Assembly (NCBI GenBank): GCA_020849655.1 | Contig: JADLFU010000223.1 | Location: 1 to 42,428 of the forward strand | Length of the DNA: 42,428 bases | Source of the DNA: Polyangiaceae bacterium | GTDB lineage: Bacteria; Myxococcota_A; Polyangia; Polyangiales; Polyangiaceae | Direction: 5' to 3' | In this document: piece by piece, positions 1-42,428 of the stretch | How positions within the stretch are numbered: the first letter of the stretch is position 1 | Layout: each line of letters starts with the position of its first letter | Made by a program: the position numbers and the translations under genes | The notes under the pieces: generated by a model | Seen by the model: the letters and a program-made list of their open reading frames with translations, nothing else | Told to the model about the DNA's origin: nothing | Database searches by the model: none

Positions 1-463
1 CGTAGAGGGCGTCCTCCTCGTGGCGGACGCCGAGCAGCACCCACAGCGGTTCGGTCGCCCCACGCGCGACGGCGGCGAGCAGCATCGAGCGGAGCGGCGT
101 GAGGCCCGTGCCGGTGCCGACGAACAGCGACGGGTGCCCCGCGTCGGCCGGGCGGGTGAAGAACCCCGCGGGCCCGTCGGCGACGAGGCGCGCGCCGACC
201 GGCAGCTCGTGCAGCGCGCGGGACGCGGCGCCGCGCTCGACCCGTGTGACCGCGAGCGAGAACCGCGCCGTGCCGTCGGGCGGCGACGCGATCGAGTACG
301 CGCGCTTGATCGCGCCGTCCGCGAGCGGCACGTGCAGGTTGAGCCACTGCCCGGGCTCGAACGCCAGCGGCCCGTCCTCTCGCTCGAACGTCAGCTCGCG
401 GACGGCGGGCGCGAGCGCGCGCGCCGCGACGAGTCGCACAGGGAAGCTGGGCGGGGGCGGCAT
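1..463 (-). CDS. Ferredoxin-NADP reductase-like flavoprotein (partial, N-terminal 154 residues)
   Basis: The reverse strand reads from an ATG at 463 to the window edge without a stop. The fragment begins with a beta-barrel FAD-binding region: a PGQW segment at about residues 37-40 is followed by RAYSIAS at about 54-60, the classic RxYS FAD-binding motif of ferredoxin-NADP reductases. Then comes GTGTGLTPLRSM at about 117-128, the Gly-rich NAD(P)-binding motif. Family members move electrons between NAD(P)H and a ferredoxin, flavodoxin or oxygenase partner in the cytoplasm. The rest of the nucleotide-binding domain lies off the left edge. The gene is divergent from the acyl-CoA synthetase, 46 bases away. 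The exact subtype (Fpr, or a reductase component of an oxygenase) cannot be decided from this half. Confidence 0.85.
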   Translation of the reverse strand, partial: MPPPPSFPVRLVAARALAPAVRELTFEREDGPLAFEPGQWLNLHVPLADGAIKRAYSIASPPDGTARFSLAVTRVERGAASRALHELPVGARLVADGPAGFFTRPADAGHPSLFVGTGTGLTPLRSMLLAAVARGATEPLWVLLGVRHEEDALY

Positions 464-509
464 TCGCGCGTGCCTTGCTCTCGCGTCGTCGAGGGCGCAA
501 GACGCGGCC

Positions 510-1994
510 GTGACCGCGCTGCTCGATCGCCTGGCGACCCTCGCCCGCTCGCCGCGTCCCGCGCTCGTCGCCGAGGACGGCGCCTGCACCTACGAAGCGC
601 TCCTCGCGCGGGCCGGGGGCGTCGCCGGCGCGCTCGTCGACGGAGGGCTGACACCCGGCGCGCGCGTGGCGCTGCTCTGCGAGCCCGGCGTCGCGTGGGT
701 CGCGTCGTTCCTCGGCGTGATGATGAGCGGCGGCGTCGCGGTGCCGCTGTCGCCGCTGCACCCGGAGGCCGAGATCCGGGCGCTCTCTCGCGACGCCGAG
801 CCGTCCCTCTCGCTCGTGGGCGCGTCGCTCGCGGCGCGCGCGGCGTGGACAGGCGCCCCCGCGCTCGCGCCGGAGGCGCTGCCCCCGCGCGCGTTCGAGC
901 CGCGGGTCGACGAGCGCGAGCTCGCGATGATGCTCTACACGAGCGGCACCACCGGCCGCCCGAAGGGCGCGCTGCTCACCCACACGAACCTCTCGACGCA
1001 GGCGGGGCTGCTCGCCGACGCGTGGGAGGTGACCCGCGACGATCGGCTGCTGCACGCGCTGCCGCTCCACCACCTGCACGGCATCTCGATCGCGCTGCTG
1101 ACCGCGCTCTGGGCCGAGGCGACGGTGGAGCTCGCGCCGCGCTTCGATCGGCGCAGGATCTGGGAGCGGCTCTCCTCGGCCACCGTGTGGATGGCCGTCC
1201 CGACGATGTACCACCGGCTGTTCGAGGATCTCGACGCCCAGGGCGCGGACGAGCGACGGTCGCGGGCGCGCGCGGCCGCCGGCCTGCGCCTCGCGACGAG
1301 CGGCTCCGCGGCCCTGCCCGTGGGGCTCGCCGAACGGTGGCGCGAGCTGACGGGGGCGGTCCCGCTCGAGCGCTTCGGGATGACGGAGATCGGCGTGGGC
1401 GCGGCCAACCCCCTCCGCGGCGAGCGGCGCCCTGGCACCGTCGGCGTGCCGCTCCCGACCGTCTCCCTGCGCGTCGTCGACGAGCAGGGCGGCGACGCGG
1501 CGCCAGGCGAGCCGGGCGAAATCCGCGTGCGCGGCCCGTCCGTGTTCGCGGGGTACTTTCGCAGGGGGGACGCGACCGCCGCGGCCTTCGCCGACGGGTG
1601 GTTCTGCACCGGAGACACGGCGACGCTCGACCCCGCGGGCTACGTGAAGATCCTCGGCCGCACGAGCGTCGACATCCTGAAGAGCGGCGGTTACAAGCTC
1701 TCGGCGCTCGAGATCGAGGAGGCGCTCCGCCAGCACCCGGCGATCGCGGACGTCGCCGTCGTCGGCGTCGAGGATCCTCGCTGGGGCGAGCGCGTCGTCG
1801 CCGCCGTCGTCAGGCGCCCGGGCTCGGAGGCGGACCTCTCCACCCAGGCGCTGCGCGAGTTCGCCGCGGCGCGCCTGGCGCCGTACAAGCTGCCGCACGA
1901 GGCGCGCGTGGTCGACGAGCTGCCGCGGAACGCGCTCGGCAAGGTGCAGAAGCCCGCGCTCCGCGCCGCGCTCTCTCTCCCGGCGCGCGGCTGA
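510..1994 (+). CDS. ANL-family acyl-CoA synthetase, malonyl-CoA synthetase-like (ACSF3/MatB type)
   Basis: A 494-residue adenylate-forming enzyme that would activate a carboxylic acid with ATP and join it to CoA in the cytoplasm. The P-loop YTSGTTGRPKG lies at about residue 142, the ERFGMTEIG motif at about 290, and the hinge and C-terminal subdomain GWFCTGDTA, GRTSVDILKSGGYK and LPRNALGKVQK follow in order. The wording of these blocks, especially GSAALP, ERFGMTEIG and RTSVDILKSGGYK, is close to human ACSF3 and bacterial MatB, which use malonate or methylmalonate. That substrate is inferred from the family. I chose the GTG at 510 because an open frame upstream only runs antisense through the divergent reductase, and because 494 residues fits the family. 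Confidence 0.9.
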   Translation: MTALLDRLATLARSPRPALVAEDGACTYEALLARAGGVAGALVDGGLTPGARVALLCEPGVAWVASFLGVMMSGGVAVPLSPLHPEAEIRALSRDAEPSLSLVGASLAARAAWTGAPALAPEALPPRAFEPRVDERELAMMLYTSGTTGRPKGALLTHTNLSTQAGLLADAWEVTRDDRLLHALPLHHLHGISIALLTALWAEATVELAPRFDRRRIWERLSSATVWMAVPTMYHRLFEDLDAQGADERRSRARAAAGLRLATSGSAALPVGLAERWRELTGAVPLERFGMTEIGVGAANPLRGERRPGTVGVPLPTVSLRVVDEQGGDAAPGEPGEIRVRGPSVFAGYFRRGDATAAAFADGWFCTGDTATLDPAGYVKILGRTSVDILKSGGYKLSALEIEEALRQHPAIADVAVVGVEDPRWGERVVAAVVRRPGSEADLSTQALREFAAARLAPYKLPHEARVVDELPRNALGKVQKPALRAALSLPARG

Positions 1995-2073
1995 CCGCGA
2001 TGCCGATTTTCACGTCGCGCGGAAGCGGAAATCGTCGATGCTGGAATCTGTCCAACGTCACTGCATCATCACA

Positions 2074-2128
2074 TTGACATGGCATTTTCCACCCCGGATT
2101 CATATGCCAACAGAACATTCCACCCCGG
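2074..2128 (+). promoter_or_regulatory. Possible upstream promoter and direct repeat ahead of exbB
   Basis: The gap 1995-2276 is less GC-rich than its surroundings. TTGACA at 2074-2079 is a perfect -35 hexamer, but the facing -10 (GATTCA with a 17-base spacer) is poor. The 11-mer TTCCACCCCGG occurs at 2087-2097 and again at 2118-2128, 31 bases apart, roughly three helical turns, as a dimeric regulator site might be. Function is inference. Confidence 0.3.
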
Positions 2129-2184
2129 CGAGGGAGTGGATTTTTTCGGCTGAGCGCGAACATCCAGAGCAATTCTCTTCTCAC

Positions 2185-2214
2185 TTGACGGACTGCGCCC
2201 CGGCTTCCCAAGAT
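2185..2214 (+). promoter_or_regulatory. Probable sigma-70-type promoter of the exbB operon
   Basis: TTGACG at 2185-2190 and CAAGAT at 2209-2214 are separated by 18 bases. The same TTGAC-N18-CAAGAT layout stands in front of the response regulator at 34975-35004. Transcription would begin near 2221, giving a leader of about 56 bases that contains a hairpin at 2226-2244 and the ribosome site GGAGGAA at 2262-2268. Confidence 0.5.
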
Positions 2215-2225
2215 GCGCCCAAACA

Positions 2226-2244
2226 CGGGTTGGGTGACAACCCG
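2226..2244 (+). other. Hairpin in the exbB leader
   Basis: CGGGTTG and CAACCCG form a perfect 7-bp stem around a 5-base loop, GGTGA. It falls between the predicted transcription start and the Shine-Dalgarno site and leaves the latter free. It could stabilise the 5' end of the messenger. No known riboswitch fold is recognised. Confidence 0.45.
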
Positions 2245-2276
2245 CCCACACCCGAACGTCGGGAGGAACATCACCA

Positions 2277-3038
2277 ATGGCTAAGCTGTGGCACCATTTC
2301 CAAGAAGGCGGCTGGGGCATGTGGCCCATCCTGTTCTGGAACATCGTTACGATCGGCATCATCATCGAGCGCGCGATCTACCTGTTCGGGTCGAGCACCA
2401 ACAAGGAGGTCTTCCTCGCGACGATGCAGAAGTGCATCCTCGCCGGTGACATCGCGAAGGCCGTGAAGATGTGCTCCGCGGTGAACGCCCCGCTCGCGCG
2501 CATCGTCCAGGCCGGCCTCGTGAAGGTCAACCGCCCCGACGAGGAGGTCCAGGCCGCGATGGACGAGGCCGCGCTCCGCGAGATCCCGAAGATCGTGCAC
2601 CGCACCGGCTACCTCGCGCTGCTCGCGAACCTCGCGATGCTCTCGGGTCTGCTCGGCACCGTCACGGGCCTCATCATGTCGTTCGGCGCCGTCTCCGGCG
2701 AGTCGGTCGACCCGAGCCAGAAGGCGCGCATCCTCGCGCAGGGCATCTCGGAGGCCATGAACTGCACCGCGTTCGGCCTCATCGTCGCGATCATCGGCCT
2801 CCTCGGCTACGCGATCCTCAACGGCAAGACGCAGCAGCTGGAGGACGACATCAACGAGGCGAGCGTGCAGGTGCTCAACCTCGTCGTGCAGAACCGCCAG
2901 AAGGTCAACATGACCGGCATCGAGGGCGGCTTACCGCCGATGTTCACCCAGGGCCTCCGCGGGGTCGCCGTAGCGCCCGCGGGGGCTCCTCCCAGCATCT
3001 CAATGGACCCCAGGAGGACACGTCGATGGGCGGTGTAA
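2277..3038 (+). CDS. exbB: MotA/TolQ/ExbB-family proton channel protein
   Basis: A 253-residue inner-membrane protein of the ExbB/TolQ family, which with ExbD converts proton-motive force into mechanical work on the envelope. Membrane segments lie at about residues 13-36, 112-136 and 162-182. The core (GYLALLANLAMLSGLLGTVTG, then GISEAMNCTAFGLIVAI) is the typical ExbB channel block. A strong ribosome site GGAGGAA sits 8 bases before the ATG. The last 35 residues after GIEGG look unlike the family: they begin at a rare TTA Leu codon (2931-2933), are Pro/Ala/Arg-rich, and overlap the next gene by 13 bases, so the true end could be near residue 218. It leads an exbB-exbD-exbD operon. The TonB-like partner is not in the window. 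Confidence 0.9.
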   Translation: MAKLWHHFQEGGWGMWPILFWNIVTIGIIIERAIYLFGSSTNKEVFLATMQKCILAGDIAKAVKMCSAVNAPLARIVQAGLVKVNRPDEEVQAAMDEAALREIPKIVHRTGYLALLANLAMLSGLLGTVTGLIMSFGAVSGESVDPSQKARILAQGISEAMNCTAFGLIVAIIGLLGYAILNGKTQQLEDDINEASVQVLNLVVQNRQKVNMTGIEGGLPPMFTQGLRGVAVAPAGAPPSISMDPRRTRRWAV

Positions 3039-3598
3039 GCGTAGAGGGCGGCGGCGGAGGCCGAAGGTCGGTCGACTCGGAGATCAACATGATCCCGATG
3101 ATCGATCTGTTGATGTGTCTGATCTGCTTCCTCTTGATCACGGCGGTGTGGTCGACGATGTCCCGGCTGAACGCCGACGCGCAGGTGCCAGGGCCCCCGC
3201 GGGACACGGAGACGACCCCGCAGGAGCCGCAGCCGATGCTCCACCTGACGATCGCGTCGGAGGAGAAGTTCGTGCTGTCGTGGCGCAAGGGCAACGCGGT
3301 CGTCAGCAGCGTCGATGTGCCGCGCAAGCCGGTGACGGTGGGCGAGGGGCGCGCCGCGCAGACGCGGTTCCCCGATCTTGCGACGAAGATCTCCGAGGAG
3401 TGGAAGGCCAACGGCGCGCACCGCGACCCGACCGACAAGAAGATGGACCAGGCCGTCCTTCACTGTGACAACAAGACGCCGTACAAGGAGATCATCGCGG
3501 TGATCGACGCTGTCTACAGCACGAAGCGGCCCTTCCCCGGCGGCGGCGAGAAGCTCTACCCCGCGATGAACGTCACCTTCTCGATGACGTCGAACTGA
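3026..3598 (+). CDS. exbD: ExbD/TolR-family biopolymer transport protein (first copy)
   Basis: A 190-residue protein with a short cytoplasmic N-terminus, one membrane helix (SEINMIPMIDLLMCLICFLL and on, about residues 18-43) and a periplasmic domain of about 140 residues. The Asp in the MIDLL block at the start of the helix is the proton-carrying residue of ExbD/TolR. The ATG at 3026 is preceded by AGGAGG at 3012-3017 and overlaps the end of exbB by 13 bases, which suggests translational coupling. The periplasmic part is longer and more polar than in E. coli ExbD. It carries two Cys residues (one in the helix, one near residue 150), and its target is unknown. Together with the second exbD it would give a motor with two different D subunits, as is common in myxobacteria. 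Confidence 0.85.
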   Translation: MGGVSVEGGGGGRRSVDSEINMIPMIDLLMCLICFLLITAVWSTMSRLNADAQVPGPPRDTETTPQEPQPMLHLTIASEEKFVLSWRKGNAVVSSVDVPRKPVTVGEGRAAQTRFPDLATKISEEWKANGAHRDPTDKKMDQAVLHCDNKTPYKEIIAVIDAVYSTKRPFPGGGEKLYPAMNVTFSMTSN

Positions 3599-3610
3599 GA
3601 GGAGCGACAG

Positions 3611-4162
3611 ATGCCCGCGATTGAGAAACCCGGACGGCGCCTGATGCACGGGGTCCGCCTCGCCTTCGTGAAGAAGAAGGTGACCGGCGGAGGCCACCGC
3701 GGCGTGGCCGCCTCGCTCAACCTGACCAGCATGATCGACTACCTGGTCACGGTCGTCATCTTCCTGCTGATGAGCTTCTCGTCCTCCGGCGAGACGCCCA
3801 TCAACAAGTCGATCACCCTGCCGATGGCCGAGAACACCATCGACATGGTGACGGCGCCGATGGTCGCCATCAACGGCAGCCAGATCCTCGTCAACGAGCA
3901 CCCCGTCGGCTCGACCCGCGCGGTCGAGGAGGCGGGCCGCGTGATGCCGCGCATCGACGAGCTCTACAACGCGCTGAAGTCCCTGAAGGACGACTGGAAG
4001 AAGCTCAACCCCAGCAACAAGGACTTCCCCGGCGTCGTCATCCTCCAGGTCGACAAGGAGGTCCCGGCGCTGGTCGTGAAGAGCGTGTTCCAGACGGCCG
4101 CGTCCGCCGGCTACCCGAACGTCAGCTTCATGGTCGGCAAGATCGCCGAGTCGAAGAAGTGA
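3611..4162 (+). CDS. ExbD/TolR-family biopolymer transport protein (second copy)
   Basis: A 183-residue protein that starts 12 bases after the first exbD with GAGGAG at 3599-3604 as ribosome site. A basic N-terminus (KKKVTGGGHRG) is followed by LNLTSMIDYLVTVVIFLLMSF at about residues 36-56. This is the single ExbD transmembrane helix with the conserved Asp. The C-terminal 120 residues form the periplasmic domain, ending in the TolR-like strand-helix VVILQVDKEVPALVVKSVFQTAASAGYPNVSFMVGK. It is last in the operon and is followed directly by an intrinsic terminator. The two ExbD paralogues differ strongly in sequence, so they probably form a heterodimeric plug rather than being redundant. Confidence 0.87.
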   Translation: MPAIEKPGRRLMHGVRLAFVKKKVTGGGHRGVAASLNLTSMIDYLVTVVIFLLMSFSSSGETPINKSITLPMAENTIDMVTAPMVAINGSQILVNEHPVGSTRAVEEAGRVMPRIDELYNALKSLKDDWKKLNPSNKDFPGVVILQVDKEVPALVVKSVFQTAASAGYPNVSFMVGKIAESKK

Positions 4163-4187
4163 GCTGACTCGCCCCCAGGCGACGACG

Positions 4188-4222
4188 AGAGGCCGGCTAT
4201 CAAGTCGGCCTCTTTCGTTTTG
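4188..4222 (+). terminator. Intrinsic terminator of the exbB-exbD-exbD operon
   Basis: AGAGGCCG (4188-4195) and CGGCCTCT (4206-4213) form a perfect 8-bp stem with a 10-base loop, followed by TTTCGTTTTG. It lies 25 bases after the last stop of the operon, and just before the convergent GH92 gene ends at 4232. The T-run lies on the + strand only, so it mainly stops the exb operon. Confidence 0.8.
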
Positions 4223-4231
4223 TGGGCAGTG

Positions 4232-6520
4232 CTAGAAGGTCCCCCAGCTCGACGGCTCCGTCCCCATCACGAAGCGGAGCACGCGGCCGGGCCTGAGATC
4301 GCTGTGGTGCAGCTCGGGGCGCGTGACGGGCGCGCCGTCGAGCGTCACCGACTGGACATAGACGGCGTCGCGAGACGCGCCGTCGGCGACGATGGTGAAC
4401 GTCCCGCCCGGCACGTCGATCTCCGCCCGCGGGAACACCGGCGAGCCCAGCGTGTAGCGAGCGCTGCCGGCGAGCGGGTACAGGCCGAGCGACGAGAAGA
4501 CGAGGAACGTGCTCATGGTGCCGCCGTCGTCGTTGCCGGGCAGGCCGTCAGGCCGCTCGCTGAAGTACGCGGAGAGCACCCAGCGCACCCACCGCTGCGT
4601 CAGCGCGGGCCGCCCGATCTGCGCGAACAGATACGGCATGTGGAGGCACGGCTCGTTCGCGGGCCAGAAGCCCTTCTGCACGAGGCCGCGGCGGAGCGAG
4701 TCGCCGGGATCGATCTCCTCCCAGGTCGCCTTCGACGCCTCGAAGAGCCCGTCGAGGCGCGCGGCCATCGCGTCGGGGCCGCCCATCAGCGCCGCGAGCC
4801 CGAGGGCGTCGTGCGGCACGCCCCACACCGTCTGCGTCGCGTTGGCCTCGGCGAACTCGCTGGTGAAGTCGTCGGGCCTCGAGTCCGGCTTCGCGAGCGC
4901 GCCGTCCTTCGTGCGTGAGCGGAGCGTGCCGGACGACTCGTCGAAGAGCGCCATGTAGCCCCTGCGCCGCGCCGCGAGGACGGCGCGGTCGTCCTCGCGC
5001 CCGAGCAGGAGCGCGAGGTTCGACAGCGCGAAGTCGTCGTGCGCGAACTCCACGGTGAGCGAGACGCTGCGGCCGACCGTCGCGGGCACGTAGCCGAGCG
5101 TGAGGTAGTCGTCGACGCCGCTGCGGCCGCCCCTCCCCCCGGGCGGCGCGACCGGGTCCATCGCGGCGGGGCGCAGGAGCGAGTACGCGAGCGCGCCGTC
5201 GACGCCGGGCACGCCCTTGAGGACGGCGTCGGCGAGCACGATCTCGGCGCTCGAGCCGAGCATCGTCCCCGCCTCGCCGGTCGCGATCGGCCAGCGAGGG
5301 AAGTACCCGGCGATCTTCGCGAACTCGATCAGGCTCTGTGCCGCGTCCCGCGCGACGTCGTGCGACACGAGATCGTAGAATGGGTGCAGCGTGCGGTAGG
5401 TGTCCCAGAGCGAGAGATCGCTCATCTGACGGTGCAGCGAGGCCACGTGCACCGCGCCGTCGGGGCCGGTGAAGCGCCCGTCGACGTCGCTCGTCACGCT
5501 CGGCATCATGTACGCGTGGTAGACGCCGGTCTTCACGGCGGTGCGGTCGCGCTCGTCGCCGCCGTAGACCCGCACCTTGTCGGTGAGCGCGCGAAAGGAG
5601 GCGGCCGTCTGCGTGACGATCTCCGACAGGCGCGCGTCTCCCACCTCGGCCTCGAGGTTCTTCGTCGCGCCGTCTGCGTCGACGAGCGAGAGGCCGACCG
5701 CGACCTCGACCTCCGTCGCGGTCGGGAAGTGCAGCGCGACGGCCACCTCGTCGCCCGTCGCCTCGCCCGCGGCGCCCAGGTCTCCAGCCTCGGTGGTGAC
5801 GACGTGGTCGGCGAACGGCGTGCGCAGGCGCATGTCGAAGTACACGTCGTAGCCGCCGAAGCCGTCGCTCATCGCGCCGAGGCTGCGGAGCTTCCCCGTG
5901 ACCCGGCGCCCGCCCGGCTCGACCGCGAGGCGCGCGTCCTTCACCGCGCCGCCGGAGAGGTGGTGCGCGAGATCGACGAACAGCCACGGATCCGATCCCG
6001 CCGGGAACGTGTAGCGGTGCACGCCGACGCGCGTCGTCGCGCCGAGCTCCACGCCGACACCGTTGGCGAGCGTGACGGCGTAGCGCCCCGGTGACGCCTG
6101 CTCGGTCGCCTTGTCCATCTTCACGACGTGGTCCGCTGCGCGGCGCTTCGCGGGATCGCGCGCGACGAGCGGCATCACGCCGAGCACGCCGTAGTCGGTC
6201 GCGCCCGTGCCGTGCAGGTGCAGGTGCGAGACGGCGAGCAGCTCGTCGTCCTGGTGCCAGTAGCCGGAGTAGTGCTGCGAGACGAGCGTGCCCGCGGGGC
6301 CGCGCGTGTCCGGCCCGAGCTTCGCGAGGCCGTTCGGCGCGAGCGCGCCGACGAACGCGCTGCCGAACGAGTAGCCGAACCCGTCGGTGCCGACGAACGG
6401 GTCGACCCGCGCGCTCGACGGCAGCTCGGCGACGGCGGGCGGCGCGGCCTCGTCACCTGGCGAGGACGAGCACGCGGCGGGGACGATGAGCGCGAGCAGG
6501 GCGAGGTACCGGGAGCGCAT
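4232..6520 (-). CDS. Glycoside hydrolase family 92 alpha-mannosidase-type lipoprotein
   Basis: A 762-residue exported lipoprotein: the signal MRSRYLALLALIVPAAC ends in a lipobox with Cys17. The mature part matches GH92, the calcium-dependent exo-alpha-mannosidases that trim N-glycan and yeast mannan. Visible family blocks are DPFVGT near the N-terminus, TYRTLHPFYDL, IAGYFPRWP with TGEAGTMLGSSAE, NEPCLHMPYLF with the general-acid Glu at about residue 623, and GNDDGGTMSTFLVFSSLGLYP at about 662 with the Asp pair that activates water. Length is normal for the family (about 750). The start at 6520 was chosen because it begins the lipoprotein signal; frame upstream of it is Arg-rich and unlike a protein. 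It likely acts at the cell surface on mannose-containing glycans. The exact linkage is not determinable. Confidence 0.93.
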   Translation of the reverse strand: MRSRYLALLALIVPAACSSSPGDEAAPPAVAELPSSARVDPFVGTDGFGYSFGSAFVGALAPNGLAKLGPDTRGPAGTLVSQHYSGYWHQDDELLAVSHLHLHGTGATDYGVLGVMPLVARDPAKRRAADHVVKMDKATEQASPGRYAVTLANGVGVELGATTRVGVHRYTFPAGSDPWLFVDLAHHLSGGAVKDARLAVEPGGRRVTGKLRSLGAMSDGFGGYDVYFDMRLRTPFADHVVTTEAGDLGAAGEATGDEVAVALHFPTATEVEVAVGLSLVDADGATKNLEAEVGDARLSEIVTQTAASFRALTDKVRVYGGDERDRTAVKTGVYHAYMMPSVTSDVDGRFTGPDGAVHVASLHRQMSDLSLWDTYRTLHPFYDLVSHDVARDAAQSLIEFAKIAGYFPRWPIATGEAGTMLGSSAEIVLADAVLKGVPGVDGALAYSLLRPAAMDPVAPPGGRGGRSGVDDYLTLGYVPATVGRSVSLTVEFAHDDFALSNLALLLGREDDRAVLAARRRGYMALFDESSGTLRSRTKDGALAKPDSRPDDFTSEFAEANATQTVWGVPHDALGLAALMGGPDAMAARLDGLFEASKATWEEIDPGDSLRRGLVQKGFWPANEPCLHMPYLFAQIGRPALTQRWVRWVLSAYFSERPDGLPGNDDGGTMSTFLVFSSLGLYPLAGSARYTLGSPVFPRAEIDVPGGTFTIVADGASRDAVYVQSVTLDGAPVTRPELHHSDLRPGRVLRFVMGTEPSSWGTF

Positions 6521-6569
6521 CGCCGGCGAGGCTAGCGCAGCCGGCGCCCGCGCTCCTGGATCAGCATGC

Positions 6570-7409
6570 TCAGGGAGGGGGCTCGGCGAACCGGCGATCC
6601 ATCGGGAACGGCTCCGCGCGCCGCCGCACGGCGATCTCCGGCTCCTCGCGCCGCTCGGGGATGACGCCCGCCGCGACGAGGCCGTCGCGATCGTCGTAGC
6701 GCAGCGTGTGCCTCGCGAACGGCGCGGCGGAGTCGCGGACGAACGCCGTGTCGACGACCCGCGAGCTGCGACGCTCACCGAAGCTCGTGCCGAGGCCGGG
6801 GCGATCGTCCGCGCGTCCGCGCTCCTCCGAGCGTGCGCCGGAGCCAGCCCGCGGCGCGGCCGACGGGCGGGGGGGCTCTGCGCGCTGCACGATCGGCGCC
6901 CGCTCACGGAACAAGAGGACGCCGATCACGCCGACGTCGTCGGGCTGCCCCTTCCGCGCCGCGTACGAGTCGCGGACGCTCGAGAAGCGGAACGCGGCGA
7001 CCTCCGACCGAGACGTGCGGAACCCCTCGAGCTCCAGCGTGCCGAACGGCTCGATCACGTAGCCACGCTTGTCGCGGCTCGCTGAGCGCCCGTCGATCGC
7101 GTCGAGCCCGTCGACCGACACGACGGCCTCGACGCGCTCGCCGGTCGGGTTGCTGACGCGGATCTTGTAGCGCTCGCCGCGCACGCCCTCGACGTAGGTG
7201 CGGCCCTCGTGCTCGAACGTCGGCAGCCTCGCGCCGGACGCGCGGACGACCTCGACGCGGGCGCGCGCCGAGATCGGCGGGTGCGGAGGGGGAGGCCGGC
7301 GCGCGCGCGCCCCCGCCACCTCGGGCGACGGCTCGGAGGCGCTGGCGTCGGCGCACGCGACGGCGAGCAGGGACACGAGCAGGAGCGGGAGGAGCGACGT
7401 CGTGCGCAT
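6570..7409 (-). CDS. Conserved lipoprotein of unknown function
   Basis: A 279-residue protein with a lipoprotein signal (LLLVSLLAVAC, Cys19). A Pro/Arg-rich linker runs to about residue 48. A beta-rich domain follows at about 50-165 containing YKIRVSNPTGERVEAVVSVD, KRGYVIEPFGTLELEGFR and VAAFRFSSVRDSYAARKG. I recall this domain as a recurrent uncharacterised one in proteobacterial and myxobacterial envelope proteins, but I cannot give it a name or an activity. The C-terminal 100 residues are low-complexity (Pro, Arg, Glu). It ends 49 bases before the GH92 start on the same strand, so the two may be co-transcribed. Confidence 0.75.
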   Translation of the reverse strand: MRTTSLLPLLLVSLLAVACADASASEPSPEVAGARARRPPPPHPPISARARVEVVRASGARLPTFEHEGRTYVEGVRGERYKIRVSNPTGERVEAVVSVDGLDAIDGRSASRDKRGYVIEPFGTLELEGFRTSRSEVAAFRFSSVRDSYAARKGQPDDVGVIGVLLFRERAPIVQRAEPPRPSAAPRAGSGARSEERGRADDRPGLGTSFGERRSSRVVDTAFVRDSAAPFARHTLRYDDRDGLVAAGVIPERREEPEIAVRRRAEPFPMDRRFAEPPP

Positions 7410-7456
7410 GGTGAACCCTTCCGACGCGCCGCGCGCCCCGACGATCTACCGCCCCG

Positions 7457-8845
7457 TCACTTCTGCCGCTTCTTCGCCGCGGGTGCCGACTCCTTCGCCG
7501 CCTTCTTCACCGCCCTCGCCGCGATGGTCGCCCACACCGGCTCCTTCGCCGCCTTCTTCACCGCGCGCACCGGCAGCTTCACCGCGGACGCCGCCTTCTT
7601 CGCCGCCTTCCCCGCCGCGGGCGCCGCCTTCTTCGCCGTGGGCTTCTTCGAGGACGACCTCGGACGAGAGCGCCTGGAGCGCGGGGCGCCGTCCGCCGCG
7701 GCGAACACGATCGTCTTCTGCAGCTGCGCGCGGCGCTTGTCGACCTGACGGCCGAGCTCGCGCGTCGCGCTCGCGAGCTCGTCGATGAGCCGCAGCGGGC
7801 GCTTCTTCGCCTTCGGGTCCTCGAGCAGCGCGTGCGTGAGCCACGGGAACACGGCGGTCACGTCCGCGTGCACGTACACGCTGCCGCGCGCGACGCTCTC
7901 GGCGCTGACCTTGCCCCACGTGTGCCCCTCGCCCGCCGGGCAGCTCGAGAGCGCGCCGTTGTCGACCGGGTCGACGCAGAGCTGCACGTCGATGTCGAAG
8001 CCGTCGGTCGGCACGCCGAGGATCTGATCGAGCAGCGGCTCGCCCTGCAGCGTGTAGTTCTTCGGCACGCCGCCGCCGAGGATCCACACCGCCATCGTCT
8101 TCTTCAGCGTGCCGAAGCAGTGGTACTGCGCCGCCGCCATCGCGAACACGTCCTCGGCGACGTCGAGCTCCAGCTTGAAGGCGTCGCCGAGCAGGCGCTT
8201 CAGCTTCACGATGTTGAGAAAGATCGATCCGTCCTGCACCGCGCCGACGAAGATCGGCACGCCCATGCGGTACGCGGTGGAGAGGAGCGACGGCTGCTCG
8301 ACGCCGAGCGCATCCTCGATCGCGGCCATCTCTCGCCCGAGCAGGTAGTGGAGCTCCGGCGTCGTCATCCGCCGCTGAAACGCGGGCTTCTGCAGGATGG
8401 CCGAGAACAGTTTGTCGGTCTCGAGCAGCGTCTCCTCGGGGAACCCGAGATCGTAGATGCGGATGATGCGCGCGAGGCGCAGCCGCACGTCGCCCGCGTT
8501 GGGATCGATCTCGCGGATGCGGTAGCCGATGATGCGGTGCGCGTCGTGGTAGAGGTTCGCGCCGGTCGTCGTGATGCAGTCGACGATGCCGCGCTCGAGC
8601 AGCGGGATGAGGCACGACTGGTGGAGCCCCGCCGGGGTCATCGCGCCGCTCAGCGTGAGGAACACCGCGGCGTCCGAGTCGACGCTGCGCTTCATCAGCT
8701 CGAACGCCGTCCGCTCCTGCCGGCCGACGTACGCGGGGAAGGCGTTCGCGAGCACCTCGCGCGCCGACTGCTTGCCGGTGATCGCGCGGGGGTGCACCTC
8801 TCGGGAGCGGCCGAACTCGCGCTGCACGCGCGCCTTGGGGGTCAT
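7457..8845 (-). CDS. Deoxyhypusine synthase-like enzyme with a histone-H1-like C-terminal tail
   Basis: A 462-residue protein. Residues 1-385 are a bacterial deoxyhypusine-synthase-family catalytic domain: AGMTPAGL-like block GAMTPAGLHQSCLIPLLERG, TTTGANLYHD, and GGGVPKNY with Lys262 at the place of the lysine that forms the enzyme-imine intermediate in eukaryotic DHS. Bacteria lack eIF5A, so the substrate is more likely a polyamine; a homospermidine-forming role is possible but not shown here. Residues 388-462 form a Lys/Ala/Pro/Arg tail (SKKPTAKKAA, KAAKKA, AVKKAAKE, PAAKKRQK) like histone H1, not normal for this family. The ATG at 8845 is preferred because upstream in-frame sequence is Arg-rich and non-conserved. 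Confidence 0.85.
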   Translation of the reverse strand: MTPKARVQREFGRSREVHPRAITGKQSAREVLANAFPAYVGRQERTAFELMKRSVDSDAAVFLTLSGAMTPAGLHQSCLIPLLERGIVDCITTTGANLYHDAHRIIGYRIREIDPNAGDVRLRLARIIRIYDLGFPEETLLETDKLFSAILQKPAFQRRMTTPELHYLLGREMAAIEDALGVEQPSLLSTAYRMGVPIFVGAVQDGSIFLNIVKLKRLLGDAFKLELDVAEDVFAMAAAQYHCFGTLKKTMAVWILGGGVPKNYTLQGEPLLDQILGVPTDGFDIDVQLCVDPVDNGALSSCPAGEGHTWGKVSAESVARGSVYVHADVTAVFPWLTHALLEDPKAKKRPLRLIDELASATRELGRQVDKRRAQLQKTIVFAAADGAPRSRRSRPRSSSKKPTAKKAAPAAGKAAKKAASAVKLPVRAVKKAAKEPVWATIAARAVKKAAKESAPAAKKRQK

Positions 8846-8897
8846 GCCGCGCGACGTGCACGTCCGCCGCGCGCGCGTCAACGCGCCGCCGCGGCGC

Positions 8898-9991
8898 TCA
8901 GCGCGCGCGCCCCGCGGCGAACAGCGCAGGCGCGCGCGTGACGACGGCCGCGCGGCGCACCAGCTCGTCGAGCGCGTCCGCGTCGCGCACCGCGAGCACC
9001 CGGCGCCGCGTCGCCTCCGACACCGCCAGCCCGCGCGCCTCGAGGACGAGCAGCACCGACCGCGCGAGCCGCGCGAGGCCTTCCTCGCGACCCTCTTCGC
9101 GACCCTCTTCACGCCCAGCTTCGCGGCCGACCTGCTTCCAGTAGCGAGAGAGATCGCTCTCGACGTCGTAGCGCTTGTTCATGAGGTGCTCCTTCGACAT
9201 GGATTTCGGGGTCCCTTCGTCGCGAGCGCCGGATTCCTCGCGTCCTTCGGCTGCCTTGGGTGCAACCGTGCTCGACGTGGCACGGCCACGCCTGCGCGCG
9301 GTTCCAGCCCAATCCAGCTCGAATTCCGCTTCGGGCTCCGACACTCGCTCCTTGTGCCCCCGAAATCCATGTTCAACGCGGCCCGCGCGGGCTCGTTCAT
9401 CCTGGTCCAGATGAGGTTGAAGTAGAGCGCGCGCTCCTCCTCGTCGGCGCGCGCGCTCGCCGCCAGGAGCGCGCGGCCCGCCAGCTCCAGCGCGTCGGGC
9501 GCGCGCGCGTGCACCAGCGCCGACAGCACCGCCAGCGCCCACGCCTCCGCCGCCTCGCTCTCCTCCAGCCTCGGCATGCGCGACGGCCCCAGCACGGTCG
9601 GCCACAGCGCGCTCCCGGTCTCCAGCTCGATCCGGCGGCTCGCCCAGCGCTCCACCGCCGGCGTCAGCGCCACCACGAAGAGGTGCACCGGGCACCGCAG
9701 CCGCGCGCGCAGCGTCGCGACGTAGGCCGGCCATACGTAAGGCTTGTCGTCATCGCGCCGGCCCTGCACCTCGGCGATCGCGGCTGCGAGCACGCGTCGC
9801 CGCGCGTCGCGGAACACGATCACCCGGTCGGCCCGCAGCTCCACGGGCGCTGTCTGCGAGAGATCCGTGTCGGCGAGCTCCGCGAGCGCCGCTGGAGGCA
9901 ACCGCACGCCCGCGCGCTCCGCCAACGCGACCAGCGTCGCGGGGTGCCGACCGAGCAGATCCGCGATGGCGTCGTGCAGCGTGCAGCGCAT
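8898..9991 (-). pseudogene. PD-(D/E)XK nuclease-like Polyangiales protein, interrupted by a small insertion
   Basis: The N-terminal part starts at ATG 9991 (MRCTLHDAIADLL) and reads in one frame to about 9373. It contains the PD-(D/E)XK-like pattern ELRADRVIVFRD, then AIAEVQGRRDDDKPYVWPAYV, with Asp, Glu-x-Gln and Lys in the right order. The C-terminal part, HLMNKRYDVESDLSRYWKQ then REAGREEGREEGREEG and VLEARGLAVSEATRRRVLA, lies in a different frame from about 9196 down to the stop at 8898. I recall intact homologues in Polyangiales with the same two halves joined. The 176-bp insertion at 9197-9372 separates them and shifts the frame, so the gene is probably non-functional or yields a truncated product. 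The family resembles Rpn/transposase-associated nucleases; its role is unknown. Confidence 0.75.
9197..9372. mobile_element. MITE-like insertion with 15-bp terminal inverted repeats
   Basis: ACATGGATTTCGGGG at 9197-9211 is repeated in perfect inverted orientation at 9372-9358. The 176-bp segment has no transposase-size reading frame and lies exactly where the PD-(D/E)XK-like gene loses homology and frame. A direct repeat of only 3 bases (TTC at 9193-9195 and 9372-9374) could be a target duplication, but this is weak and overlaps the end of the repeat. It is either a miniature inverted-repeat element mobilised in trans or the remnant of an insertion sequence. No second copy was seen in the window. 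Confidence 0.65.
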
Positions 9992-10068
9992 GCGAGGCGT
10001 GAAAGCACGCGGCGGGCCAGCGTGAACCACCGCATTCTTCGCTGAAAATCGACCTCCACGGGGTGGAC

Positions 10069-10098
10069 GTGGACGCGGCGTCCGTGGACGCGGCGTCC
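10069..10098. repeat. Tandem 15-bp duplication in an intergenic stretch
   Basis: GTGGACGCGGCGTCC occurs twice in a row. It lies in the 188-base gap between the broken PD-(D/E)XK-like gene and plsC. I see no convincing gene or promoter elsewhere in this gap. Confidence 0.6.
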
Positions 10099-10179
10099 TC
10101 CTCCGCGCTCCGCGGCGCCGAGCGCACCCACACCTGGGGAGGGCTCCGGGACAGCGGCGGCCGAGCGCTCGCGACCCCC

Positions 10180-10941
10180 TCAGCCGGCGGCGAGCGCGGA
10201 GAGGATCGCCGAGCGCGCCTCCTTCGCGACCTGCGCGGCGGGGCGACCGGCGGGATCCAGCGTCGCGAGCGGCTGCACGCGCACGCGGATGAACCCGCCC
10301 GAGAGCCGCTGGAAGAGGTGTGGCGGCAGCGTCATGTCGTCGACCCACGCGGCCGCCTCGACGTCGCTCCAGTGCATCGCGATCGGGCGCACGGGGCGCT
10401 TCGCGGCGCGCGCGACGACGAACGCGCCGAGCTTGAACGCGCCGGGCTTCTTGTAGGTCTTGCCCTCGGGGAACACGAGCACGGCGCCGTTGCGCGCGGC
10501 CTTGCCGAGCGCGCCGAGCGCCTCGGTGCGGCTCTCGCTCGACTCGCGGTCGACGAACAGCGTGCCGATGCGCTTCGCCACGCGGCCGACGAGCGGCCAG
10601 TCGCCGACGTCGTGCCGGGAGAGGAACCGCCCGGTGCGCAGGCTCCCGAGCACGAAGATGTCGAGGTAGCTCGTGTGGTTCGCGACGCGGATCTCGTCGG
10701 CGTCCGGATCGATCTCGCCGTCGACCACGATCTCGACGCCGAGCGTGCGCGCGAGGCGCCCGACCGCGAGCGCGAACTCCTTCTTCGCGGCGAGCTCGCC
10801 GTGGCGCGCGCCGGCGACCTCGATGTTCGCGACCCCCCAGAGGAACTCGGACGTCAGGCGCACGAAGCGCAGCGCGCCGAACACGGGGCCCTCGAGCCTC
10901 GTGGGGAGCGGATCGGCGGAGGAGAAGGTGACGGAGGTCAT
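10180..10941 (-). CDS. plsC: 1-acyl-sn-glycerol-3-phosphate acyltransferase (PlsC family)
   Basis: A 253-residue acyltransferase that would add the second acyl chain to lysophosphatidic acid in phospholipid synthesis, at the cytoplasmic membrane face. The catalytic NHTSYLD block (His89 and Asp94 of HX4D) and the FPEG substrate-binding block at residues 156-159 are intact, with [11 protein letters not shown] between them. Its ATG shares the four bases ATGA (10941-10938) with the stop of asnS, so it is translated from the asnS transcript. Some PlsC-fold proteins acylate other substrates such as ornithine lipids, so the exact acceptor is not proven. Confidence 0.88.
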
Positions 10942-12236
10942 GGGGACAGCCTGTTCAACATGCGGGGGAAGGGGATGGTCTCGCGAACGTGCGGCAGCTT
11001 GCAGATCCAGGCGACGCAGCGCTCGATGCCCATCCCGAAGCCAGCGTGCGGGAACGTCCCGTAGCGGCGCAGATCGAAGTACCACTGGAACGCCTCCAGC
11101 GGAAGCCGGTGCTCGGTGATCTTGCGCGTGAGGATTTCTAGGTCGTCCTCGCGCTGGCCGCCGCCGATGATCTCGCCGTAGCCCTCGGGCGCGAGCACGT
11201 CGACGCACAGGGCGGCGCGCTCGTCGTCGGGATCGCCCTTCATGTAGAAGGCCTTGATCTCGCGCGGGTAGCGGTGGACCATCACGGGCCGATCGTAGGC
11301 GCTCGAGATCAGCGTCTCCTCGTCGCCGCCGATGTCGTCGCCGTACTTCGCGGGGTTGCCGGCTCGGGCGAGGACGGCGATGGCCTCCTCATACGTGATG
11401 CGAGGGAACGGCTTCTTCACCGATTCGAGCTTCGTGACGTCGCGCTCGAGCACGGCGAGCTCGGGGCGTCGCTCGGCGAGCACCCGCTCGACGATGAACA
11501 CCAGCATGTCCTCGGCGAGCTCCATGTCGCCCGCGAGATCCATGTACGCGACCTCGGGCTCGACCATCCAGAACTCGGCGAGGTGGCGGCGGGTCTTCGA
11601 CTTCTCCGCGCGGAACGTGGGCCCGAAGCAGTAGGCCTTGCCCACGGCCGCGGCCGCCGCCTCCATGTACAGCTGCCCCGACTGCGTGAGGTACGCGGGA
11701 TCGCCGTGGTAGTCGGTCTCAAACAGCGTGCTCGTGCCCTCGCACGCGTTGGGCGTGAAGATCGGCGCGTCGACCAGGGTGAAGCCGCGCCCGTCGAAGA
11801 AGTCACGCACCGCCTTGATGATGGTGTGGCGCACCCGCAGGATGGCGTGCTGCCGCTTCGAGCGGAGCCAGAGGTGCCGGTGGTCCATCAAGAAATCGGT
11901 GCCGTGGTCCTTCGGCGAGATGGGGAACTCCCCCGTCGGCCGGCCGACGACCGTGAGCCCCGTGCCGTGCACCTCGACGACGCCTGGGCGCTTCGGGTGC
12001 GCGTGCACCGTGCCGGTGACGGTGAGCGAGGTCTCCTGCGTGAGCGCGTCGCAGGCGGCGAACGTCTCCTTCGGCACGTCGCCCGCGCCGACGACGATCT
12101 GCGCCGTGCCCGAGCCGTCACGCACCTCGAGGAAATGCACGTTCTTCCCCGATCGCTTGTTGTACAACCAGCCGCGCAGCGTGACTTCGCCTCCGACGTG
12201 GGCGCCGAGCTCGGCGACCGAGACCAGGGTCGACAT
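10938..12236 (-). CDS. asnS: Asparaginyl-tRNA synthetase
   Basis: A 432-residue class IIb aminoacyl-tRNA synthetase that charges tRNA-Asn. The N-terminal OB-fold anticodon-binding domain covers about residues 10-105. The catalytic core has motif 2 ([21 protein letters not shown], which in AsnRS replaces the AspRS form) and motif 3 ([13 protein letters not shown]) near the C-terminus, plus HRHLWLRS. The AsnRS-specific GGGQRE and [16 protein letters not shown] blocks are present. The start MSTLVSV at 12236 gives the normal length; an upstream extension of the frame overlaps the amidotransferase and is not conserved in character. It lies 31 bases downstream of the glutamine amidotransferase and overlaps plsC by 4 bases. 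Confidence 0.95.
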
Positions 12237-12267
12237 GCGGCGCTGGTTAGCCGCTTTCTGCCGTGCG

Positions 12268-13050
12268 TCAACGGCTCGGCAGCGTGGCCCGGCAGGCGCC
12301 GCCGTCGAACACCCACAGCGTGCCGGGCTCGCCGACCACCCACGCCTCGTCGCGGGTGAGGGGCGCGGTCGCGACGACGGCGACGCGGTCGCGCGGGGTC
12401 GTGACCTCCGCGAAGTCGACGGCCAGGTCTTCGTCGGCGAGCGTCGCGCGCTTGAACGGCGCCTTGCGGATGATGTAGCAGAGCCTGGTCGCGCACCGCG
12501 CGAACAGGTGCGCGCCGTCGCCCAGGAGAAAATTGAACGTGCCGCCTCGCCCGATCTCGCCGCCGAGCTCGGCGACCGCGCGCCAGAGCTCCGTCCGGCG
12601 GCGCGGGTACGCGGGGAACCTCCGCTCGAGCCCGTCGAGCAGCGCGCAGAACGCGTGCTCGCTGTCGGTGTCACCGACGGGCGTGAAGCGGCCGAGCGGC
12701 CGGCGGCGCGCGTCCTTCACGGTGCCGTTGTGCGCGAACACCCACTGGCGCCCCCACAGCTCCCGGACGAACGGGTGGGTGTTGGCGAGGCTGGTGTTGC
12801 CGCGCGTCTTCTTGCGCACGTGCGCGACGGCGAGCAGCGTCTTGATGGGGTTGTCGCGCACGAACCGCGCGAGCGGCGAGCGCGCCGCCGCGGCCGGCTC
12901 GAGGAAGACCCGCGCCGCCTTGCCCTCGTACAGCGCGAGGCCCCAGCCGTCGCCGTGCGGGCCCCGGAGCCCGCCGCGGAGCGACAGCGCCGAGAAGCTG
13001 AACACGATGTCGGTGGGGACGTTGCACTCCATCCCGAGCAGCTCACACAT
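12268..13050 (-). CDS. Class II glutamine amidotransferase (YafJ-like)
   Basis: A 260-residue single-domain Ntn-type glutaminase. MCELLGM places the catalytic nucleophile at Cys2, exposed after Met removal. Conserved neighbours are [12 protein letters not shown] (about residues 31-42), [12 protein letters not shown] (about 83-94), FAHNGTV (about 104-110) and [13 protein letters not shown] (about 126-138). No synthase or transferase domain is attached, as in E. coli YafJ, so the ammonia acceptor is unknown. It sits between the amidohydrolase (27 bases upstream) and asnS (31 bases downstream) on the same strand, which suggests co-transcription but not a shared pathway. Confidence 0.9.
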
Positions 13051-13077
13051 GGCGAGTGGGCCCCGTCGTCGGCCGGG

Positions 13078-14997
13078 TCAGCGCGCGCAGTTCACGAGCG
13101 GCGCGAGCGGGGCGAACTTCCACTGTACGCCGGCGGCCTGGTCGACCTCCTGCATCGCCGCCTCGAGGATGCCCTTGATGTCCGCGTGGGTCTGCCCGAG
13201 CTTGTCGCTGCTCGACGCCTCGGCCACGCACACGAAGCGGCTCGTGCCGCAGACGTCGAGATCCTCGCAGCCCGGGTTCGCGGGGGCCGCGGGCTTCAGC
13301 GCCGGGTGCCCGTACAGGAGCTTGCCGCCCACCATCACCGCGCGGACGTCCTTCGGGCGCGCGGCGAGCACGTCGTCGTAGGCGGTCGCGAGCGAGCCGG
13401 GGACGACGAACAGATCCGCGAGGTAGCCCGCCTTCAGCTGCCCGAGGCGGTCCTCGTACGCGAGCACCTTCGCGCCGTTGACCGTCGCCATCGTCAGGAT
13501 GTCCTTCGACGTGAGCAGATCGCCGAAGTGATCGTCGTCCCACTTGGCAGCGAAGCGCATCTCGTCGAGCATGTTGACGCTGCCGCCCATCGACCAGTCG
13601 GGCCCGAGGCTGATGACGAGCCCGTTGCCCATCGCGTCCTTCACTGACAGCGCGGCCGGGATGTCGGTGGTCTTGCCGTAGAGCGCCCAGTTGGAGCGCG
13701 GCGACCAGGTGAGCTTCATGCCCCTGTCGACCATCACCTGGAAGTCCGCCTGCGTGAACGCCGTCCCGTGCGTGATGGCCGTCTGCTGCGACAGCAGGCA
13801 GCCGGCCGGCGTGCCCAGGCCCGAGAGCGTCGCGAACTCGCCGTCGGCGGCGCCCCCCGTGATGCCCTCGCCGCAGTGCACGAGGAAGGCGTGGGTGTCC
13901 TTGTCGGCGAAGTTGGCGCACACCCCTGCGGCGCCGGACGGCGGGAACAGCGCGCTCGTCTGCACCCAGTCGACGCCGAGATCGTTCTGCGAGACGTCGA
14001 CGCTGCGTGACAGCGACGCGAAGCACGGCCCCGAGGTGCCCGGGAGGCCGACGATCGAGGTGGTGCCGGCGATCATGCCCTTCAGCTCGCCCCACTTGTC
14101 GAGCTCGCACTTGAGGCTGTTGGCGGCGCCGTCCCACTTGGCGGGGCACCACGCGGGCTTGCCCTGCGAGGCGTCCTCGAGGCACTGTTTCACGTCGAGC
14201 ATCGCGGCGTAGCGCGCCTCCTTGGGCCAGTCGTTGTGGTCGTCGTACGACATCAACGGCATCCAGTCGTCGTCGTCGAAGACGTCGAAGAGGATGTGGT
14301 TGTGGGTGTCGATCAGGCCGGGCGCGATGACGCCGTTCGTCGTGATCACGGTGGCGCCGCTCGCCTCGGGCAACGATCCGCACGCCCCGGCCGGGCCGAC
14401 GCACGAGATCTTGTCACCCACCACGAGCACCTCGCCGTCGAACGCGGTGTCGGGGGTGACGACCGCGCCCAGCAACAGCGTGCGGTCGGTCGCGCCGAGG
14501 GTGACAGTGGGCGGCGGGGTCGCCGGACTGCCCCCCTGCCCTGCCGCGGCGCCCGCGGCCCCACCGGCTCCTGCGGGCGCCCCCGCGGCCCCGGCCACCG
14601 CGCCGCCCGCGCCGGCCGCTGCACCCCCCGCGCCTCCGCCAGCCATGCCGCTCGTGCCCGCGGAGGCCCCTCCGCTGCCTGCGCCTGCGCCGCCTGCGCC
14701 CGCTGCCGCGCCGCCCGTGCCCGCTGCCGCGCCGCCCGTGCCCGCTGCAGCGCCCCCCGCGCCCGCGCCCCCTGCAGCCCCGCCCGCGCCCGCTGCCGCG
14801 CCGCCCGTGCCCGCTGCCGCGCCGCCCGCGCCCGACGAACCTCCGACAGACCCGCCCGCGCCGGCGCGCCCGGCGCTGGCCGCACCGGCGCTGGCGGCGC
14901 TCCCGCCGAGCTGCTCACTGCCTCCGTCCCCGCCGCCGCAGCCGACCAGCAGGGCACACACGACACCGCACGAGGAGAGGGCAAGCTTGGGCGACAT
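13078..14997 (-). CDS. Amidohydrolase-superfamily lipoprotein with a Gly/Ala linker
   Basis: A 639-residue exported lipoprotein. The signal MSPKLALSSCGVVCALLVGC places the lipid-modified Cys at residue 20. A Gly/Ala/Ser-rich linker of about 135 residues follows. The metal-dependent hydrolase domain starts at VTLGATDRTLLLGAVVTP and has the signature GVIAPGLIDTHNH (the HxH metal motif) at about residues 218-230, ITHGTAF, WSPRSNWALYG (about residue 430) and a C-terminal LGQLKAGYLADLFVV block. This is the TRZ/ATZ/imidazolonepropionase-like type that hydrolyses C-N bonds in cyclic or amide substrates. The substrate cannot be inferred. The linker probably spaces the enzyme away from the outer membrane. 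The start lies 10 bases after the M16-like lipoprotein. Confidence 0.87.
   Translation of the reverse strand: MSPKLALSSCGVVCALLVGCGGGDGGSEQLGGSAASAGAASAGRAGAGGSVGGSSGAGGAAAGTGGAAAGAGGAAGGAGAGGAAAGTGGAAAGTGGAAAGAGGAGAGSGGASAGTSGMAGGGAGGAAAGAGGAVAGAAGAPAGAGGAAGAAAGQGGSPATPPPTVTLGATDRTLLLGAVVTPDTAFDGEVLVVGDKISCVGPAGACGSLPEASGATVITTNGVIAPGLIDTHNHILFDVFDDDDWMPLMSYDDHNDWPKEARYAAMLDVKQCLEDASQGKPAWCPAKWDGAANSLKCELDKWGELKGMIAGTTSIVGLPGTSGPCFASLSRSVDVSQNDLGVDWVQTSALFPPSGAAGVCANFADKDTHAFLVHCGEGITGGAADGEFATLSGLGTPAGCLLSQQTAITHGTAFTQADFQVMVDRGMKLTWSPRSNWALYGKTTDIPAALSVKDAMGNGLVISLGPDWSMGGSVNMLDEMRFAAKWDDDHFGDLLTSKDILTMATVNGAKVLAYEDRLGQLKAGYLADLFVVPGSLATAYDDVLAARPKDVRAVMVGGKLLYGHPALKPAAPANPGCEDLDVCGTSRFVCVAEASSSDKLGQTHADIKGILEAAMQEVDQAAGVQWKFAPLAPLVNCAR
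14560..14880 (-). repeat. Low-complexity Gly/Ala coding repeats in the amidohydrolase lipoprotein
   Basis: Short in-frame repeats of a 21-base type (encoding GTGGAAA/GAGGAAA variants) extend across the linker. They are purely Gly, Ala, Thr and Ser codons. The tract length probably varies between strains through slippage or recombination. Confidence 0.75.
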
Positions 14998-15007
14998 GCC
15001 GCTCTTT

Positions 15008-17359
15008 CTACTTCTTCTGCTCGGCGCTCGCCGGGGATTGTGCGGGTGAAGCGGCGCCCAGGGCGCTGACGACGGAGGTGTTGCCGACGGCGAACGCGCG
15101 CCGCGCGAGCTCGGTGAGCGCCGCGGGAGTCGGCGGCGAGCTGGCCGCGCCGCCACGGAAGCGGTCGAGGACACGACGCCGCGGGGTCGCGCGGGCGCGC
15201 CAGTCGTCCTCGCGAGCAGCGGCGATCGCGCGGGCGAGCTCGGCCTCACCCGGAGCCTTCGCCGCTGCCGCGAGCGAGGCGGAGAGCTCCGACGCCGCGG
15301 TCTCGAGCGCCAGCGCCGGACCGGAGAGCTCGACCACGAGGAGCGTGGCGGCCCCCTCGCCGAGCAGGTACGCCCTCGCGGTCACGCCCTGGGCGCGCGC
15401 GGCCCGGGTGGCCGCCGCGTCGGGATCGCCGGCCCACGCCGCGAGCGCGGCCGCGAGGACTCGGTCTCGACCGTCGAGCTGGGCGACGACGTACGCGCGC
15501 GGGCCGAGCCCGACGGGCAGCGACGCCGCGCGCGCGCCGGGCGCGGGCCGCTCCCAGGCGCCCACCGACGGGCACGCGCGAGCCTCCGATCCGCGGGCCA
15601 GACGCTCGATCACCTCAGCTGCGGCCGTGGCGTGATCGACGCTGGAGGTCGCCACGACCGCCGCTCGCAGCGGCCCGCTCGCCAGCGCCGCCCAGCGTGA
15701 CCGCGCGGGCGCGACGCGCGCGAGTCCGTCGGTCGTACCCCAGGGAAGGAAGTGGCTGACCCGCCCGCGAGCGAGCGCCCCCACCACCGGCTCTTGCGCG
15801 CGCAGCGACGGCTCATCGAGGCGGACCAGCAACGCGACACGCGCGCGCTCCAGCGCCTCTGCCGCGGGAGGCCCCGAGAGCAGCGCGACCGCGGCGGCCC
15901 GGGCGACCCGCCGCACGTGATCGGCGGCGAGCTCGCCGGCGCGCGGGGGCGCGTGCGCGAGGATCCCCGCGTCGGTGGGCGACACCCACGGCTCGAGCGT
16001 GACGCCGTCCAGCTCGCGGGACGCCTGCGCGGTGACGACCGCGGCCGTCAGCCCCGCCCCCGCGTCGGCATCAGGGATGGGGCACGTCGAGCCGAGCGCG
16101 ACCCACGCCTCACGCTGCCCCGGCTCCGCCGCCGCGCGCACCTCCACGCCCGAGGACGAGGGCTGGCTCACCGAGAGCGCGCGCACGAGGCTCGCCTGCG
16201 CGTCACGCCTCGCGGCGTCGAGATCGGGCGCCTTGCCCCTCGGCGGTGCGACGCCCAGCGCGGCGAGGATCCTCGGGCGGGCGTCGGCGCGCGCGGCCCT
16301 GCCCATCAACGCCGCCGCCGCCGCCGCGTCGCGCGGATCGGCCTGGCTCGAGACGGCGCGCGCGATCGCGGACGGATCGGCGACGACCGGGCGCGCGAGC
16401 TCGTCCCGGAGCAGCCGGGCGACCCTGGCGGCGTCCTCTGCCTCGCCGTCCACCTCGACCTCGAGCGCCGTGCACGATCCTCGAGCGTGCGCGGTCGCCT
16501 GCGCGCGGGCGAGCCCCGGCGCGCCCGCGCGCGCGAGGTGCGCGGTCACGGCTCGCAGCTGGTCGGGGGAGGCCACCGTGAGCGCGTCGAACGGATCGCC
16601 CGACGCGCGCGCGACGACGACGCGCGTCGTGCCGCGGCGACGGGTCGGCTCCACGTACGCGAGCTCCGCGGACACGAGCTCCGCGCCCGCGCGCGCGCCC
16701 TCCCGCTGCCAGGGCTCGGCGCGGGCCACGGCCTCCGCGACCTTCGCCCCCACCGCAGCAGAGCCAACACATCCAACTGTCACCGTCGCCCAGCCCCCGG
16801 AGCGCTCGCGCGCGGCCTCGAGCGAGGTCGCGGTGACCTCGGCGCGTGGCTCGCCCGCGAGGCGCGCCTCGCCGGTGCAGTCGAGCAGGGGGCGCAGCGC
16901 GGGATCGTCCGCCGGGGTGAGCGCCGCCGTGCGCGCCGCGGCGAGGCGGATCGCGGCTCCTTCCTCTGCGATCGGCGACGTCAGCGCGCGGAGCACCTCG
17001 CGCGTCGCCCGCTCTGCGGCCTCCCCGTCGGGCACGACGACGCGCACCCGCAGGCCGAGCCGATCCGCCTGCCCGTCGACGCCCTGGACCCCCGCCTTCG
17101 CGAGCCGCACCTCGACCACGGCGAGGAGCCCCGTCGCCGCGACGAGATCGGGCAGCGCCACGTCGACCGCGAGCGCGCCGGCGGGATCGCCCTCTCGCGC
17201 CATCGCGACGACGACGGGCCGCCGGTCGAAGGATCGCGCGGCCAGCGCCGAGAGCTCCGGGCGCTCCTGGGCCGCGGGCGCGGACGGCGGCCGACCCTGC
17301 GGCGCGGGCGCGCAGCCGACGAGCGCAGCGCACGCGGCGAGAGACGCCGCGCGCCTCAC
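15008..17359 (-). CDS. Large lipoprotein, possible degenerate M16 (insulinase-like) peptidase homologue
   Basis: A 783-residue protein starting at GTG 17359, whose start overlaps the previous stop (GTGA). VRRAASLAACAALVGC is a lipoprotein signal with Cys16. The rest is Ala/Arg-rich alpha/beta sequence in what looks like repeated halves: LPDLVAATGLLAVVEVRLAKAG near residue 70 and, near the end, LLVVELSGPALALETAASEL and ALTELARRAFAVGNTSVVSALG, which resemble strands and helices of M16 domains. No HxxEH zinc motif is visible, so if it is an M16 homologue it is inactive. The assignment is tentative. A short patch with unusual codons (ACA GTT GGA TGT GTT) lies at about 16757-16783. It is co-directional with lipoproteins on both sides. 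Confidence 0.6.
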   Translation of the reverse strand: MRRAASLAACAALVGCAPAPQGRPPSAPAAQERPELSALAARSFDRRPVVVAMAREGDPAGALAVDVALPDLVAATGLLAVVEVRLAKAGVQGVDGQADRLGLRVRVVVPDGEAAERATREVLRALTSPIAEEGAAIRLAAARTAALTPADDPALRPLLDCTGEARLAGEPRAEVTATSLEAARERSGGWATVTVGCVGSAAVGAKVAEAVARAEPWQREGARAGAELVSAELAYVEPTRRRGTTRVVVARASGDPFDALTVASPDQLRAVTAHLARAGAPGLARAQATAHARGSCTALEVEVDGEAEDAARVARLLRDELARPVVADPSAIARAVSSQADPRDAAAAAALMGRAARADARPRILAALGVAPPRGKAPDLDAARRDAQASLVRALSVSQPSSSGVEVRAAAEPGQREAWVALGSTCPIPDADAGAGLTAAVVTAQASRELDGVTLEPWVSPTDAGILAHAPPRAGELAADHVRRVARAAAVALLSGPPAAEALERARVALLVRLDEPSLRAQEPVVGALARGRVSHFLPWGTTDGLARVAPARSRWAALASGPLRAAVVATSSVDHATAAAEVIERLARGSEARACPSVGAWERPAPGARAASLPVGLGPRAYVVAQLDGRDRVLAAALAAWAGDPDAAATRAARAQGVTARAYLLGEGAATLLVVELSGPALALETAASELSASLAAAAKAPGEAELARAIAAAREDDWRARATPRRRVLDRFRGGAASSPPTPAALTELARRAFAVGNTSVVSALGAASPAQSPASAEQKK

Positions 17360-18153
17360 AGCTCGACGTCGGAGGCGTCGCGAGGGGCGACGTGCAGCCC
17401 CGAGAACATCGTGACGATGCCGGTGACGCGCTTCAGACGCTGGTTCGCGGTGAGGCCGAGCTTGCCGATGTCGAAGAGCTCGTTCGAGATGCCGGGCGCG
17501 TCGACGGGCTTGACGCCCTCCTCGACGGGCGGCGCGCCCCCTCCCGGCCACGCGAACGGCGCGGCGAGCCGGCCGCTCGAGCCCTTCGGCGCCGCGGTGA
17601 GCACGACGTCCTCGAGCGTGACCAGCTGGCTGATCCATTTCTTCCCGGCGCCGTAGGTGAACAGATCCTCGAGCGGCGGCCGCGCGCCCGGCTGGCTGCC
17701 CGCCGCGTCGATGCGCAGCGACAGCGTCGAGCCGGACAGCTGCGGGGTCTTCCACGTCGGATCGAGGAACGCGAGGTTCGGGATCTGGAACTCCTCGAAG
17801 ATGCCCGAGACGTCGACGACGTCGTCGACGATCGGGCGGAAGGACGGCGGCGAGAACGCGGGCTTGAAGAGCTGCACCGCCTGGAACGGCCCGGGCTCGG
17901 CGGAGACGTCGGCGACGTAGATCGCGCCCTGCTGCCCCTGCCCCGTCTCGTCATACGCGTCGATCGCCGTCACGCGCGCGGTGACGTGCACGATCGAGGT
18001 CGGCGGCGGCGCCCCGCCCGGGGGAGACGTCAGATCTGCGATGCGGCCGTCGCCGAGGACCGAGCCCTTCACGGGGTGATCGAGCTTGTCGCCGCCGCCG
18101 GCGTCTCCGCACGCGGCGAGCGCCAGCACCGAGAGCAGTCCGAGCGCGCGCAC
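17356..18153 (-). CDS. Lipoprotein of unknown function
   Basis: A 265-residue protein starting at GTG 18153. Its signal is MRALGLLSVLALAAC, with Cys15 as the lipidation site, and a short GDAGGG spacer follows. The mature domain is beta-rich: VHVTARVTAIDAYDETGQGQQGAIYVADV (about residues 56-84), DVVDVSGIFEEFQI (about 112-125) and a C-terminal LKRVTGIVTMFSGLHVAPRDASDVEL. The last motif is like the end of OB-fold strands seen in bacterial extracellular nuclease-associated domains, so an OB-like fold is possible. No catalytic residues are evident. It is the first gene of the 18153-10180 run, and its stop overlaps the GTG of the next lipoprotein. Confidence 0.75.
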   Translation of the reverse strand: MRALGLLSVLALAACGDAGGGDKLDHPVKGSVLGDGRIADLTSPPGGAPPPTSIVHVTARVTAIDAYDETGQGQQGAIYVADVSAEPGPFQAVQLFKPAFSPPSFRPIVDDVVDVSGIFEEFQIPNLAFLDPTWKTPQLSGSTLSLRIDAAGSQPGARPPLEDLFTYGAGKKWISQLVTLEDVVLTAAPKGSSGRLAAPFAWPGGGAPPVEEGVKPVDAPGISNELFDIGKLGLTANQRLKRVTGIVTMFSGLHVAPRDASDVEL

Positions 18154-18223
18154 CGCCGAGCGTCTACCACGGATGCGCCCGCCGCTGCACTGGCCACCGC
18201 CCGCGCGCGCGCCGGTCGCGCGA

Positions 18224-19165
18224 TCAGACGATCCCGACCTCCGCCCGCAGCTCGACCAGCGGTCGGTCCATCAGCGGCCAGGGATCCCAGCCGTCGGTCG
18301 GATCGATCTTGCAGGCCAGCCCCCGCTGGAGCGCCGCGAAGACCCGCGGCGGATCGAGCATGCCCCGCGCGCCCGTGGCGACGGGCGAGACCGCGATGCC
18401 GAGGTGGAACTCCGCGATGCCGAACATCAGGAACGCGAACGGATCCTTCTCCTCGCGCTGGCACCCCGCGTGGAACGCGAGCACCTCGAGCTCGCCGTGC
18501 GGATCGGTGCCGTAACCCGACAGGACGTGCGTGAGATCGTGCAGCGTGATGACCTCGGGCGGGCTGCCCTTCTCGCCAGGGAAGCTGAACCCGTTGCTCG
18601 TGACGAACTCCGCGTACGCGCGCCCGAGCGACCCCTCGGGGCACCCCGCGAGCGCGCGGTAGCGCCCCGCGATCTCGGCGTCTTCGCGCAGCCCGGCCAT
18701 CGCCGCGAGCGAGCGCGCGAGCCAGCCGAGGCCCTTCTCCCGGGTCAGCTCGATCATCTTCTCCCGCGCGAAGAACCGGCGCGCGAGGTCGAAGCGGGCG
18801 CGCACGAGGTGCCTGTCCGCGAGGTGGCGCATCAGCGTCAGATCCGGCGTGTCGACGCCGAGCGCGCCCGCGTAGATCTCGAGCATGCGCGCCTCCTCCG
18901 TGCTCACCTCGCCGTCGACGAGCGACACGATCACCATCGCGCGCACGAGCTGCCGCCGCAGCGCGGGGCCTTGCACGCGGCGCGCGAGCTCGTCCGGCGA
19001 GATGGCCGTCAGCGCGTCGAGATCGTGGTCGCCGCCGAACAGGCGCTGGGCGGTCTCGAGCAGCGCCCGCTCCGACGCGTCGAAGCGCCCGTCCGCCATC
19101 GCGAGCATCTTCAGGACCCGCAGGCCGTGGGGCAGCACGTCGGGCGGCGGTCGCTGGAACTCCAT
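18224..19165 (-). CDS. TerB-like domain fused to a COQ4-like domain
   Basis: A 313-residue protein with no signal or membrane segment. Residues 15-120 resemble TerB/DjlA-type helical domains (MLAMADGRFDASERALLE, then VSLVDGEVSTEEARMLEIYA), which hold paired acidic metal-binding motifs. Residues 150-300 contain the COQ4 metal motif HDX2HX11E exactly: His209, Asp210, His213 and Glu225 in HDLTHVLSGYGTDPHGE. COQ4 in eukaryotes organises or catalyses ring modification in ubiquinone synthesis. The bacterial relatives are mostly uncharacterised. The start at 19165 is the first Met before the TerB-like region. It is divergent from yihY with 69 bases between. Function here is unknown. Confidence 0.8.
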   Translation of the reverse strand: MEFQRPPPDVLPHGLRVLKMLAMADGRFDASERALLETAQRLFGGDHDLDALTAISPDELARRVQGPALRRQLVRAMVIVSLVDGEVSTEEARMLEIYAGALGVDTPDLTLMRHLADRHLVRARFDLARRFFAREKMIELTREKGLGWLARSLAAMAGLREDAEIAGRYRALAGCPEGSLGRAYAEFVTSNGFSFPGEKGSPPEVITLHDLTHVLSGYGTDPHGELEVLAFHAGCQREEKDPFAFLMFGIAEFHLGIAVSPVATGARGMLDPPRVFAALQRGLACKIDPTDGWDPWPLMDRPLVELRAEVGIV

Positions 19166-19234
19166 GGGACGCGACGATACACGGCCCTCGCCGCCGGTGA
19201 CCTCCCGCGCGCGCTCGGCTATCCAGGCGCCTCG

Positions 19235-20050
19235 GTGAGCGAGCCCTCGATCCGCGCGCGGGACGCGGCCGCGTTCGTGAGAGCGCTGGCCGTCAGGCTC
19301 CTCGACCACGACGCGCCGCGCGCCGCGAGCGCGATCGCGTTCGACGCTTTCCTCAGCGTGATCCCGCTGCTCGCCGTGGCGGGCTGGGCGATCTCGAAGC
19401 TCGACTCGCCGGCGGACGTCGTGCTCGGCGCGGTCCTCGACGCCGCCGCGCCGCCGGTGCGCGATCTCGTGCGCGCCGAGCTCCCGCGGCTCGTGAGGGG
19501 CTCGGCCGCGATCCCGCCGGTGAGCGCGCTCGTGTTCCTCTGGGTCACGTCGTCGGGGCTCTCGGCCGCGATCGCCGAGCTGTCGCAGGTCTTCGGCGCG
19601 CCGCCCCCGCCGTTCTGGCGGCGCCGCCTGCTCGCGATCGGCTGGGTCATCGGCGGCGTCGCATCGATCGCGGTGCTCGGCGCGGTCACGCTCGCCCTGT
19701 CGCGGCTCGTCGGCGGCGGGCAGTTCTTCACGACGCTGCTGCCGCCCATCTTCGTCGTCGCGGCGCTCTCGCTGTTCTTCCGCACCGCGGCGCAGCGGCG
19801 GCGCGCGGTGGTGCTGCCTGGTGCCGTGGCGACGCTCGGGCTGTGGGTCGCACTGTCGTACGGGTTCGCGTTCTACGTCCGGAACCTCGCGCGGTACGCG
19901 ACGCTCTACGGCGGGCTCGCCGCCGTCGCAATGACGATGCTCTGGCTCTGGCTGCTGATGTTCGCGGTGCTGATCGGCGCGGAGACCAACGCGATGCTCG
20001 AGGAGCGCCTGCGCGCGGACGTCAGCGGCGGCCCACGAGCGACAGGCTGA
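19235..20050 (+). CDS. YihY/BrkB-family inner-membrane protein
   Basis: A 271-residue polytopic membrane protein starting at GTG 19235. It has about six hydrophobic segments: residues about 30-52 (IAFDAFLSVIPLLAVAGWAI), 88-110, 134-155, 164-182, 193-215 and 228-252 (MTMLWLWLLMFAVLIGAETN). The last block, with LYGGLAAVAMTMLWLWL and GAE-N, is the signature of the YihY/UPF0761 family. An older name linked the family to RNase BN, but that was shown to be another gene, so no enzyme activity should be assumed. Its 3' end overlaps the convergent FecR-like gene by 29 bases. Confidence 0.85.
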   Translation: MSEPSIRARDAAAFVRALAVRLLDHDAPRAASAIAFDAFLSVIPLLAVAGWAISKLDSPADVVLGAVLDAAAPPVRDLVRAELPRLVRGSAAIPPVSALVFLWVTSSGLSAAIAELSQVFGAPPPPFWRRRLLAIGWVIGGVASIAVLGAVTLALSRLVGGGQFFTTLLPPIFVVAALSLFFRTAAQRRRAVVLPGAVATLGLWVALSYGFAFYVRNLARYATLYGGLAAVAMTMLWLWLLMFAVLIGAETNAMLEERLRADVSGGPRATG

Positions 20051-21032
20051 GCTCGTCGACGCCCGGCTGGGCGCGCAGCCCCGCGGCGCCGTCCCGCACG
20101 CACTGCTCGACCGAGGGCTCGAGCGGCGGCGAGAACGCGAGCGTCAGCCCGCGGGCGGTGGAGGTCAGCGTGGCCCTCGTGTCGAACGTGATCTCGGCGG
20201 CGGCGCCGGCCATTCGCCTCGAGAAGCAGGCCTGCGCGACGGCGCGCACGCGCTCGCGCAGCGCCGCGGGCTCGAGCGTGACCTCGCGCGGGGCCGACCG
20301 AGCCGGCTGCGGCCTCGAGGACGCGGCGTCGACCGACGACGGCGAGAAGGGCTCGAGCGCGCCGACCTCGCCCGAGGACGCGTCCCGCGAGAACGTGCCG
20401 CCCGACGGCGCGTTCAGCGTCCACGTCGCGGGCCGATCGACGGGGCCGACCGCGACCACGCCGCGCTCGACGTCGACCCGCACGCGCTCCGCCAGGGACA
20501 CCTTGAACACCGTGCCGTGCACCGCGACGCGCGCGCCCGCCGCCACGACGACGAACCGCTCTGACGCGTGCCCTGGCACCACCTCGACGCGCACGCTGCC
20601 GCGCCTCAGCCTGACCGTCACGCGCTCCGGCGTGTCGTCGACGTCGGCGCTCGCGGCCTCGTCGAAGCTCCACGACGCGAACCCCGGACGCGCGAACGCG
20701 CGCGCGCCGTCGACCCGCACCCCCACCGCGGCCGACGCGATCGGAGGCGCGACCGCCGCCACGGGCGCGGCCGGCGCAGGCGCCCTCGGCGCGACGAACA
20801 GCCACGCTGCAGCCGCGGAGAGCGCGACGACCGACGCGCCACCCCACGCCCACCGCCTGCGCGCGTCGCCCCTCGCCTGCTGCTCGACGCGCGCGAGCAG
20901 CCTCGGCGCCATCGCGTCGAAATCGATCGACGGGCCGGGCTCGTCGCGCAGCTCACCCGACAGGCGCTCGAGCAGCGCCGCGTCGTCGCGGGTCACCTCG
21001 TCTCCGTAGGGGACTCGATCCTCGTCGGTCAT
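20022..21032 (-). CDS. FecR-like anti-sigma factor with an extra C-terminal domain
   Basis: A 336-residue protein. A cytoplasmic acidic N-terminus (residues 1-58) would hold the sigma factor. One membrane helix spans about residues 61-81 (WAWGGASVVALSAAAAWLF). The periplasmic FecR domain (about 120-230) includes VVVAAGARVAVHGTVFKVSL and RVRVDVERGVVAVG. The C-terminal 90 residues (AVAQACFSRRMAG, then PPLEPSVEQCVRDGA) resemble AgmX/PglI-type C-terminal domains with two Cys that could form a disulphide. That last assignment is tentative. Its ATG overlaps the stop of the sigma gene (ATGA), the usual arrangement for sigma/anti-sigma pairs. It presumably inhibits that sigma factor until an envelope signal arrives. 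Confidence 0.85.
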   Translation of the reverse strand: MTDEDRVPYGDEVTRDDAALLERLSGELRDEPGPSIDFDAMAPRLLARVEQQARGDARRRWAWGGASVVALSAAAAWLFVAPRAPAPAAPVAAVAPPIASAAVGVRVDGARAFARPGFASWSFDEAASADVDDTPERVTVRLRRGSVRVEVVPGHASERFVVVAAGARVAVHGTVFKVSLAERVRVDVERGVVAVGPVDRPATWTLNAPSGGTFSRDASSGEVGALEPFSPSSVDAASSRPQPARSAPREVTLEPAALRERVRAVAQACFSRRMAGAAAEITFDTRATLTSTARGLTLAFSPPLEPSVEQCVRDGAAGLRAQPGVDELSLSLVGRR

Positions 21033-21610
21033 GGCCTCTCCTTCGTCACGGCGCCGAGCCCCGCGAGGGACGGCTCGAGCTTCATCGCGGCGGCCAGCTC
21101 CTGCCTCGCGTAGAAGAGGCGCGTCCGCACCGTGAGCGCCGGCGCGCCGACGATCTCGGAGATCTCGGCCGAGGTCATCCCCTCGAGATCGTGCAGCACG
21201 AACACCGTCCGCTTCTTCTCGGCGAGCGCGTCGACGCACCGCTGGAACGCGCGCATCCTGCGCAGGCGGGCGGCGTCTTCGTCCGGCAGCGGCGAGGTCG
21301 ACGGCGCGCCCTCCGGGAGCTCGTCCGTGAGCTGGGGGCGGCTGCCCGCCGCGCGACGCGCCATCAGCACGACGTTCACGGTGACCCGGTGGAGCCACGT
21401 GGAGAACTTCGCGTCGCCCCGGAACTCGCCGAGCGACCGGTGCACCTGCAGGAACACCTCCTGCACGAGATCTTCGACCAGCTCCGGCTGCCGGCCCATC
21501 ATCCGGTGCACGAGCCGGGCGACGTCGGCGCGGTGGCGGCGAAAGATCTCGGTGAACGCCCCGCGGTCGCCCGCGCGGGCCCGCGCGACGAGCGCGCTCG
21601 CGTCATCCAT
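21029..21610 (-). CDS. ECF-family RNA polymerase sigma factor
   Basis: A 193-residue sigma-70-family factor of the extracytoplasmic-function class. Region 2 is at about residues 15-85, with RRHRADVARLVHRM, ELVEDLVQEVFLQVHRSL and FRGDAKFSTWLHRVTVNVVL. Region 4 is at about 130-180, with RTVFVLHDLEGMTSAEISEIVGAPALTVRTRLFYARQEL as helix-turn-helix. I chose ATG 21610 (MDDASALVARARAGD) because ECF factors begin just before region 2. A GTG at 21661 would add 17 residues. It is followed by its FecR-like anti-sigma factor with a 4-base overlap. Its target promoters were not identified. Confidence 0.92.
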   Translation of the reverse strand: MDDASALVARARAGDRGAFTEIFRRHRADVARLVHRMMGRQPELVEDLVQEVFLQVHRSLGEFRGDAKFSTWLHRVTVNVVLMARRAAGSRPQLTDELPEGAPSTSPLPDEDAARLRRMRAFQRCVDALAEKKRTVFVLHDLEGMTSAEISEIVGAPALTVRTRLFYARQELAAAMKLEPSLAGLGAVTKERP

Positions 21611-21712
21611 GAGGTTCGCCCGCGGGGGCCTCGTGAGGCCGAGGGTGAGGGCCGACTGCACGCGCGGGTAGGTTGCGGCGCGCGCGGCCGGCGTTCACGC
21701 GGGGGATCCGGC

Positions 21713-21796
21713 TCAGCCCTCGCGGCGCGCGTGGCCCAGCTGGGTCAGGTCTGCGACGACGAGCGCGGCGAGGGCGGCGAGGACGAACATCAGCAT
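21713..21796 (-). CDS. Possible 27-residue membrane peptide
   Basis: In the 284-base gap between the LLM-family gene and the sigma gene, the reverse strand encodes MLMFVLAALAALVVADLTQL ending in GHARREG. It is a single hydrophobic helix with a basic tail. No good ribosome site is seen at the ATG, and the frame is open further upstream (KQIQATARCEWETLADLL), so a longer non-ATG start is possible. It may be chance; nothing else is recognisable in the gap. Confidence 0.25.
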   Translation of the reverse strand: MLMFVLAALAALVVADLTQLGHARREG

Positions 21797-21894
21797 GCGC
21801 GCAAGCTGCGGGGACCGCGCGCGCTGGGCCAACAAATCGGCGAGAGTCTCCCACTCACACCTCGCAGTCGCCTGAATTTGCTTGGTTCTACCGC

Positions 21895-22974
21895 TCAGCG
21901 CCCCCGCAGCGCGACGACGCCGTCGGCCGCGCGCACGACGCCGGTCGCGACCACCTGGGCGACGCTGGGCAGCCGGCCCGGCGCCATCGCGTGCAGGTAC
22001 GCGGCGGTCGCGGGCCAGGACTGGGTGGCCGGCAGACCTAGCAGCGGCGTGTCGACGCCATGCGCCCCGAGCGTCGCGAGGCGCGCGCGGCACTCGAGCG
22101 GGTCGCCCGACACCGTCATCGCCTCGACCATCGCGTCGGGCACGGCGTCCTTCGCCTGCGCGCGGGTCGCGTGGTTCGCGTAGAGCTCCGTGATGCGCGC
22201 GCACTCGTCGCGGAACCCGAGCCCGCTCAGCAGCTCGCGGTAGAAATCGCCCATCCCGCCGACGTAGAACGAGATGATCTCCTTCGCGATCTTCGTCGCG
22301 CCGCGCCGCCCCATCGGGATGGCCGCAGTGATGAGCGCGACGTCGACGCTCGACGGATCGCGACCCGCGCGCCGGGCGCCCTCGTGCAGCGACGCGAGGC
22401 CGCGGTGCAGCTCCGCGTACGGCCAGAACGCCGGCATCCACCCGTCGGCGAGCTCACCCACGGCCTCGATCGCCTTCTGCTTCAGCGCGGCGATGTAGAT
22501 GGGCACGCGATGGGGGCCGCGGGTCGCGAGCTTGAAGGGCCGGTAGCGGTGCAGCTCCGCGCCGCACTGGTCGAGCGAGTCGCCGCGGAGCAGGCCGCGC
22601 ACGACCTTGATGGTGTCCTTCACCTGCGTCAGCGGCCTGTCGAACGGCCGGCCGTGGAACCCCTCGATCACGCGGTGGGCGCTCGTCCCCATGCCGAGCA
22701 AGAACCGCCCGCCGCTGATCTCGTCGAGCGTCGCCGCGCTCATCGCGATGAGGCCCGGCGAGCGCGAGAACACGTTGATGATGCCGGTGCCGAGCTTGAT
22801 GCGGCGGGTGTCCCTGGCCATCTCGGCGATGAGCGGGAACACGTCGTAGCCCCACGCCTCGGGCACCCAGAACGAGTCGTACCCGAGCTCGTCCGCGAGG
22901 CGCGCGGCCTTCAGGTACATCCGGCGATCGTAGCCCTTCCAGTACGCGACGACGCCGACGCGAGGCTTGGTCAT
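21895..22974 (-). CDS. LLM-class (luciferase-like) F420- or flavin-dependent oxidoreductase
   Basis: A 359-residue cytoplasmic TIM-barrel protein of the bacterial luciferase superfamily. Diagnostic parts are the N-terminal strand [37 protein letters not shown] (about residues 27-53), [39 protein letters not shown] (about 58-96) and GRPFDRPL. The pattern is that of F420-dependent N5,N10-methylene-H4MPT reductase-like proteins, so F420 is more likely than FMN, though not certain. The substrate is unknown. It lies 43 bases downstream of ppx/gppA on the same strand and is probably the last gene of the uppS operon. Confidence 0.88.
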
Positions 22975-23017
22975 GCGCGCTCTCTAACGCCCCTCGCGCG
23001 CGCGGTCGAGGCGCCCC

Positions 23018-24544
23018 TCACGCGCGCTCGACGATCTCGAGCTCGAGGTCGAACACCGCGCGGAACAGCTCGGCCTTGCGCGCCACCGTCCACGTCTCGA
23101 GCGCGTGCCGCCGGTCGCTGTCGAGCTCGAGCCGCAGCCTGCCGCCCGCGACCGACGCGCGCAGCCCCTTGATCTTCTGGCGGTGCTCGCGGTCGAGCGC
23201 GTCGGCGATGCGCAGGAGCGACGCGAGCGAGCGCACGCGCGCGCGGTCGTCGCGGTCGAGCTCGCGGAACCCCGGGTGCGACGCGTCCGGCGCGCCCTTG
23301 CGGTGGTACCTGACGATCGACGCGACGACGGCGCGCTCGCCCGGCGTCACGCCCATGATGTCGGAGTGCGACACGATGTACGCGGAGTGCTTGTGGTGCC
23401 CCTCGTAGCGGATGAAGTCGCCGATGTCGTGCAGGAGCGCGGCCGCGCGCAGGAGCACCCTGTCGCGCGCCGAGAGCCCGTGCAGCTCGCGCAGCTCGTC
23501 GAACAGGGTCGTCACGAGCCGCATCACGTGCGCGCCGTGGCGCTCGTCGAACTTGAACCGGCGGCCGAGCCGCAGGCACGCCTTCATCACGGCCTCCTCC
23601 GCGCCGCTCTGCCGCGCGAAATGCCGGTCGGCGAGGTCCTCGAGCACGCCGTCGCGCAGCCCGGTGCCGGGCACGACGATCGAGTCACGGTCGAGCCACC
23701 GCGCGACGTGCAGGAGGATGATCGCCGCCGGGATGATGGTGTCGGCGCGGTCCTCGCGCAGGCCGTACGTCGCCATGCGCTCCTTCACGGTCAGGCGTCG
23801 CAGCTCGGGCAGCAGCTGGCGCGCCCTCGCGACGTCGATGGTCGGGCGCTCCTCGCCCGCGCGCGGGCAGAGGGTGGCGAGCGTGTCGATGGTGCCACCC
23901 GTCGCGACGATGACCTCCGGCGCGGCCCTCGCGAACTCGTCGAGCGCCTCGGCGAACACGCGCTCGACGAACTCCTCGGCGAGCTCGGCGTGGCGCGCGT
24001 CGACCGGCAGCTCGCGGTCGAAGAACGACTCGAGCACGCGCACCGTGCCCACCTGCAGCGACTGCGACGCCCGCAGCTCGCCCGCCTCGAGCAGGGTCAG
24101 CTCGGTCGAGCCGCCGCCCACGTCGAGCAGGAGCGCGCGCCGGTCGCCGAGGCGCACGCGGCGCGACACCGCGAGCTGCACGAGGCGCGCCTCCTCGACG
24201 CCCTCGATGATCTCGATCTTCACGCCGGCCTCGCGCTCCGCCCGCTCGACGAGCACCTCGGCGTTCTCGGCCTCGCGCATCGCCGACGTCGCGACGGCGC
24301 GGTACGCGTCGATCTTGGCGTCGTCGAGGACGCGGCGAAACTCCTTCAGCGCCTGCACGGCCGACGAGATGACGGCGGGCCGCAGCGCGCCCGTGAGGAA
24401 CACGTCGTGCCCGAGCCGCACCGACGCGCGCGACGCGGCCAGCTCGGCGTACTCGAGCGGGCGGCCGTCCTCCGGGCGCTCGGCCTCGACGACGCGCAGG
24501 CGCATCGCGTTCGAGCCGATGTCGATCGCTGCGAACCGGGCCAT
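23018..24544 (-). CDS. ppx: Ppx/GppA exopolyphosphatase-family phosphatase with HD-like C-terminal domain
   Basis: A 508-residue protein. Residues 1-300 form the ASKHA (actin-like) phosphatase core: AAIDIGSNAMRL (phosphate-1 loop), VATSAMREAEN, LLLDVGGGSTELTLLE (phosphate-2 loop) and VIVATGGTIDTLA. Residues 310-508 are the helical HD-like domain with LLHDIGDFIRYEGHHKHSAYIV and VRSLASLLRIADALDREH, typical of long Ppx proteins. Such enzymes release phosphate from polyphosphate or convert pppGpp to ppGpp; sequence alone does not decide which. It starts 18 bases after uppS and shares its transcript. Confidence 0.92.
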   Translation of the reverse strand: MARFAAIDIGSNAMRLRVVEAERPEDGRPLEYAELAASRASVRLGHDVFLTGALRPAVISSAVQALKEFRRVLDDAKIDAYRAVATSAMREAENAEVLVERAEREAGVKIEIIEGVEEARLVQLAVSRRVRLGDRRALLLDVGGGSTELTLLEAGELRASQSLQVGTVRVLESFFDRELPVDARHAELAEEFVERVFAEALDEFARAAPEVIVATGGTIDTLATLCPRAGEERPTIDVARARQLLPELRRLTVKERMATYGLREDRADTIIPAAIILLHVARWLDRDSIVVPGTGLRDGVLEDLADRHFARQSGAEEAVMKACLRLGRRFKFDERHGAHVMRLVTTLFDELRELHGLSARDRVLLRAAALLHDIGDFIRYEGHHKHSAYIVSHSDIMGVTPGERAVVASIVRYHRKGAPDASHPGFRELDRDDRARVRSLASLLRIADALDREHRQKIKGLRASVAGGRLRLELDSDRRHALETWTVARKAELFRAVFDLELEIVERA

Positions 24545-24562
24545 CGCGTCCCGCTAGCGCCG

Positions 24563-25279
24563 TCAGCCCTCGGCCACGAGCCCGAACCGCCGCTCGCGCC
24601 GTCCATACGCCGCGAGCGCGGCGTGGAGATCCTGCGCGCGAAACTCGGGCCACGGCGTGTCGACGAAGTAGAGCTCCGCGTAGGCGCACTCGAGCAGCAG
24701 AAAATCGCTCAGGCGATGGTCGCCGCCGGTGCGGATCACGAGGTCGGGGTTCGGCGCGCCGCGCGTCCACAGGGCGTCCTGCACCGTGTCGATGGTGATC
24801 TCGCCCGGCGACAGCTCGCCGCGCTGCACGCGCCCGGCGATCGCGCGCACCGCCTGGGCGAGGTCCTCGCGCGCGCCGTACGCGACCGCGAGCCGGAACA
24901 GCATGTCGCGACCGCCGGAGGTGGCGGCGACGAGCCCCGCGATCGCGCGCTGGCAGGTCCCGGGGAGCGACGCCACGTCACCGACGACCTCGACCCGGAC
25001 GCCGCGCTCGCGGAGCTCCCGCTCCTCGGAGACCGCGAACCGCTCGAGCAGCTCGTACAGCGCGGACACCTCCGCCTCGGGCCGGCGCTTGTTGTCGAGG
25101 CTGAGCGCGTACACCGTCAGCACCTCGACGCCCGCCTCGCCCGCCGCGCGGACGACCTCCCGCACCCGGTCGGCGCCGACCTTGTGCCCCGCCACCCGCA
25201 CGAGGCCGCGCGCGTTGGCCCAGCGACCGTTGCCGTCGAGGATGATCGCCACGTGCCTGGGGGGAGTCGGGCTGCTCAT
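24563..25279 (-). CDS. uppS: Undecaprenyl diphosphate synthase (cis-prenyltransferase)
   Basis: A 238-residue cis-prenyltransferase that extends farnesyl diphosphate with isopentenyl diphosphate to the C55 carrier lipid for peptidoglycan and O-antigen. HVAIILDGNGRWA holds the catalytic Asp15. GHKVGADRVREVV, LTVYALSLDNKRRP, and the C-terminal substrate-binding block RTGGDHRLSDFLLLECAYAELYF are all present. The usual form of the last block is RTSGE-R-SNFLLWQ, so this one deviates at several positions (GGD for SGE, SDF for SNF), but the Arg residues that bind pyrophosphate are kept. The length is normal. It is first in an operon with ppx/gppA. The carrier's recycling enzyme, uppP, is in the same window at 34130-34936. 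Confidence 0.93.
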   Translation of the reverse strand: MSSPTPPRHVAIILDGNGRWANARGLVRVAGHKVGADRVREVVRAAGEAGVEVLTVYALSLDNKRRPEAEVSALYELLERFAVSEERELRERGVRVEVVGDVASLPGTCQRAIAGLVAATSGGRDMLFRLAVAYGAREDLAQAVRAIAGRVQRGELSPGEITIDTVQDALWTRGAPNPDLVIRTGGDHRLSDFLLLECAYAELYFVDTPWPEFRAQDLHAALAAYGRRERRFGLVAEG

Positions 25280-25352
25280 GGCGGGAGTCTGGCGGAGCCT
25301 GCCCCTGATCGCGCGGAGGTGTCGAGGAGATCGCGAGGCGCCGGGCGAGGAG

Positions 25353-25381
25353 AGATTCCGCCGGTGACGGCAGATTCCGCC
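25353..25381. repeat. Direct repeat AGATTCCGCC upstream of a lipoprotein promoter
   Basis: The decamer AGATTCCGCC occurs at 25353-25362 and 25372-25381, starting 19 bases apart (near two helical turns), with GCCGGTGACGGC, an imperfect dyad, between them. It lies about 40 bases upstream of the predicted -35 at 25421, a usual place for an activator or sigma-enhancer site. Function is inferred from position only. Confidence 0.4.
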
Positions 25382-25420
25382 ACGGAAGGTCGAATTCGTC
25401 TGAAACCCGTTGCATCGTCC

Positions 25421-25448
25421 TTGCCGAGCCCCCGCCTTTTCGTAGAGT
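25421..25448 (+). promoter_or_regulatory. Probable promoter of the lipoprotein gene at 25529
   Basis: TTGCCG (25421-25426) and TAGAGT (25443-25448), with a 16-base spacer, match the sigma-70 consensus at 4 of 6 positions each. The leader would be about 75 bases and includes a clear Shine-Dalgarno site, AAGGAG at 25515-25520, 8 bases before the ATG. Confidence 0.5.
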
Positions 25449-25528
25449 GCGCTCGGGCTGACTGCCCCCTCGCTGACGCGGGGCGCAACGCAACGGTGGC
25501 TGGGTTCGCCAAGTAAGGAGATTCAAGC

Positions 25529-26659
25529 ATGCTTTCGAAGAAGTGGAGCGTTTTGAGCGTGGTGGCGATGGGCGTCGCGGGCGTCGCCTGTGGCGGCAGC
25601 AGCAGCGGCGACGCGGCCCCGGGCGGCACGACGGGCGCGGCCGGCAGCGGCGCGGGCGGCGCGGCGGCAGGCGGCTCCGGCGGCGGCACGCCGGCGGCGA
25701 CCGTCTCGAACAACATCCCGCCGGCGCCCACGGGCGCTCCCCCGGGCGACGGCGCGACCTCGAACATCCAGGGCGTGAAGAAGATCTTCCTCGGCAAGGA
25801 GGCCGCCGACGTCTTCAAGCAGGCCTACGCCATCGACGGCATGAAGTTCAGCAACCCGGAGGATCCGGCGCACTGCACGCTCCAGCCGGGCGGCAAGAAG
25901 AAGGACGTCGTCCTCGACGGGCCGAAGGGCGAGGACAACTCGTTCGGCAAGAACATCGTCCCGATCATCCTGGGCCTCGCGCCCGACGCCGAGGAGACCA
26001 TCAACGACTCGATCGTCGGCGGCTCGTTCAGCGTGCTCGTCCGCGTCGAGAAGCTCGGCGCCGGCAAGGCGTACAGCCCGCTCGTCGCGGAGCTGTTCGC
26101 CGCGTCGGGCCAGCGCGACGCGAACGGCGGCGAGGTCGCGCCGACGTCGTGGGGCACCTACGAGTGGGAGCCCTACCCCGAGGCGCTCGACGGCGACAAG
26201 ACGGGCAAGGGCGACGCGCTCCACTCGACCGTCAAGTTCCCCACCAGCTACGTCGTCGACAACCTCTGGGTGTCGGGCGCCAAGGGCACGGTCGCGCTCA
26301 ACCTCTCGCTCTCGGGCCAGACGCTGAAGCTGACGATCAACCAGGCGATCGTGACGCAGAAGTACTCGGACGATCACAAGACCGCGTCGAACGGCATCAT
26401 CTCGGGCGTCCTCGACACCGAGGAGCTGACGACCGGCATCAAGAGCATCGCAGGCAAGATCTCGTCGAGCCTCTGCGACGGCACCACGATCGACAACGTG
26501 CTCTCGCAGATCAAGGGCGCGTCCGACATGAAGAAGGACGGCTCGCAGGGCGCGGGCACCTGCGACGGCATCTCGATCGGCCTCGGCTTCGAGGCGGAGC
26601 AGACGATGATCGGCAAGGCGTCGGCGCCGGCGCAGCCGGGCAAGGGCTGCGGCGAGTTA
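25529..26659 (+). CDS. Lipoprotein of unknown function whose natural stop codon appears to be missing
   Basis: MLSKKWSVLSVVAMGVAGVAC is a lipoprotein signal (Cys21), followed by a Gly/Ala/Ser linker to about residue 55. The mature domain (about 65-376) is moderately acidic, beta-rich and unlike any family I recognise. It contains IQGVKKIFLGKEAADVF, CTLQPGGKKKDVVLDG and SNGIISGVLDTEELTTGI, and three Cys near its end (SSLCDG, GAGTCDG, GKGCGE). The probable end is after GKGCGE, but the next codon is TTA (26657-26659) rather than a stop. The frame then stays open to 30385, antiparallel in sense to no protein family and out of frame with the crotonase gene, before it coincides with the frame of the propeller gene. 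A single change (TTA to TAA, or loss of one T giving TAG) would restore a stop. I therefore end the gene here. Confidence 0.7.
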
Positions 26660-26666
26660 GCCGCTC

Positions 26667-26682
26667 GGACCGAGCTCGGTCC
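26667..26682. other. Perfect 16-bp palindrome after the lipoprotein gene
   Basis: GGACCGAGCTCGGTCC is a perfect inverted repeat 7 bases after the presumed end of the lipoprotein. As RNA it would form a 6-bp stem with an AGCT loop. It could act as a weak terminator, but no T-run follows, or it could be a protein-binding dyad. Confidence 0.45.
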
Positions 26683-26725
26683 TCGCGCGGGCGGGTCGGC
26701 GTTCGTCGGCTCGCCCGCGGCGCTT

Positions 26726-26754
26726 TTGTGGCCGCGCGCCGGGTCTGCTAGCTA
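26726..26754 (+). promoter_or_regulatory. Possible promoter of the crotonase gene (leaderless)
   Basis: TTGTGG (26726-26731) and TAGCTA (26749-26754) are spaced by 17 bases. The match to consensus is weak. The -10 ends only 8 bases before the ATG at 26763, so the transcript would be nearly leaderless, in keeping with the absence of a Shine-Dalgarno site there. Confidence 0.3.
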
Positions 26755-26762
26755 CGACCGCG

Positions 26763-27545
26763 ATGAGCGAGGGACAGGTCACCGTCGAGCTGCGCGGCCA
26801 CGTCTTGATGATGGGGCTGTCGCGCGAGGCGAAGCGCAACGCGTTCGACCTCGAGCTCTACCGGGCGCTCGCGCGGGCCTACAAGCGGCTCGACGACGAT
26901 CCCGAGGCGCGGGTCGGGGTGCTGTTCGCGCATGGCGCGCACTTCACCGCGGGGCTCGATCTCGCCGCGTGGACGCCGGTGTTCGCGTCGGGCGCGTGGG
27001 ACGTGCCGAGCGACGGCCTCGATCCGCTCGGGCTCGCCGGGCAGCGGGTCTCGAAGCCCGTCGTGTGCGCGGTCTCCGGCATCTGCTTCACGATCGGCAT
27101 CGAGCTGCTGCTCGCGACCGACGTGCGCGTCGCGGCCGACGACGTGCGGCTCGGGCAGATCGAGATCAAGCGCGGCATCTTCCCGGTCGGCGGCGCCACG
27201 GTGCGCCTGCCGCGCGAGATCGGGTGGTCGAACGCGATGCGCTACCTGCTCACCGGCGACGAGCTGGGCGCGGCGGAGGCGCACCGCATCGGCCTCGTGC
27301 AGGAGGTCACGCGGCCGGGCGAGCACGTCGCGCGGGCGGTCGAGCTGGCAACGCGGATCGCCGCGCAGGCGCCGCTCGGCGTGCAGGCGACGCTGCAGTC
27401 TGCGAGGGCCGCGCTGCCGACCGAGGAGGGAGAGGAGGCGCGGCGGCTGCTCGAGCGGCTCGGGCCCATGCTCGCGAGCGACGACGCGCGCGAGGGGCTC
27501 GCGTCGTTCGTCGAGCGTCGCGCGGCCGTGTTCACCGGGCGCTGA
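26763..27545 (+). CDS. Enoyl-CoA hydratase/isomerase (crotonase) family protein
   Basis: A 260-residue crotonase-fold protein for acyl-CoA chemistry in the cytoplasm. VTVELRGHVLMMGLSREAKRNAFDLELYRAL is the N-terminal CoA-binding start, and GAHFTAGLDLAAW forms the first oxyanion strand. The second oxyanion region VVCAVSGICFTIGIELLLATDVRVAADDVRLGQIEIKRGIFPVGG holds one Glu near the family's catalytic position. The usual GxCxGGG-EL motif is altered to GICFTIGIEL, so substrate or activity may differ from textbook hydratases. A large propeller-like lipoprotein starts 2 bases after its stop, so the two are translated from one messenger. Confidence 0.88.
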   Translation: MSEGQVTVELRGHVLMMGLSREAKRNAFDLELYRALARAYKRLDDDPEARVGVLFAHGAHFTAGLDLAAWTPVFASGAWDVPSDGLDPLGLAGQRVSKPVVCAVSGICFTIGIELLLATDVRVAADDVRLGQIEIKRGIFPVGGATVRLPREIGWSNAMRYLLTGDELGAAEAHRIGLVQEVTRPGEHVARAVELATRIAAQAPLGVQATLQSARAALPTEEGEEARRLLERLGPMLASDDAREGLASFVERRAAVFTGR

Positions 27546-27547
27546 CG

Positions 27548-30385
27548 ATGCCGCGGCGCGGCCCCTCGTCGTCGCTCGCGCGCCTCGCGCCGCTCGCGCT
27601 CGCCGCGTGCGCTGCGCCCGCGCGCCCGACCGCGCCCACGCCGGCGCCGACGCGCGCGCCCGCGGCGATGCTGACGCCGGTGGATCGCGCGCGGTGGACC
27701 CCCGCGTCGCTCGGACGAGGCGAGGTGATCGAGCTGCTCCCCGACGGCACGCGGCGAGGCATGGTCGGCCGGGCGCGGGTCGAGGAGAGCCCCGACGGCT
27801 CGCTGCGCGTCGCGCGCAGGCTGCTGCCCTTCACGAAGGCGGCGACCGCGCTCCCGATCCCGGCGCGGCTCGGCGGCGGGTACGTGTTCGCGTCGCCGGG
27901 GAGCCCGTCGCTCGTCCACCACGCGCCGTCCTTCCTCGGAGAGCTGACGCTGGTGGCGCGCGCGCCGTCGTCACCCGTCACGCTGGTGCCCGCGCGCGAT
28001 CGCCTGCTCATCGCCACGCGCGATCGCGTCGACGCGGTCGATCTCGCCACGGGGCGCGCGGTCGAGCCCGCGCCGCTGCCGCCGTTCACGCGGTTCGCGG
28101 GCGGGGCGTACGCGCCGCCGAACCGCGCGCTCCTGCTGCTCGATCTCTGGGGGCTCGTCGAGACGCACGACGGAGGTCGGTCGTTCTCGAAGGTCGAGCT
28201 GCCCGGCGCGCGCGCCGTCACGGCCGACGGCGATCAGCTGCTCGCGATCACCCCGTCCGGGCGCTTCAGCGTGGGGCCGGACGGCGAGCCCGCGCCCCTC
28301 GGCGCCGTCACCGCGCCGCACGTCGAGCCGCGACCGCTGCCGCCGCCGCCGCTCGGCGCTCCCGCGCTGCGCGTGGCCGTGGAGTCCGGGTGGCCGCTCT
28401 CGGACGACGCGCTGGTCGTCGCGCGCCGCGGCTGGGTGGCGGTCGTGCGTGCGAGCGACGGCGAGGTGCTGGCGAAGACGCGCGCGCTCCCCGACGAGGA
28501 GGACGCCACCTGTCACGCCGTCCGCTTCGGGGCAGATGTTGGGTTCGTGTGTGGCGGCGAGGGGCGCGGGACGCGCGTGTACGGGCTCGTCCCGCCGACC
28601 TCCGCGCGCCTGGCGCGGTCGTGGCCCGACGCGCGCCGGGTGTCGCCGTCGGGCACCGGCGGGTTGGCCGTGTCGGGCGGCTGCGCCGACGGGCCCGCGC
28701 GGCCGGATCTCGTGTGCGTCGTGAGCCCGGACGGCGCCGCCCGCGACGTGCGCATCACCGGCGAGGTGGGCGCGAGCCGCGTGGTCGCCCTCGCCGACGG
28801 CGCGGCCGCGGTGCTCGTCCCGCCGCGCGGCGCCGACGATGGGTCGATCGCGATCGTCGATCGGGCGGGTAAGGTCACGAGCGCGCCGCTCTCGCTGCCG
28901 GGGCACCCGACGCTCCGGCAGGGGCTCTGGCTGGAGGGCGTGCAGGAGGCCGGCGACGGCGAGCTCGCTGCGTGGGTCGAGGCCGGCGGGACGCTCGTCG
29001 GCGTGCGGGTGACGAAGGGCGGCGAGGTGCGCGACGGCGCTCCACGGACGGAGCCGCTCATCAGCGTGAGCGGACAGGTCGGTGTCGCGCTCGATCCGCG
29101 GCGCGGGCGCGCGCTCGAGACGCGCGACGGAGGGCTCACCTGGGACGCGATGGAGCTGCCCGATGCGGGGCAGGGCGCGCTCAGCGGCAAGGCGCTGCGC
29201 TGCGGGCAGGCCGGGTGCGTGGTGTCGTTCGATCACCCGTGGCTGCGCGTGGGCTGGGGCTCCGCGCGCGACCCCGAGGAGCTGACGGCGCCCGAGGACC
29301 GCGCGCTCCCGGCGTCGAAGGGTCTGACGCGGCGCCCGCGTGGCCTCCGGTGCGAGCTCGTCTCGATCGATCCCGAGCCGCGGCCCGTGCCCGCGCGCGA
29401 GGCGCCGCACCTGCGGGCGTTCTTCGGCGCGGCGCCGCCCGTGATCCCCGCTGGCACCCGCGCGCTGGTGGAGCCCTCGCTCGGCGCGAGCGCGCAGCTG
29501 TACGCGTGGGCGGGCGCGAAGGCGGGAGGGACGCGCTTCGTCGCGCGCTTCGTCGATCGGTTCGCCCGCGAGCGCGCGGTGCGCTCGACCGCCGTCACGC
29601 GCGCGCCGTGGCCGGACGAGCCTGCGCTGCTCGACGCGCTCGGGCGCGAGGGGAGCGGGCTCGTGCTGCACGGGCTCGCCGATCCGGGCGGCGCGGGCGT
29701 CCTCTTCTCGGCGTGCAGGAGCGGCCGCGACGCGTGCGCGCTCTTCGGCGCGTCGGACGGGCGCTCGCTGACGCAGCGACCGCTCTCCGAGGAGCTCGAG
29801 CTCGGTCGGATCATCCCGCCGAGCGCGAGCGCGGTGGTGCTCGACGACACGTGGTTCTTGCTCGTCAGCCGCGCGAACGAGCTCGTCGTCGTGCGCCTCG
29901 ACGACGCGGGCGCCCGCGTGCTCGCGCGGCTGCCTCGCCACGGATCGGCGCCGCTGGTCAGGCTGACGCGGCGGGCGCGCTCGCGGGCCCTCGGGCTGGT
30001 CGTCCGCGGCCAGGGGACGTTCGAGCAGAGCGACGAGGACTTGCTGCTCTTTCCTATCGATCCTGACACCGGGGCGGAGGGTGCCCCAACCCGCCTGGGC
30101 CGCGCGGACTTCGGCGGCGCGCCGCCGCCGGTGTGCAGGGAGGACGACGACGGCTGGCTCGTCGAGGCTCCCTTCGGCTACGGGCCGTCGCTCGCGGGCG
30201 CGACCCTCGGCGACGTGGAGCTGCGCGCGCGGGTCGAGCCGGACCGCGCGTGCACGGAGGCGCTCTCCGCGCGCCTGCGGCAGCCGCCCTCTCCCGCCCT
30301 GCGCGCGCCGGGCGGCGCGATCGCCGCGTGGCCGCTCGTCGCCCTGTCGTCGACCGGCGCGCGCCTGGTCGCCAGCTGCCGCTGA
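27548..30385 (+). CDS. Large lipoprotein with Asp-box (BNR-like) repeats, probable beta-propeller
   Basis: A 945-residue exported protein. The signal SSSLARLAPLALAAC places the lipidation Cys at about residue 21, followed by a Thr/Pro/Ala linker. The body is made of short beta-strand repeats and includes two clear Asp-boxes, ETHDGGRSF at about residue 205 and ETRDGGLTW at about 523. This motif is found in sialidases and in many propeller-type photosynthesis-factor or sortilin-like proteins. Catalytic sialidase Arg residues are not obvious, so a binding or scaffold role is more likely. Cys pairs (RFGADVGFVCGG, VSGGCADG, LRCGQAGCVV) suggest disulphides. Start ATG 27548 is 2 bases after the crotonase stop. 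Confidence 0.75.
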   Translation: MPRRGPSSSLARLAPLALAACAAPARPTAPTPAPTRAPAAMLTPVDRARWTPASLGRGEVIELLPDGTRRGMVGRARVEESPDGSLRVARRLLPFTKAATALPIPARLGGGYVFASPGSPSLVHHAPSFLGELTLVARAPSSPVTLVPARDRLLIATRDRVDAVDLATGRAVEPAPLPPFTRFAGGAYAPPNRALLLLDLWGLVETHDGGRSFSKVELPGARAVTADGDQLLAITPSGRFSVGPDGEPAPLGAVTAPHVEPRPLPPPPLGAPALRVAVESGWPLSDDALVVARRGWVAVVRASDGEVLAKTRALPDEEDATCHAVRFGADVGFVCGGEGRGTRVYGLVPPTSARLARSWPDARRVSPSGTGGLAVSGGCADGPARPDLVCVVSPDGAARDVRITGEVGASRVVALADGAAAVLVPPRGADDGSIAIVDRAGKVTSAPLSLPGHPTLRQGLWLEGVQEAGDGELAAWVEAGGTLVGVRVTKGGEVRDGAPRTEPLISVSGQVGVALDPRRGRALETRDGGLTWDAMELPDAGQGALSGKALRCGQAGCVVSFDHPWLRVGWGSARDPEELTAPEDRALPASKGLTRRPRGLRCELVSIDPEPRPVPAREAPHLRAFFGAAPPVIPAGTRALVEPSLGASAQLYAWAGAKAGGTRFVARFVDRFARERAVRSTAVTRAPWPDEPALLDALGREGSGLVLHGLADPGGAGVLFSACRSGRDACALFGASDGRSLTQRPLSEELELGRIIPPSASAVVLDDTWFLLVSRANELVVVRLDDAGARVLARLPRHGSAPLVRLTRRARSRALGLVVRGQGTFEQSDEDLLLFPIDPDTGAEGAPTRLGRADFGGAPPPVCREDDDGWLVEAPFGYGPSLAGATLGDVELRARVEPDRACTEALSARLRQPPSPALRAPGGAIAAWPLVALSSTGARLVASCR

Positions 30386-30403
30386 GCTGACGTCGTTCGC
30401 CCC

Positions 30404-30432
30404 TTGGCATCCCCCCGTCATGGCGGCACCCT
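30404..30432 (+). promoter_or_regulatory. Weak candidate promoter of the MYXO-CTERM gene
   Basis: TTGGCA (30404-30409) is a good -35. CACCCT (30427-30432), 17 bases on, is a poor -10. The ATG follows 6 bases later. The whole gap between the two genes is only 53 bases, so read-through from upstream is equally likely. Confidence 0.25.
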
Positions 30433-30438
30433 GGGGCC

Positions 30439-33132
30439 ATGCGTCTTCGCCTCTTGCTCTCTGTGCCCGCCCTCTGCCTCTCTGCGCCCCTCGCGCACGC
30501 GGCGCCCACGCTCCGCGTCAGCGTCGATCAGCGCGGAGACTTCGCGCTCATCGGCAACACGCTGGGGCAGGACTGCGGCCCCGGGGTCCCGCTGCCGTCG
30601 GCGGGCTCGGTCGGCCCGTGCGGATCGGGCACCGACGACACCGCGCCCGACGTGCTCTGGCGCGCCGACTGGCCGACGCCCGGCGCCGCCCTGGCGAGCA
30701 CGGCCGTCACGCCCGCCCAGGCGAGCAGCGCGGCCTCGCTGTCCCTGCCCGCGGGCGCGACGGTCACGCACGCGTACCTCTTGTGGGGCGCGACGCGCGG
30801 CGCGGGTCCGGACGACACCGTGACGCTCGCGCGCCCGATGGGCGCCTCGACGGTGGTGAAGGCGGCCTCCACGCGCACGAGCACGAGCGACGCCTACACC
30901 GGGATCGCCGACGTCACCGCGTTCGTGCAGCAAGCAGGGCCCGGCGTGTTCGTCGTGTCCGACGTCGGCGTCGACGCGCTCGCGAACAAGAACGAGTCGG
31001 TCGCGTTCGCAGGCTGGGCGCTCGTGGTGCTCTACGCCGATCCGGCCGCGCCGCTGCGGAACCTCACGCTCTTCGACGGCCTGGACGCCGTGACGGGCTC
31101 GACGGACGCGACCGCGACGCTCTCGGGGTTCCTCGTCCCGAACGCGGGCTTCTCGGGCAAGCTCGGCGTCGTCGCGTTCGAGGGCGACGCGTCGATCCCC
31201 GGCGATCAGCTGTTCTTTAGCGGCGGCGCCCCGCTCGGTGATCCGCTGAGCCCGAGCGACAATTTCTTCAACAGCACGCGCGGGTACCTCGGGGCGGCCG
31301 TCACGGTGGCCGGAGACCTGCCGCAGACGAGCGGCGAAGCCGCGAGCCTGTCCGGCGTCGACCTCGACGTCGTCGACATCACCTCGAAGCTCGGCCCCGG
31401 GCAGAAGAGCGCCGTGCTGCAGGCGAAGAGCTCCGGTGACGCGTTCTATCTGGCGGCGTTCGTCACGTCGATCACCACCTACAAACCTGACTTCACCGGC
31501 ACGACGAAGACCGCGACCGATCTCGACGGCGGCGCGTTGCTCGTGGGCGACCGGCTCGCGTACACGATCGTCGTGCGCAACGACGGCGACGACGCGAGCG
31601 CCCAGACCGCGCTCGTCGACGCGCTGCCCGCCGGCGTGACGTTCGAGCCCGGCTCGATCGAGATCACCGCCGGCGCGGGCGCGGGCCCGAAGACCGACGC
31701 GGCAGGCGACGACGAGGGCGAGTACGACGGCGGGACGCGCACCGTCACCGTCCGGCTCGGCGCGGCGGGCGCGCTCGCGCCCGGCGAGTCCGCCACCGTG
31801 AGGTTCGTCGTGAAGGTCGAGGCGGCCGCGGTGGGCTCGCTCGCGAACCAGGCGCAGGTCTCCGCGGCGGGGGCCCTCGGCGCGCCCGCGTCGAGCTGGG
31901 TCTCCGGCGCGACGCCGGGGGACGGCGCCCCGACGACGACGGTGGTCGACGAGTGCGACGCCGACCCGAGGTGCGCGACCGGCCGCTGCGACGTCGGCGC
32001 GAGCCCGAAGCGCTGCGTCGAGTGCCTCGCCGACGCGGACTGTGGGCCCACGCGCTGGTGCGCCGCGACGAAGTGCGAGGACTGCAAGCCCGACGCGCCG
32101 TGCGGCGACGCGGACGGCGACGGCCTCACGAACGCAGAGGAGGCCGCGCTCGGGACCGAACCAAAGAATCCTGACACCGACGGCGACGGCGTCGGTGACG
32201 GCCAGGAGGCGCCAGGAGGCGCCGCGATCGACACCGACAAGGACTCGAAGATCGATCCGCTGGACGACGACGACGACGACGACGGCCTGCTGACGAAGCA
32301 GGAGCTCACCGCCGCTGCTGCCTCGGGATCGCCCGCGGACGTCGACGGCGACGGGATCCCCAACTGGCGTGACACCGACGCGGACGGCGACGGCGAGCTG
32401 GACGGCAAGGAGGGGGTCGGCGACCGGGACGGCGACGGGATCGCGAACTTCCTCGATCCCAACGACGATGACGGCCCGCTCGGCGATCTCGACGCCGACG
32501 ACGTGGCGAACGCGAAGGACAACTGCGTGCTCGTGCCGAACACCGACCAGGCGGACGCAGACAAGGACGGCGTGGGGGACGCCTGCGAAGGCGGCGCGGG
32601 CGGCGCGGGCGGTGCAGCGGGCGCGGGCGGCGCGGGCGCCGCGGGCGAGGCTGGCAAGGCAGGGTCGAGCGGCGCAGGCAACGCGGGCGAGGCCGGCAAG
32701 GCAGGGGCCGCCGGGACCGCAGGCAAGGCAGGCAGCGCAGGCGCAGGCACGGCGGGCGCCGCGGGCAAGGCAGGCAGCGCAGGCGCAGGTCAGGCGGGCG
32801 CCGCGGGCAAGGCAGGCAGCGCGGGCGCTGGTCAGGCGGGCGCCGCGGGCAAGGCAGGCAGCGCGGGCGCTGGTCAGGCGGGCGCTGCAGGCAGCGCAGG
32901 AGCAGGCAAGGCGGGCAGCTCAGGCGCGGGGCAAGCGGGCAGCGCAGGCAAGGCAGGCAGCCCGGGGAGCGCGGGCAGCGGCGGCGCGGGACAGGCCGCG
33001 TCCGAGCCGCCCGAGGAGGGCGTCATCGAAGGCAGCGGCTGCGCGATCGCGGGTGACGATCCCGGCGGCGCCGCCGTCGTCGCGCTCGCGGCCCTCGCGC
33101 TCGCGTCGCGCAGGCGTCGTCGCGAAGGCTAG
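30439..33132 (+). CDS. Secreted cell-surface protein with DUF11-like domain, TSP3 repeats, Gly/Ala linker and MYXO-CTERM signal
   Basis: An 897-residue protein. A Sec signal (MRLRLLLSVPALCLSAPLAHA) leads to a beta-rich N-terminal domain of about 320 residues. ITTYKPDFTGTTKT then introduces a DUF11/isopeptide-like beta-sandwich (about 353-480; GDRLAYTIVVRNDGDD). A small Cys-rich segment (about 505-553) follows, then thrombospondin type 3-like calcium repeats (about 555-713; DADGDGLTNAEE, DTDGDGVGDG, and the typical DNCVLVPNTDQADADKDGVGD block). A Gly/Ala/Lys tract with three exact 14-residue repeats comes next, and last SGCAIAG, a hydrophobic helix and RRRRREG, a MYXO-CTERM-type sorting signal. 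It is likely anchored in or released from the outer membrane. Its TAG stop shares CTAG with the stop of the convergent epimerase. Confidence 0.9.
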   Translation: MRLRLLLSVPALCLSAPLAHAAPTLRVSVDQRGDFALIGNTLGQDCGPGVPLPSAGSVGPCGSGTDDTAPDVLWRADWPTPGAALASTAVTPAQASSAASLSLPAGATVTHAYLLWGATRGAGPDDTVTLARPMGASTVVKAASTRTSTSDAYTGIADVTAFVQQAGPGVFVVSDVGVDALANKNESVAFAGWALVVLYADPAAPLRNLTLFDGLDAVTGSTDATATLSGFLVPNAGFSGKLGVVAFEGDASIPGDQLFFSGGAPLGDPLSPSDNFFNSTRGYLGAAVTVAGDLPQTSGEAASLSGVDLDVVDITSKLGPGQKSAVLQAKSSGDAFYLAAFVTSITTYKPDFTGTTKTATDLDGGALLVGDRLAYTIVVRNDGDDASAQTALVDALPAGVTFEPGSIEITAGAGAGPKTDAAGDDEGEYDGGTRTVTVRLGAAGALAPGESATVRFVVKVEAAAVGSLANQAQVSAAGALGAPASSWVSGATPGDGAPTTTVVDECDADPRCATGRCDVGASPKRCVECLADADCGPTRWCAATKCEDCKPDAPCGDADGDGLTNAEEAALGTEPKNPDTDGDGVGDGQEAPGGAAIDTDKDSKIDPLDDDDDDDGLLTKQELTAAAASGSPADVDGDGIPNWRDTDADGDGELDGKEGVGDRDGDGIANFLDPNDDDGPLGDLDADDVANAKDNCVLVPNTDQADADKDGVGDACEGGAGGAGGAAGAGGAGAAGEAGKAGSSGAGNAGEAGKAGAAGTAGKAGSAGAGTAGAAGKAGSAGAGQAGAAGKAGSAGAGQAGAAGKAGSAGAGQAGAAGSAGAGKAGSSGAGQAGSAGKAGSPGSAGSGGAGQAASEPPEEGVIEGSGCAIAGDDPGGAAVVALAALALASRRRRREG
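32752..32877 (+). repeat. Three tandem 42-bp coding repeats
   Basis: Units at 32752-32793, 32794-32835 and 32836-32877 each encode AGAAGKAGSAGAGQ. The second and third are nearly identical in DNA, which suggests recent duplication. They lie in the Gly/Ala linker between the TSP3-like repeats and the sorting signal. The unit is in frame, so copy number can change without breaking the gene. Confidence 0.9.
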
Positions 33133-34094
33133 CCCGCGACCCGCCCGGCTCGCGCGTCGCGGAGGAAGTCGACGGTGGACGACAGCCCCTCGCTCCACGC
33201 GACGCGCGGCGAGTAGCCGAGCAGGCTCGACGCGAGCTCGAGCGACGCGCACGAGCGCCGGATGTCGCCCCGGCGCGGCGCGGTGTGCTCCACGCCGCCG
33301 TCGAGCCCGAGCGCGCGCAGCGACGCGAGGACGTCGAGCACGGTGGTCTCGCGGCCGCTCGCGAGGTTGACCACCTCGCCCAAGAGCGCGCGCGTCGACG
33401 ACGCGGCCGCGAGGTTGGCGCGTACGACGTCGTCGACATGGACGAAATCTCGCGACTGGCGGCCGTCGCCGTGCACGCGCGCCGGCTCGCCGCCGAGCCA
33501 CGCCCAGACGAACCGAGGGATGGCGGCGGCGTAGGGGCCGTCGGGGAGCTGGTTCGGGCCGAACGTGTTGAAGTTGCGGAACGACAGCGCCTCCCGGCCG
33601 TGCAGGCGCGCCCACGCCGCGAGGTGCAGCTCGCCGGCGAGCTTCGTCACCGCATACGGCGAGAGCGGGCGCGCCGGGCTCTGCTCGGTCTTCGGGCTGG
33701 ACGGCTCGTCGCCATAGACCGCGCACGAGCTCGTGAACACGACGCGGCGCACGCCCGCGTCGCGCGCGGCCTCGAGCACGGTGAGCAGGCCGCGCACGTT
33801 GACCTCCTCGCACCCCAGCGGATCGACGAGGCTCTGCTCGACCGACGCCTGCGCGGCCTCGTGGAACACGACCTCGACGCCCCGCATCGCGCGCGCCACC
33901 GCCGCGCCGTCGACGATGCTCGCCGTGTGCCGCTCGACCTCGGCGTCGCCCGGGCGGAGCAGCCTGTCGACGAGCGACCAGCGGCCCGTCGACAGATCGT
34001 CGAGCGCGACGACGCGCTCTCCCGCGCGCGCGAGCGCCGCGACGAGGTTCGAGCCGATGAAGCCGGCGCCGCCGGTGACGAGGAAGCGGGCCAC
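33129..34094 (-). CDS. NAD-dependent epimerase/dehydratase (UDP-glucose 4-epimerase-like extended SDR)
   Basis: A 321-residue cytoplasmic sugar-nucleotide enzyme starting at GTG 34094. The Rossmann motif is FLVTGGAGFIGSN (GxxGxxG) at residues 4-16. The catalytic Ser is in FTSSCAVYG and the YxxxK pair in SPYAVTKLAGE (about residues 140-150). The sugar-side blocks SFRNFNTFGPNQ and GDGRQSRDFVHVDDVV are present. It would change a nucleotide sugar, such as UDP-glucose or a dTDP-sugar, for surface polysaccharide; the exact sugar is unknown. It lies 35 bases downstream of uppP on the same strand, linking it to lipid-carrier-dependent glycan assembly. Its stop overlaps the stop of the convergent MYXO-CTERM gene by 4 bases. 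Confidence 0.9.
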   Translation of the reverse strand: MARFLVTGGAGFIGSNLVAALARAGERVVALDDLSTGRWSLVDRLLRPGDAEVERHTASIVDGAAVARAMRGVEVVFHEAAQASVEQSLVDPLGCEEVNVRGLLTVLEAARDAGVRRVVFTSSCAVYGDEPSSPKTEQSPARPLSPYAVTKLAGELHLAAWARLHGREALSFRNFNTFGPNQLPDGPYAAAIPRFVWAWLGGEPARVHGDGRQSRDFVHVDDVVRANLAAASSTRALLGEVVNLASGRETTVLDVLASLRALGLDGGVEHTAPRRGDIRRSCASLELASSLLGYSPRVAWSEGLSSTVDFLRDARAGRVAG

Positions 34095-34129
34095 GCGCGG
34101 CCGACTCTCCCACGCGCGGCGCGCGCCGA

Positions 34130-34936
34130 TCAACGGTAGAGCGCGAGCGCGACGACCGCGCCGAGCGCGACCCGGTACACGCCGAACGGCCACAGCCCGA
34201 CGCGCGGCAGCAGGCGCAAGAAGCCTGCGATCACCGCCCACGCGACGAGGAACGACGTCACCATCCCGACGACGAGCGCGCCCGCGCTGACGCCCGCCGC
34301 GAGCTCCCGGTGCGACTTCGCGAGCTCGTACACGGTGGCGGCGCCCAGCGTCGGCAGCGACAGCAAGAAGGAGAACTCCGCCGCCGTCGTCGTCGAGAGC
34401 CCCGCGGCCTCCCCGGCGAGGATCGTGCACATCGAGCGCGACGTGCCAGGCCAGAGCGACAGGCACTGCCCCGCCCCGATCACGAGCGCGCGGCGGAGCG
34501 TGACGTGCGCGAGGCCGTCGAGCCGGGTCGCGCGCCGCGCCCTCGCGATCAGCGACGACGCGATCATCACGACGCCGCCGGTGACGAGCGCGACGACGAC
34601 GGGCCCGACGCCGAACAGGTGGGCCTTGATCACCTTGCGGAGCAGCAACCCCACGACCGCGACCGGCAAGAACGCGACGACGAGCGCCCCGAAGAGGCGC
34701 AGGCTCTCGCGCTCGGCCCGCAGCGCGCCCCGCGCGTGCCGCCCGAGGAGCGCGCGGTAGTGCACCACCACGGCGAGCAGCGCGCCCAGCTGGATGACGA
34801 TGGCGAACGACGCAGACGCCTCGCCGGCGGCGCCGAGCAGGTGCTCCGCGAGGACGAGGTGCCCCGTCGACGAGACGGGGAGGAACTCCGTCAGGCCCTC
34901 GACGACGCCGAGCACGAGCGCGATGAGCAGGCTCAC
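34130..34936 (-). CDS. uppP: Undecaprenyl-diphosphatase (UppP/BacA family)
   Basis: A 268-residue polytopic membrane enzyme that dephosphorylates undecaprenyl diphosphate so the carrier can be reused; high expression typically gives bacitracin resistance. The signature VEGLTEFLPVSSTGHLVLAEHLL (about residues 12-34) holds the essential Glu residues, and the second signature PGTSRSM (about 163-169) holds the catalytic Ser/Arg region. About eight hydrophobic helices are visible. The start is GTG 34936. It is co-directional with the epimerase and divergent from the response regulator, with 77 bases between the start codons. Confidence 0.94.
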   Translation of the reverse strand: MSLLIALVLGVVEGLTEFLPVSSTGHLVLAEHLLGAAGEASASFAIVIQLGALLAVVVHYRALLGRHARGALRAERESLRLFGALVVAFLPVAVVGLLLRKVIKAHLFGVGPVVVALVTGGVVMIASSLIARARRATRLDGLAHVTLRRALVIGAGQCLSLWPGTSRSMCTILAGEAAGLSTTTAAEFSFLLSLPTLGAATVYELAKSHRELAAGVSAGALVVGMVTSFLVAWAVIAGFLRLLPRVGLWPFGVYRVALGAVVALALYR

Positions 34937-34974
34937 GGGGACGGCCTCTACACGCGCGGCCGTGCCGATGCTGC

Positions 34975-35004
34975 TTGACCGTGCAGCGCGGGCGCACCCA
35001 AGAT
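34975..35004 (+). promoter_or_regulatory. Probable promoter of the response regulator gene
   Basis: TTGACC (34975-34980) and CAAGAT (34999-35004) are 18 bases apart, the same layout as the exbB promoter. The -10 ends 9 bases before the ATG, so the transcript should be leaderless or nearly so. Confidence 0.45.
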
Positions 35005-35013
35005 CCGCGCTCG

Positions 35014-35673
35014 ATGACGAACGAGACGACGAAGGTGGTCCTGGTGGCAGACGACGAGCCGGCGATGCTGTCCCTGATCGCGCAGCACACGAAGACCCTC
35101 GGCTTCGCCGTCACGGTCGCGCGCGACGGCGAGGAGGCGTGGGACCAGGCCGAGCGCCACCGCCCCGATCTCGTCCTGCTCGACGTGATGATGCCGGGGA
35201 TGAGCGGCTGGGAGGTGTGCCGCAAGATCCGCGAGTCGCGCGACCTCACGCACACGAAGGTCATCATGATCACCGGCATCGGCGAGCGCCTCAACGAGAT
35301 GACGTCTCCCCTGTTCGGCGCCGATCGCTACCTCGACAAGCCGTTCCAGCTCTCTGACCTCGACGACGCGATCGCCGCGGTGGTCGGCGCGCCGAAGCCA
35401 GCCGCGAAGAAGGGCGCCGCGAAGTCGCCGGCTGCCAGGAAGCCAGCTGCCGGGAAACCTGCGACGAAGAAGCCCGCAGCGAAGAAGCCCGCTGCGAAGA
35501 AGCCCGCTGCGAAGAAGCCCGCTGCGAAGAAGCCCGCAGCGAAGAAGCCCGCTGCGAAGAAGCCCGTCGCTGGCAAGAAGCCCATCGCTGCCAAGAAGCC
35601 CGCTGCGAAGAAGCCCGTGGCGAAGAAGCCCGTGGCGAACAAGGCAGCGCCCAGGAAGCCCGCCGCGAAGTAG
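35014..35673 (+). CDS. Response regulator receiver domain with a histone-H1-like AKKPA-repeat tail
   Basis: A 219-residue protein. Residues 1-124 are a complete CheY-type receiver: acidic pair Asp13-Asp14, phospho-acceptor Asp57 in PDLVLLDVMMPGMSG, switch Thr87 in VIMITG, and Lys109 in DRYLDKP. Residues 127-219 are a Lys/Ala/Pro tail of repeated PAAKK units, very like histone H1 and bacterial HU/AlgP-type tails, which bind DNA or other polyanions. No helix-turn-helix or enzyme domain is present. Phosphorylation could therefore control a nucleoid- or polyphosphate-binding tail, which is inference. ATG 35014 was chosen because the receiver fold begins at once after it. No sensor kinase lies nearby, so it is an orphan. 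Confidence 0.9.
   Translation: MTNETTKVVLVADDEPAMLSLIAQHTKTLGFAVTVARDGEEAWDQAERHRPDLVLLDVMMPGMSGWEVCRKIRESRDLTHTKVIMITGIGERLNEMTSPLFGADRYLDKPFQLSDLDDAIAAVVGAPKPAAKKGAAKSPAARKPAAGKPATKKPAAKKPAAKKPAAKKPAAKKPAAKKPAAKKPVAGKKPIAAKKPAAKKPVAKKPVANKAAPRKPAAK
35461..35565 (+). repeat. Seven tandem 15-bp coding repeats
   Basis: Seven consecutive units of type GC(T/A)GCGAAGAAGCCC, each encoding AAKKP with ATKKP in the first. Four are identical in sequence. They form the core of the basic tail of the response regulator and are a likely site of length variation between strains. Confidence 0.93.
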
Positions 35674-35701
35674 CGGGGCTGACCGGGCTGACCAACTGCC
35701 G

Positions 35702-38700
35702 TCAGGGCTTCGGAAGTACGCGCACGGCGAGGCAGTTGTTCAGCGACGGGATGAGGTCGCACCCGCCGCAGTCGGACACGACCGGACTCTGCGCGCAATT
35801 GAGCGCCGTCGAGGCGCCCCTGCCCTGGCATTGGTAGGCAAGCGGACCGAGTATCCCCGTGTCAATCCCGATCGAGCTGTCGTACCAGGTCAGCTTGCAC
35901 GTGAAGTTCGACGTCGTGCCCGTGCACCCGCCCGGCAGGCCCCATCCGGTCGGCGAGATCGTCTGCTGGGACAGCGTCCGATCGACGCGCCCGGGCGAGA
36001 CGGTCGTGTGCATGCTGAGCCCCGTGACGGAGCAAGCGTAGTGCGCGGACCCTAGCTTCAGCGTCGCGCCGCTGACCGAGTAGCCCGTGTCGAGGGCGGC
36101 GTTGCACGCGGGGAGGTTGTCAAGGCCGCTCCCGGTGCGATCGAGCGGGAAGACCTCGACGGCGCGGAGATCCAGCGGACACACGTCGTCGAGACACGCG
36201 CTGCCGCCGTCGGTGGTGCCGTCGCAGTCGTTGTCGAGGTTGTCGCAGATTCCGTCGGCCGCCTTCAGCGCCTCCTCGTCCGCGCCGCCCGGCTTCGCCG
36301 CGCCGCCCTTCGCCGCGTCGTCGCGGCAGTCGCCCGACGCGGGGCACGCGGCCTTCAGCTTCCAGTTCTCGCCGAGCGGCGGGCGCTGATTGGCAGGGGC
36401 GCCGGCGTTGGCGCAGTACTCCTTGCACCCGCTGTACGTATGCGGCGCGTACGCCTCACCGAACCAGCAGTAGCCGTCCGCGTCGAGGTCAGGGCAGAAG
36501 TCGACGCGCGAGTCAGGCGACGTGCACGCCCCCCACGCGCCCCCCCAGCACGTCTGCTGGCCATCCTGACACACGCCGCACAGCTGCGTCTGCCCGTTGG
36601 CGCACGCGCACGTGATCCCGTTGTCGACCTCGCCGTTGCAGTCGTTGTCCTTCAGATCGCACGTCTCGGCGGTCGGCAACACCGCGCCGTCGCACGCCGC
36701 AGCCCACTTGCCGGTCGTGTCGCACGCCTGCACACCCTCCTTGCACTCGCCCACGCCGTTGCCACACGGGCGCAGCGCGCCCGGCGTGCACTCCGACGAG
36801 CACGACAGCGACAGCGCGCCGTCGACGACGAGGCTGTCGTCCAGCGTGGCGTTGCAGTTGTTGTCACCGCCGCAGCGGTTCGGCTTCGCGCCGATACCAG
36901 GCTGGAACACGGCCGTCACCACCTGCCGCGTCACCGACGCGCTCGACCACTCCAGCCTCAACGAGAACGCCCCCACCACGTCGTACGCCTCGAGCACGAT
37001 CGGCACCTCACCGGCCGACAGCGCCTGCGCTGGCGAGTCCACGGCGCCCGTCGACGTCGCCGCCCACTGGTCCGTCACCGTGACGCCGTTCACCTTCAGC
37101 CGATACGCTCCGTCCGCGGTGGAGGTGTGGAACGTGTAGCTGCCCGCCTGCTCGACGACCAGCGTGCCCTCGTACCGCACCGCCCAGTTGTCACGCCCGA
37201 CGCCCGACGACACCGCGCCGGTGCCGAGGTTCACGTCCACGGCGTGGACGTCGGTCATCACCTGCGTCGCGCCGGCGTTGCTCGCGGGGAGGCCGCTCGT
37301 CACACCGTTGAAGAAGTACCCCGTGAGCCCGGGCTTCTTGAACCCGTACGCCCGCGGCGCCGACAGCGGGCCGTCCCACGCGCCGGGGTACGTGGTCACG
37401 TCCAGATCGTTGCAGTCCGTCGCCGGCAGCACCGCCGCCTTCCACTTCTCGGGGCACGCCACGGTCTGACCGGGGCAGTTCGCCACCTGCTCCCCCGGGT
37501 TGAAGCACTGTGTGAGCGCAGACGCGCCCTGCGGCGAGAAGCCGTCGGCGTCCGCGTCGTACGACCACTGCGGCACGCTCGCCGCGTTGTCGTCCACGCT
37601 TCCGTTGCAGTCGTTGTCCTTCTTGTCGCAGATCTCGGCCTTGCCGGGCGCGCGGAGTGCGTCGCCGTCGTCGCAGTCGTCCGCGACGAGGTTCTGCTTC
37701 CACGCGCCTGTGCAGGGTCCGACGCCGCCGGGGCAGTTCGCGCCGTCGTTGCCAGGGTTGGAGCACTGTGTCTTGGCCGTCGCGCCCAACGGGGCGTGGT
37801 TGTCGCCGTCGCCGTCAAACCACCAGATCGCGAAGTCCGTCGCGCCCTCGTCCGTCTGCCCGTTGCAGTTGTTGTCGTAGCCGTCGCACACCTCCGCCTT
37901 GCCGGGGAAGATCTCCGCCACGGTGTCGTCGCAGTCGTCGTTCGGGATGCTGTCCTTCCACTTGGCGGGGTCGCAGCTCGGACACGACGGCGGCGCCACG
38001 GGCGCCACGCACGTCTTCAGGCCCGCGATCGTCTTGTCGCCATGGTTGTCGCCGTCCGCGTCATAGTAACGGATGACTTGCCCCGCGACGTTGATGTCAG
38101 CGTCGTCGATCTTGTCGTCGCAGTCGTCGTCGATGCCGTTGCAAGACTCGCTCGCCCCGGGGTTGACCTCGAGGATCGAGTCATCGCAATCGGTGGCCGG
38201 CAGGTTGGAGTCGATCCACCTCGAGACGTCGCACGTCGGGCACTCTTCCGGCGGCGCGGTCGGGGCAGCGCACGACCTCACCTTCTTCCAGCCCCTCGGC
38301 GCGAACAGGTCGAGATCGGCGTCATACGACCAGAACGGGGCGTCCGGCGGCGAGCCCTCGTCCGTCTGCCCGTCGCAGTCGTCGTCGAGCGAGTTGCACG
38401 ACTCCGCGATCGGGCCGATCGTCCCCGCGCACGGGCCCCACGTGCCGTCGCCCTGGCACGCCTTCGCGCCCGCCTTGCACGCGCCGAGCGGCTTGCCGGT
38501 GCCGTCCAGCTTCGGGAAGCTGACTGGCTGCCCGTTCGACAGCTCAGAGCACGACACGACGTCTCCTGGCGTGCATGTGCAGCTCGCGCCGTTCGACAGC
38601 TTCTGGTCCCCGTCGCCTCCAGAGCAGTTCTGATCGATGCCGTCGGCGCAATGCTCGGGCTTGCCATCCCCCTTCGGGCCGTCCCACCCATCCGGGCTCA

Positions 38701-39280
38701 CCTGCGGGTTCGCGTCGTCGCAGTCGGCGCCCAGCTCGATCGGCGTCGCATCGTTGGCAACACACTTCGACGCGCGGTGCCCGTCGCCGTCCGTGTCCCG
38801 CGACCGGAACCTGCACGCCCCCGCCGACACGTCGCAGTACGGCTCGGCGCAGCCGGCGGGCGTCGTCAGCGTCGACTTGCCGGCGCAGTCGGCCGTCGCC
38901 TTGCATCCAGCCTGACCCGCCGAGCCCGACGCGCCGGAGTTGCCTGCCCCCGCGCCGCCGCCCGAGGCGCCCGCTGAGCCTCCGGTCGCCGCCCCGCCGG
39001 CCCCCGCTCCTGCGGCGCCCGCGGCGCTCGCCTTGCCGGATGCGCCGGCCGCGCCAGCCAGCCCGCCCGCTGCGCCGGCCGCGCCGGCCAGCCCGCCCGC
39101 TGCGCCGGCGGCGCCCGCAGCCTTGCCGGCCGCGCCTGCCGCGCCTGCGCCGTGGACGCCGCTCCCCCCGGCGCCGCCCGCGCCCGCGGCGTCCTCGTCG
39201 CCTCCCGAGCACGCGGTCGCTCCACAGACCGCGAACACCAGCCCGCCCACGAACGCGGCGCGACGCGCAAAGCCCCTCAT
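35702..39280 (-). CDS. Giant lipoprotein with MopE-type metal-binding repeats and a nested PA14 domain
   Basis: A 1192-residue exported lipoprotein. Its signal is MRGFARRAAFVGGLVFAVCGATAC with Cys24, then a Gly/Ala linker to about residue 125. At least seven Cys/Asp repeats of the MopE-like putative metal-binding type follow: CNSLDDDCDGQTDEG, CNGIDDDCDDKIDD, CDGYDNNCNGQTDEG, CDKKDNDCNGSVDD, CDLKDNDCNGEVDNG and CDNLDNDCDGTTDGG among them. A PA14 domain (about 648-785; GLTGYFFNGV, then WAVRYEGTLVVEQAGSYTFHT) is inserted between the two halves of one repeat. PA14 usually binds glycans. The last 150 residues (from CPLDLRAVEVFPLD) are a separate Cys-containing domain with no name I know. It is probably a surface protein binding calcium or copper. 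Confidence 0.9.
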   Translation of the reverse strand: MRGFARRAAFVGGLVFAVCGATACSGGDEDAAGAGGAGGSGVHGAGAAGAAGKAAGAAGAAGGLAGAAGAAGGLAGAAGASGKASAAGAAGAGAGGAATGGSAGASGGGAGAGNSGASGSAGQAGCKATADCAGKSTLTTPAGCAEPYCDVSAGACRFRSRDTDGDGHRASKCVANDATPIELGADCDDANPQVSPDGWDGPKGDGKPEHCADGIDQNCSGGDGDQKLSNGASCTCTPGDVVSCSELSNGQPVSFPKLDGTGKPLGACKAGAKACQGDGTWGPCAGTIGPIAESCNSLDDDCDGQTDEGSPPDAPFWSYDADLDLFAPRGWKKVRSCAAPTAPPEECPTCDVSRWIDSNLPATDCDDSILEVNPGASESCNGIDDDCDDKIDDADINVAGQVIRYYDADGDNHGDKTIAGLKTCVAPVAPPSCPSCDPAKWKDSIPNDDCDDTVAEIFPGKAEVCDGYDNNCNGQTDEGATDFAIWWFDGDGDNHAPLGATAKTQCSNPGNDGANCPGGVGPCTGAWKQNLVADDCDDGDALRAPGKAEICDKKDNDCNGSVDDNAASVPQWSYDADADGFSPQGASALTQCFNPGEQVANCPGQTVACPEKWKAAVLPATDCNDLDVTTYPGAWDGPLSAPRAYGFKKPGLTGYFFNGVTSGLPASNAGATQVMTDVHAVDVNLGTGAVSSGVGRDNWAVRYEGTLVVEQAGSYTFHTSTADGAYRLKVNGVTVTDQWAATSTGAVDSPAQALSAGEVPIVLEAYDVVGAFSLRLEWSSASVTRQVVTAVFQPGIGAKPNRCGGDNNCNATLDDSLVVDGALSLSCSSECTPGALRPCGNGVGECKEGVQACDTTGKWAAACDGAVLPTAETCDLKDNDCNGEVDNGITCACANGQTQLCGVCQDGQQTCWGGAWGACTSPDSRVDFCPDLDADGYCWFGEAYAPHTYSGCKEYCANAGAPANQRPPLGENWKLKAACPASGDCRDDAAKGGAAKPGGADEEALKAADGICDNLDNDCDGTTDGGSACLDDVCPLDLRAVEVFPLDRTGSGLDNLPACNAALDTGYSVSGATLKLGSAHYACSVTGLSMHTTVSPGRVDRTLSQQTISPTGWGLPGGCTGTTSNFTCKLTWYDSSIGIDTGILGPLAYQCQGRGASTALNCAQSPVVSDCGGCDLIPSLNNCLAVRVLPKP
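39050..39110 (-). repeat. Gly/Ala coding repeat in the MopE-type lipoprotein
   Basis: A 30-base unit (encoding AGAAGAAGGL in the reading direction) occurs twice nearly exactly within the linker behind the lipid anchor. It is similar in composition, but not in unit length, to the linkers at 14560-14880 and 32752-32877. Confidence 0.7.
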
Positions 39281-39286
39281 GCACGC

Positions 39287-39315
39287 AACATCGCGCGATG
39301 CACCCGCGACGTCAA
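39287..39315 (-). promoter_or_regulatory. Probable promoter of the MopE-type lipoprotein gene
   Basis: On the reverse strand TTGACG (39315-39310) is followed after 17 bases by GATGTT (39292-39287). The ATG is only 6 bases further, so the transcript would be leaderless. It occupies the 44-base gap between the two genes, starting right after the stop of the upstream M16 homologue. Confidence 0.4.
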
Positions 39316-39324
39316 CTCACCCCC

Positions 39325-40725
39325 TCACTCCTTCACCACGCGCACGGCGCCGAACCCCGCCTTCGTCGCCCCGGCGAGCAGGGTCTTCGCGGGCCCGCGG
39401 ACGACGAGGCGCACCTGCTTCTTCGCGAGCCGCTCGTCCAGCACCCGGCGGAGGTCCGCGGGCCTGAGCGCGAGGAGCGCGGCGCGGAGCTTCGCGGGGT
39501 CGGGGCTCCCCTCCGCCACCATCCGCGCGAGCGCCCACGCCTGGTCGGACTGGCGGTCGAGCAGCGTGTCGGTCCACGTCAGCCAGGGACGGACGGCGGC
39601 CGCGAGCTCCTCGTCCGTCACTGTCAGCTCACGAACGCTCGCCAGCAGCCCCTCCGCGGCGTCGCCGACGCGGTCGCCCGCCACCCCGACCGACACCACC
39701 CACGGGGTCGCCGCCCGCGCCGCCTGGTAGCGGGCCGTGACGAGCGGGCTCGACCACCCCACGGACGACCAGCGCGTCGCCCCGGCCCGTGACAGCAGCG
39801 ACGTCGCGACGAGCGCCGCCGCGTAGTCCGCGTGCCCGCGGGGCGGCCCGAGCCCGACGAGCGACACGTCCGGCCCGAGCTGCGTGTCGACGAGCACCGC
39901 GCCAGGGCGGAGCGGACGATCCGCGGGCGGCTCCGAGAGGGCCGTCGCCCTGTGCCTTGGCAGCGCGGCGTCGAGGAGCGCCGCGACCTCGCCCGCACGC
40001 GCGGCGCCGGCCACCACCACCGAGACGCCGTCCGACGCCAGCAACGCCCGGAGCCTTCGGAGAAGGATGTCAGGTTTGATCACTTGTGTTCGAACCAGGA
40101 AGCGGGCGTAGGGGTGGTCGGCGGGGAGCGCGAGGCGCGCGGCCTCCTCCGCGACGTCGACGCCTCGCACGCCGAGCTCCACCCTGTCCTCATCGCCGAA
40201 CGAGGGCGCCGCGATGAACCGCCCGAGCACCTCGACCGCGCGCGGCAGCTCCGAGGAGGGGAGGTTCGCCGCGATGTGCAGCGCGTCCGGGTGCGCCTCG
40301 ACGAGCGCGACGGCGCCGACCGCCTCGAGCGCCGACAGGACCGATCCTTGCCCCCTCCGGGACACAGCGCGCTGCAGCGCCGTCGCCTCCCCCGGGCCGG
40401 TGTCGCGGGACCAGCGCACGACCAGCTGCAGCGACGCGATGGGGAAGGCGGCCTCCGGCGACGCGAGGACCCGGATGCCCGACAGCGTCCTCGCCTCCTC
40501 GACTGGCATGGGGCGCGCGACGGCGGGCGCGGGGTCGACGGGAGGAGGGTGGCGGCGAAACTCCGCGTCGGGCGTCTCCGGGCGAGGCGGCGCGGGCGGC
40601 GGCGCCGAGGCGACGGAGACGGCGACGACCGGCGAGGGCGGAGGGGGCGGCGGCGCCGGGGGCGCGGACGCGCAGGCGGCGAGCGCGACGGCCAGCAAGG
40701 GCGCGGTCGACCGGAAGCTCTTCAC
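39325..40725 (-). CDS. M16-family (insulinase-like) lipoprotein without zinc motif
   Basis: A 466-residue protein starting at GTG 40725, which overlaps the stop of the upstream M16 gene (GTGA). The signal MKSFRSTAPLLAVALAAC is of the lipoprotein type (Cys18), followed by a Pro-rich linker to about residue 70. The M16 fold is suggested by LSGIRVLASPEAAFPIASLQLVV at the start, LPADHPYARFL and RLRALLASDGVSVVVAGAA in the middle, and an arrangement of two half-domains. HxxEH is absent. Paired M16 proteins often have one catalytic and one substrate-binding subunit; this one is in the non-catalytic position. A short run with unusual codons for this window (GTT CGA ACA CAA) lies around 40085-40100. 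Confidence 0.8.
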   Translation of the reverse strand: MKSFRSTAPLLAVALAACASAPPAPPPPPPSPVVAVSVASAPPPAPPRPETPDAEFRRHPPPVDPAPAVARPMPVEEARTLSGIRVLASPEAAFPIASLQLVVRWSRDTGPGEATALQRAVSRRGQGSVLSALEAVGAVALVEAHPDALHIAANLPSSELPRAVEVLGRFIAAPSFGDEDRVELGVRGVDVAEEAARLALPADHPYARFLVRTQVIKPDILLRRLRALLASDGVSVVVAGAARAGEVAALLDAALPRHRATALSEPPADRPLRPGAVLVDTQLGPDVSLVGLGPPRGHADYAAALVATSLLSRAGATRWSSVGWSSPLVTARYQAARAATPWVVSVGVAGDRVGDAAEGLLASVRELTVTDEELAAAVRPWLTWTDTLLDRQSDQAWALARMVAEGSPDPAKLRAALLALRPADLRRVLDERLAKKQVRLVVRGPAKTLLAGATKAGFGAVRVVKE

Positions 40726-42074
40726 TTGTCACCTCCGCCCAGCTCGAGGCGCCCACCCGCTGGCGCGTCGGCGTCCGGCACCACTGTCAACACGACGCGC
40801 CGGGACCGCACGAGCGCGCGGCGCACGACCTGTGCGAGTGAATCGGCGGTGACGGCCTCGTACGCCGCGAGGTACTTGTTGACGAACAACGCGTCCCTGG
40901 TCTGCGCGGAGGAGTCGGCGTACAGCGCCGCGCGCCCGGCGGCCGTCTCCGCCGCGAACGCCGTCTTGCGGAGCATCGTCGCCCTGGCCGCCCGGAGCCC
41001 GGCGTCGTCGAGGCCGCGCGCGACGTCGGCGATCGCGGCGTCGATGGCGCCGACCACGTCGGCGGTCGGGGCCGTCGACGTGACCTCGACGTCGAAGTGG
41101 CTGCCGAGGGTCGTCGAGCGCTCGCGCGCCGCGGCGAACGAGGCCGTCACGCCGTGGCGCGAGAGCAGCTCGACGAGCCGCGGCGTCAGCGCCTGGTAGA
41201 GGACGTCGAGCGCGACGTCGTCCGCCTCGTACAGCGGCGCGGTCAGCCACGAGACCCGCACTCCCCGCGACACGCCCTTGACGTGGAGGACGCCCGACGC
41301 GGCCCTCGGCGCGAGCGGCGGCGCGGCGCGGCGGGGAGGCTCCGCGCCGCGGACGATGGGCCCGAAGTACTTGTCGACCAGCGCCGACGTGCGCGCGGCG
41401 TCGACGTCGCCGACGACGGCGAGGGTCGTGCGCTCCGGGCCGAGGCGGTCTCTCAGGTGCGCGCGCACGTCGGCCACCTCGATCGCGGCCGCGTCTGCGA
41501 GCGCGCCGCGCCCGAGCGGGTGATCGTCGGCGACGAGCAGCGCGGCGCGCGCCCGCTCGATCTGCTGCCGCTGCGCCAGGCGCGCGCCCGCCGCCGCGAC
41601 CGCCGCCCGCTGCCGCGCGACCCCCGAGGGCTCGACCCCGTCGTGCGCGAACGCGAGCAGATCCGAGAGCACCCACAGCGCGAGCTCGAGCTGGGCGGGC
41701 GGCACGCGCAGTGTGAGGATCGTGCGATCCACCTCGACGCGCACCTCCGGCGAGACGGGCGCCACCCCCAGCTCGCGAAACAGCTCGGCGCGCGCCGCGC
41801 GCGCGACGTGGCGCGTGGACGCCTCGTGCTCGAGGTACTCCGCGGCGACCGCCGAAAGCCCCCTCCGATCGATCGGATCCTCGGCGGTGCCGCCCGCGAT
41901 GGCGACGTGGATCGCGACGAGCGGCGAGCGGCGCGCCTCCTCGACGACCAGCGAGAGGCCGTTGTCGAGCGAGCGTGTAACCAGCGTGGGCCGCAGCTCG
42001 GGCGGCGCCGCCGACGCCGTCGAGGTCGCGAGTGACAGGAGGGTGACGGCGAGGACGCGAGCGTGCGTGCGCAT
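40722..42074 (-). CDS. Secreted M16-family peptidase homologue with altered zinc motif
   Basis: A 450-residue protein with a Sec signal, cleaved after TASTSA-like residues (TATSTASA-AP). It matches insulinase-type M16 proteins: TRSLDNGLSLVVEEARRSPLVAIHVAIAGGTAEDP (about residues 33-67), RRGLSAVAAEYLEHEAS (about 71-87), RDRLGPERTTLAVVGDVDA (about 205-225) and a second half-domain from about 270. The zinc motif HxxEH should start at residue 79, but the sequence has Glu79-Tyr-Leu-Glu82-His83, so the first His is replaced by Glu. The third ligand region (about 150-165) also lacks the usual Glu. It is therefore probably not a zinc peptidase as written. It is the first gene of a two-gene M16 operon. 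Confidence 0.85.
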   Translation of the reverse strand: MRTHARVLAVTLLSLATSTASAAPPELRPTLVTRSLDNGLSLVVEEARRSPLVAIHVAIAGGTAEDPIDRRGLSAVAAEYLEHEASTRHVARAARAELFRELGVAPVSPEVRVEVDRTILTLRVPPAQLELALWVLSDLLAFAHDGVEPSGVARQRAAVAAAGARLAQRQQIERARAALLVADDHPLGRGALADAAAIEVADVRAHLRDRLGPERTTLAVVGDVDAARTSALVDKYFGPIVRGAEPPRRAAPPLAPRAASGVLHVKGVSRGVRVSWLTAPLYEADDVALDVLYQALTPRLVELLSRHGVTASFAAARERSTTLGSHFDVEVTSTAPTADVVGAIDAAIADVARGLDDAGLRAARATMLRKTAFAAETAAGRAALYADSSAQTRDALFVNKYLAAYEAVTADSLAQVVRRALVRSRRVVLTVVPDADAPAGGRLELGGGDK

Positions 42075-42079
42075 GGCGT

Positions 42080-42108
42080 ATCCTCGGCGTGCGCACCGAT
42101 CGGGTCAA
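42080..42108 (-). promoter_or_regulatory. Probable promoter of the M16 gene pair
   Basis: On the reverse strand TTGACC (42108-42103) and GAGGAT (42085-42080) are 17 bases apart, and the ATG at 42074 follows 5 bases later. It resembles the TTGAC-type promoters at 2185 and 34975, again with nearly no leader. Confidence 0.4.
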
Positions 42109-42109
42109 G

Positions 42110-42315
42110 CCGGCTGGCGGCTGGCGGCGCCTCAGCAGGTCAATCTCGTTCATCTCGTTGGCGAGGGCGGCCTCGAGCGCCTCCTTCTCCCCCAGCGGAG
42201 CGGCGTTTGCCTGGCCCAGTCGCGCGAGTCGCGCGATGATCGAGTCCCGCTCACTGAGCGCCTGCCGGTAGCCCTCGACATCGGCGCTGTGTTGGCTCGA
42301 GCCTGAAGCATCCCC
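42110..42315 (-). pseudogene. Decayed coiled-coil coding sequence
   Basis: In the same reverse frame as the truncated gene to the right, but after its stop codon, the sequence continues as DVEGYRQALSERDSIIARL and GEKEALEAALANEMNEIDLL. This is a convincing heptad-rich coiled coil with normal codon use. There is no plausible start for it as a separate gene except internal Met codons, and no stop before the M16 gene begins. It looks like the remnant of a longer protein cut by the TGA at 42316-42318. It could instead be a small gene with an unusual start. Confidence 0.4.
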
Positions 42316-42428
42316 TCAAATTGCCCCGAAAACCTCGCTCAAATCTTCATGCTCTCGCAGCACCTCCGCGTAGGCCAGCATCAGCAAGCTCACTCGCTCT
42401 GGGCGCATGGTGGGGAGGGCCCGGTACC
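42316..42428 (-). CDS. Truncated gene at the window edge, C-terminal 36 residues
   Basis: The reverse strand enters at the right edge as YRALPTMRPERVSLLMLAYA and ends FGAI followed by TGA. It is helical with a mix of acidic and basic residues. I do not recognise the family. The base composition at its end (AATTTGAG, AAGATTTGAG) is less GC-rich than the rest of the window. Because the frame continues as coiled-coil sequence after the stop, this TGA may be a premature stop. Confidence 0.45.
   Translation of the reverse strand, partial: YRALPTMRPERVSLLMLAYAEVLREHEDLSEVFGAI

Follow-up and report, generated by a model that had tools for sequence, protein, structure and literature searches.

Gene architecture and fold

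The window analysed here is a stretch of 42,428 nucleotides from a Polyangiaceae bacterium (GenBank assembly GCA_020849655.1, contig JADLFU010000223.1, forward strand). It carries a gene for a protein resembling deoxyhypusine synthase (DHS), with the following features:

7457..8845, minus strand: DHS-like gene, predicted SpeY-type, 462 residues
7730..8845, minus strand: core, residues 1-372
8060..8062, minus strand: codon of K262 (GGGVPKNY), which corresponds to human K287 and does not form the imine
7910..7912, minus strand: codon of K312 (WGK motif), equivalent of the human catalytic K329
7460..7690, minus strand: basic tail, residues 386-462
7547..7643, minus strand: imperfect 21-nt repeats inside the tail
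7371..7721, no strand: DNA that finds no match in the same-genus relative, with nearly the whole tail inside

The reading frame opens with an ATG at 8845 and closes with the stop at 7457, and its start codon is the same as in the same-genus relative, L032. A Pfam search of the protein returned a single domain, DS (PF01916), at residues 38-339 (E = 3.8e-54), and the window gene is the sole DS match in its genome. The core is 60-95% identical to Myxococcota orthologues. Its AlphaFold model is confident, with pLDDT mostly >90, and structure comparison identified a DHS fold, with a K329A structure among the fold matches. The domain match and the fold together bear out the assignment to the DHS family in an earlier note on this DNA.

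Active-site residues

Residue equivalence was established by aligning a profile of 41 homologues to human DHS (1dhs; residue 321 of the chain, with an offset of 8, is human K329). The imine in DHS is formed by Lys329 (PMC7226451). In the alignment, K312 of the motif EGHTWGK lies opposite human K329 of SWGK, and K312, E306 and W310 are each invariant in 41 of 41 sequences. The earlier note had placed the imine-forming lysine at K262 of GGGVPKNY. However, this residue is opposite human K287, which adjoins H288, and Arg or Gly replaces it in some paralogues. The comparison with human DHS thus corrects the catalytic assignment: the catalytic lysine is indeed kept in the enzyme, but at K312 rather than at K262.

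Further DHS-like proteins in genomes of the family and the order (L016-L020, L023 and L026) have Arg or Gly at the K262 position and keep the K312 equivalent. Taking such proteins, from the Arg or Gly, as paralogues devoid of the catalytic lysine was rejected, since the alignment to human DHS shows that the WGK-type lysine is retained.

The window protein shares with human and archaeal deoxyhypusine synthases the fold and the equivalents of K329, E323, W327 and D238. It differs from them in that D243, D316 and H288 of the human enzyme are replaced by L210, L299 and N263, respectively. A second difference is that no eIF5A was detected, either in the source genome or in 56 others of the order, by a search that missed some archaeal controls.

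Prediction of the reaction product

The top NCBIfam model for the window protein is PRK00770 (NF001980, homospermidine biosynthesis), with 280 bits, below the equivalog cut-off of 450. Two orthologues score similarly on this model (279 and 283 bits), and the DHS models give at most 165 bits for the window protein.

The genome also encodes proteins related to polyamine synthesis. They include a biosynthetic arginine decarboxylase, SpeA (L119, 903 bits), and two agmatinase-family proteins, both of which stay below their equivalog thresholds. About 1 kb from the gene of a SpeD-like protein (66 bits, against a cut-off of 75.65), a SpeE-like, aminopropyltransferase-like protein is encoded. No polyamine gene was found beside the window gene or as a conserved neighbour across the Polyangiales loci, and this neighbourhood comparison showed no polyamine operon at the window gene. 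Among the orthologues, 19 loci, mostly of Myxococcaceae, have a homologous speA-type gene in the flanking DNA that was fetched; the speA near the DHS-like orthologue of Corallococcus scores 930 bits. A neighbour family of 12 loci, beside some Archangium-type loci, was considered as a further speA and discarded because its translation is unlike a decarboxylase.

Myxococcus xanthus makes homospermidine lipids, for which a route that starts from arginine and passes through putrescine has been proposed (Hoffmann et al. 2018, cited in PMC9548883). Considering the top family model, the substitutions at the substrate site, the undetected eIF5A, the polyamine genes and these lipids of M. xanthus, we propose that the window protein is a SpeY-type synthase of DHS fold, most likely making the polyamine homospermidine. 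It has in common with SpeY (NF001980/PRK00770; PMC9992855, PMC10407285) the DHS fold, the catalytic lysine of the WGK motif, the best-scoring family model and the failure to find an eIF5A partner. However, it scores below the equivalog cut-off and has a basic C-terminal tail, and its SpeY-type activity is a prediction from sequence. In the first step, putrescine, spermidine or a comparable amine would be oxidised with NAD. K312 would then carry the aminobutyl group as an imine, and transfer of this group to a small amine would give homospermidine or a close relative. Hypusination of a protein would not be among the reactions of a SpeY-type enzyme in this scheme.

The basic C-terminal tail

A Lys/Ala/Pro/Arg-rich tail had been described in the earlier note, and it is present as a segment of 77 residues (386-462) with a net charge of +23. 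Its composition is 30% Ala, 22% Lys, 10% Arg, 9% Pro and 9% Ser. GC content at third codon positions (GC3) is 97% in the final 90 codons, compared to 61% at positions 1 and 2, and is also 97% in the core; with this pattern up to the stop, the frame most likely encodes protein along its full length. In the AlphaFold model the tail has pLDDT of 33-58 over most of its length, with a single weak C-terminal helix at residues 437-461 reaching about 73. The tail is therefore predicted to be a mostly disordered polycation.

The description of the tail as histone-H1-like agrees with its composition but not with any family, as no Pfam or NCBIfam model matches it. Similarly, the likeness to the histone-H1-like C-terminal domains of AlgP and PhaF (PMC9239181), which are also Ala/Lys/Pro-rich, disordered and basic, is compositional only. 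In contrast to those domains, the window tail has no family match, is about half as long and is fused to an enzyme; it also lacks their tandem KPAA repeats, there being no KPAA anywhere in the window protein. The Lys/Ala/Pro-rich tail of Pseudomonas AlgP can associate with DNA and with polyphosphate granules (PMC9239181). Literature searches at the level of titles and abstracts turned up no DHS-family enzyme described as having a basic tail.

For comparison among relatives, 90 closed rows with at least 60% identity were used, several of which duplicate one genome. A tree of 87 cores was built by a quick search with SH-aLRT support only. In this tree the Polyangiales-type rows cluster, the term referring to position in the tree and not to the taxonomy of each record. 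The window protein has 90 residues after the core, the same-genus relative, whose core is 95% identical, has 28, and the other Polyangiales-type orthologues have 13 to 64. The net charge of the last 20 residues averages +6.8 in Polyangiales-type orthologues and is at least +3 in 30 of 31 rows. The corresponding mean is +0.7 in background ORFs of the same loci (28 of 132 at +3 or more), a rough control because these ORFs were chosen through a GC3 filter and not from annotation. Myxococcales-type orthologues, whose C-terminal ends are short and neutral or acidic, have a mean of -0.7 (+3 or more in 3 of 41 rows). Mann-Whitney tests gave p values of 6e-16 and 5e-13, which ignore kinship and so overstate the evidence. 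Parsimony requires six changes of state on the 87-core tree. There is neither sequence conservation nor an alignable or common lysine position among the tails.

A basic C-terminus is thus, from sequence comparison, a clade trait of the Polyangiales-type orthologues, with length and sequence left free. Conservation of the tail in Polyangiales homologues holds in part: a short basic tail is found in nearly all of them, whereas the long H1-like segment is not shared, the same-genus relative having its 28 residues only.

Origin of the long tail

The 21-nt repeats in the tail were detected by Tandem Repeats Finder with scores of 71 and 65. The blastn match to the same-genus relative ends at 7722 and resumes at 7370, just within the next gene. 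Across this break, the DHS-like gene of the relative ends in its short tail and is directly followed by a signal peptidase gene in antisense orientation (Peptidase_S26, E = 8.9e-37; L032, positions 7200-7900), which has no counterpart in the window. An origin of the tail by fusion with the gene adjoining the relative's copy was rejected, as that gene is the antisense signal peptidase and is not lysine-rich. A search for a second copy of the tail in the genome gave no significant match, and no exact coding pattern for KKAAKKA was found either; neither search pointed to a donor gene. The simplest reading of these sequence data is that the tail may have grown through repeat duplication near a rearranged junction.

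Two further observations concern the surroundings. Between the acyltransferase-like and the DHS-like genes, about 1.2 kb of the window (8917-10178) is missing from the same-genus relative; the frames in it resemble one gene that is broken or made of two parts, and none matches Pfam above a curated cut-off. The next downstream gene (6570-7409, minus strand) matches the function-unknown family DUF7918 weakly, with 25.6 bits against a cut-off of 27.

Possible role of the tail and alternative readings

The occurrence of a basic C-terminus in nearly all Polyangiales-type orthologues makes contact with a polyanion plausible, and the tail, being a disordered cation whose length varies, suggests that such contact would be weak and electrostatic. 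The tail would most likely make sequence-independent contact of this kind with RNA or the ribosome, DNA or polyphosphate, and may keep the enzyme at places where polyamines are bound. We give about an even chance to this reading as a whole, in which a SpeY-type polyamine synthase would carry a disordered basic tail as an electrostatic tether.

Its main rival, possible though clearly the less probable of the two, is that the enzyme is a SpeY-type synthase of the ordinary kind and that its long tail serves no specific function. In that case a C-terminus that tolerates additions would have grown almost neutrally, through duplicated repeats or a local rearrangement, in a genome of high GC content. 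The 21-nt repeats, the position of the tail at the synteny break, the 28 residues of the same-genus relative and the lack of conservation among tails are all consistent with such growth; the variable sequence and length would be expected of a neutral extension as well. However, the C-terminus is basic in 30 of the 31 Polyangiales-type orthologues, a clear excess over the neighbouring ORFs, which suggests that the charge itself is retained.

The reaction could also be the coupling of guanidino amines instead of putrescine or spermidine, from agmatine to caldomycin, as by CdmS, the caldomycin synthase (1,9-bis(guanidino)-5-aza-nonane synthase) of Thermus thermophilus. The window protein shares with that enzyme the DHS fold and the lack of an acidic residue at the sites of D243 and D316, where CdmS has Phe204 and Leu286 (PMC10981699), and SpeA and the agmatinase-family proteins are present in the genome. 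We consider this unlikely because the window protein scores just 121 bits on the CdmS-type model PRK02492 (NF002699; cut-off 500) against 280 on PRK00770, while DHS-like proteins from Nostoc and Sphingomonas plasmids exceed that cut-off with 587 and 564 bits. At the D243, D316 and H288 sites, the residues of these plasmid proteins are Phe, Leu or Cys, and Asn.

A fault in the assembly or binning of this metagenome-derived contig would account for the tail falling where the same-genus relative ceases to match, but it is very improbable, as the tail is in frame with coding GC3 up to the stop and the match resumes just within the next gene. Least credible of all is the suggestion of the earlier note that the tail lysines are acceptors aminobutylated in cis, in the manner of eIF5A: the equivalent of the catalytic lysine and a lysine-rich tail are present, but no positive evidence was found for it, D243, D316 and H288 are substituted, eIF5A was undetected, the long tail is missing from the same-genus homologue, Myxococcales-type orthologues end short and neutral or acidic, and the absence of an alignable lysine among the tails argues against a specific acceptor.

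Whether or not the tail acts as a tether, the comparison indicates a conserved DHS-like clade in myxobacteria, a possible source of the homospermidine found in Myxococcus lipids. That the basic tail anchors the polyamine synthase on RNA, DNA or polyphosphate throughout the clade in Polyangiales, with synthesis taking place where polyamines bind, is a tentative extension that we find rather doubtful. If the tail does tether the enzyme, polyamine synthesis would be positioned on its own target.
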